From Deuterostichococcus epilithicus (taxonomy: Eukaryota; Chlorophyta; Trebouxiophyceae; Prasiolales; Stichococcaceae): DNA of 64,000 nucleotides. Positions 1 through 64,000 of the stretch are shown piece after piece. The position numbers were made by a program, and so were the translations under genes. Where the stretch lies: the NCBI GenBank assembly GCA_033439295.1, contig JAVTLE010000016.1:1240001-1304000 (forward strand), in the 5' to 3' direction. Each line of letters starts with the position of its first letter. The first letter of the stretch is position 1. The notes beneath the pieces are model-generated. The model saw nothing but the letters and a program-made list of their open reading frames with translations. It had not been told where the DNA came from and searched no databases.

Positions 1-3000
1 TGTGCTGAAGTGCGAGGACGAGCTGCCAGAGCCTGCGCACACCAGGTGGGCTGTGCATCCGCCCCATTCCTACTTTCGAGATTCACCCATGGAGATTGCG
101 GCATGGCGGGCCACTGACGTGCGGCAGTTCGGAGTACGAGTTGGAAATGTCATTTTATGCTCTGCAGGCAGAGTCGCACCCGTGCGTCACCCAGCGAGCG
201 CCGCAGCAGCCGCAGCCTGCTCTCACGCGCGTCCATGGTCACGCGCACCGACGAGATGCCCGCTGACTCGTGCGAGCCCCACTTCCCATTCTGCTAATGA
301 GCCGTAAGCCGTGACCAGCCCTTCACCGGGTGTTCTTCCTAAAACCCTTGACTGGCGAGTGTTCTTCCTAAAACCCTTGACTGGCGAGCAACTTCCGACT
401 CCACGGCTGCACGCCAGCAACACCGCCACGCGGGCCACGTGCACATCAGGGCTTGTGACATGATCGACAGATGGCCCAGCCCTCCACGCAGCTGTTGGCC
501 CGCAGCAAGCAGGCACCACAACACCGCCCTGTCCCGTTCCCGCAGGCCCGCCGCTGCGGCGTCGCCAGAGTCGGGGTCGGTGTCCTCGGGCAGCTCGCCG
601 GTGCCGCTGCCGCCGTCGGTCGCCCAGCCGCCGGCGCGCGAGAACGCCTTCCGGCGCACCTCGCTGGCGTCGGACGCCGCCAGGTGTGCGTCCCCACGAA
701 AACCCTAAGTAGTGACGCCATGACGCCCCTTCGAACCACGGTGTGAGGCCCACAGACCTTCTACCTGCACAGTCGCTGCCGGCCTGGCGTCTGGTGATGG
801 TGTCCAGCCAGTCGGCTGACATCCTGTGCCGGCCACTTAGTGCTGAGAGCTGCACCCCTGAAGCTTGGCGCGCTGCAGATTGCTCGTGGCAGCAGCTGAC
901 AGACTGGTCTGCCGCGCCGCAGCTCCGACGGCGGATCGGCGTCATCGTGGGGGCTGGCGGCGTCCAGCCGCCGCGCCTTCTCGCCGGCGGCGCTTCTTGA
1001 CGGCGTCCCGCCGCCCAGCATCAGCATGTGGGTTTGTCTCAGGCCGCAGGCGGAGTTTTTCGCAGACATCGATGACTCGCTCGCCGTCACCATGGTCGAT
1101 GCACCATAACAATTTGCTGGCGATGTCTCACGCTGTATGGCAAGCTGGATGACTTGCAGTCAGACGACCCGCTGCTCCCATGTCCGAGCAGGCAGTCCGG
1201 GGCGAGCGACAGCTTCAAGAGTCAGACCACGACGGCGGCGGCGGCGGCGGAAGCGGAGGCGGCAAGTGACGACAGCTGTGCTGGGGACACAGACCTGCAG
1301 CGCGCGCTGCACGAGTCGCTGGCGGAGCAGCTGCTGGTGTCTCCCGCATCCCCGGCGGCGGCGCCAGATGCCGCGCAGCTCAGCGGTGCCAGCAGCCCGG
1401 AGGTTGCAAACTCGGTGCTGCGGCGGCTGCCGGCGCAGACGGGCAGCGGCCCGTCGCCTGAGGTTGTCTCCAACGACCTTGGGTGCGCGACGCAATCGGC
1501 CGGCCGGCTTGCCCCGTGCTCCCCGCCAGTTGCGTGCAGCGGATCATGTGGGGTCGGATGCACCAAATGGGCGCAGCGTCCCACTCGTTTCTTGGGCATT
1601 CGTTGGTCGCTGTCACTGCCACGCAGGGCGCAAGCGGCAAAGTCCAGTTCGTTCAAGCAGGCTCGCTGCAACTTTTGCAGGATCTCGCTGGAGGAGGTGG
1701 AAGCGTCGATGGTTGCAGCCGCCATACGCTTGTCGCTGCAGGAAGCAGCGACCGCAGCAGAGCTGCCCTTGCCAGTGCCTTCTTCGCTGCTCCAAGCGAA
1801 CCACAACTTTGTGTCCGGCGGACCCCTTCCGCAGCGCAGCAGCTCGAGCGGCGGCGCGGCGGCCGCACAGCACACGTTGGCGCCGCGCAGCCGCTCGGCC
1901 GGCGCCGCCAGCCCCTGGGGGTTGGCGGCGGCAGCAACGTCGGCGGCCGAGCCCCGGCGGCGCTGCCGGTGCTGCCGCCCATCGTGGGCCACTTCAGCGG
2001 CAGGCTGCAGGTGTGCCCGCCGGGACGTGCCGCCTCCAGCGTCGGCGGCTTCGATTTCGGCGCGCCAGAGGCGGCGTTGCCGCCGCAGCGCACGTGGCAG
2101 CCGCAAGCAGTCAGCACCGCGGGCGCCCCACAGGAGGCGGGCCCGCCGCAGGCAGACTGCAGCGTGGCCAGCCTGCCGGCGAAGGCCACGGCGGACGCGC
2201 GGCAGCAGGACAGTGCCAGAGACGGTGGCGGCAGCGCCGACGGCTCGCTGCAACCCGGCAGCCACGTCGGCGCTGCTGAAGGGCAGTTGGGCGAGCCAGC
2301 CGAGCTCTGCGGCACGGATGCGGCTGGCGGGACGGCAGCAGGCACCACCCGACAGGCAGCGTGCAGCAGGGCAGGGGGCGCAGCGGCGGCCAGCCGGAGC
2401 GACAGCAAAGGGGCCCAGGCGGGCGCGGCGCCGCTTGGGCGGCCCTGGTGGAGCGAGGACGGCGCACACGGCACTCGGCGCCTGAGCAGGGACAGCCCCG
2501 CGGCGGCGGCAGCCGGCAGCCTGGCGATCAGCCAGCAGGAGCGCACTGCGGCAGAGCGTGCAGGTGCGGTGGGTCATGCCGTAGGGTGTTCTGTGTTGCC
2601 TTGCTTTCAAAGTAAGGCAATTTCCGACCACGGCTGCAGCCCTGGGCTCCGTAGGGTTTGCGGGCATGGTCTACACACACAGCACACAAGGGTGCGTGTG
2701 CTGGTATGGGCGCTGGATGCCGACGCCGGCAGCGCTGGCTGTGCTCCGCCCTTGTTGTCTCGTGGCTGATGCCCCTCACCCTGTCCGTGCGTGTGCGCAG
2801 GCCTGCAGCGCTCCATCTTCGGCAGCGCCGACGGTCTGACTTTCTACGCGCTGGGGGAGGGCGATGCCGGAGCCGGCAGCCGCCGCTCCGGGTCCTGCGA
2901 CGGCCGCAGCGTCAGCGCCGCCGCTGCCGCCGCAGCTGCAGCGAAGCCCGCTGCGCGGCGGTTGCGCACGGACTCGCTGGATGTTGCGGCAGACACTCAG

Positions 3001-3144
3001 CAGCTGCGGAAGCTGTCAGCCGACAGCACAGGCTCCAGCAGCAGCAGCGGCGGCAGCGACGCGGCAGCGTCTCAGAGGGCCAGGGGGCTGGCAGCACCCC
3101 GGCGGTCGGCGCCCGGCGACGTACAGCCCCGACGGTGGCTGTGA
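1..3144 (+). CDS. Ser-rich protein with two ubiquitin-interacting motifs (3' part of gene)
   Basis: Eight exons can be joined in phase: <2-45, 546-683, 968-1031, 1050-1094, 1160-1482, 1681-1920, 1998-2563 and 2801-3144 (TGA). The 5' end lies outside the window. Exon 5 encodes DLQRALHESLAEQ and exon 6 encodes EEVEASMVAAAIRLSLQEA. Both fit the UIM consensus (acidic patch, then Ala-x-x-x-Ser), which in known families binds ubiquitin. The rest is low complexity and rich in Ser, Ala, Gly and Pro, with phosphosite-like stretches (FRRTSLASD, SRRAFSPAALL) and no other domain I recognise. The 77-nt intron 1921-1997 explains an apparent frame change. A role as a ubiquitin-binding adaptor is inference. 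The coding frame is well supported; the function is not. Confidence 0.6.
331..388. repeat. Exact 29-bp direct tandem repeat in an intron
   Basis: Two identical adjacent copies (331-359 and 360-388) begin TGTTCTTCCTAAAACC and end GACTGGCGAG. They lie in the first visible intron of the UIM gene. Being identical, they are probably recent. Confidence 0.9.
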
Positions 3145-3876
3145 GCCGCCGCTGCCCGTGTATCAATAGGTCATCGGCACGTTTCAGAGGCGAGGCCACA
3201 TAGCTGCAGCGACTGCCCAACAGGTAGAGGTCGACAGCTGCATTGGTTGCGGATACAAGCCTCAGCTCACATGCAGGAACCGGTGTTGGGATGGCATCTT
3301 AGGCTTGGAACCCTTGCTGCAACAGCGCAGATGAGGTGCTTTAGCTTTGTTGAGAACACCGTATTTACCCACACATTTGTTCGTCTGTATCTTCACTCGT
3401 GTGATGACTGCTCATGATTGCGCCAGACCGCTTCATCATGTCTGCCAATGCTGCAGTCCCATCCCCTGGAGCCTAGTAGCTTGCAAGGCCGATTCCGGCA
3501 CCAGATAGAATTGTAGGCCGCTTCCAGGCGGACCTCTGGTTGTGCAGCAGCAGCATTCCACTGGGATTCCGGAGCCCGCACTCGCACTGGCCGGAGAGGA
3601 TGGGTCAATTGAAAGGGAAAACAGTATCCAATCTGTCTGCACTCGAACGGGCCCAAGCCTCCGTGGACAAGGCCTGACAAGCTGCTATTCAATGCCGCAA
3701 TTTTTTGAAAATCTTAGGAGCCGCCTCCGTCTGTTTGATGCGCGATCTCATCCTTGAGGATCGCCGACGCTAGCATAGGACCTGTTCAAGGGCTGTGGAG
3801 GTCGCGAAAAACATCCCCAATCCTATCTGGGCCATGACGAGCAGTGCTCGAGCCTCTTGAGGCTGCAGCGTGACAT
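3145..3876. other. Intergenic stretch
   Basis: This is the 3' flank of the UIM gene and the 5' flank of the EF-hand gene. Only short overlapping reading frames occur, with no recognisable protein. It presumably holds the terminator of the first gene and the promoter of the second. Confidence 0.5.
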
Positions 3877-5939
3877 ATGGGAGCCCAGAATTCGAATTTA
3901 CGGCGCGTTATCGAGGACGACTTCACGCAGCGGACGGCAGGCACAGGTCGGGACTGGCTGCGGCTCGATGAGCTGCTGGCGCTCAAGCTGCCGCAGTCCA
4001 CCCACAGCCTCGACCTGTCGCACCTCGGCATCCTCTTCGTTCTAGACAGGTGACTCGTGCGCGAGCCTGGGTGCGTCCAACAAGATCCAGCGTTGCCCGG
4101 CCGCGCGTTGGCGACATGCCGCGCTCGGCGACAGCGTGACCGCCTCTGCCACTCCTGCAGCTGAACGTTTGAAACGCTTGCAATTTCGATCGTGGCGTCA
4201 TCTGAGTGCTAGATGTGAGTGATGGGCTGGTACCTGCTCTGGGAGCATGGCCCTCTCGAGAAGCGGCAAAGCGTGTCACCTCAGCAACGGCCTGTCAGTC
4301 TACCCCATGCAGGGACAAGGATGGGCGGTTCAGCATGGCGGACATATCCGACATGCTTGAGCTGGGGCGGCTGCGGGCGCGGGCGTACCAGGCACACGAG
4401 TTTGCGGCGCAGCTGGCCGGCTTCTGCACGCTGCAGCTTTGGAAGGCAATGACCGCCAGCGGCGGCCGCGCGGCTTTCGTGGACTGGTGAGAGCGGCTGT
4501 GCCCTTGAAAGTTCCGGGAAGACGACCTGCATGCCATCGGCTGCTGGCGGGCGACAGCAACATTGCCAGGGGCTGCAAGGCTCCTGTGGAACACTGGGGC
4601 CCTTCGTCTTGTTGCCGTCAAGAGCTGCGGTGACAGCAGAAACAGCTGCATTGTTGGCGCCCAGTTTTGACGTGCACGTGCTTGGCAGCGGCTGCTGTCG
4701 TTCCTCGCTGGTTTCGTGCTTTGGCCTGAGGCGGTTGCGCAGATGGCATTGCTGCATGCTCGTGCTGTGGCAGCAGTTGCACGGGCCAACTGATGCTTGC
4801 CATTCCCAGCAGTCACAACACTAGCACAGACTGATGCCGCCTCCACGGTTGGCTTTTCTTGACTGCAGGGTGGCCAGGCTGATGGTGGGGAAGCGCTGAT
4901 ACTGCTCTCGTTTGGACATGCACCCATGGCTGGTCTTTGTCGGATACAGGGTGGCGAAGCTGATGGTGGCGAACATGGAGACGGAGGAGTTTGCGCGGTA
5001 CCCGGGGCTCGTGTTCCTCAACCGCGACTGTCTCGAAACGCTGCACCAGATCCTGGACATCAAGGTGAGTCGCATTCACAAGCGCATTGCCTGTGCTGTT
5101 CGAAGAACCCTGTGCCAAGCCAGGAGCCGGGTCCTGCCTGGACATCCCTTCCCAACCTTTCGGCAGTAAACCGCTCGTGTTGTGAGTCTGGTCAGCCAAT
5201 CCCCCGACACGAGGTGGAACTCCCCTGTGGTGACCGCGGGCGAGCGTGACAAATGCAACGCGCGCCAGGTCGGACGGCAGCCAGTCGGTCCGTGTGTCAG
5301 GAGCTGACAGGCTGGCGTCGGGCGGACCTGCTCCTGACGGCTCCTGACGCTGCCTGCTGGCGCAAGGGAACCGCTGCCTGGGCTATCAGACCTCCTTCGA
5401 CCTGATGCCGGGACCAGCAGCGCCATCGGTCCATCTTGGGCCCTCCTTCTGCTGGCCCCCACGATGGCGCTGACGGTGCTGACCAACTGTTCACACTGGC
5501 GCGCAGGAGAACCAGGGGCTGGACTTCCAGTCCTTCTTCGACCTGCTGCAGCGCATCGCGGAGGCCGCCGGGCTGATGGACCCGCAGGTCAGCGCTGCCC
5601 CAACCAGTGCCACGAAGCACCGCCGCCCCGATCTGGCGAGGTTCATTCTGGGCAGGGGCTCGGGTCCAATGCACATCCCTTGCGCTGCCGCACAGCTGGG
5701 CTGACGGGCCGGCAAGTGGCTCGGTCTCAGGGTGATGCAGGTCCCTCTCCACTCTGTCCACAATCTTTCCAAGCTTTTGAGTGATCATATCCTCTGGTGG
5801 GCCGCAGGACGCGGGGCTGGACGACTGGCTGCCGCTGGCCGCGCTGCGCGACTTCGCCGGCGCGCTGGCCGATGGCCTGGCCCGCACCATGGGCGTCGTC
5901 TGCCCAGGCGGCGCGCCCGCGCCCGAGCCGCCGTCATGA
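3877..5939 (+). CDS. EF-hand calcium-binding protein
   Basis: Five exons join in phase (3877-4049, 4313-4486, 4950-5064, 5507-5587, 5808-5939), giving 224 residues. The junction of exons 1 and 2 creates one EF-hand loop, LDRDKDGRFSMADI, with Asp at positions 1, 3 and 5, Gly at 6 and a carboxylate at 12, so calcium binding is likely. The flanking sequence is helical and hydrophobic (FAAQLAGFCTLQLWKAM; RVAKLMVANMETEEF), with a second, non-canonical region after it. There is no signal peptide or transmembrane segment, so it is probably cytosolic. Plants and algae have similar small single-EF-hand proteins of unknown role; the exact family was not identified. The start at 3877 gives the only frame that continues through all exons. 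The gene faces the PUB/ZZ gene tail to tail. Confidence 0.75.
4866..4894 (+). repeat. Intronic echo of the start of EF-hand exon 3
   Basis: This segment (CAGGGTGGCCAGGCTGATGG and on) nearly matches 4947-4976, the acceptor and first bases of exon 3, 81 bp downstream. It retains its own CAG|G acceptor. It looks like a decayed tandem duplicate of the exon edge. Confidence 0.7.
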
Positions 5940-6379
5940 CAGCTCCGCCGCCCGAGGATCTGGGAAGCGTGTGCTGCAGAGTCCGTTGTCCGGCATCCGA
6001 CGACGAGCGACGCCGCCGCTGCGCACGGGGCTGGCGCGTCGCCGGCCACAGGCGGATACTCGGCTGTCAAGCTCGCCAGCGGCGCGGGCGGCGCGCTGCG
6101 ACTCGGTTGTCCAGCAGACCATTGCAGGCATGCGTGGAGCAGCAGAAATGCTGCTGTGTTGTCATAGAGGGGGAGAATAGGTCTGGCAAATTTCCATGCT
6201 GGGGTTCTGAAAGTGCCGCGATGCCGCATTCCGAATGGGGTTGACATGGATGAAACGCTGACCACTCACTGACGACGAAACCTCACCGCTGACATTGTTT
6301 GGAAACCTTGGCATTTCAAAAACCAGGTGCGACGCATGACTATTTGATGTAGACTTCACGTGGCAAGGCCATCGCAATG

Positions 6380-8061
6380 TCATCGCGGCCCGATGCCATG
6401 GCGTTCGTGCATGCGGGCCAGGGCCCTGGCAGCGGAGCCGCCGGCATTGGCATTGAGGCCCCACGGGCTCGCGCCCGGCCCGCCGTCGCTGCCCTGCGTG
6501 TTGTGCCGCTGCGTCCTGGGGTGGTGGTGCTGCCAGTTGTGCCCGGCCTCGTGCGTGAGGGCGCCGCTTTGGAACTTGTCCCAGCAGCCCTCGCACAGGT
6601 TGAACGCCTCGCAGCTTGTGCACTCATACCTGCTGGTGGCAGACTGTCCCTGGCTTAGGGTACCATCAGAGCTGCACACATTCGCATCATCAAGACTGAG
6701 GTCACAGTTGAGGCTAGGTACATAGTGACTTGATTGCAACATTTCAACACCATTTCCCACCTGTACTCGCCCTTTGGAGCCGAGTGCAAGCTGGTGAAGA
6801 GGCGTTCGCTGCCGTCATTGATGCCATGGTCGCACACGCTGCAGTGATAGATCCTGTCCTGGTGGCGGAAGCCTGCCGTGCCCTGCGATGAAAGCATCGC
6901 ATGCTCAGGCTCGCCCTCACAGGCGGAACGGCGCGGCCTGCCTGACATCCGATCCGACTGTGCATAGGGGTTTCGGCATGCTCACGGGGTTGAGGACAGC
7001 GCTCCTGGGCACCGTAATTGGCTCAAGCAGATCTGCACGGCGTCCTCGACCAACAGATACCCCAAGTCCAGAAGATGAGCCTCGGCACCATGAGCGGCGA
7101 GGCGTCGGGCTTCCTGCCGCTGCTACCGTCGGCGGTCGGCAGCGGGAAGAACTCCGCCTCGCCGCTGTGGCCCTTGTTGTCGGCAATGCGCCGCAGCCGC
7201 GCGAGCGCCGCTGTGGGCGGCCCAAGCTCGGCGTCGGCTGCGAGTCGCAGGCTGCCGTCCGCCATGTGAAAGCCTACTGCCTCCAGCAGCTGTGCAGCAT
7301 TCAGATGCCGTCAAGCAGCTGCAGCGAGACGCGCCCTATTATGGCGGCTGACCGGTGATGGACAGCACATGACGGCACTGATCAACGAGCAAATACGCAA
7401 GCGATGCCGACAGGAGCCATTCCATACAGTGAGGCGTGCAACGAACAAAGTGCCATCTGGTCATCGTACGTGCCTGCCTAGCCGCGAGAACCTCCCAGAG
7501 GCCCGTGCGCACTTTCTCGTTGCTCAGCGGCAGCTGTCTGTATTTCGCTTCGCTGTTGCCGCAGTCGACGACATTCGCGAAGGCCTTGATCAGCAGCGCC
7601 ACCGGCTTGCGCCAGGCGCCCCCGACATGTTCAGACTGCAGCCAGTGTGCCGCCTCGAATATGCGCTTGGCCGTCGAGATGCTGATGTTGTAAGTTGACG
7701 CATCTGTACAGATCAACGGACAGCCTCTTGATTCCAGGGCCGTAGGGCAGTTGAAGTAGGTGCAGCTCTGCATGCAGCATCTTTGGCGGTGCTCACCGAG
7801 CCGCCAATCCGAGAAGCGGAAGAAGGGCGGCGGGTCCCAAGACGTCCCTGGAGACGCCTTATCCGCGTAGTAGAGGCGCTGCGACTCTTCGGAAAACATC
7901 TCTCTCCAAGTCTCCCTGATGCCGCTGGCGTCTGGCAGTCCCGCATACTGCCGCGCCTGCTCCAGGGTCTGTGACACGGTCGCCAGCTGCCGCACGAGCT
8001 GTGAGTCTTGCAGATGCAGTCTGGCCTCGATCTGCCTGGCTAGCTCCAGCACAGAGGCCAT
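6380..8061 (-). CDS. PUB-domain and ZZ-type zinc finger protein
   Basis: Five exons (7797-8061, 7492-7703, 7089-7289, 6761-6882, 6380-6629) join in phase into 349 residues. The N-terminal part is helical (MASVLELARQIEARLHLQ). The middle, LLIKAFANVVDCGNSEAKYR followed by LLEAVGFHM, matches the PUB fold, which in known proteins docks the C-terminal tail of p97/CDC48. Near the C-terminus, YHCSVCDHG and YECTSCEAFNLCEGCW with a distal His cluster (HNWQHHHP) form a ZZ zinc finger, a peptide- or histone-tail-binding module. The combination suggests an adaptor in ubiquitin/p97-linked turnover (inference). ATG 8061 is chosen because the frame just upstream offers only a GTG. It is divergent from the F-box gene, with about 390 nt between the starts. 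Confidence 0.75.
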
Positions 8062-8448
8062 CAGGGGCACAGACTAAAGTCACTGGATGATTGCTCCCTG
8101 ATCTGCAGCACGCAAACAAAACCCGGGACGACGCCGGTGCCTGCTAAACGATGTCCTCACCGAGCCACGATGTTCACGTCAACTTATTCTTCTGCCTAGA
8201 TATAATACTGCACAGCGGTTACCAGGCTGCACCTCCTTGCTCGTGGTTTACGTAAGCGGTGAGAAGAAAGCAGACCAACTCGCATTTGTGTCGTAAGTTT
8301 CGTTTCACAGATGCGCGATGACTATTCTGTGACCTTCACCAAGCAGTTGAGCCCGCTCGTTCAGACAGTCGAGGGCTTGCCGCTCCAAAAGACACCACCT
8401 CAGCAAGGCACTTTGCCTGTTCCGAGGCTTTGCTTGGAGCTGGCACCA

Positions 8449-10876
8449 ATGGATTTGCCGCCCGAGATTCTATTTTTGGTGTTCAAGGCTGCTGACCTGC
8501 ACACAGTGAGCGGCTTGCAAGACAGATGCCGCTGCGCCCAAGTCTGCCGGTACAGCCATCTCCCAGCGTCTCGTAGTGCAAGTCTGGTGGCCTGCGTGGT
8601 GCGTGCTGCACGTCCATGCAACAATCTAATGGCGCCACGCGCTGTGGAGGCGGCATGCTGGCAGATGACGCGCACCAAAGCGTTCCTCAACTTTAGGGAT
8701 GTCGGCATGCCGCCGGACTCACAGCCATTTGATACCGCAAACCTTGCATCTCCTCCTTGCATAGGCAATGGCGCCGAACGCTCGATCAGCCAACCTTCTG
8801 GCAGGCCGGCCACGTGCCGGCCGGCCGCTTCAAGAGACTGGACGAGCTGGTTGATTTCCTGCACTCCTTCTGCGGGCGGCATCCGCACCTCCGAGAGCTG
8901 CAGTGGCACGGCCATCTGCACAGCAAAAGCACCTACCGCAGCGAGGAATTCCTGATGCAGCAGCTGCTGCTCCACCGCTGGGACCAGCTCAGGTGTGCTG
9001 CCGCCGTGGCTGCCGGACGGAAACCCCTTAGACCCCTGTAGACGGCGTTGCTCCATGGCCGGCACATGCGCTCACAGAACATGCGCCGAACTAAAAGGCA
9101 GCATACGCAGACACGTCCCTACCAGGGCACTGCGCTCATGAGCACGGCTCTGCAAACAAAGGCACTGACATGTCCCGCTGCATCCCTGCCAGGGTCCTGC
9201 GCTTGATGGACTGCTCGGTGGCCGCCTTGAGCCTGGCGGCGGTCGGTGCCGCCTGCCCGCTCGTTGAGGAGCTTCGCTTCCGGGGGGCGTCGCCCTCCTA
9301 CAACGCGGAGCGGCTGTCGGCTCGCTCTGAGCTGCTGCGGCATGCAGACATAATGAGCATCGTCCGAGGTGGGCGCTAGCACCGGTGATGGATTGCGTGT
9401 AGCTGCCCCGTCCGCCGGATTCGGGGTCGTGTCGGTCGCTGCGCACCGTGCTTGCGTGGTGGCAGCACGGTCTTGCAGCCGCATGTGTCGTTTCCGCGTA
9501 AACCAGCTTCAGATCCGCCGAACCGCAGGGTGCAAGTTCCTGCGCGTGCTGGATGTCGTGGCCTGCGGCTGCAGTCCGTTTGCCGGGCGCTTCCAGCCCG
9601 ACCTGCTGGAAGCCGTCGTCGAGGGGCTGCCGCTGCTGGAAGAGCTGACGCTTTTCGGCGAGTGAGGTCCCTCGACCCGCCTGCTGCCTTGCTCTGCCCG
9701 CAGGGCTCTTTGCCTGCAGATCTTGCCTGCACATCTTCAACAACTTTTTGGTTTTTTTGAACGTGGAATTGCAGTCAGCAATCACAGCAATCAGGGTGCC
9801 AGGATAAGGTGGACTTGCATGGAATCTTCGGGCGGTGCTGCTGGAGCGAAGGGCGAATACCGACGAATGTGTGCCCCGGCAGCCTGCGGGACATCTGGGG
9901 CCGCCTGGGGGTTCTGGCCGACGCAACCAACCTGATACAACTCAACCTCTTCGGGCTGGACAACCTCAACAGGATACCCTTCGTCCTTCCGCCATTCTCC
10001 GATAGCATCACCCGGCTAGTGCTGGAGGTGCGGCGTGAACGCCCGGCAGCCGGCTCGACTGCTCGTGGCTGGCAAGCTGGACATGGGCAGATCACTGCGA
10101 CGGCATGTGCATTGCCGAGCTCAAGGCATGCATCCTCATGCAAGCACCGCAGCAGCTTTTGACACTTGGCCACTCGTCGGCCGCCCATCAGCAACACTCT
10201 TTTCCTGAGCCCCACACTCGCGAGCTGCAGGAGTACAAGCTCGATGCCAAGGCGCCAACGTCACTGGCCAATGCGCTGCCCAGCCTGGCCGAGATCGACA
10301 TCTCGGTGCTGCCCAGCTCGGAGCTGCTGCTGCGCAGCCTGACCGGCGAGCGCGAGCCGACGACCGCTACCCGCATGATGTACCAGTTCCAAAGTGGGCT
10401 GAGCGGGCTCGGATCCTGAGTCTGAGTTCATGAATCTTGCCTGCTCCTTCACCTTGCCCGCACTCCCTCGGGAGGTTTCGACCGTGCGACGAGGCTGCAG
10501 CACCGGTCACTCCTGATCATGTTGCCGTGCAGCAGATTAGCTGCCTACATGGCTGACCATCTAAAGCGTGACCAACTTGGGTGCTGGGTCCCCAGTCTGT
10601 TGCTGTAAGAGATGCAGCTGAAACTTCTGAAAGAGGTGTTTCAGATTGCTGCTCTTGGTGCGCGCAGAGGATGAGGAGAAGACGCGGCTTAAGGATCTCG
10701 AGGCGCTAGCCAGCTACTTCTCGATGCCCTTTGGCAAGTGCATCGCGCTGACGATCCGGCAGCTAGACGTCAGCGCGGCCCTGCGGCGCATCGACCTTCT
10801 GAAGGAGTGGCACGGCATTGCCGCTGCCCCTTTGCAGGGCAGCATCTCGGGTGCTGCCCTGAGGCAATTTGCCTAG
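8449..10876 (+). CDS. F-box / leucine-rich protein
   Basis: The start encodes MDLPPEILFLVFKAADLHTV followed by CAQVCRY, a typical F-box that would bind SKP1 in an SCF ubiquitin ligase. Later exons are leucine-rich repeat-like: RLDELVDFLHSFCGRHPHLR (ending 8990), VLRLMDCSVAALSLAAVGAA (from 9191), FLRVLDVVACGC (near 9540), LIQLNLFGLDNL (near 9935) and LPSLAEIDISVLPSSELLL (near 10290). Phases agree at the junctions I could follow. A TGA at 10417 can be avoided by a donor at 10394 (phase 1) joining the exon 10669-10876, which ends in TAG; this is my preferred end. An upstream in-frame ATG at 8311 is an alternative start. The substrate cannot be predicted. Confidence 0.65.
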
Positions 10877-11143
10877 GCAGGTTGCTGGTGTCCGTTGGAC
10901 CTTGTTGGCTGTATGCAAGATACTCAGGTCGCGCGCACAGTTGAACTGCACGTCTGACTTTCTCCTTGGTAAACCACAAAACCACGACAGTATGCACAAC
11001 CCAATCTTATACCTAGATAAAACGCTCACGGCGCTGACGCAAAGCCACCGTCTCGACCACCGACCTCTGCCTCCTGCTGTGCCTCAAAAAGCTCTGAAGT
11101 CGACATTACTGAACTCAAGCTGGCGAAACCCTGAAGCGTCGCA

Positions 11144-11974
11144 TCACCGGCCCATTAGCTCCGCCGGTGTAGCATGCGAAGCCTGGAAGCCTGGCTGCGG
11201 GTCCTCGCGTGACAGGTTCGTTGGGGCCGCCAACACATATGGCGGCAACTCATACTTTGCACCTGCAGCCATTCGAAGGACATCAGGCTCCTCAAAATGG
11301 GCACAGGACAGCTAGAACAGCGGCAGGTGCCAAGTCATGTGTCAGCAGCTGCGGTCGCAGCGGCAAGGCTGCGTGCTCTGGCTGCACGCGTATAGAGGTG
11401 CTCACCCCTCTCGTCGTAGCAGACGGTCATGTTGGGTGGCCCGACGATGATGCCGGCGCTCTCGCAGATGAGCCTCGCTGTCTCCGTGTCAGAGCCTGCG
11501 GCCGCCTTCAGTGCGTCCCAGATCACTGCGGCAGTGCACAGCTGGATTACAAGACAGTCATGAGTACAGCTGTTCCCCGTTATTTTTCTGAGTCCTCTCG
11601 TACATGCATGTGAATGTGCGTAGCCTGGCGGAGCTCAGGCACAGCGACGCAGAAACGGACCGCGATCGCCGCCGTAGTGCGGCGCGGTGTCCCAAAACTC
11701 CTCCCGCTTTTTCTGCAGGTGTGCACAATAAATGATTCAAGTCACGAGAGGTCCAAAATTGCATCGCGATCGCATCGCTATTGCACTTCGCTAGCAAAAT
11801 CAAGCAAGGTAAAGCCACCGAAAATGTTGTATCGCACACCTCCAGCTGGGTCTGCGTCAGCGGCTCGTCGCTCCTCCACTTGGGCGGCGCGTACAGCTTG
11901 TCACGGACGGCGTCCGCCTTGTCCCTGCGGGCTGCCTCTGCAGAGCCCTTCGGCTTTGACGAGAAACAGCCCAT
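11144..11974 (-). CDS. Ubiquitin-domain-containing protein (UBTD1/2, DC-UbP type) N-terminal domain protein
   Basis: Four exons (11840-11974, 11661-11712, 11406-11525, 11144-11262) join in phase into 141 residues. The sequence follows the N-terminal DC-UbP/UBTD domain: PPKWRSDEPLTQTQLE, KKREEFWDTAPHYGG, VIWDALKAAAG, MTVCYDERGAKYELPPYVL. In animals this domain precedes a ubiquitin-like domain and binds E2/E3 factors. Here the protein ends after it, as in the plant members. It begins MGCFSSK, a good N-myristoylation signal with an adjacent Cys for palmitoylation, so membrane association is likely (inference). It is head-to-head with the PIH1 gene, with about 455 nt between the starts. Confidence 0.85.
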
Positions 11975-12430
11975 GCGTCGTTATCAAGGCGCGCAGCCGC
12001 TCCCCAGAAAGTGTGACTGCCGGTGCTTGGCCAGGTGCAGGCGTAGGAGGGGGGCGGCACAGACAGGCCTATGATGCGGGCCAACGAAGGTTTGAAGCCT
12101 CTGTGCTGTTCTCAGGCTCTGCTGCCGAAAAACAGAGCGCACGAAGGTTCACGCGGGATGGTGATCAGAGTGCTGCTCGCATACCAGGTCGATGTCCGTG
12201 AAGGAGGGTCACTGCATTCCTGCGAATACTGCTTTGATCCAGTTTGTGTGCTTCACTCTGCAGAGGCTGTGCGCCTTGGGCAGAGAAATGGAATCTCACA
12301 TCACGTGCACTCAGCCAGCGCGCGCGAGAGGGCGCTTGCTGGTCCATTCTGGTCCATTCCGGAGCTCGTCGCGTCATATCGCGCACTACTTCGCGAAAAT
12401 TCATTACATCCGAAACACAAATCGGTCACC

Positions 12431-14306
12431 ATGCTGGAGATCGTGGAGCTTCCGAACGAAGAGCCGATCGAGGACCCCATCCAGCGGCTGCAGCGCGGCG
12501 ATAGCCCCTCTGCTACATCCTCCGATGACTTGCAGCTCATCAAGCCGCAACCCGGGTAAGTTGTGCGTCGTTTTGTCAAATGTTGATGTAGGCATGCAGG
12601 CATGTGTATCTGGGCATTGAACATGGACGGCGCATCGAAAACAGGTTCGTGATCAAGACCGCTGATGATGCGGGACACAAGGTCTTCATCAACGTGTGTG
12701 GCGCGCTTGAGGTGGACGCGCCGGGCGACTGGACCGATGGGCAGGTGTTCATTCTCGCCTCTGTCTTTCCCTCAGCGCTCAAACATGCATCAGACAAGCA
12801 CCAGGAGGGCGTGCACACAATATTAAGCATGAACTATGCGCACAGGCATCCTGGTGCTTCAATAATAGTCTCGTACAGTCTGATGTGGAAGTCATAGCAC
12901 AGCCCGCGCGCGCGTGCGCAGATCCCGGGGGCGGCAGCGAAAGCCCTGGAAGACCTCGACAGCCCCGAAGCCTCGGCCGGAAACGAGGCGCTGCGCTTCC
13001 CGCTCAGCCTCAGCCAGCGCCAGGAGGATACAGACCACACCGGGGCCCTCTGCTACGTATTTGACGCCGTTTTCAATAGTGATGTGGTGCGCTACCAGCT
13101 CTGTGTCACTACAGGATTGCACTCCAGTCGCTGGCACGCCACAGGCTGCAAGTGCACTACGAGGACAGACTTCAGGGTGGAGTCCATCTAACGATTCATT
13201 GTATATTCTGCCGCACAGATGCAGGCCGCATCAAACATGCGGCGCCTGAAGACATTCCTCATCCAACTGCTCATGGCGCATGTGGCACAGAAGGTCAACC
13301 GTGTTTCCGCTCAAGCCCCGAAACGACTCATTCCGTTGCATACCACCTGCCTCGAGTACATCTGCTGCGAGCCTAATGTGCCTGCCGGACAACATGCTGT
13401 AGTAGACCAGCACGAATACGGCTGAGGCGGGACGAGCAACATGTTCTGTACCTGGCGTGCAGCACAAAATGACGCTGGACAGCGTCAACTACAAGCTGCC
13501 ACGCATGCGGTACAAGGGTGCCGGCGGCCCTGCGCCGCAGTACATCCGCAAGGCGGCCCAGCCTCTCATCACAGAGGTGGCGGCAGACTCGGTGGCAACC
13601 GATCCTCAGCTGGCGCTGCGCCTTGACAAGCCCAAGCAGCAAAAGGGTAGACCGAAGAGTGCCCAGGGGCAGCCAGCAGCAGCGGCGGCGGCAAGGCAGG
13701 CAGCGCCTGAGCAACGGAAGGTGATCGCGGCTGCGGCGCTGCAGCAGCAGCAGCAGCCAGCACCGCGGTCGCCAGGCTCTGCCGCTCAAGGTGGCACCAT
13801 TGTGCTTTCCCAAAGATCTAAACGTACTGTCATTAGCGGACGAACATCACAGCCAATTAGTCCTGAGCACGTTCTTGACTGCGCAGAACTCACATACAGC
13901 GTGGCGTTTGAGGGCTGTCCGGCCACAGCTGCCACCATAGTGGTGGAGTCGCTGGCGCTGCGGAGTTGCCAGGCGGGTGACGTCGCCATCTCAGCAGCAT
14001 TCGAGTTGGTCACCATCCGCGTGCAGCACCAGAGCCTGGAGGTGTGGGTGGTCAAACGTCGTCCAGTGCTGACACGACATGCACCTCATGGATTGCCTGT
14101 GAAGCAATGAGCAAGCGACCGCGCACCACCTCACATGCTGCTTCGGCTTTCGTTTCCAGGTCAAGCTGCCGTTCAGCGTCGACGGCGCTGCAGCGGAGGG
14201 CGTCCTTGAGCCTGACCAGGGCCGGCTGCGGGTCATGCTGCCGTTCCAGGCTTACGGCGATGCCTTGCAGTTCAGCAAGCTTCCGGCGGCTGTTGCAGCG
14301 CACTAA
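12431..14306 (+). CDS. PIH1 domain-containing protein (PIH1D1/Nop17 type)
   Basis: Six exons (12431-12555, 12645-12744, 12922-13086, 13219-13293, 13463-14041, 14160-14306) join perfectly into 396 residues. The PIH1 core is clear: KPQPGFVIKT, KVFINVCGALEVDAPGDW, NMRRLKTFLIQLLMAHV, YKLPRMRYKG. A Gln/Ala-rich linker follows, then a C-terminal CS/alpha-crystallin-like domain (VTIRVQHQSLEVKLPF; LRVMLPF). PIH proteins work with HSP90 and the R2TP complex in assembling large complexes, including snoRNPs, PIKKs and, for some members, axonemal dyneins. The best guess is the general R2TP member, but a ciliary PIH paralogue cannot be excluded. That matters because a decayed dynein gene lies about 10 kb away. 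Confidence 0.85.
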
Positions 14307-14635
14307 TTGGGATGGTCCAGATGGGCCCGCGAACTTCACCACCGCTCAAAACGAACAAGCACATTGTCAGCGAATGGACCAATGATCAGGATCAGGTCAC
14401 CGACGCGCAGTCAGCGACCTGATCCAAAACACATTCGAACGGCGGAAGGTCGCAGCATGCACAGCATGCCCCACCTCTCGAAAACATTTGCGCGCAAAAT
14501 CTGCAGTCAGAAGCAACTGCAGTCTCTTCCAAGCCTATCCCGATGTCTTTGGTTTCCCACCAGCCTGCACTAAGTCGCTTCGCCATTGGCTCTCGTCAGC
14601 GAGTCAACCTCGTTGGTCGATCCGCAACACGAACT

Positions 14636-17600
14636 ATGAATGTCAGCGACGACGACCTGGTCGTGGACGTCGACTTCTCAGCTCCCGTCAGGCAACTTCA
14701 CATTTGATCGCCAGATCCTCATGGGCAATCTTTCCTGCTGACACATCGACAACATGTGTCTCGTAGGCCAGCGCCTCAGCCTGTTAGCGAGCCACGACGC
14801 AACAGCTGCATCGAAGTCGCGCACATCTGCTGCGAATTACTTGGAATCGGGCGTGCGCAGTGTCATCCGAGGACAAGTGTTGCCGCAGGGAAGCGGGAGC
14901 AGCGGCACAGCACTCCGATGTGGTCGACCTGACATCAGACTGTGAGGATGCGGTGGACATGTCCGGCCATAGGACTACAACGGCGCGGCCGCAGGGCCAC
15001 CAAGCCGGCGGCAAGCGAGGCTGGGATGGCGGCGCGGCCAATGTGCCGCCGCCCTCCAAGCGGTGAGCAACAAAAAGCCTTTTGGCACGCAAGAGCCACG
15101 AGAATTGGACGAAGCTGCAAAATCTCAACTGCTGAGGATCTTGGAGATGCATTGCGCTTGCGGTGCCGCGAAACTTGCCACCAGCAACTTCCTCCACCAC
15201 CACAGGTTGTGTACGCGGCGACAACAGAGTAACAGGCCCACCACCAAGCGCTGTCTCGTGCACGTTAACCCAGGTCGCAGCCAGTCAGCAGGCTCTCCCA
15301 GGAGCCGCGGCTGACGGGCGGCAGGGCGGCGTCACAGGACATTTGGCTTTCGGCAGAGCGGGCGGCATCGCAGAGCACCGCAGCCGATGCTAAGTCGCAG
15401 CGGGCAGCGGAGCGAAGGCGGGTTGCTGACGAGAAGAAGGCACAAAAGGAGATGGAGAAGCTGGAAAAGGCCAGGGCAAGGTGAGTCCGGTTGTGCTATG
15501 GAGGCTCCCGCTGCGCTGCATAGGCAAGCGTCTTTGTGAGGGGCTGCGCCCAGGTGGTATTCAAACGACGAGGCTTCAGAGTGCGCAAGCACTGTACAAC
15601 AGGAGATGGGCGGTTGTGAACAGGAAGGCTCTCCTGTGCCGCAGGCAGGAGGCTCGGGAGGCAAGGGCTGCGGAGAAGCAGGCTGAGAAGGCCGCAAGAA
15701 ACCGGCAGAAGGAGCTTGTGCGCCAGCAGCGAGGTGTGTACCCTGCCTGTGCTGCCGGCGGTGCGGTGTGGCCAGCGCCCGGCGCCCGGCGGCGCCACTC
15801 ACCAACCCGCAGCGTCAAGCTTTGGCAGATGGCCTGCTGCTAGCAGCATGCGCCAGTCCAAAGGAGCAGCGGCAGGCGGCGCAGCTTGGCAGGAGAGCAC
15901 AGAATGCAGCGCCCGCCTGAAACTGCTGCGCGACGGGCACTGCTGTGAAACTGTTGTGTGACTGCTGTGAGACGGAGACTGCTGCGCGCCCTCATCTGGC
16001 AGGGAGGCTGGCGGACCAGGAGATACAGGCGGTGCTGAGCACCGAGATGGCTATGCTGCCGGCGGGGCACCAGGCCATGGAGCGGCTAAAGGCCAAGCAG
16101 TACGCGTTCACCATCGCGCCGGCGCCGCTGGCGCCGCTGCCCTGCCTGTCATGGCGCCGCCAGCAGGTCGTCGGAAGCGGCGGCGCAGGCGGCTGCGACA
16201 GCCAGGGCCAGGTGGGCTGATCCGGGGTGCCTGCAGCTGGCACAAAGCGGCGCCAGATGCTGCAAGTGGCTGCAGCTGTGTCGAGGGCCGGGGTGTAGCG
16301 CCTCTGTGCATGCAGGCGCACCTGTCTCTCGCTGTGGCGCCATTCGGCTCACAAGCATCCGTACAGATCCAGGTCTGCAATGCAATCAGGAGCACCTGAT
16401 TGCACAGGGTAGGAATCTCTTTTTGGAAAATGTAATCTGAAAAAACTTGCTGCCAAACCTCAGGCCGCAAGAGCACAAGGGATCACTGTGACCACCGTCC
16501 CTGAGGCTCGACACCCACGTTGCAGGCGTCAGACGGTGGCGCGCCGCTACAAGCAGGGGACGCAGAGGAGGTGCCCTACGTCCTGGTGTACCTGAAGGTG
16601 GGTCTGGGGATTCCCTGTCGATAGGTAGCACAGCCGCTGGTCGACGACGCTAGGGACGCCCATTCCGGTAGCGGGTTTCCGTCTCGGCTGCTTGCAGCCA
16701 CGCGGTAGCGAGCCGGGGGATGTCCAGGAGAGTCCTGTGGAGGCTTGGGAAGCAAGGACCCTGGAGGCAGGCCTGCGTTCAGCGTTGCGTCTGTGGCAGT
16801 GCTAAATGGCGGTGCTGTGTGGTGCTCTGCAGGCGGACGACTTTGTCACGGAGGTGGAGCGCGGCAGTGTGGAGGCACTGGTCAAACGAGCGGCGGCGGC
16901 GCACCCGGCCGCCACCCTGTGCCTGCTCATCGACGGGCTGTATCATTACGTGGAGCAGCGCGAGCGCCGTGAGTTCAGGTGCGCTGCCCGTTCTTGGTCT
17001 CTGTTCATACATGTTCAGTACCGCATGTTGTGCTGCCGGCCCAGCGGAGCAGCAGACCCTGCGGCAGGCAGGCACCGGTGCCCGATCCTGCAGCAGCTCA
17101 TCAACTCCGAGCGCCGTTTGCTCTGCAATGCGAGAGTCGATCACACGAAACTGCTAGACACCAAGATGGCGGCAAGGCAAGTGAGGGATGCGCGGCCGCG
17201 GGTGCGGCGCCACACATCCGCTGGTGGAGCATGCAACCGGTGAGGGACGTCACTGCGTCGCGCGGCTGACGCCCAGAGTCGCCGAGCCTGAACATTCAGT
17301 CGTCGGCCTGGACACCGGCTCCTCGCTCATCACAGGCAGGCGGGCGGCGCGGGCGCGGGCGGCGCGACGCACACCTTTGGGCGGCGGGCGACGGAAGAGG
17401 CCGTCATGCGCCTGGTCACAAGGTATCCTGGCGTGCGCCACCGCATTGTGCACGACGCAGCCCAGGCGGCGGAGCACATCGTCATGCTCACCCGCGCGCT
17501 TGCGCACCAGCCCTACAAGTTGCAGGTGCACCCTGCAGTCCGCCACCCTCCCCCTGGTGCGGCTGCCACCCGCCCGCTGAGGCAGCTCCAGAGACTGCCC

Positions 17601-18362
17601 ATGTGGCAGCCCAGGCGCATGTCCATGACGGTGCAGACTGCCCCCGCTCAGCAATTTGGTGGGCTTTGGTTGGTGTTTGCATCAGATGCATCAGACTGGC
17701 CGCAGCAATGCAAGCTGTCTTGACAGCCGTGCGGCAACCAGCAGCGGAACGATGGCTTCGATTCATTGGGTCCTGCTGACATCAGACGCCCGACCCGCGC
17801 CGCGCAGGACATGTTTCTGGAGGTGCACGGCGCTGCGGGCGACAGCCAGGCGTCCGCGGCGCTGCTGACGCGGGCGCCGCTGCCGCCGGGCCGGGAACCA
17901 TTCTACAGAGCGCTCAATTACACCCCCTCCATGGGGCCCGCCTCCGCGCACATCATCGCGATGCAATACCCTAGTCTGGGCGCCCTCATGACCGCCTTCC
18001 TGGACCCTTCCAAGTGCGCTGCTCACCAGATGTCTTGAAGCGCCTTTGGGCAGTGTGGTAGCATCCCAGCGGCTGCAACGCATCATGTCTGCTGGGGTCC
18101 TCGAGTGCTGGCAGATGGCTGTTCCAGATGTTCCTGTTTGATTCATGGACCGAGGGAGCCTCAGATGCAGAATGCACATGCTGCTGACGGCTGTGTCGGC
18201 ACCGCGCGTCGCTCCGCCCGCAGGAGCGACGCGCAGAAGACGAAGATGATCTCGGAGCTGGAGAAGCCGACGGAGAACCGTCGCAGGGTAGGCCCGGCCG
18301 CGGCGCAGAAGCTGCTGCGCGTGCTCACCGCCACGGATCCCGACCTGCCTGTGCAAGGATGA
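14636..18362 (+). CDS. EME1: Crossover junction endonuclease subunit EME1
   Basis: EME1 pairs with MUS81 to cut branched DNA such as 3' flaps and nicked Holliday junctions in the nucleus. The N-terminus is acidic (MNVSDDDLVVDVDFSA; SDVVDLTSDCEDAVDM, a SUMO-interaction-like motif). A charged coiled coil follows (ADEKKAQKEMEKLEKARAR; AEKQAEKAARNRQKEL). The ERCC4-type region includes EIQAVLSTEMAMLPAGHQAM and SWRRQ, EEVPYVLVYLKADDFVTEV, ATLCLLIDGLYHYVEQR, EEAVMRLVTRYPGVRHRIV and LTRALAHQPYKLQ. The helix-hairpin-helix end has GPASAHIIAMQYPSLGALM and ENRRRVGPAAAQKLLRVL. Phases agree from about 15661 to the stop at 18360-18362. The first exon joins are uncertain. It converges on the KH gene. Confidence 0.8.
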
Positions 18363-18762
18363 GCTAACAGAAAAGTCTGTGTTTCTGCTTCAGACACTGT
18401 GACTGGAAGCGGGAACACACTCTAGGTAGGTAGGTGCTCGTGTTGAGAGTCAGCCGTTTGAAAAGCGTGGATAACTAGAACAGGAACGATTATTGGCAAC
18501 ATCATTCCTTCAGTAGGCGTGGGCTGCTCGTGACTTGCAACCTTCAATCTGCAATGTCTGACAGGAGATAACCTTGCTCAGAAATTGTCCAGAGGCACTG
18601 TGCCATGCCTTTTTGTATGGCAGATGTGTTCTGGTAAACTGTGGCGCCGTGCAGCGGAGTGCATGAACTCCTTTATTAAGGGAGTTCTTGCACAAACTGC
18701 ATCGTTAGAAGTGCACGATCTAACGTGTCTGAAGATCTGTATTGCACCATCCCTGATGCCAG
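18363..18762. other. Intergenic spacer between convergent genes
   Basis: This holds the 3' flanks of EME1 (+) and the KH gene (-). A short GTAGGTAG run lies near 18425. No supported gene. Confidence 0.5.
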
Positions 18763-21478
18763 TCAGCCCTCCAGTTGCTGGCAGAATTTCACTATGCCGA
18801 CTGCCAGGTCCTGCGCAGCGTCGTTCGCCGCGCCCCGGTCGACGGCAAAGTTGAGTTGCGGGCAGGTGAGCGCCACCTCCAGGTGCGGCGCCGGCGCCTC
18901 GTCCCGCACCTCTGTGAAGGTGATGCGCAGGGTGGCGCCGCCAGGGCCCTGCATGCGCGCAAGGTGTGTGCAGCAATTGCGCAGCAAACCTCAACCTGGA
19001 CCTCCAACTCAATGTTTGCTGGTGCCTCGCGGGCAGGCAGTCTCTTCCTGTACATGTTGAACACAACTGCCAAGTCGCAACACATGACCCGCGCTCCGTG
19101 TGAGGCCTCGTGCAGCACGATACCCTCGTGGACTCGAAGATCTGCTTGCTCTTGAAGCGGACGCTGTCGGACTCGAGGCACGCATCCGGCGGCACGATGA
19201 GCTGGCCTCCGCTGAGGCGGCAGCTCGCAGCGATGCGGCGCGCTTCGGTGTTGTCGGACGCCTGCAGAGCAGCAGTACGACTGATTGCTCTGCGTCAGCA
19301 GGCCTGGTGCGCCTGGTGAGAACATGTTGTGTAGATTTGTGCCGGACTGGTAAACTGCCGTGTAACCTCTCGGGCATGTTGAGTTCGACTTGGCTAAGAA
19401 TGGAGGTCTCCTCAGATTTCGAGGTCCCTACAGCAGCCTCACCGCTTGCGCATTGTGATCTTCCTTGATGAGCTTGAGGCGGAAGTCTGCCGAGTCAGCC
19501 GCCACTATGGCCAGCACGTCGAGCTTCTTGCAGTCAGCCGACACCTTGCGCACCTCCAGGCTGTCGCCGCTGTAGTTGGTCAAATTAAAATTCGCTCCCT
19601 TCAAAGACCAGTTCCGCAATGTGCTTGTTTGGAAAACAGCACTGTTGCGGCACAGCATCAACACGGCAGCAAGGATGCAGCACCGCAATTGACGGGTCCC
19701 ACCCTGCCAGGCGGCCAGACCCAAGGTATTGCAGCGATTTCCTTGCAGTTCCAGTCGTCATATTGCAAGACGGCACCGCAGATAGGTCGGGCCACTGCGT
19801 TCAGTGTGGCTGACCTGCAAAAGGAGACCTTGTGGCGCTTGAGGTGGGCGCGGTCGAGCAGGTGCAGGGTGATGGTCGACTTCTCCTCCACCAGGCAGAA
19901 GCCCTGCGCCAGTGCTGCGGCCCGCAGCGCCTCTGACCGATCCTCTGTGATTGCATTGCTGTACTTGGGTAGCAGCTGGCTGCCCTGCCACTTCCGCTGC
20001 GGAGGCAGGTCAGACCACAACGTCACAAGCGGAGCAGCAGACAGAGATAGAGCTGATTAGCGGCGGCCGTATCGTTGCATATCAAAGGGCAAGACGCTGG
20101 TGGCTCATTCGTTGCATGATATGCGCAGGGGTTTAATTCACAGAAGCAGGCGTTCCACTTCCGTCAGAAGCTGTTCTGACTTTATGCGACGCAAAGGGCG
20201 GTGAGCAGATTGAGGTTGGGCTGAGCCCTCACTCTCAACAAAGGCGATGACATGCTGCCGCCAGTGACACCATGAGCCATTAGAAAAGGGGCCTATTGCG
20301 CAGTCCCAGGCTCCCTGTCGCTTCGGGTGGTTGTATCACAGCAAAAACGTCCGATGCAACGATCTCACCTCCAGCACTGCCAGGTCTTGCACCGGCGACT
20401 TGACGTTTGATGCGGTCCGGCTCCATTGGAACGTCTGCGCCCCTGCCACATATCAAAGCCCTTTGAGGATGCTGAACCATGAAAAAGCAACCCAACCAAT
20501 ACTCAAAAGTGAGAGGACTGCAAGATTAACGTGGCAGACTTGCTGCTTACCAAAGTTGATGCGGATTTTCAGCGTGCCGTCGCTGTCGTGGCTGCGTTCT
20601 TGGCATGCTGTTCGCAGCATCTGGCTGACTGCTTCCGAGAGTTCGTCAGCTGTGTAACACCGCCGCGCCTTGCGAGACACGCCATCAAAGCGCCTGCATC
20701 CCAGCACGTACGTGATCTCTATGAGATTTGCCGCCGTATGTACCCATAAATCTGCCAATGCGGGGTCAGCCTATTCTTTGTACAAAGTCTCTGTGCGGCA
20801 CGAGTTACATCTCAGCAAAATGAATGACCATTCAGGCTTACTGGGAGCAGCTGACAACACGAGATCGAAGGTATCTGCCAGACTGTCCGCAGCGCCGCCG
20901 TCAGGCGGCGTAGTGCCGCCGGCGATGTGCTTGATGCGCAATGAATGTCGACCCTGCCCTGTAAGACGGCAAGCCTGATAATAATGTGAGCAACCTGCTG
21001 CAGAATCCCTCAAGTGTTAAAAGGCGGTCTTTACACGCAACGAGGTCAGACTGGTGACACCTGATGCCACCTCCAGCCGGATCTTCGTTTGAAACGAGGC
21101 CAGGTCGGAGAAGACGGCCTGTGTATTGAGGGGATGTCGACCTGCCGGAAATGCAACCGAACGTGAACATCTGCACAATCCAGCGCAGCTCGAATCAGCA
21201 ATCTCGAAGACAATCCACGCAATCTCAGTGTGCCTCGTGCCTTTGTGCTGCGTGAGGGACTTGAACGGGTTCAGAATTAGGTCTCTCGCCGTCGCAACCT
21301 TTTCCGGCGGGCCATAAAGCTGCACACTGTTGCAGTCCGGGAGAACGCTGATCTGGCGGCCGTAGAGTCCGCTCCGTTGTTTCAGCCATTGCACGTTTTT
21401 GCCGCCTGACCCGATCATTATACCAGCCGTGACACTTTCAGGGAAGGGCAGCAACTCTTTCGTGTGGCGGCGGCTCAT
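18763..21478 (-). CDS. KH-domain (RNA-binding) protein of unknown function
   Basis: The first exon, from ATG 21478 (alternative 21544), encodes ESVTAGIMIGSGGKNVQWLK with the IGxGG-N loop of a KH domain, followed by ISVLPDCNSVQLYGPPEKVA, so it should bind single-stranded RNA or DNA. Downstream exons in phase include ASFQTKIRLEVASG, RHSLRIKHIAGGTTPPDGG, LIEITYVLGCRRFDGVSRKA, TFQWSRTASNVKSPVQDLAV, LLPKYSNAITEDRSEALRAA, STITLHLLDRAHLKRHKVSF, LKGANFNLTNYSGDSLEVRK, GGQLIVPPDACLESDSVRFK and LRITFTEVRDEAPAPHLEVA, ending at TGA 18763-18765. I do not recognise the rest of the protein. There is no membrane segment. Confidence 0.65.
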
Positions 21479-21544
21479 CGTGTGATTACTCACTTGAAAG
21501 TCACTCTGGCTGCACCTGAAAGCTGGTGTGGCATTCATTGCCAT

Positions 21545-23370
21545 CTCACTAAGGTTTCAAGTGCCGGGTACCAGACACGACGGTGCTCAGCACCGCCAGC
21601 ACGATGATGTGGCAATGTGCTCGACCCGGACCAATTACCACTCTAGCATCCAGCAGTAACCATGCGGATCTGTCCCGCGACATGCTGCAGTTACACTCCT
21701 GCCAAGATCTACAGCGACCATGTATGCTGTTGCACCGTCAGATGTTTGCCGGCAACAGCATTCTCCTGCATGTAGAAGAAACGTTGCCAAAAGACCAGCC
21801 AGGATTATGTCTATGCAAAACAGCACCGGGCATTCAGCCAAAACAGATGGGTAACTTGAGCACCACAAGCCAGCTTGCGTCACCCCAGGGGTCCTCCTAT
21901 TTGCACAGGGTCCGAAGCACGCTCGGACCTGGCATTCACGTGATGCGCACGGACTACCGACTTTGTCGTCGATGCTGCTGCCGAATGGCCTCCGGCAAAG
22001 GCTCTGCCGCAGGCTGCACGACCACCACTGCAGGCTGCTGGCCTCCCGCCGGCTGTGACGGCGTCATTGACCTGTGCAATGGCACTTGCAGGTTCGATTT
22101 CCAGCACACAATGTGTGCGTCGCAATTGCAGATGTATCTTGGCACCCACCGACTTGACCGTGATCTGTCAGTGGGACAGGTGAGGCATCCTCATCGCATG
22201 CGACACAGCGCACCTGCCGGAGGTCTCCGCCACCCATAGAGCCATTTTGAACACGCCAAAGACACCGACTGCTGCCACAGCCACGGCCCCGAGCGCTGCA
22301 TCGTGCAAGAGGAACGCCTCGCTGCAGCTCGTGGATGCAATGCAGCAAGACACACGCATGTCGCTGAGCATGCAATTGGTGATGCAGGCGGCGGCAGCAT
22401 ACACTGTTCTGACAACAAGGCGCTTGAGGCGCGCACCTCCGCTGCCCATGGCTGCCATGGTGGCAAAGGCGCCGGGAGGATCTGGCGGCGGCTCTGCACT
22501 GGCTGCCGGGTCTACATGCGGATCTGCGGCGCAGTCACAGCAGCCATGATTGCGGAGGTCTCGGTGCAAAACAGGCTCACGAACGACAGCAGTGTCAATC
22601 CGGCCATCATGCTCATCGAGACCGCGAAAACACCTGCGTTTGGCTGTGCAGATTGCGAAGACATCATGCGGCAGCTGGCAGCGGCTCCGCTGTGTAGCAT
22701 GCGCGGCTGGCACGCACTGTAGGCGCTCGGCATGCGCAGGCAGGTCTTCAGGCAATGCATAGCGATAGTACGTCACGCAACGGCTGCTGCAATCCTTGCT
22801 GGCTGTTGAAAGAGATGTCGATGTATCGGGTTGGCCACTGGCAGGTTTCGTCTGGAAATTGATGCTGAAGCTTCAAGGCTGAGTGCTTATATCTGAATGG
22901 CAATGCAGGTTGGCAACACAAGATCTCTTATGAGTGAACAAGCAGGCAATATGAATGAGGCTGCGACTTGCAAGGCTTGCTCCAGTGAAGGGAATCACAT
23001 CAACAGTTCACCTCAGCATCCCGCATGCTGGCGCGAAGGGAGAGCCTGTCCGGACAGCATCAAGCCGTTGCAATGCGATCGCCGGCGAGCGTTCTCACAT
23101 GTCACGAAGCCTTCGGTTCCTCAGCTAGCCTCCTTTGAGCTGGGCAGCGGCCGCATGGCGTAGGCAGGCACCGGCGCGGGAACGGAGGGATGTCCAGTTC
23201 CAAGAAAGTGAGTTTCGCGTCGTTGAAGCGTGAATGGTTTACTATTCGAATGCAGAGGCCCTTGCGGATCAGAATCAATGCTCTCAGAAGCATATGGTGC
23301 CCTTCTGCATGTCGACGTTGACCTGTGACTGCTACGTTTTGACACGAGGTCCAGGCACAGGCTCAGGCAG
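21545..23370. other. Intergenic stretch with unconvincing reading frames
   Basis: Two long overlapping frames exist, 21583-22239 (+, 218 codons) and 22168-22776 (-, 202 codons). Both have compositions typical of antisense or random GC-rich frames. The minus-strand one contains a hydrophobic run (AALGAVAVAAVGVFGVF), so a small membrane protein is possible but unsupported. The promoters of the KH gene and the dynein gene should lie here. Confidence 0.4.
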
Positions 23371-24710
23371 AATGGCAGCTGCTGAATGCCCAGATGTGCA
23401 GCACTCCAGATCCAAAAGCTTTCTGGATTTTCTGCAGGTGCCGACCCCCACTAGCCCGGTCAGGAAGGCGGTCTCGACAGCCGCTGCGCGCACAAAAGCG
23501 TCCGCTGCGGCACTGGGCATGACATCAATCTTGAGCGCAGCCCCGGCTGGCGAAGCCCGGCACTCTGCAGAAACCTTCTCTAGTGGAGCCCGAGTGTTTG
23601 GCGGCGTCCCGGTCAGCAATGGCACAGCACCAGCACCGCCGCACGGCTGACGGTGGCGGCGCAGTGGCAAATGCCGGCAGCGGCGTCCGGCGGCCCAGCA
23701 ATGGCGCTGCAGAGGCTGTGGCATTTGTGGGGGCCGCAACGAGGACTGGGCCGCCAGAAGCTGTGGGCGCAGGCGCTGCCGCAATGCCTGCAAGGGGCAG
23801 GTCACCAGCGAGGAGTGGGCCGCTTGCAGGTAGAGGCGTGTCTCCTGCCAGGAAAAGTGACGGCGCAGCAGCAGCGCCAGCATCTGGCGCACCTGCAGCC
23901 AGAACAGCGTCGCCGCCAACGAGGACAGATCGCCCGCTCACAAAGCTGTGTCACCGCCTGCGAGGGCTGCGCCATCCGCCGCGAAACCAGCCGATCCCAG
24001 CAGCGCCGGCCTGGCTGCCAGCAGCGCACGCAGCAGCGCCGCCGGTGAGGCGGCAGAGCGGCAGCGTGCCTGCGCGGACAGCCACCGCAGCAGCAGCTGC
24101 TGCGCCTGCAACAAGGCGCCCCAGCCTGCGGCCTGCCACCACTGCCGCGGCCGGACCGCGCGGGGCACGTCCCCCTCACGACCCAGGCAAAAACCATCAC
24201 ATCCTGCCAGCCAGCCGGCGCCGCAGAGGGTGAAGGGGACAGGGGCGGCGGGCGCCGCACCAGCCTCCACGCCAGCGGCTGGGGCCGCAGCAAAGCAGAC
24301 AGCAGCCGGCGCGGCAGCCACGGCATTGGGCGGTGCCGCCGAGCCGGTCGCTGCCGGCACAGCAGAGCGGGTGGTGAACGGTGGCAATGCTGACACCGGC
24401 ACCGGGGCAGCGCCCGCAGCGCCGGTCCCAGTACAGGTGGGCTTGCCCTGCAGCTTCAAACACGGAACTTCGGAGATGTAAACTCATATCGCTCACAGCA
24501 TTTTTCAGACATCTCTCATGGCATTTCAGCACATCGACGGATGCCAAAGCTGATATTGTTGGAAGGACAAATGTCGCCTGTGCTGTGCAGCACAATGCTG
24601 ACCGACGAGGGACATGCATCCTGCTGTAGCTGCTGCAGGATTGCCAGCTGGCACTAAGGTCGACCGCAGCACACTCCCTAATACACATCGAAGATCATTG
24701 GCCGGTGATG
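23370..24710 (+). other. Ala/Pro/Ser-rich reading frames, possible N-terminal part of the dynein gene
   Basis: Successive plus-strand frames read as low-complexity protein: KSFLDFLQ and SPVRKAVSTAAARTKASAAA (to 23650), GAAEAVAFVGAATRTGPPEA and ARGRSPARSGPLAGRGVSPA (to about 23930), then SPPARAAPSAAKPADPSSAG (to about 24480). The frame changes twice without obvious introns. It may be a decayed disordered N-terminus of the downstream dynein chain, or a separate broken gene. Known IC1 proteins have only a short N-terminal tail. Confidence 0.35.
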
Positions 24711-27680
24711 GTGGTGCAGGTGGTGTGGGAGGTGGTGCGGCCGGCCAACCAGCTGACGCTGACGGCGGAGCAGCTGGACGAGGACCTGGCCAAGGTGGAC
24801 TGCTGCTGCTGAAATCCAGGCTGGTCTCGTGTTGGAGAAGGAGGCCGCTGTCTGCGAGGAAGGGCTCCTTGCATGCGCCCCTGTCTGATGCAACATGCGT
24901 CAGGGAGTGCTGCTCTGGGGGTTTTATCTGCAGTGCCGCCGCGTGTGCAGGCCCAGAATGCCAATCAGATCAGGCTGATGTGTGCGAGGCCCCTGCCTGG
25001 CGTCCGCAGGTGCTGGTGGCTACGAACCCCGCCGCCGCACTGGACGGCCACGTGCGGTGGAGCCTGCAGGAGCACGCATGGCTGCCAGGCCCCCCTGCGG
25101 AGCCGGTGCGATATGCTGGATGCATACTGAACACTCTGCGGTGGATCCTATCTGCCTTTCTGACAACTGCAAGGGCCTTGACACCTGCACACCCCACAAG
25201 GCTACCTCATCCCCCCCACCTTCCCATTCCAGCGCCTCGAGCTGACAATGGCGGCCCCACTTGCAGAAATTGCCATTTGCGCATCTCATCTTACCTCTGT
25301 CTGTTTACAAAAACGAACCCAGAACCCTTTCTTCGTACCTGCTGCAGGTTATCAGCCACTACGCCAGTGAGGGGCGCCTCCTCCACCGCTCTGCGCCGCA
25401 GGCGCAGCTGCAGCTGGAGGCGGAAGCAGTCGCACGGGCAGCCCGGCAGGCTGAGCTGGACAGGGTGCGTGTCGGGCAGGCAATCCGGGCAAGCAGCCCC
25501 ACAACCTGCTGCACAGGGACAGCAGGCTGCACACGTGCTTGGTGGAACGGCCTTGCACAGTGGCTCCACATGTCGAGAGGTTGCCGCTGCAGTGCCCCAC
25601 ATGAGCCACAAGGGATCAGCGGCGCGCAATGCTCGTGGGGTGCCCAGCCACATCCCATGGCCGCTGCAGAAGTGAGTCACGAGCCACTCCTGAGCGCGTC
25701 TGGTCGCGGTGGCTAAGACCAGGCGGGTGGAACTGGAGGGGCAAGCCGAGGATGCGTCGGCGGCGGAGGCCGCAGCCGACGCTGAGGCGGTCAAGCCGAC
25801 CGGGGCGGAGGCTGTGGTAGATAGCCCTGCTGAGACGGGGGCCGAGGCAGAAGCTCCCAAACAGGCCGAGGCAGCCAAGCCGATCGCGGCGATCGAAGTA
25901 CATACAGCCGGTCCCCGATACGCAAACGCGCCGCCTGCAGAACCACTTTGACTTCGCCCGACCGGCTGGTGCAGCCGACGCCCGCCCACCGGCCGTGCGA
26001 CGGCGACACGATGACGGAGCCGCCTGTCAAGGCCTCCACCTCCGGTATGCGCTGCGGAGCGGCGCCCTAGTGCTGCACGGTGCAATGCAATCGTGCGCCC
26101 GATCGCTTCACTTGGGCGCATGCAAGTGTGCTCGTATTGGAAGGCTCACAGCGGTCGTTAAACACAGTGCAGAAGCTCAACCCACACAGCCCCACAAGTT
26201 AGCACAGCTCCTTCCATGCACCAAAGCTTGTTGCCAGAGCTTGCCGCCAGCCGCGCTGCCAGTCGCGGTGACCTCGGATAATGCAAATGAGAATGCGCTC
26301 TTTCCGCAGGCTCCTGCTCGCAGCGGGAGATGTATGACGCGTATACTGCGGATCAGGATGCACAACGCAGCATATAGGAGCTGGCCAAGGCGGAGGCTGT
26401 GGCGCGGAAGGCGTCCAGCCGGGAGCGCGCCCGCGCGGCAGAGCTGCAGTCCGCTCTGACGGAGGCCCAGCAGGTGAGCTGCTTGCATGATGGGTCCGCC
26501 CTGGCCCCTAATGAGCCGCACTTCCTGAGTCAAGGCGCTGCGTCCAGACAGCGGCAAGGGTCGCAAGGGGACCACCATGTCACCAGAGACGGCAACATAT
26601 GGTCTTGCGCACACACTATAACTGAGGGTCTGCAGCGCAGCTGTCCTCAGAACAGTGCGGTGACCTGTGCAGTGACTGGCGGCTGACCAAACGGGGTGGC
26701 TTGCATGGGCCTTACTGCACCTGCTGCTGCCGATGCTGTTACAGCTGCGTGGCCCACTAGCTGCTGATTGTCATCTCAGCCCTTGTACCTTGCGCGGCGC
26801 AGGAGGAGGAGCGGGAGCGGCAGCAGGCGGAGCGGCTGCCACCCTCGAGCGCATGGTCAATCAAAACGCCTTCGGCGACATCACCATAGACATGAAGGCG
26901 CGCCCACCTTTCTGTGAACTGCCCAAGATTACTCCAAATTTCTTGTAGGCCACGTGCCCTTTTGCACAACGCCGGAGATCGTGTTGGTCAGCGCCTCGCC
27001 CCTGCTCTGATGGTCCTCTCTGATGGTCAGAGCTGCATGCCTGGCCTGCCGCCTGTCCACAGCGGCCCATCGTGCCGTCATGATTGACTCAGCGAGCCCA
27101 GGGCAAGTGCGCGCACTTGCTGCTTCCCGACTGGAACGTCGCCTCGCAGATGGCAACCGCTGCGCCCAAGCATCAGCAGCCATCGAAGGAAAGCATCAGA
27201 CCGCCGCATGTGGTATATATTTGTTGGCAATGTTGCAGTCATCCCACCTCCGCCCCACCGTCAATAGCTGATCACCCTCGCAAGCCACAACCAACCATCC
27301 GCAAACATTCGCTGCCGCGCAGTACAGGGAGGATGAGTCGGATGCGCTGCGGCCGGGGGAGGGGACGCTGCTGCCGCTGTACCCGCTTCAACCTGCGGGC
27401 CGGACGGCGCGCCAAGACAGTGACGGCGCTCGCATGGCACCCGGCCCATGCCGACTTGTTCGCCGTGGGCTTCGGATCCTTCGACTTCCACTACCAGCGG
27501 CGCGGCGCCGTGGCCTGCTACACGCTCAAGAACCTGGCGTCAACGGAGCACCAGTTCACCGTGGACTGCGGTGCGTTCTCCTGTTTGTCGCATCGCTCTG
27601 CCGTTTGCTGACTGCATATTTTCAGGCGTTTCTGGGTTCGTTCGTGAGGAACCCCCAGCAGGTTGCCGCAGCCTGTGCTC

Positions 27681-27703
27681 CTGCTGCTGCTGCTGCTGCT
27701 GCT
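27681..27703 (+). repeat. (CTG)n microsatellite in a dynein-gene intron
   Basis: About seven uninterrupted CTG triplets sit between two WD-repeat exons of the dynein pseudogene. Confidence 0.85.
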
Positions 27704-28907
27704 GTTTCTGCTTCCTTGTGTGCTACGGTAGAATCTCTCCAGAGGTACGGTATCTGCAGCGAGCATCAAGGGATGCAGGATCGCATCACGTTGCCGCGCA
27801 GGCGCGATGAGCCTGGATTTCAACCCGGAGCAGCCCCACTTTCTAGCCGTCGGGTGTCATGACGGCACCGTCATAAACGTGTGATGGGGTCACATTTTCA
27901 TATGTCTCCATACTTGCCGCTGACATGCTGCCCGCAGCATCCGCAGGCGAGGCGATAAACTTGCATGCAGCTGATGTGGCCAGACTCGTCTGCCCTTCGT
28001 CCCCCAGCTTGACTGATGACCTCTTCTGGTTGTAGTCGAAGCAGCCAGTATGCCGCAGTACAATCATCTGCGGCCGGCATGTCGAGCCGGTGTGGGGCGT
28101 CTGCTGACGGCCCGCAAGTGCAACGCACGCGCTTTGCCAGCGTGTTGGGCGACGGCTACGTCGCGATTCGGATCTTCCACAAAAGACAGCTGCGATGGGA
28201 GGTGCGTTATATGCGTGCACTCAGACTATCGTTTCTGCACCTGTCCAGTTGCAGCCAACTGGCACTCTTGAGCATGGAGCAATTGAGGAGGCGAGGGCCT
28301 TCGATCCCAAAAAAAGGGCCCACGACCATAAGAACCAGTCACTGCGTTTCCCAAGCTGCTCAGGTCGTTCTGTATGCACACATGCAATGTCGAGTGCTGC
28401 AAATGTGCCTGTGAATTTGCAGCACCTCATGCGGCTCGGCAGACTACCTAGTGCGGAGGCGGCTGAGCAGCCTGCAGTTGTGCTGCCAGGCATGGAGCTG
28501 CCTGCTGACGGCGGCTTCAGCTTTTACTTCAGGCAGGTGATCGCAAGCATCTCAAATTAGACATGAAGCACAGGTTCCTTGCTGCTTCTCATCTATAAGC
28601 TGCTGAGACTGCCCAATGCACATTAACATGTGTGGGAAAGTGTGCGCACTGCATCGGGTTGGCGGCGTCAGCGATGGAGCCTTCACGCGTGGCACCCGTA
28701 ACGCATTGCGGGCCGGACTTGGAACCAAATGTATCTCCAGATCTGCCAGCAAGATTACCAGCGGGATGGGTGATGCCAGAAGGCGCCACAACAGCAATGA
28801 CAAAGTCTTGATGCGGATGTGTCTCGCTGTCTGACCCACTGGCGACACCACGAGCTGCGGCATGACCACCAAGACCCGACTGGACCGTTTCTGACCCGCA
28901 GCATCCG

Positions 28908-28942
28908 TACTTGTGGGCACGGAGCAGGGCAGTGTGTACAAG
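28908..28942 (+). repeat. Intronic echo of a dynein exon start
   Basis: This segment, containing GTGGGCACGGAGCAGGG, nearly matches 28993-29028, the start of the exon encoding YLVGTEQGGVHK, about 85 bp downstream. A CCCGCAG acceptor-like site precedes it, but its frame soon meets a stop. It looks like a decayed tandem duplicate of the exon edge. Confidence 0.75.
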
Positions 28943-30224
28943 TCCTCCCGCTGAAAACCTGTTTGTGCATGACCTGATCCCTGCAGGAGACATACCTGGT
29001 GGGCACGGAGCAGGGTGGCGTGCACAAGTGCTTTGCGGTGTACGGCTCAATGTACCTGGCGTCCTACCCGGGCCACACCTGTGCGGTGTATGCAGTGCGG
29101 TGGAACCCGCTGCACCCGCGCACCTTCCTGTCTGTTGGCGCAGACTCCTACGTGCGGCTCTGGGACGAGGCGAAGCCCGACAAGGTGGGGGGCGGCGCAG
29201 GCTATCTTGATGATGGATGTCGTGTGAGGGAAAGCATGGGAGGAGGCAACGTGGTCTGTGCGAAATGCATTTGCGTGTGTGCGGCGCAAGGTGGCGCAGG
29301 CATGACTCATGACGGCATGCCCGGGCATGCCCGAGCATGCTGTTGCCTGGGCATGCTGTCACTTCAAAGTTGCCAATGGCGCACCTCATCCAAGTCGGCA
29401 GTGCAGTCTGACCGCCTCCATGCCGGCAAGCGCAGGCGATACTGAAGTGGGACATGGGGACAGGCATCGCCGCGTGCGACGTGGCGTGGGCACCCTTCTC
29501 TTCTACAGTCTTTGCGGTTGCAAGCGATGATGGAAAGGTGAAGCAGACAGAGTAACAACATGGTCGCTGTCACAACTCGAGACTGGTTCTCTTTTCTAGA
29601 ATGTTCAGACCCTTGATGTTTCTCAGCCTTCTGATGACGCCCCAGTTGTGCAGGACTTCTGGTTGTGATGGCGAACAGGTTTGATGAATATGACCTGCTC
29701 GACACTATGCCACAGGTGCACGTGTACGACGTCAAGGAGGATAAGTTGCAGCCGCTGTGCGTGCAGAAGGTGGTGCGCAAGACGTGCCTCACCAAGATCG
29801 CCTTCAGCGCCGTGCACCCAGTCATCCTGGTTGGCGACGACAGGTTGAGCGCTGCTCAAGCACTTCGTTTCTTCATGCACCATTTGCGTCCTGCGCTGGC
29901 CGCCATCAATGTGAAGATTGCAGCTGTGTGCATCCCCTGCCAGTCCGTTTGAGCATGTTGCACCATACTGATGGCCCTGCCTGCCCATGCCCCGCACAGG
30001 GGCTGTGCGACATCCTGAAGCTGTCGCCCAACCTGCGGCGAACGCCGCAAAACGTGCCGGAGCCTGCAAAGGGGCCAGCAACTGGAATCCCGCCGCCATT
30101 CGGTAAGCCTAACGCCCAGGCAGGCTGGCCAGCGAAGAAGGTCACGCCAGCGGAGGTGGAGGCCGCCAAGATGGAGGCGGTCCTGACTGACATCGCCGAA
30201 CACGGCATCTTCCGGTTTGATTGA

Positions 30225-31549
30225 CCTGCCTGATTCAAATGGTTGGCTGATTTCTCAGGCCCAGGGGATGGTCATCAGGCACAAGTGGCATTGGTGGCGG
30301 ATTGATAGGTGTTTGCAGCAAGAACGGCGCAACGGCGGAACAGCAAACGGATACCCCCTCGGTATCACATTCGTCGCGGTCAGCAGGCAGCAAGCATTTC
30401 GGGCAACGAAGACACAGCTTTTATTATGCTTGTCGTTTTGTATGAGGCCGCGCTGCCGTGGCAACCGCCAGCGGCGCGGTCATTGGCCGTGAGTGTGAGA
30501 GAGCGTCGGCGGGTGGACAGAAGGTTTACTGTAAAGATTCACTAGACCAGATAGGGACCTGCAATTGTCTAAGCCACAATTACCGCTACAATGCCCGGCA
30601 GAATCCCCGGCTGACGTGCACTTTTCCAGCAGGTGCCGGCTGTTGCACCACGCAATTGCAAAATTTTGCAATTGACGTACTAATGGCACTATTATTTTTG
30701 GTCGAGATTGGACCCCCACAACACTAGATTTCCTGTCGCATGGCTAGTGTCATCAGAGTCGCGCATCTCGTGGGATGTTTGGAAGGCAAGAATGTTGAGC
30801 TGTCTATCTACAACTAACGAAAGTAGAATGTGGCGGCGGCGCTGTCAGTAGCGTGGTCGGCGGCGGTTCCCTGCACTTAAGCATAGAACAGCGATCTATC
30901 TGCGTGCGTGGTGTGAAAACAAGGTTGCAGCACCAGCCCGAACATGTTTCGTGGGTATGGGCCTTGGATCTGACGATCACGGCAGCCAGTGGTACGGCGG
31001 CAGCCAGCAGTAGGCGGCCGCCAAGCTGTCACAGCCCTGCCGCCGATGACTAATATTGGTGTTCCACGTTCGCGGCTGACCTGAGGGCTCACTTTACGAA
31101 ATGCAGACTCCGCACATGCGAACAGGAGTCGCTGCAGAGTTGATCTGTGTCGCGAGGCTGCGCGCGCGGGCATCGTCTCCCATTTGAAAGCTTGGGGAAG
31201 CAGCATGACGGTGGATAACGAGGTTGCAACCGATCTGTTCACAAAATCGTGGCAGGTAGGGAGCGCAGATGCATCGAAGACAGTCTTCAGTCTGCGCGGG
31301 AGGATGCAACAGTTCTGCAATGCTCTGACACCTCCTTGCGACGCTGCCATGCAGGCGTATGAGAAAATTCTCCAGGTGCGCAACATCCTGAGTCTTGCCA
31401 TGCTCATGTGATCCTTCTGGCACGCTGAAGGACCTTTCAGTTGTCGAGAGCTGTGTGCCAGCATGGGCTCGGCACATGCATCTGACTACTGCGGCTTGGC
31501 GGCCATCTCTCATATATACCGCTAGGGCCTGCATGTGTAACATCGCGGC
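30225..31549. other. Intergenic stretch
   Basis: It has only short frames plus a 179-codon minus-strand frame (31094-31633) that overlaps the start of the methyltransferase and has no recognisable content. It is AT-richer than its surroundings around 30540-30830. It contains the methyltransferase promoter. Confidence 0.5.
31512..31518 (+). promoter_or_regulatory. TATA-like element upstream of the methyltransferase
   Basis: ATATATA lies about 32-38 nt before ATG 31550. This spacing suits a TATA box only if the 5' leader is very short, so it is tentative. Confidence 0.25.
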
Positions 31550-32914
31550 ATGACGGCGGTCGGCATTCGTGCACCTGCACCCAAGGCCTTTCGTTTGTTC
31601 AAATCTCCGGTGCAGAACGACTACCTCAGCCACCTCACGCTGTATGATGCGCTTGCGGATGCACTGCGTGGCTTCAGAAATGGCGAGCCATTTGCAATGC
31701 TGGACCTCGGCTGCGGCGACGCCAGCTACGTCTCGAACGCGCTGAAGCGCAGCGGCACCGGCGAGCGCCTGACCCGTTACACTGGCGTCGACCTTGCCGC
31801 TGATGCGCTAAAGGCGAGTTCGGCACGATGCATGAAAAGTACTCGGAAGCAGGATCGCGAAGCGCTCCTCCCGGACGACGCTGCTTGCGACAGTGGAGGA
31901 AGGAAAGGTGGATCAGAGTTGTCGTGCTGGCTTTACAGGTGGCCGGGAGCAATGTGGCTGCCGCAGTGAACGGTAGCGGCTGCCAGGTGGAGTGCAGAGA
32001 GGCGAACATGCTCGAGTTTGCCGCAATGGCCGGCGCGGATGAGGTGGCGTTTCGATGCAGCTCTGACGTCGTTTGCTGCGCACCACCTCAGCCTGGAGGA
32101 GAAGCAGGTGTGAAGACACTATGAAGTTTCAGTCTACAGCCGCTGGGACAGACTCGTCCCATGACATGAACTGCAGCGAAATGTATGTTGGCTTGCGTAG
32201 CTGCAGGGTCCTTGGCACACCTCCCTGATGTGGCTGCCCACAGGGTGTTATGGCGGGCAGCAAACTAATAGCGCGTCATCCCCAAATTCTTTTGACAGGT
32301 GTTTGTGAGCGGCGTGTTCCAGCTGCTCAAGCCCGGCGGCGTGTTTTTCGTGTGCGACTCCTTCAGGCACCCTGGGGTGAGGACGACCCTGCTGGTGAAT
32401 GCTTCACGGCATGAACCTCCTGAAATGTGATCCTCTGTTCCTCTTTGCTCAAGCATTCCCTAAAGATGCAAAACTGCCGCCATACGGCAGGAGAGCCGGC
32501 CCGCATACCTGGACCGCATCTGCGACTTTTCAGAAAAGCATTGGACGAAGCTGGATCCCGTGGAGCTTCGGCTCACGCAGCAGCACATGCGAGAGTGAGC
32601 CACTGATCGCACCTGTCTTGCGCCGCTTTCCATCAGCAAGCGCCCCTGCAGACAAAGCGCAAGCGCGCTGCACAAGCGGCGGCGGCACACGTCCTCTCGT
32701 GTACATGTCTTGATACTCAAACAGGATGGCATGCGCACAAGAGCCTGGCTCGCTGAGAACCACGCATCCCTTTTCCAAAACCAGGTTCGACTTCCCGGAG
32801 ACCGTCTCCACATACCAGGACCTGGCGGCACGGGCCGGCTTTAGCCAGACCAAGGAGATTGTAACCGACAAGCACGGGCAGATGAAGATCCTGGCCTTGG
32901 CGAAGGAGGCTTGA
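31550..32914 (+). CDS. Class I SAM-dependent methyltransferase (with one frameshift)
   Basis: Exon 1 (31550-31813) has motif I, AMLDLGCGDASYVSNAL, and the acidic motif II end YTGVDLAADALK. Exon 2 has QVECREANMLEF and, after a shift, FDAALTSFAAHHLSLEEKQ. Later exons have VFQLLKPGGVFFVCDSF, YLDRICDFSEKHW, and TVSTYQDLAARAGF with a C-terminal KHGQMKILALAKEA. This order is a complete small-molecule-type methyltransferase; the substrate is unknown. All junctions are in phase (one GC donor at 31814), but inside exon 2 the frame changes at the TTT of 32050-32052. One extra T would explain it. Either the gene is newly broken or the sequence has an error there. No transit peptide is obvious. Confidence 0.7.
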
Positions 32915-33099
32915 GAAGCCTTCTGGAGTGCTTGTCACTGACGGACACTGCATTGCAGACTGTCATTCCGACTTGATACTGAGAATAGTGACCAAAATGC
33001 TGTTGGTTTGTATGCACGTACATATCTGTGCAGATCCTACAGGATAGGTTACGCTGCTGACTAGCAACCAAATCTAAGAGGGGCAGTCAAATATGCCCC

Positions 33100-34306
33100 T
33101 CACGCTGAACCCGCCGAATGCTCACGTTCCAGAGACGAATGCTTCATTGCACGTGCTGATTTTGAATCTGGGTCGCTACCTTCCGGGACCTCGCACCCCG
33201 GCAAGGCGCAACAGATGCCAATCGCTGCAGATCCGCTGCGGGTGGGGATTGGCGGCCTGCCACTGCCGGGCGGGATGGGCTTCCCTACCGCCACTCGTGC
33301 CTCAACAGCCCCCTCGCTGGCCGCGCACGTGGGCCTTGACAGCCGTCGGTCGGCCTTGGAAAGCGCCTCACCGGCCGCCCGCTGCGCTTTGACAGCCGCC
33401 TCACCGGCCGCCCGCTGCGCTTTCACAGCCGCCTCACTGGCCGCCCGCTGCGCTTTCACAGCCGCCTCACCGGCCACCCGTTGCCGTTTGACAGCCGCCT
33501 CGTCGGCAGCCACGCGTGCTGGGAGGCCCGCCTCGGTGGCCGCAATGTTGTAAAAGCGCCGCAAGATTGAAGCGCCCCCAATCTGCCAAGATCAGAGGTG
33601 GCCAGAGTCGCGAAGTGCGCTTCGAATTTGTCAACAGCGGCATGCCAACTGGGTCCTTGCCCTGGAGACCGATACTGGTCGAAACTTACCCACACGTGGT
33701 GCTTCCCGCTGCATCATGACGGCTCACCTCGTTGATGGATGCGACCAGGCGCTGTTGGGCACCGGCCGCATCCGCCACAGCGTCCATGCGGTACAAGTCC
33801 TGCAGTACAAGTCCACAAGCACACTGGCCACAGGTCACTCCCGAAGGCAGAGCACTCAGCCAGAGTTTTGCAGTGGGCTGGTTCTAGGCCTACGAGTGCG
33901 GGTGGTTGCACCGATGCAGCAGCAGCACCGCATTGCACGGCCCTCCAGGGCGAGGCGGTAGAGGTTACAGTGCAGGTGCGTGACAGTGCATTCGAGCGTG
34001 CCTGTGCGACTCCGATTGCGATGCGCTTGCTTGGCGGCAGCTGCGGAAGCAGCCAGTCCAACAACGCCTTCACCGTCACGCCTACCGGGGCTGCCATGGC
34101 GGCCCCTGAGCGGCTGTCGCGTGTGTCCGCGGCCGGGCGGTCCCCTTGCGTCGCCGCCACGAGTTGCTGCGGCTGGCGCGGCAAACCTGGGGCCACGGTT
34201 GCCGCCGCCGCAGCAGCATGCGGCCGACGCGGACCGGCTGGGGCGCCCGTCACTGCTGCTGTGCGCAAGCCCGGCGTCGTGGCCACTGCCACTGCCGCCG
34301 CCACCG

Positions 34307-34385
<79 letters not shown>

Positions 34386-36652
34386 CGACAGCGGCGGCGG
34401 CGGCGGTGGTGGCGCGGCTGGCGCGCCGGATGCCACAGCTGCATGCCGGCGCGGTGCCACAGCTGCTGCTGGCTGCTGGCGCGGCAACCGGCCTGCCACT
34501 GCCAGTGCGCCCGCTCCGGCACACCGCGGCTGCGTTGCCCGCTGCGCTGCAGTGCTCGGCGCACTCTGTCACCATTCCAGCCTGCGCCATTAGTTCCTGG
34601 ATCTCCTGCTGTAGTTTTGCCTTTTCAGCCATGAACCTGTCCCACGCCGCCTGCTGCACTCCCTGTGGCGCCGTAGCCTGATGCGGCGGTCTTGCAGGTG
34701 CCGCCCGCGAGGCAGCTGCAGCAGGTCGCGCATCGGGCTGAGCCGGCAGCGGCTGCTGTGCCGCCGGCGACCGCAGCTGCCCGGCTGCCGCGCGCCTGGG
34801 CGAGGTGCACTCTTGACAGCCCTTGCTGCTGGTGTTGCTGGTGCTGCTGCTGCTGCTGCTGCTGCTGCTGCGGTTGCTGCTGCTGCTGCTGCAATGCCTT
34901 GTGGTGCTGTGTCGCTGCCGCCACCTGCTGCTGGTGCTTGGCAATATCTGCCTTCGCCTGGTGCAGCGCCTGCAACAACGAGCCAGAGCACCTTCAAACA
35001 CACAATGACCGAAACGTCGTTGCCACTGCTGCAAGTCGAGGCTTGGGCCACGTCCACATCGTGCGCCGTATGTTGCATCCCGCAAATGGAGGCATGCTAG
35101 ATGATGTCGCAGCAGCAATCTGGTTCTGCCACACTGCGCAGCAGACAGAGGCAACACAGCAGCAGTGCAGCTGCCGACAGGCCATGTGCTGAGATCGGGA
35201 CGTGGGCCTTGCCTGCGTGGCCTGCACGAGCTGGCGCTGCGCGGCGTCGTCTTGTGGGTCCCGCCCAGATGCACGCTTGGCGTTCAGCACGTCGCGCTCC
35301 GCAAACCGCGCCCGCACCTCTGCCGCCCGCAGGGCCGCCCGCGTCTGGGCGGCGTCGCGCGCGCGGGCCGCCGCCTGCACACACCAAACATGAGAATGTC
35401 TCAACGCACACCCCCTTGTATCCGCCAGCTGCAGACGTCGTATGCTGCACAGGGTGTCGCTGGATTTGCTCCAGGATCTGCTCTGCTCGTGGGCGCTGGC
35501 TGGCGAGTGTGGTGTCTGATTGCGGGTGCAGAGTAAGTATTATGCACGCATGTGCATGAACAGGCTGCGAGCAGAAGAGCGCGCCTGCGCCACAGGTGTG
35601 TCTGCCGCCAATGCGGCAGCGGCGCCGCCGCTTCTGCAGCTGGCCCGCAGCTTACGGAAGTGCGCTGACTCGTGCGCATTGCAGTGGCTGCCCACTGCCC
35701 CTGCAGACACGTGCGGGTAGCCTGAAGCAAGCAAAGGATTTATCGATGGTTCCGATGTCAAGCAGCGTGGTGTTGGCACAAGGACCAGAGCCTTTTGCAA
35801 TCAAAGCTAAAACGCGGAGCCAGACAGCAGCGGCACAAGCCTTCGATGCACTCTCCGGTACCAAAAAAAGGATGCAGCAGCGCACCACTCCCCCAGTTCT
35901 TGCACTCCGACGCCAAAATGTCGCATATGAAGCAGAAGCACTGCATGCTCATTGCGACTTGGTCAATATTCTACATGGGTCCGCCGAATGGATCGCAGGC
36001 AGCAACGGAACGGTCCGCTGTGCATTGACAGAGACTTCAGCCTGCGATCCTGCGCATTAGCACCTCTCACCTGCTCGCAGTGCAGTGCATTGCTGGCGTG
36101 CGTGCCCTGCGCAAACTTGTGCATACCACAGAGATTGCGCTGGTGCGGCATGTCCGTCCAGTTCTGCGTTGCAATGGCAGGCTAAGCATCTCAAAGCAGA
36201 GGAAATAATTGTTGAATCTCTGCAGTCACTGACTTGCATGCAAGTGCAAGTGTAATATTGAAGAGGAGGAATTCACCAGGCCCTTCCTCATTCCTGCACC
36301 AGCAAATTGACATTGCTAGGTCAGCACTTTCTGTACAGGGACAAAACCCCAGACATGGGGCTACATTGTACATGCAGCGGATGCTGTCCCTCTGCTTGCC
36401 TGTGACCACGATGTCTTCGTCGCCACCAGCGACTCTGCCGCTCGAAGGCGTCGATAGCATCGTGTCGAGCTCCTCTGACACTGGTTCGACCAACTGCACC
36501 TCCGATTCGCCCGAGCAAAGGTCCTCCACCTCGAGGACTTCCACTGCAGCCGCTGCCACAGCCCTGGGCGTCGCGCCCGCTGCGGTGCGTGCACGCTTGC
36601 GAGCCCGTCGGTCCGGGCTGTCGTCTGTCAGATCCACAGTCTCAGGCGTCAT
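33100..36652 (-). CDS. Large Cys/His-domain, coiled-coil and polyQ protein of unknown function
   Basis: Exon 1 begins at ATG 36652 with TPETVDLTDDSPDRRARKRA, a SUMO-interaction-like motif next to a basic nuclear signal. Three exons then give DMPHQRNLCGMHKFAQGT with ALHCEQ, CFCFICDILASECKNWG and GSHCNAHESAHFRKLRAS. These are in phase and form a compact Cys/His module resembling one in plant proteins whose name I cannot place. Coiled-coil and Gln-rich parts follow: ALRAAEVRARFAERDVLNAK, ALHQAKADIAKHQQQVAAA, RFMAEKAKLQQEIQELMAQA. After a long polyQ tract comes VKALLDWLLPQLPPSKRIAI. The 3' end is uncertain: a stop at 33686, or continuation into the 33-bp-repeat region with a stop at 33100. A nuclear regulatory role is inference. 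It converges on the methyltransferase. Confidence 0.5.
33366..33497 (-). repeat. Four tandem copies of a 33-bp unit
   Basis: The units start at 33366, 33399, 33432 and 33465, with the last two diverging slightly; a degenerate unit lies on each side. On the minus strand the unit encodes an 11-residue repeat of the type AAVKAQRAAGE, which would form a helix. The array may be the last exon of the neighbouring polyQ gene. Confidence 0.85.
34308..34385 (-). repeat. Long interrupted CTG/CAG triplet tract (polyQ on the minus strand)
   Basis: About 26 triplets, almost all CTG on the plus strand, with single interruptions. In the frame that continues into VKALLDWLLPQLPP it encodes polyglutamine; another minus-strand frame gives polyalanine. 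Confidence 0.9.
34841..34893 (-). repeat. Second CTG/CAG tract
   Basis: About 16 triplets with interruptions, in the exon that encodes the Gln-rich coiled coil. Confidence 0.85.
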
Positions 36653-37605
36653 CTGGAGAACTAGCTGGTTGCAGGCAAGTTGCCTCAACAAAGAGCCGAC
36701 CGGGTGCTCCGTCCAAGATGTCTGTTCGAATCGATCCCAGGCTATGATCGCGATTTGTAGCGCTACTGTGCCTTGAACGTGGCGTACACAGTACTTCCTA
36801 CAAGCTGCACTGCGCGGATCGGACGCACGTCAGGCTAGCTAGCTGAAAATAACTGCTTTCAGCCTGGGTGTTCTCGACTTTGGGTGTTCTGAAGACGGCG
36901 ACGGACAGCACACGACAGGACCAGTTGAACGTGCTGCCGTGCAATTCAGCTAGCGTCCGGAGCTTTTGCAAGCGGTGCGAGCTCCGTGAAGATCCAAAGA
37001 TCTCAAGTGCACCCCTATGCTGAGCTACAGCCACAGCAGGCATGACACGCAGCACTACAGGGCCCCCAAAATGCCCAAATGGACATGGTTGTCGACTTGT
37101 TGTCCAAGCTCTGTTCAGCTGTCTGCGTTGTAGGTCAACAGGCGAAGTGGAGGAGTTTATGCACTGTGCAAACGTAATCAGGATTCAGAGCAGCTGGAGG
37201 ACATCCACCGCCGCCGCCACCTACTGGATGAAGTGCTGCCGGCGCATGCAGTGCCTCACTGCAGGCCATCTCTGCCTGATTGCAGCCTGGCCTGTAGAAG
37301 ATTGATTTACATGTGTATTCGGTATTCGGTGGATGGCGGCCAGCAGCAGGTGCGCGGTCGCCACTGCCACTTCATGTCCTTCTGTCTGGGGGAAAGGGCG
37401 GTCTCATTCCCCCCTCGTTGCATCTAGCATTTACACAGGGTCGAGCACCACTGCGCCTATTGCATATTTAGCGACCCGCCACGTGCTGACACGAAGGGTC
37501 ATCAATCTCGCCCTGCATGATGGACATGAACATCACGTCACTCAAAGTGCTGCCGAAATCGTCTTGTAAACATATGCAGGATATACCTATGTTTAGGAAT
37601 GGGTG
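36653..37605. other. Intergenic stretch
   Basis: This is the upstream flank of the polyQ gene and the downstream flank of the aspartyl aminopeptidase gene. Only short frames occur and none is recognisable. Confidence 0.5.
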
Positions 37606-40600
37606 CTAGCATACCTGGATGTCTGGTGGGGGCAGGCTGTCGATGTCCTCCAGCATCGCGTCGACCTTCGAGAAATCCTCGAAAAAGGCCACGAAGTGGT
37701 TGTAGCTGTGGGCGATGTCATCAGTGCCTGCATGCAGAGAAGTTGAGAATTTCTTGCGGCAACACCCAGAACAGCGCGGCGCAGTGCTGACGGAAGCCGA
37801 GATCCATGGCAACTGCAATTGCAGAAACTATGATCGACTATTGCAGGGAATGGCAATCAGTCAGCTTGTGTCATGGTTTCGCTAGCTGCACTACATGCGA
37901 TGAGGCACCGAGTAGGGGAGGAAACGCACGCACCGCACATCTCCCTGATGGAGTGCATAGCGAGCTGCGGAGCGCCAACATCGATGGTGCGGCAGCCCAG
38001 GTTGCTGGCCAGGATGGGCCCTGCGCGGCACGCACGCAGCGTGACATTCCGCCGAGCCCCTCCTCGAGCTATCACCTCTCATGTTGCCGATGACCATGCA
38101 GCCCGGCTGGGGTGTCATGTTCAAAGCAAGTGGCACTCACCTATTGTGGAGCCGCACGCCATGTCGCTGCGCACTGCAAATTCCTGGGTGGGGATGTTGC
38201 GTTTCCGTGCCACCTCCCTGCAGCACGGCCAATACTGCTGACGCACGGATCGTTCCTCGCGCTGGAAGAGCGATACCACACCACGTGTGCGCGCACCCAC
38301 ATCAAGCCGCCGCAGTGATGTTCACCTGAAGAGGGCTGCTGAGACTGCGTTGGTGGCATAGCGCTGGTTGACATTGTGCTTCAGCACCAGGCCCTTGTGG
38401 AACTGCGGCGCCAGCACCGAGTCGTGTCTGTGGCGCCACCAAAAATGACATCCGGCATGAGATTGTGTCCTCGAATGGGTGCCCCGCATTGTCAGTCCAG
38501 CGCCTGTCAGGCCAGCTGATCTGTTGGTGCAGCATAGTTGAGGTTCCAGGCAGGACCAGAGACATCGAGGGGTGTCCAGGGGCATCAGCAGCATGCACTG
38601 CGATGAGACAGTGCCGGGCCATGGCACCTACACAGGCAAGCATCGCATTGACCAGGGACCGGTTGCCGAGACTCAAGACGCTGGGGGCGTATCTACCGGC
38701 GCAGCTGGGATGCAACCGCGTCGGCGAGAACCAGGAGAAAGCCATTCAAGATGAGCCGGCAAACACTGCCATGCTTTTGCCCAGTCAGGCCAGCCGATAA
38801 ACGCCCAGGTGGCGCACTTGTCGGCGTAGTTGGGGTGCAGCGCGTGCGCCATATCGGCTGACACCAGGAAGCTGGACTGCAGCGCCCGCTGCAGAGCACC
38901 TTCCTGCCCGCCCGCCAGCGCGCCCGTCACGCGCGTCACCGTGTCGTACATCACCGGGCCGCCGGCGCCTGAAACGATGCGAGTGAAGGGAGACATCGTT
39001 GACATGATGGTCTCTGGGCTGGCGTTTGTCGCCGCTGCTTGGAGGGCAGGTGAGTCTTCAGCCTGCCTTGTGGGTGGCAATCGATGAACCAGGGCGCACA
39101 GCAGGTGCAGAGCCGGGTGCGGCCGAAATGCCCGCTATAGGGCAAGGGTTGCTGCTGTCGAGTGGTTCGACGCATGAGCACCCGCTGCGGATGCGCTGCT
39201 GAGTGCAATGAGCGCAGTCCTGCATGCTATGCCCGAAGCTGAGGCACCTGCCGCGGACGCGCTGCCAACCTCCTCGTTGTCGAACAGCGCAATGCCACGC
39301 ACGGCGGACTCATCCGCAAGCGCGTCGGCGCTGCCGCATGTGTCGATGAGCGCCGTCAGGGAGCAGAAGCTCATGGCCAGGTTGTCCAGTCGGCCGATGA
39401 ATATGAACTCGTTCTCGAGGCCTGCGCACGCCGCGAGCCAACCATTCCTTTTGGCCGGGGCGGCAAAGCCCGAATCTGGGAGGCTGCCAAGCAGACGGCC
39501 ATTCAGGAGTTGCAAGGCTCACGCAACACGGCTGAGCAGCGTCGAGGGGAGAGCCCAGCGGGGTGTGCGCACCGCCGATGGTGCCCGGCTGGACGTCACA
39601 GACGTTGAGCTCGAAATCGACGATGTCCTCTGGCGACACTTCCAGCTGCTCTGCTAGCAGCTTCACAAGCACCGGATGGTGCTTCTCCTGCGCAGATGCA
39701 GAGCGGTCTTCACAACCAGCCCATGGCTGCGGCTGCAATCACTGCTGTGGTCTTCACAACCAGCCCAGATCGTGGCGAAAGCTTTCGAAAGTCCCTCGCA
39801 GCCATCATCTGCATGGCACCTCGACGCCGGGGCAGCTTGGGTGCGGGCTCATGCAGGGCAGCTCCACAGCACGACAATGCCTGATGCGGCAGCTGCAAAG
39901 ATCCGATCAAGGTGCTCACCTCCTCGGCTGCCGGGCTGCCTGCTGTCTGCGGAGTGGCGTCTGGCGTTGCGCCCTCGCCGCCATCGCCGCCGCCACTCTT
40001 GGTGTCAGCCTTGGCAGGCTTTTCCACACCTGCCTGCGCATACCCACAAGTGAGAAGTTTCATGCGACTGCAGCGGGACATCTGGATACGCTCTGAGCCA
40101 TCTTCGTGCGTGGACAAAGCATGCGCACAGAGCTGGGAACGCCTGCAAGAGTCCAGCAGCCATCCCGCAGGCCCAGCAGCGGCAGCCCACCTTGATGGCG
40201 GTGGCCAGGATGGGCGGCAGGTGGTTCTGCTTGTTGGGCTTGAAGCCCTCGGTGGCCAGCTCCCGGTTCAGGTGGATGGCCAGCATCGGGATGCGCATGA
40301 TGGGTCGTTCCACCTTCACCTGCAGCCGAATCTCCGGGTGTTGATTCAGGGTTAAGGGTTCAAAACCACCCTCAACTGCGCTGCAGCTGGGGTGCCACAT
40401 GCGCATTGACACCCCGAGCTTGTCGCGGTCTTGCATTGTCTCAGAAGCTGTAGTCGGTGCGATTTGTGCAGTGAGCGGCGCCAGCATGCCCTGCAATGAG
40501 ACAAGCAATATCCATTCCGTTATTCTTGCATGCTGTTCAATACCCACACAAACGGCGCACCAGGCGGTGCTGCAGGCCCCCGCCGGGGGAGCGCACGAGC

Positions 40601-41497
40601 ACGCGGCCGGCGACGGACAGGTCGCGGTCGAACCAGGTGTGCCACAGGCCGCCGCCGTATGGCTCCACGTTGATCGACAGCCATGCCTTGTTCTTGGCCA
40701 GTTTGGATACCGGCTTCAGCTTCAGGCACGGGCTGCGACAGGAGCAGGCATGACGACTTCGGATACGCGGTGGCCCTGCGTCTGTCGAATGCTGTGGCCG
40801 ATATGGGGCATTGACAGTGTGCACTCAGGTACTGACGCATGTCTCACCTGTCGGTGTGGGCTCCGATCAAGTGAAAGCCGTTGCCGGGCTGATACTTGGC
40901 GCCCACAGCAAACGCCACGAGCGTGGAGGCGTTGCGCGTGAAGAAGTAGCGGCCGCCGGGCTTGAGGCTCCATGCAGCGCGCTCTGATAGGCGCTCAAAG
41001 CCGATGGCCGTCAGCCGCTTGCTGCCCTCCTCTGCGCAGAAGCAAGGTACATGATGATGTACGTCGTCGAGGGCATCACACTGCAGGTGTCGCAGTGCCG
41101 CTGTTGGCATGCCGCATGACTCTGAATCATGCACACGAGCGCCGGCACCCAACCAGGCGACTGAGATCGATGCGTAGTGCGAGATGGGGAGGCAACCAAG
41201 GGTCCATCTGAGCAAGTACTGACCTACTGCATGGAACTGCGTCCATGACTGATTGATGAAATCGACAAGGTCCTGAGCTATTTCCGGACGCGCTGGGCTG
41301 ACCGGCTTCTCCGACTGGCCGTTGCCGTTGCGCGGCATCGCTGTAGCTGTGGGGGAGATCAAGGACCTGCTTATAGCTGGGCTTGTGCCTCGCAGACTAG
41401 CGATGCTTAGTCGAAAGTGGCGACGCCCCAGCGATCGTACGCACGTGCTGCCGTGGAGAGAGCGCGCAAACGCGTGCCGGGCGAGCAGTGCGGTCAT
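37606..41497 (-). CDS. DAP: Aspartyl aminopeptidase (M18 family), probably organelle-targeted
   Basis: It removes N-terminal Asp/Glu from peptides using two metal ions. Exons from right to left: an Arg/Ser-rich targeting-type N-terminus ([18 protein letters not shown] from ATG 41497), [36 protein letters not shown] with the metal-site [37 protein letters not shown]-type residues near 40290, [46 protein letters not shown] (metal and catalytic Glu pair), [64 protein letters not shown] with the last metal-site His, and a C-terminal [12 protein letters not shown]. All checked junctions are in phase and no frameshift is present. Divergent from PSRP1 with 220 nt between ATGs. Confidence 0.9.
39705..39767 (-). 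repeat. Direct repeat in the intron before a DAP exon
   Basis: GGTCTTCACAACCAGCCC occurs at 39705 and again at 39749, 44 bp apart, in the polypyrimidine/acceptor region of the exon encoding [15 protein letters not shown]. Confidence 0.8.
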
Positions 41498-41717
41498 CAA
41501 ACGATAAAAAATAATATTCGGCGTGAGTTTCTTCTGTGACTTTCTCCCGTGGGCAAAAACGAGTTTGATCATCAGGGTGCATGCAAATTGCATCGACTCC
41601 CCCCGAATTACTAGGGCTAATCACTCGGGCTGAATCACCCTACTTTAAAACCCAGTCAGCACTTTAAATCACTCGAAATCTGCAATCTGCGCTCCCACAT
41701 AAACCGCGTCGATCAAC
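41498..41717. promoter_or_regulatory. Divergent promoter region of DAP and PSRP1
   Basis: Only 220 nt separate the start codons of two oppositely oriented genes. It is AT-richer than the flanks (for example ACGATAAAAAATAATATTC near 41502). No specific element was identified, so shared control is inference. Confidence 0.5.
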
Positions 41718-43781
41718 ATGAACATCGGACTGCTCGGATCCCAGACGCTCTCCAGCTGCGCGCAGCACCGCTGGCGCTCGCCACATGTGGCGCCGAGGCA
41801 ATCGCTCCGGGGTGCAGGCCAGCAGCTGATCTACAGGCAGCCGCAGCGCCGCTGCACTCGCGCGGCCCCAGGCAGGTCTGACATTACTACACGAGCCACT
41901 GCTACATCCGAGAATGGCTCGTCGACTGTCAGGATGTCCGTCCAGGTGCAATCCTAGCATTGCTGCAGTGCACCTGCCGCGCCTGTGCACACGGTTGTCG
42001 AGGCACACAACCATTGAGTCGCCTGAGCAACAGAAAGCCCATGTCCGACTCATGCTGACGGATGACCATCGATGGCAGGGGCGTCACCTTGAAGTGACGC
42101 CGGCACTCGAGTGCGCCTCCGCCCCATGCCATGTGATCCCCTCTGTAGCATGGAGTGAATGGCAGTTGATCGTCGTAAGCAATTCCAACAATCAATCAAA
42201 TTCTGCACCATTCACGTGTGAAATCGTGTTTTTCAGGGAGTATGTGCGCACGCGACGTGAGTTGGCCTGGACCTCGCGGCGTGGACAAATACTGCCATGC
42301 ACGCTGCGAATTGCGCTATATTCCTGAATAGTTTCTTCTGAGTCGACTTGCATGCGACAACGTACATCTTTTGCATCGCAGTCACAAAAGCTGTCGTCCA
42401 CTTTGAGGGCGGGGTGAAGGAAGTCGATGTGCGCCTCAGCGCGGGCGGCGGCGACCGCGGCACTGGCGCCCCGTGAGTTTGGCACTCCGCACATAGCTGC
42501 ATGCCTGCATTCAATCACCCTTGTTGATCATCTGACTTCGTCACTGCTGTGTCTGAGCAGGCGCCAGCGGGCGGAGATCACAGTGTACACACTCCGCAAC
42601 GGCGTGGTGCGTGCGCGGACCGGTGTTGCAGGATTACCTCCAAAAGTCTAGGCCGCATTGCTGGTTTTAGGATTCATCTTGAAGCATGCACCACAGACTG
42701 CGCGCCTTAGCTGTTCGTCTACAGCCTGTGTGCATGCTTCCTGCAGGTGCGCGCAGAGGATGAAGAGGACAGCCTGTACGCCGCGATCGACCTCGTCTCC
42801 GATAAGGTCCACCGATGTTCATCGTGCCGATGCTCTCCGTGCGAGATGCCGTTCAATGTCCCACTGGACTTGTTGCCATCTCCAGGACGCTGCTCTTTCG
42901 CGCAGTGAACAGTACTCAAACACGCATTCCGCGTGACAGCGAACGAACCCGAGAGAGCCCAACCCTGTCCTTTCCACAGGTGAAGCAGCAGCTGCGGAAG
43001 ATGAAGGAGAAGGCCATCAGCCGCGGCAAGTGGCAGGGCAGCGGCGGCCCTAAGGTATAATGCCTTGTTCCACACTTTGAGTGTTTCATTTTCTACACGG
43101 TTCACGCCTCTCTGAAGCATAGCAACCCAACCCAACTACTGTTTCACTTTGTGCACACAGGGCGCCCAGGTCATCAGCGAGCTAGTCGACTGGGAGGTGT
43201 GCAGCCGCTGCCCGGGCACTGCCGCCCTAGTCTTGTGTCGCCGCGCTCTCTCTTCTTGCTGTGGTACAACTGCATCCTGCACACCAGCTCTCGCCCTTGC
43301 TGCATGCGGCCTGTGCAACGCGCGCAACAATCTCAGACCGCCGCGCAAACGCAGCGTTTTGGCAGCGATCGGATTGATTGATTCCCCATCACCCATGTAC
43401 ACTATGGGTTCCCCAATGCAGGACTCGGAGTACGGCTGGAAGATGGACCGCAAGGTGCAGCTGCCGGACGACATCGTGCGCACAAAGACCTTTATGCTGC
43501 AGCCCGCCACCCTCGAGGAGGCCACGGAGCAGCTGGATCAGGTGCGCTTCCTGTCGGATCTCACTCGTTTCGAAAGACATGCGTAGGACGCCAACCTCGT
43601 TCGTTCAAAACTTCCTGTCATTGTGGTCGCGAGGGTCGGATGCTTGACGACAATTTTCCTTTTCGCTCAGGTTGGACATGATTTCTACCTGTTCCAAGAC
43701 AAGGAGAGCGGAGAAATCCGGGTGGTGTACAAGCGCAACCATGGCGGCCTGGGGCTGATCGTGCCGAAGCTCAACAAGTAG
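41718..43781 (+). CDS. PSRP1: Plastid ribosome hibernation factor PSRP1 (HPF / pY family)
   Basis: Ten exons join in phase into 272 residues: 41718-41945, 42079-42110, 42237-42256, 42382-42472, 42561-42606, 42747-42806, 42980-43054, 43161-43196, 43422-43541, 43671-43781. The first exon is a chloroplast transit peptide (MNIGLLGSQTLSSCAQHRW, Ser/Arg-rich, then ATATSENGSS). The N-terminal HPF fold reads GRHLEVTPALEEYVRTR, VVHFEGGVKEVDVRLSAGGG, RAEITVYTLRNGVVRAEDEE and LYAAIDLVSDKVKQQLRK. The C-terminal HPF domain has VRTKTFMLQPATLEEATEQL, GHDFYLFQDKESGEIRVVY and GGLGLIVPKLNK. Such proteins park in the 30S decoding site and store idle plastid ribosomes. Two microexons (32 and 20 nt) are unusual. 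Confidence 0.92.
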
Positions 43782-44085
43782 GCGGTCAGGCAACTATCCA
43801 GCCATATCAGAGAACCTAGCAGACATCAGTGGCCAACAGCAGCTGAATCCGTGAGCAGAGCTTTGTTGTTGGCAATCCGAAAGGCCTTTCAGCTCTAGCA
43901 GACGTCGACATCTGGCTGGACTTGTACCAAAACCACAAATGTCCCGAGTCAAGCTGGAATGCATTGGCGACCTTCTACTGTACAAATGTTCTTACAAACC
44001 CCGAAACTGTGAAGACGAGCAAGCGGAGACAAACTGAAAGATCGTTCCGCGATTCAATGGATGCACAGTCGGTTGGGCATACCTT

Positions 44086-45292
44086 CTACTCATGCGGCAT
44101 TTTCTCGCTCACGACCGTCGCGGCAGCACTGACCGGTGCATCCGGAGCCTCCCCACCCAGCTGCACATCCAGACTGAGCCTCTGATTGCGAACCAGCGCC
44201 ACTGGAATTGGCTGCGAGTTCTGGCTGACCACCCACTGGGCAACGCTGCCGAGTCGCTGCGGATCAGAGCCGGCCTGCGGAAGGCAGGGCGTGTCAAGCG
44301 AGCGAGCCAAGCGGGCCATGCAATGCTGCAATGCTGCAGCACCCATCGCATCGGACTTTGAATTGCAGACCTACCGTGTCGTTGGCGGCAAGCACCACGG
44401 CGGACGCCCCCAACTCGCTTGCCAGCCGCACCACCGTCCTTCCGATGGCGTCTGGCGGGGCGTTCTCCGTGTCGACATACACATGCACCTCGTAGAGGAG
44501 CCCAGCCGCCGTCAGCAGCGGTAGCAGCCTATTCAGAAGCAAGACCACATTCGTCGAGGGCATGGCGGCAGAACCAGCGATGTGTGCAGCTTGCAGCACA
44601 CATCAGAAAGTACAACACGAGCTGATCGAGCGCCTGGGGAAAATACATATGGTAAGCTGGGCATGTGAGAAAGCTGTTGCAGGGGGGGGGTCTTACTGGT
44701 GCTTTATGTGGGTTTGCGCGCGGAGCACATCCTGTCGCTCGTGATGCGGCTCGTCGTCTCGGACATTGAACGCATTGCCCGGCCCCGAGTGGTACACCTG
44801 TTGGACAACACACAGTCGAGGAGCTCGTTGGTCTGCAGCTGAACGATGCTGTGGTGGGATAGCGACAGCTGCAAGCCACAGATGATCTCGTTCATGTGTT
44901 CAAAAGTTTCGACGCGAAACTCGCACGATCCTGGGCGGGATTGTACTGCACCTCTGTTGGCGTGTGCAAGCACTTGACGACGTGCGCGAGGTGTATCGCA
45001 TCGCCTGCGTGGCAAACGATGCCTTTTGAGCCTAGAAAGCATTCTGACATAGCGAACACATGCGAAATGTATTGCAAGGGTTGCAGGCCGAACCTTCCTG
45101 TGCCAGATCTCGAGCGACCCACGCCAGCGCCGCAACTGACTCGGGCGTCAACGATGTCGCCAGCACGATGTTCCGGGCAGCCTGCTGCCCCGGTACCAGA
45201 TTGCTGAGCAGCTGCAGGCTACCGACCTTCTCAGATCGGCTCCGCTGCAGCGAGAATGTGGGGGAGTCTGAGATGCGCTGCAGCGCTGCCAT
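44086..45292 (-). CDS. Universal stress protein (USP)-like domain protein
   Basis: Five exons in phase from ATG 45292 to TGA at 44086. The first gives ARNIVLATSLTPESVAALAW, the beta1/alpha1 start of a USP fold. Next are DAIHLAHVVKCLHTPTE (beta2), VYHSGPGNAFNVRDDEPHH, then LLPLLTAAGLLYEVHVYVDT and RTVVRLASELGASAVVLAAN, and finally AGSDPQRLGSVAQWVVSQNS with PIPVALVR. The usual ATP loop GxxGxG after the fourth strand is not evident (ANDTAGSDPQRLGS stands in its place), so this may be a non-nucleotide-binding USP. There is no membrane segment. It converges on PSRP1 and is divergent from the chalcone-isomerase-like gene. Function beyond stress-type signalling is unknown. Confidence 0.75.
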
Positions 45293-45846
45293 AGCAGGGC
45301 TGACACGCCACGACGGCGTCAAAATCCAGTAGCACGGAAGACCTGCTGCGCTGTTCAACGCTCTGCAACCACATGCAAGTTTACAACACCGACGAATTTT
45401 CAGCCAGTACTTGGGCGCGGCCTGCAACAAGCCCAACCAGTACACAATTACAGCTGCTCTGCGCGGCAGTGTACCCGCCGACGGATCAAGCACTTGTTGA
45501 ACGACACAACAACGGGATGCTACTTACTCCTGCTGCGGGCGAACTTGCCGAAGCCTTCGGCCACATAGATGTTAGTCAGCAACAACCTCCAGCAACGTAA
45601 CGATCTCCTGGGGATTGTGCACATACTTGTGCACCCGATGCAGTCAAGCGGTCGGCAGCATACAGCAAATCCAGTTCACACTTGACCACCGGAGTCTGAA
45701 CTTCCGTCGCCCTGCCGGCTGCGCAGCGCGCTGTTTGCCGTGAGAGTCTCGGACTGGAAGAGGTTCTTGACGGATCCTCGCAGTTGCATGAGCGCTAACT
45801 GTCGCGCAGTCCTTCTGGTGCTCCTCGGACTTTTTCTAGGTGATGC

Positions 45847-47494
45847 ATGCTAACGCGCATTGCATCGCGACGTCCTTCTGCTGTTCCGAGCAATCGTCGG
45901 GGCATGCATAGGGACTTCAAGTATCAATGCTTACCCGCAGGCTTGCCGAGAGGCTCGGCAGCGCTCCGCATCGGCCTTCCGATGGGGTTTTTCAGCAGCT
46001 CCAAGGCTTCGAAAACTGCCAACGAGCCCTCCGTCTCCGGCTCGGATGCCAGCGACCAGACCGCTGCCGATGATGGGGCGGTGTCCGACTTCCCACAGCA
46101 GCAGCAGTTCTGGACCGGCGGCGACTACCAGCTGCTGGGATCGGGCATCCGCTACTTCAAGCTCGGCTTCATCCACGTGAAGGTGTGAAAACGTTGTTCA
46201 TGCGCTGCCCTGCATTGTCACGCCTTGGCGTTGCAGCGGCACACAAACCCAGGCATGGTGCCGCAACAGAGCTGTGCAATCACAGTCCCATTTCATGGTA
46301 TGCCTGCAAGTCTGCGTGTCAAGCATCCGACCCTGCGCAATTATTTTCCGCTAGGTGTATGGCCTCGCGCTGTATGTCGACCGGCAGACGGCCGCAGCTG
46401 AGCTGGCGCGCCTGAAGTCAGAGGGGTTCTTCAAGGACGGTGACTATGGCATCGAGCGCATGTGCGCCGCCATCGCTGCCCTTAAATGCAACAAGGTGGG
46501 TGACGGCAATGGGCATGGCTCCTTGGTCATCGGATTTTCACGCTCTGGTTCAGCTCGTGTGCTACACTTGCGCTAGGGTTCGAACTGCGCGCCTGGCTTC
46601 TCGCCTCAGCGTGACAGCGTTTCCTGACACTCACCTGAGAGCGTAGAGGCGTGCACTCGGATTGCAGGTGGCGCAGATCCAACTGCTGCGCGGCATCACC
46701 GCCTCACAATTCACGGGCGCGCTTGCTGAGTCGCTGAAGCCGCGCCTGCAGGATACAGGTGCGAGGCTTTGTCGGACTTGTACGACTCGGAACTCCAAAT
46801 TCCGGTGTGATGGTGCTTCCTGCGAGGATCCAGGGCAGGTGGCCTGTGGAACCCAGTGACTGATGCAATGTTGCGTGTGCATTTGTGCAGATGACAAACG
46901 ATTCATCCCTGGCTTCGAGCAGTACTTCGAAAAGAAAAGCCTGACCGCGTCGACCAATGTGCCACTGCTGTGGACAGGTCGCATGCTGTCTGCTTGTCGC
47001 TGGATGGGACCCGTTGGCATTGCTGCATTCGATGATGCACAAGTTTGCCGGCATGAATGCATAGCTGCTACGTCACCGAGTGCTGACTGCTACCTCACGC
47101 TGTGCAGTGGGCGGCCAGCTGGAGGCTGACCTGCTGCCGCCAGGCCAGACGGACTTTACGCGCGTCACTCCTGGCTTCACGGTGCCGTCGCTGCGCTTCT
47201 GCCAGGCGCTGTTTGACATCTACCTGCGCTCAGGTGCGACTTGAAGCAGCCGTTACTCTTGTGACGAACTCCTGATCCGCCGAGGCCGCCATTTGATGTG
47301 TGGCCTCCTGAAGGATTAAGTGTCTGCCCGAGTATCTCACCCTGCTACCTTTGCCGTATCTCTTTTACACCTTGTGCTACTGCTCCAGTTGATGGTGTGA
47401 TCAATGCTGCCGTTTCCATGCAGACACCCCCGTGACCGGCGCCAGGGAGCAGTGGGCGGCATCTGTGAAGCAGATGCTCGATGCGGGGGCGTGA
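45847..47494 (+). CDS. Chalcone isomerase-like (fatty-acid-binding type) protein
   Basis: Six exons in phase. The first ends YQLLGSGIRYFKLGFIHVK, the opening strand of the chalcone isomerase fold; next VYGLALYVDRQTAAAELARL with FFKDGDYGIERMCAAIAAL; then VAQIQLLRGITASQFTGALA and SLKPRLQDTG; DKRFIPGFEQYFEKKSLTAS with VPLLWT; GQLEADLLPPGQTDF with VPSLRFCQALFDIYLRS; and a last helix ending at TGA 47492-47494. Green algae generally lack true flavonoid isomerases, so a lipid-binding (FAP) or non-catalytic role is more likely (inference). ATG 45847 gives a basic, possibly plastid-targeting N-terminus. ATG 45982 (MGFFSSSK) would instead give an N-myristoylation-like start. The choice is open. Confidence 0.75.
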
Positions 47495-47992
47495 AGCACG
47501 CCTGGAGCGCTTCGTCAGCACGGCTGCTGGCGGAAGCCGACCGATTGACACAAACATGGCCATGACCGATGAAGTACCCGCAGAAGTACCCACAGGAGAG
47601 CAACCGAGACAGTCCCCTATCGGCCCCCCGTGAAATTTTGTATAAATACACTGCAGTGACACATGCCCGGTGGGCATGTTGGCTCCGATCTTCTCTTTCG
47701 TGCCAATTAACCAGGATTTTCAATTCGTTCCTGCTGCCGTGTGTTGCATTTGCCAGACGGCCTTGCTCAGCTCGTGAGACCTGCATGTTCAGATGCTGGT
47801 GTACACTCCACAGCACAACATGCAAACCCTGCAGCTATTTACCTACCTACCTAATTGACAAATACAAGTGCAGCATCGCCATCAGAAACGGGTTGGAGAA
47901 TGCGCTGAAGACACAGTGCTTGTGAATAAAACGCAGACGCAAAGAACACACTAGTTTCTTTGGTACAATGCTGGGAAAACCAACGGAGTGAT
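47495..47992. other. Intergenic spacer between convergent genes
   Basis: This holds the 3' flanks of the chalcone-isomerase-like gene and of the membrane-anchored protein gene. A short TACC repeat lies near 47840. No supported gene. Confidence 0.5.
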
Positions 47993-49201
47993 TCACTTGC
48001 GTTCCCCGCTGCCTCTGCCGGCAAAGCGGCCGATAAGGAAGCCGGCGGCAAGGCCCGCCATGGCCCCCGCCGCCAGGCTGCCAACAGCAGTGAAGGTTAT
48101 GGTCGACTGTAGCTGCGCCCGATACTCATCCACTGCACGCACGAATGGCTCCTGCACGACAAATCAACAGTGTTTCGCACTGCAATTGAATGCAGATGCA
48201 TCAGCTGTCGTGACATCAGAGGCAGTACAGTGCACTGACGCCATCATGTCACCTTCAGGCCATCGACGAAGGGTTCGAGGAAAGGCGAAGCGAGGCCGTC
48301 CAAGACCGCCAGAGCGTAGTCGTACTCGCATGCCGCGTCGCCGCCGTCGCCGCCGGGCGCCAGCCACCTGGGTGTGCAGCCAATGCACAGCTGAGTGACA
48401 AAGTCCTGCAGCCTTGGTCGACGGCACGACTGGCCTATCACGCGCGCAGCCACGGAGATGCCCCTGCAAGCAACACACACCTGCCAGGCTGCTCGTGCGC
48501 CGCGATGCTGTCGCCGCCTGCCGCATCGCGGTACTTGACGCGGCGCAGCCCCTGATCGATCTGCGCTGCCGTGGCCTGCTGTCGCAGCTGGTCCAGGATC
48601 CGGTCTCCCACCCTGCAGCGGGGTGGGCCGGATGTCAAGTTGGGTCTGGTGCCAGGACGGCCTCAAATGCATCCGAAGCGGTTCTCGAGTGCACACAGCG
48701 AGGCCAGCGACAAATTGCTGGGTAGCGGCGCATCAGCATCATACCTGCGGCCGCGCTCCCGGAACTCCGGCGATACCTGGATGCACTGATCCAGGTACGA
48801 CGCATAGAGCTGCGTCCTGAGCTGCGTCTGCAGGGCCAGCAGCTGCGCCCTCGCGTCTGCCACCGACGCGCCCAGTGTCACCTGCAGCTGCTCCTGGCCT
48901 GAGAAGATCAAGTCCTGCGCGCAGCTTACCAAGCAACTGGTCATCCTGAGGTGCACCTGCCAGACGAAACTTGCGGTAGAAGATCAAGAGTGGCGGCCTG
49001 CCTTTGCTCAAAGCGACCCCACGCCACGCTCACCTGCACTGCCTGGTACGGCGTCGGCGGCGCTTCGCAAAGCACAGTCTGGGTCTGGAACGGACTGAGC
49101 TGACGCAGTGCGCCGATGACCTGCGCCGACGTCCATGACTGGACGCCGCGACTGCTTGCGCTGGCGCGCAGCGGCCGGCTCGGTGCACTGCTCGCAGCCA
49201 T
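47993..49201 (-). CDS. Unknown protein with C-terminal glycine-rich membrane anchor
   Basis: The N-terminus from ATG 49201 is Ser/Arg/Ala-rich (MAASSAPSRPLRASASSRG), as in organelle targeting peptides. It is followed by TSAQVIGALRQLSPFQTQTV and PTPYQAVQ. The middle exons are helical: GQEQLQVTLGASVADARAQL with YLDQCIQVSPEFRER, then DRILDQLRQQATAAQIDQGL and GGDSIAAHEQPG, then YALAVLDGLASPFLEPFVDG. The end is a single hydrophobic Gly/Ala segment, SLAAGAMAGLAAGFLIGRFA, with a basic tail (GRGSGERK), which suggests a tail-anchored or glycine-zipper membrane protein. The TGA lies at 47993-47995. I do not recognise a family. Plastid or mitochondrial location is inference. It is divergent from the MATE gene. 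Confidence 0.55.
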
Positions 49202-50025
49202 GTCATGACGCTGCTGCAACGTATGTGTTCGGGAGCATTGGGAGACGCAGCTTCGGGCTGAGGTGCGGCGCGCCGCACTTGACTCAGGGATTGTAGTCGT
49301 CGCCCAAATCCGCGCAATAAATCTTCGAAAATTAAATTGTGTGACTGATCCGGATCATCCAGGAAAAAAGCCTCAAATGCAGATTTCGGTTTCAGATGCC
49401 CAAACAATATTTGTTAAGTTCGGTGCCACCGCGCCGCTCTGGCTCAGAAGAAGCGTTGCACTGGATGCTTGGTCATTGTGCCGAATGCAAGTGATGAAAA
49501 CGGACAACTGGACGCTGGAATGGTCGGTTCGCAGCTAAATTGCATTTCGGGCGCCCTGCAGCGTGATGTCATGACGTAACCCAGTTCTTGACCACAGGAC
49601 ACAGGCAGCACCACCCTTGCTGGTTGCTGCAGACACACCAGCGCATGCCAAGAACTGTCAATAGAGTCTAGTCAGTTCTGAGATCGTAAGCGTACCCGTA
49701 GCTCGGGCCACACCTTGCAGCGACATTTTGTTTGCTGGGGAGACTGCAGTGGGAGTGGCGTTGGGGCAAACTGATGCGGTCGCATGGCACACGCAGTGTC
49801 TCGAATGATGTTAATTTGACCGCAACGATATCCGGCCGCACCGCAAGGATTAGGTCACTGCCTTTGCAGACCCAGCATCCTCGCAAACCCCCGACTGGTG
49901 CTTCAGGTGCGAACTCACTCACGCGCCAGGGCTAATTGTGCGCGTCAAAATAGCGCGAATATCTTGAAGCGTCAGGGCGATCAGGCGCTGACGTACGCAT
50001 CGCTCTGCACGTGTCCATTTATCAC
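49202..50025. other. Divergent intergenic region
   Basis: About 820 nt between two oppositely transcribed genes. It is relatively AT-rich around 49300-49420, with only short frames and no recognisable protein. It should hold both promoters. Confidence 0.5.
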
Positions 50026-53000
50026 ATGCTTGCGGCGCTGACCGCCAGGAATTATGTGAGCAAACCTGCCTGTGCAGGCCTGGCCGTCCTTGCAGCCGGC
50101 AGAAGCAGGCCAGCCCCAATCAGACTTGAAGCGAGATGTATGTACAGCGGCAGCGAATCGCTGAAACTACGGCAGCAGCAGCGGCCACCGCGGCACTGTA
50201 GTACCACGGCAGCGGGCACAGGCGACACGCGGCAGGCACAGCCGCAGGCACAGCCGCGCCAGCAGGCGCTGCTGCCTGACGCAAATGGCGCCGCAGAAGC
50301 GGACGGCGGCCCGCAGGCGCAGCGGCAGCCCGAGCAGCAGCAAGCCGGGCCTCAACCGCCGCAGCCGCCGCCACGGTGGCTGCAACCGGCTGCAGATGCA
50401 TACGGGCGGCTGAGGCGGCGGCTACGGCTGCCGCCCACCAGTCGGGTGCACGATGCCGCGATTGCCGCCATAGCCGGGCCGGCGCTGCTGTCGCTGGCGG
50501 CCGACCCGCTGCTGTCGCTTGTGGACACCGCATTCGTTGGCCGCCTGGGCCCGGCAGAGCTGGTGAGACGACCCATGTGGCAGTGCCGCGTCCAATCAGC
50601 ATTGCATGCGCCGCGTTGCAGGGGCCGCTGTCACAAACATGGTGCGCGCGGCTGAGTCGTTACAGCTTACTGAAGACCCTGCACGACTCATGGCTGCAGG
50701 GCGCGCTGGGCGTAAACACCTCACTCTTCGCTTTCAGGTGCGTCTTCACTGTGATGGGCGTTGGAGACGAGTTTGACGATGTGTGTCTGATGTTGGGTGC
50801 TCTGACGCTCTGCCTGACCCCACGGAGACTGTCTTGTGTGCGCAGCTTCGTAGTGTTCAACTTCCTGAGCAACGCCACGACGCCGCTCGTCGCCGCGGCA
50901 CTGTCGGCCGGCGACAAGCAGCAGGTGTGCGCCTACAGGCGTGGCTGCCTGCACCTGACAGCAAGGCATGCACGAGCACCCGGGAGCTCCGCCCGGTCTC
51001 GTGCTGAGAGCGCAGCAGTGCCCTACTCGCGCCGCCCGATCGTGAGTGACGCAGCAGTGCCCCAACCGCACCGCCCAGTCGTTGGTGGCGCTGACGCCGG
51101 CCCCCTTGGCGGCGCCGCAGGCCGGCAGGGTGACGCTGCAGGCGCTGGCAATCTCGGCGGTGCTGGGCACCGGCGTGACGGCAGCCCTGGTGTGCGGCGC
51201 TGACTCCTCCCTGGCGCTCATGGGCGCTGACGCGGCCGGCAGCGGCCAGTTGCACGACCTCAGCCGGGACTACCTCGTCATCAGGTGACTTGTGACCTCT
51301 TGCACCCTACACCTCGGCAGCTGTGCAGCGGCTCCCCCTTTCGACTGTCCTCAGGTGGCAGCGCGGCGCTGCCTGCAGAGACATCAGGGCTCTGCAGCAT
51401 TGCACTGACTGCGCGCTCGCTGGACCTGTGCAGGCTGTGTGCAGCGCAGGCTGTAGAGGCACGGCTCGGCATGGGAACTTTGCAACAGTGCCTTCTGCCA
51501 TCCAGCTCCCGCCCGTCCCTGCCCCCGTTTGCCCTGACGCGTCTGTGCTGCTGCCGTTCAGGGCCACGGCAGCGCCGGCGGCCCTCGTGATGATGGTCGG
51601 CCAGGGCGTGCTGCGGGGCCAGGTGAGGCGTCAGCCGTCATCTGTAGAGAAACATGCTCTGTGTTTGTGTCGACTGGCGGTTGGCATTACACTTGTCCCG
51701 CCACTCTTGCTAAGGGACCGTGAACCTCGCAGCGGCGAGCCTGAGCCTGCTCGTATGGGGACGAGTGCCATGTGACATCCCGTGCAGCTGGACACGCGGA
51801 CGCCGCTGGCCATCACCGTCGGCGCCAACCTTGTCAACCTGACGCTGGACCCGCTGCTCATCTTCGGCTGCGGCTGGGGCGTCGCGGGTGCCGCGGCGGC
51901 CACGGCGGCGGCGGAGTGGGCGGCCGCGCTGGCCTACCTGGGCTGCCTGTGGCGGCGGCGGGAGCAGCTAGGTCGGCATGTGTTTTATCTCCCTGGACTT
52001 GAGAGATGTGACTCAATTGCACCGGCACCCAGTGCACTGGCATCAGCGCTTGCCATGACCGCGCAGCGTCTCTGCCCTGTTGCGAGGCATGCAATTGCAC
52101 GCTGTCAAGTTTTGTGTGCTGTGCTTGACATCCATGATCTGCCTTCTGCATCCATGTTGCATGGCTTTGTGGCGCGCAGGGCTGTGGCCGCTGCCGAGGA
52201 CCAACATGGCGGACGCCGGCGCCACGTTCCTGCCGTTCTTCAGGGCGGGCGGCGCCATGCTCGCACGCTCCGTGCTGCTGCTCGGCACGAAGACGCTGGC
52301 TAGCACAGTGTCCACCAGGCGAGCCCTGTGATGCGGGAGACATGAGACCCATCAAACTCTTGTTGCAGCCTCTCGTGGCACCGGTGTCTGCCTTTGTGTG
52401 CTGCGCAACAGCAGAACTGACACGGCCCTGTGCGCCTTGCTGCAGGCTGGGGACCGTGCCAATTGCATCGCACCAGGTGCGAGCCCATGGTCGAAACGCT
52501 GTCTGGGTCGACGAGGGCTTGTCGGCACACCAAAACCCTCGCAGGTGAGTGCCACCGAGGCTGGTGCGCCTGCTGCTGCCGCAGGTGCTGTTGCAGCTCT
52601 GGATGCTCTCGAGTTTCCTGCTGGATTCTCTGGCAGTCGGCGGCCAGACGCTCATTGCGGTGCAGCTGGGGTCGCGCCGGCCGGACGCCGCCCGCGAGAT
52701 CGGCGATCGGCTGCTGGAGGTGAGAAACATCATCATATTTGGCTCGACAGTCGGCCGGGTTCAGGCTGGAGCTGGTCCCGCCGCAAGCAACCACCCTGAC
52801 TGTGCCTGCCCCTCACATTGCCTGCCCCTTGCTCCCTTACTTTGCCTGCCCCTTGCAAACGGGGCGCTCTCCGGTGGCCAAATTTTGTTACATACTCCCC
52901 GCAATGTCAAACGATCTTTGAACGCCCCTCCCTTCATGCGTCCGTGCTCAGCCCAAGTGAATCATGGCCCCAACAGCTGGGCCTGGGTCTCGGGCTGGGC

Positions 53001-53969
53001 GTCGCCGCCGTCTACGGCGCCGCCGGCCCGTGGCTGCCGCTGGCATTCACAGCCGATGCCGACGTCGCGACGGCGGTGTGGGCGCTGCTGCCGCTCGCCA
53101 CCCTCATGCTGCCGCTGAATGCGCTGGTTTACGTGCTCGATGGCATCTTGGTCGGCGCCAGCGACTTCAAGTTTCTGGCAGGCACGCCTCGTTTCATGTT
53201 CTGCGATTTGTGATGCGGTCGCACCGTCGACTCTGAGGGTCTCAGGCGCGCCAATGTTCTCGGGGTTTCCTTGTGTCAAGAACAACCAGCATGAGCCGGG
53301 CGGCGTCCTGCTCAGCACAGTCGACTCCAGGGTTCTAGCACGCATGCCTTCGCCTCCTCGTTGCCAATCAAATGCGCGTTCGTCTCGAAACGCTGCTCCA
53401 CGAGCGGCGCCACACATCAAGCGTACAGGACCGCTCAATGGCGCCTCTGGGGCCTAGCGTGTGAGGGCTACAGCAGAGGGGTACTTGAACAATCGGTGGG
53501 ACTGATGGGGCCATTGCTCAGTCAGTGCCCACGCGCCGACACACAATCCCTTTCCGCAGGTGCTATGGGTATTGCCGCATCGACAACTGTCGTGGTACTA
53601 CTCACCGCGGAGCGTATGGACAGCGGACTGCTGGGAGTGTGGCAGGGCCTCGCCTTCCTGAGTGTCATGCGGCTGGCCACGCTGCTGTGGCGCTACCAGT
53701 CGCCGCACGGGCCGCTGCCCCCGGGGCGGGGCCCGGCAGCGGCTGAGCCGCTTGCGGCTGATTCAGCTGGCGAGGAGGCAGCCAACACAGCATCGGCAGA
53801 CTCGCAGCGGCGGGCGGGACAGAACAGTGACCGCAGCTCTGCGTCCACGACCGCCCTGCAGCAGCGCACGCGCGAGTCTGCCGCAGCACGGCAGGCCAAC
53901 AACATCGTGCCGCAGCAGAGGCGCCAACGACGGCAGGAAGCTCAGACCGGCAGGAGTAAAGAGCATTAA
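50026..53969 (+). CDS. MATE-family multidrug/metabolite efflux carrier, plastid type
   Basis: The N-terminus from ATG 50026 is long, Ala/Arg/Gln-rich and acid-poor, as in chloroplast transit peptides. The carrier starts at AIAAIAGPALLSLAADPLLS and VDTAFVGRLGPAEL. Further segments are FVVFNFLSNATTPLVAAALS, VTLQALAISAVLGTGVTAAL, ATAAPAALVMMVGQGVLRGQ, ITVGANLVNLTLDPLLIFGC, FFRAGGAMLARSVLLLGTKT, LGTVPIASHQ, LWMLSSFLLDSLAVGGQTLI, PLATLMLPLNALVYVLDGIL, and a last helix near 53650, in the order of a 12-helix MATE transporter. It would exchange H+ or Na+ for an organic substrate. The C-terminus is a long Gln/Arg/Ser-rich tail ending in TAA at 53969. Junctions are in phase; two introns use GC donors (52319, 53182). 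Confidence 0.85.
51012..51088 (+). repeat. Diverged 39-bp tandem duplication in a MATE intron
   Basis: Two adjacent copies start GCAGCAGTGCCC (51012 and 51051) and diverge in the middle. They lie just upstream of the exon that begins with GCCGGCAGGGTGACG. Confidence 0.75.
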
Positions 53970-56191
53970 TGAACGTCCGTGTGCCTAGCAGACCTGCAGT
54001 GACTCGGTAGGAGTGGGTCATGAGTGTCACGAGACCAATTGTAGAATGAGAACGCGTGTATTGCGCATTATTAAACAGGAGCAATTTGATGAGGCGCCAG
54101 CTTGAGGCGATTGGCTTTGGCCGTCAATTGGTTTGGAGGAACAGGTCGCCACCTCGAAATGCTATTTGGCGGCCGGCGATGATCTTGCTGCAGCAGGAAG
54201 TCTCCCAGCCAGTGTTCGATTCCCTCAGGTTTTTACAGGGTGCATGAGTTGTTCCAGTGCATCTGCCGCGCCAGAATTGCTTGCAGCCAGAAAACTTTTC
54301 CAGCCAAGTTACAACATGGTAACCATCATCCGTCGAAGATCGCTAATATTGACATCAGTCAGAATGAAACGGTGGCGCGGGAAAAGTACCTAGGTTCTCT
54401 CTCGTGATGCTCGTGAGCAGCGGCAACTCCCAGCAGCACAACAACAGCGCAAATAGGTACAACTGCGTGACTTGGCTTCTCGTTCGCACATTCCCCGAAT
54501 GATGCGTAAGGGTGCAGAATGCATCCTCTGACAGCAACTTGTCAACGGCGCGGACGTCCCGATCGGCTGGCAACAGCGGCGCCATGCTCTGGCTCCTCAG
54601 CCGCGCCTTCCAGCGCCGCGCAGTTCCCAGAGGGGCCGCCGGGAGCAAATGCAATGTGCCTCCTCCGCCTCCACGAGAGGCGGCCCTGGCGCCCTTCGCT
54701 TGGATGAAGCTCAGCCCCGGGGCCCGATCGCCAGCCTGCATGGCGCAGCTTGACTGGCCAGGCGTCCGGCCAGCCCCTCAGCTGCGGCGCTCGGCGGCGG
54801 CACCCGGCCGCTGCGGTGCCCATGCGCCGGCACAGCGTGCTGCCTCAATTGAAGCCGCTGCGCTGGGCCCAGCTTGGCGCCTGCCAGCCCGCACCCGCGC
54901 CGTCGCCCCACTGCAGCAGACCAAGCAGCGATTGTGAGCTTTTGGTCGTACCCAGTCCTCCCGCAGACTGAGCGGCCACGGGCGCGCAGGACTGCAGCTC
55001 ACACCCATGCCGGAGCAAGCTGCAGCGGGACTGACGTGTGCAGGTCGAGTCCAGCGCAGTGCGCGCTGAGGTTGAATGCACCTGCGGCGCCTCTGCTGCG
55101 GCAGCGGCGAATTGCGGCGGCCAAGCGGAGGGGTGCGGCGCCGCGGGCGGAGCCCCTGCCGAGCCGTCCTCCTCGCCGCCGTCCTCCTCCTCGCCTTCCT
55201 CCTCCTCCTCATCGCCGTCCCCCTCCCGGTCTTCGTCCTCCTCGCCGCCCTGCCAGCTGGGGCCGGCGCCTGCGACACACCGCGGCCAAGCGGGTTGCGC
55301 AACAAGACCCGCGGGGCCCGGCGCCGCCAGACCCCTTGGTCTCATGGCCGGCGACTGCCGCACGGCAGTGGAGGGAGGGAGGGGGCCAGCGGCGGTGGGC
55401 TGTACGAACATGCGCCCAGGAGAAGGCGGCCGTGCGTCGGCGAGGAGAGGAGAAGACGGCTGTGCGTCGAGCGGGTCACAACAGAAGGCGACTGCGCGTC
55501 GGTGCGTCGGTGCGTATAACAGGAAGCGGAGAATTGCGCACCGGCGGAGTCGCGGGACACGCCGGCGACGTCGCCGACCTCCGCGTCCGCCTCCGCATCG
55601 CCCGCCTCGTCCGGCTCCGCCTCCTCGCTCTCCGCCGCCCGCGCCTTGTCTGCGGCGCAGGAGCACTCGAAAGCTGAAAAGCGCCCCGGGGCTCCGGGCA
55701 CATGGCTCCGGAGCCTCCCGTCCGGCTCGGTCAGACCGCTCCCCGTTGCCCGCGCCTGAGCTGTGCGAGGCACAGGGGTCCGTGCACAGCACGGAGTGCC
55801 CAGGGGACACAGAAGCACGCAGAACGGTTTCTTTCTTGGAGTTCTCTCAAGGCACGGGGTGTCTCGTCCGGCTCAGCCTCCGCGCACCAAGCCGCCAGCG
55901 ACCTGTCTGCGGCGCCGCATGGATGTAGGGAGACGCCAGGGCTTCAGGCCTGCCGCTTGGCTTAGCATAACGAAGGCGCAGCGTGACACAGCACCGGGTC
56001 GCAGGGCAGCCACCGTGGGTCCAAGGCACATCGACAGCTACTTTGTGCTGCAGGGCGCCGGCAGTTCAAGCACTGGCTCTCGTACACCCTGCAGCTGGAC
56101 GGCATGTTTAGGTCCCAAATGGACAGGACGAGCAGCAGTGCAATAAGGTGCCGCACCCTTCATCTTGGAGTGGACGGGGCGTAGCTTGGGA
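53970..56191. other. GC-rich stretch between convergent genes, no supported gene
   Basis: Two long overlapping frames run antiparallel: 54845-55810 (-, 321 codons, with the acidic run GGEEDEDREGDGDEEEEE) and 55038-55928 (+, 296 codons, Ser/Pro-rich). Both come from the same (TCC)n-like low-complexity DNA near 55160-55250. The minus frame could be an acidic protein (ending LLGLLQWGDGAGAGWQ), but no start, splice chain or domain supports it. A third frame, 54355-54741 (-), has a hydrophobic run (LYLFALLLCCWELPLLTSI) and is equally unsupported. Confidence 0.4.

Positions 56192-56193
<2 letters not shown>
56151..56193 (-). repeat. Echo of the last CHD1 exon
   Basis: This 43-bp segment closely resembles 56251-56293, which encodes PKLRAVYSKIKGA in the CHD1 C-terminal domain. 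It lies 100 bp further 3', where it would read PKLRPVHSKMKGA. Confidence 0.75.

Positions 56194-64000
<7,807 letters not shown>

Follow-up and report, generated by a model that had tools for sequence, protein, structure and literature searches.

A probable unitary pseudogene of the outer-arm dynein intermediate chain IC1 in the green alga Deuterostichococcus epilithicus

The window analysed here, a stretch of 64,000 nucleotides from Deuterostichococcus epilithicus, contains a gene for the outer-arm dynein intermediate chain IC1 (DNAI1) in which we found no open spliced reading frame. This gene, the sole copy detected, is very probably now a unitary pseudogene left after the loss of motile cilia, with its partner chain IC2 apparently decaying too. 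A loss of motile cilia had been proposed in a sequence-only reading of the same DNA, and it is supported by the lack of a second IC1, by frameshifts in IC2 and by dynein heavy chains that find no match. Loss of cilia genes is in itself an expected outcome. Both intermediate chains are here detectable yet broken, such that presence in a similarity search does not equal functional presence, and the genome, in which the gene set for beating flagella appears to be in decay, offers a place to read the order of cilium decay.

The IC1 gene and its interruptions

Read through with X at the lesions, the gene has its best match in the Chlamydomonas 78-kDa intermediate chain (8glv_Aa; E 1.1e-124, 420 bits), and matches human DNAI1 (8j07_m1) at E 4.9e-105 with 355 bits. 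Scores were lower for DNAI4 (154 bits), IC138 (128) and DNAI2 (83), and over most of its length the translation is closest to IC1, not to IC2, IC138 or the cytoplasmic intermediate chains. Its 14 exon-like blocks stand in IC1 order at window positions 24720-30224 on the forward strand, with the N-terminal region and the WD-repeat part in collinear exons. This match and these ordered blocks uphold the earlier identification as an outer-arm IC1/DNAI1 with its conserved blocks in sequence. The likeness to Chlamydomonas IC1 (PDB 8glv/7kzm) and human DNAI1 (8j07) extends through every block, in unbroken order, across Chlamydomonas residues 48-648, and 235 of 569 aligned residues are identical between the algal protein and that of Chlamydomonas, the nearest species in the comparison. 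Unlike in those two species, the frame in the alga is broken at several places, conserved residues are lost and no intact homologue is detected in the assembly. The exons, in window positions, are:

24720..24794, +, exon with the PxNQLxLT block (VRPANQLTLTAEQLDEDLAK); start approximate
25010..25105, +, exon (VLVATNPAAA...PPAEP); spliced alignment, GT..AG flanks
25348..25464, +, exon (VISHYASEG...AELDR); spliced alignment
25875..26044, +, exon with LQNHFDFA / DRLVQ / TEPPVKAS; spliced alignment, start differing from the frame of the sequence-only reading
26310..26473, +, exon (SCSQREMYDAYTADQ...TEAQQ); the aligner's own 3' end differs (26445)
26803..26897, +, exon (EEERERQQAE / AATLERMVNQNAFGDITIDMK), probably shifted near 26842; 3' end at a non-consensus GC donor (GCGCGC) at 26898
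27323..27570, +, exon (YREDESDALRPGEGTLLPLY / RFNLRAG...FAVGFGSFDF...TVDC); spliced alignment
27802..27878, +, exon (GAMSLDFNPEQPHFLAVGCHDGTVIN); spliced alignment
28042..28201, +, exon (QPVCRSTIICGRHVEPVWGVC / RFASVLGDGYV...LRWE); spliced alignment
28423..28536, +, exon (HLMRLGRLPSAEAAEQ...FSFYFRQ); spliced alignment
28987..29184, +, exon, WD segment (ETYLVGTEQGGVHKC...VRLWDEAKPDK); spliced alignment
29436..29537, +, exon (AILKWDMGTGIAACDVAWAPFSSTVFAVASDDGK); spliced alignment
29716..29843, +, exon (VHVYDVKEDKLQPLC...VILVGDD); spliced alignment
30000..30224, +, last exon (GLCDILKLSPNLRR...HGIFRFD, stop), not in phase with the preceding donor

The intron before exon 28987 contains, at 28910..28946 (+), a 37-nt partial copy (84%) of that exon's start, followed by a stop.

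A second intact IC1, for which the sequence-only reading had suggested a search, was not found in the alga's own 46.8-Mb assembly: 17 of the 18 matches at E 1 or better fall in this locus, and the remaining one is a WD40 hit outside it (E 0.044). As far as this assembly goes, IC1 has no intact second copy, as expected of a unitary pseudogene. The assembly also includes a plastid contig, C21 (211 kb; 33% GC over 8 kb), whose PsaB scores highest among PDB chains against 9kqp_B (1563 bits), followed by 6igz from Bryopsis (1543) and by 6zzx from Chlorella ohadii and 6ijj from Chlamydomonas (both 1536), marking the source as a photosynthetic green alga.

With introns left free, the spliced aligner called five lesions in IC1, namely shifts near 25957, 27382, 28105-28129 and 30000, and the TAG at 26375. 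Those that can be given as features in their own right, including an in-frame TGA, are:

25955..25959, +, one-base frameshift in GCCCGAC, separating NHFDFA from DRLVQ; its placement varies within 25956-26010 with the reference used
26375..26377, +, in-frame TAG, reading ...AQRSI-stop-ELAKAE...
27380..27386, +, one-base frameshift in TACCCGC; spliced alignment
28105..28107, +, TGA at a family Trp, in frame and inside the aligner's shift call at 28105-28129
28108..28129, +, one-base frameshift, placeable anywhere in about 28105-28129

Eight interruptions had been read from the sequence alone, and six of these are confirmed. Both in-frame stops are borne out by read-through, the TAG also by the aligner, and the TGA at 28105-28107 falls where Chlamydomonas PVWQIYWQP has its second Trp, so that the second Trp of the PVWxxxW motif is a stop in the algal copy. 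The shifts near 25957, 27382 and 28111 recur in the spliced alignment, and the phase mismatch at 30000 stands, the aligner's models escaping it only via a GC donor at 29851. The shift near 26842 is probable only: each of the eight AG dinucleotides in 26791-26833 leads to the same exon phase, and the aligner evades the shift only through a non-conserved micro-exon at 26552-26601. The remaining shift, at 25913, is unneeded and was dropped as a lesion, as the aligner opens this exon at 25875, at the end of a 410-base intron, an alternative acceptor that removes the shift (one of the 12 runs described below, with the human reference and penalty 15, put a shift at 25919). Similarly, the GC donor at 26898 was not counted as a lesion, because the aligner also used 15 GC donors in 19 kinesin loci.

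Robustness of the lesions, controls and rival explanations

The IC1 lesions were followed through 12 spliced-alignment runs, combining four references with three lesion penalties, and every run contained at least one lesion. The shift at 27380-27395 appeared in all 12 runs, that at 25956-26010 in 11, that at 30010-30013 in nine, the TAG at 26375 in seven and the 28105 shift in four. Single lesions are softer than the whole set. At penalty 20 there are five lesion calls per 576 codons, and at penalty 30 the gene retains one to three. With lesions the IC1 model scores 636, as opposed to 542 with all lesions forbidden, a cost of 94 units.

Control genes of this assembly show hardly any lesions. 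Nineteen kinesin loci gave four lesion calls in 5883 codons, confined to two loci, and forbidding lesions cost nothing in 17 of them, the remaining two losing 16 and 1. Aspartyl aminopeptidase, a neighbour in the window, has no lesion in 464 codons and a lesion-free cost of 0. Pooled, these controls yield four calls in 6347 codons versus eight in 1056 for IC1 and IC2 (Fisher p 4.8e-5, IC1 and IC2 together versus controls). The neighbouring genes had been described as free of error; this is true of aspartyl aminopeptidase and applies loosely to UBTD and PIH1, which contain no stop or shift but whose models are poor at the ends. The latter two were left out of the control count because their models enter implausible long introns.

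These controls bear directly on the idea that IC1 is intact in the cell and its indels are miscalled bases in short G/C runs. On our reading of the sequence, the placeable frameshifts are indeed single-base events within or next to short stretches of G/C, a type of indel that sequencing error can also produce. However, two of the interruptions (TAG 26375, TGA 28105) are in-frame stops and not indels, and consensus errors would leave the missing heavy-chain matches unexplained. Since the control genes, with their far lower density of calls, are nearly clean, assembly error is unlikely as a general cause, and we regard it as improbable for IC1.

It is more doubtful still, and in our view very improbable, that IC1 is intact but unusually spliced, with extra small introns or non-canonical sites that excise the stops and shifts. 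The lesion-free model of score 542 shows that such a path exists, but it pays the 94 units given above, needs a 44-base GC-AG intron at 26367-26410 and swaps conserved blocks for unrelated residues (the RFASVLGDGYV block, for example, is lost), while 17 of 19 kinesin controls incur no such splicing cost. Hardly credible, finally, is a heterozygous diploid in which one IC1 allele is broken and the other functional: IC2 has shifts as well and no heavy chains were detected, so that a working IC1 allele would lack a complex to enter.

IC2, other axonemal genes and the course of decay

No intact partner chain was found. The IC2 gene (C14:1579638-1583166, about 310 kb from IC1) has three frameshift calls in 480 codons, two of them present in nine of nine runs and the third in seven; a fourth, at 1581027-1581033, appeared in only four of nine runs and was not counted. 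IC2 keeps two to three shifts at penalty 30. With three references, its lesion-free model costs 57, 25 and 36 at penalty 20, where the worst control costs 16, and 26, 2 and 10 at penalty 30. IC2 is thus less firmly broken than IC1, the case being weaker at high lesion penalty.

Searches of the assembly returned no matches to the heavy-chain Pfam families AAA_6 and Dynein_heavy at E 0.001, to a heavy-chain AAA1 protein piece at E 10, to the p28 family or to the DNAAF3 C-terminal family, all of these being queries without a positive-control genome; the same search tool returned 91 kinesin matches and also detected IC2 and HAP2. Neither the two Pfam families nor the protein piece, then, revealed a dynein heavy chain of an outer-arm system, and the check on other axonemal genes that had been proposed for this locus came out in favour of decay, with IC2 shifted and heavy chains unmatched.

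The gene for a RIB72-like doublet protein is largely open. With the human reference it has no lesion at any penalty; human and urchin combined produce a single shift at penalty 15, which does not improve on the lesion-free model, and no shift at 20 or 30; the urchin reference by itself produces one at penalties 15 and 20. We do not claim the gene to be intact, because no clean exon accommodates the conserved block near 990033-990085. That it is largely open means that the axonemal genes have not simply disappeared as a set, and it sits oddly with all axonemal genes being free of selection.

If IC1 is a unitary pseudogene, an ancestor of the alga would have lost outer-arm-driven motility, selection on both intermediate chains would have ended, and IC1 and IC2 would have decayed by point mutation and one-base indels, with presumably no working protein made from either. 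A more specific course, which we consider rather unlikely, is that the chains outlived the motor: the heavy chains were lost first, while IC1 and IC2 were kept for another task and decayed later. It is suggested by the heavy chains themselves, since joint release should have left its clearest remnants in the more conserved heavy-chain exons, and none were seen. The largely open RIB72-like protein would fit a dynein-less, non-beating microtubule structure retained for a time.

The suggestion that the loss was recent is not established, as changes found only in the alga already exceed those found only in Chlamydomonas for IC1 (108 versus 45 with human as outgroup, 86 versus 58 with 9e5c_7h). For IC2 the counts are 79 versus 46; none of these relative-rate counts controls for a generally fast lineage. 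Nor is it established that flagellate stages are lacking, as the sequence-only reading had thought probable.

Comparison with other algae lacking flagella

Among titles and the starts of abstracts, a body of text to which subscription papers are mostly external, we found no report of broken dynein intermediate chains in an alga. PMC12633428 reports, after Blanc et al. 2010, that genes for both the outer and the inner dynein arms occur in C. variabilis, which is without most or all intraflagellar transport (IFT), radial spoke and central pair genes; its outer-arm subunits are mentioned also in PMC4168999. Like D. epilithicus, Chlorella is thus a green alga in which remnants of the outer-arm genes persist. 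There, however, these genes count as present and are interpreted as a sign of cryptic ciliated stages, whereas the two intermediate chains of D. epilithicus are broken and its heavy chains went undetected. Flagellar genes in flagella-less green algae have likewise been taken as evidence of hidden flagellate gametes, on the basis of dynein arms in PMC12633428 and PMC4168999, and of 114 out of 195 CiliaCut genes in PMC6972661. According to PMC7455551, non-flagellate species are without dynein heavy chains DHC1-7, central pair proteins and most IFT and radial spoke proteins. Our heavy-chain result agrees with this, but in D. epilithicus two intermediate chains are still recognizable, as probable pseudogenes.

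The IC1 gene and its lesions

Reading of the sequence, with three frames per block, gave 14 exon-like blocks with a collinear translation at window 24720-30224 on the forward strand. A 70-residue piece of this gene already matched axonemal intermediate chains, and the read-through (651 residues, X placed at lesions) best matched the Chlamydomonas 78-kDa chain, outer-arm dynein intermediate chain 1 (IC1; E 1.1e-124, covering Chlamydomonas residues 48-648), with human DNAI1 at E 4.9e-105 and IC138 and DNAI2 scoring far below the IC1-type matches. Identical residues number 235 of 569 aligned with Chlamydomonas, 212 of 575 with human and 274 of 581 between those two.

For this analysis we wrote a spliced protein-to-DNA aligner in which introns may be GT-AG or GC-AG, the frame may shift and stops may be read through, with GT-AG introns costing less than lesions (frameshifts or in-frame stops). 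Run with a three-reference profile, it kept five lesions in IC1.

Lesions kept in IC1 (window position, strand, type)
25956, +, shift
26375, +, TAG
27386, +, shift
28105, +, shift at the TGA
30013, +, shift, after a phase mismatch at 30000

Forbidding lesions lowered the score by 94 units, added a 44-base GC-AG intron and let in unrelated residues. None of 12 runs (four references by three lesion penalties) was lesion-free: the shift at 27380-27395 appeared in all 12, that at 25956-26010 in 11 and that at 30010-30013 in nine, while the TAG was used in seven and the 28105 shift in four. The free model exceeded the strict one by 97, 75, 50 and 88 units across the four references at penalty 20, and one to three lesions were left at penalty 30. 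Among the further shifts that the sequence-only reading had proposed, that at 25913 is unnecessary in the aligner model and that near 26842 is probable, all eight nearby AGs giving one phase; a weak GC donor at 26898 is an addition to that reading. Separately, 28910-28946, inside the preceding intron, is a degenerate 37-nt copy (84%) of the exon start at 28987, followed by a stop.

The partner chain and controls against assembly fault

A check for a second IC1 in the 46.8-Mb assembly found none, with 17 of 18 matches at E <=1 in this locus and the other a WD40 match outside it (E 0.044). With human DNAI2 as query, six of seven matches were the partner chain IC2 and the seventh was IC1 itself. 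The IC2 exons, at C14:1579904-1582543, share the contig of IC1 and are about 310 kb away from it.

Aligner model of IC2 (contig position, type)
C14:1579638-1583166, IC2/DNAI2 orthologue carrying about three frameshifts of one base each

Its 480 codons carry shifts at 1579905, 1581967-1581973 and 1583090-1583093. At penalty 20 the lesion-free versions for three references cost 57, 25 and 36 units, and IC2 is the weaker case because they are cheap at penalty 30 (26, 2 and 10).

The same aligner and assembly gave four lesion calls in 5883 kinesin codons, confined to two of 19 motor loci (gains 16 and 1) and leaving 17 without any; these loci are 19 of 23 match clusters, two one-match and two two-match places being omitted. 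Kinesin calls numbered 10 in 5885 codons (six of 19 loci) at penalty 15 and one in 5881 at penalty 30. Aspartyl aminopeptidase, in the window, had none in 464 codons at every penalty. Against 4/6347 in the controls, IC1 (5/576) gave p 3.7e-4, IC2 (3/480) p 0.0098 and the two jointly p 4.8e-5, values that are guides only, because codons are not statistically independent and because each control was aligned to a single reference but the chains to profiles. The sole control whose stop call persists at penalty 30 (C10:1604000-1607500, locus L022) is a diverged or decaying kinesin.

Probable loss of beating cilia and its timing

The simplest account is that IC1 and IC2 are a unitary pseudogene pair remaining after beating cilia were lost. 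Changes confined to this alga exceeded those confined to Chlamydomonas in IC1 (108 versus 45 with the human outgroup, p 3.7e-7; 86 versus 58 with outgroup 9e5c_7h, p 0.024) and in IC2 (79 versus 46, p 0.004). This excess is in line with relaxed selection but could also reflect a generally fast lineage, so that the recent loss proposed in the sequence-only reading is an inference from conservation between the lesions.

PMC7455551 reports dynein heavy chains as absent from non-flagellate species. Chlorella variabilis retains dynein-arm genes, which PMC12633428 and PMC4168999 discuss, together with other flagellar genes, as hinting at cryptic ciliated stages; PMC6972661 does likewise for flagellar genes of C. 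vulgaris. The D. epilithicus genome is intermediate between the non-flagellate species and Chlorella, with heavy chains not found, IC1 and IC2 broken and the HAP2 family matched. Heavy chains are more conserved than intermediate chains, and their lack of any trace while IC1 and IC2 are still readable does not fit neatly; deletion of heavy-chain loci, or their earlier loss, would leave such a pattern.

Other flagellar genes

Assembly searches gave no matches for the heavy-chain AAA_6 family (one candidate), the Dynein_heavy family (no candidate), a heavy-chain AAA1 piece (at E 10), the axonemal light chain p28 family (two candidates) or the DNAAF3 C-terminal family; these queries had no known-positive genome, so that an empty result is not proof. 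Searches do recover intron-split and diverged genes (kinesin, 91 matches; IC2; HAP2, two). The two HAP2/GCS1 gamete-fusion family matches (C12:70964-72806; E 8e-7 and 6.3e-4, the second with stops within the matched stretch) make it possible that gametes still fuse even without dynein-driven motility. All six DM10 matches fall within a single RIB72/EFHC1-like gene (C3:986858-990972, locus L041) with three DM10 domains, largely open: it is open against the human reference, certain other runs show a single marginal shift, and no clean exon fits its conserved block NLMQKHRIVLRFG near 990033-990085.

On contig C21, a plastid psaA match (139151-142539) is split by a gap of about 1.2 kb that looks like an intron.
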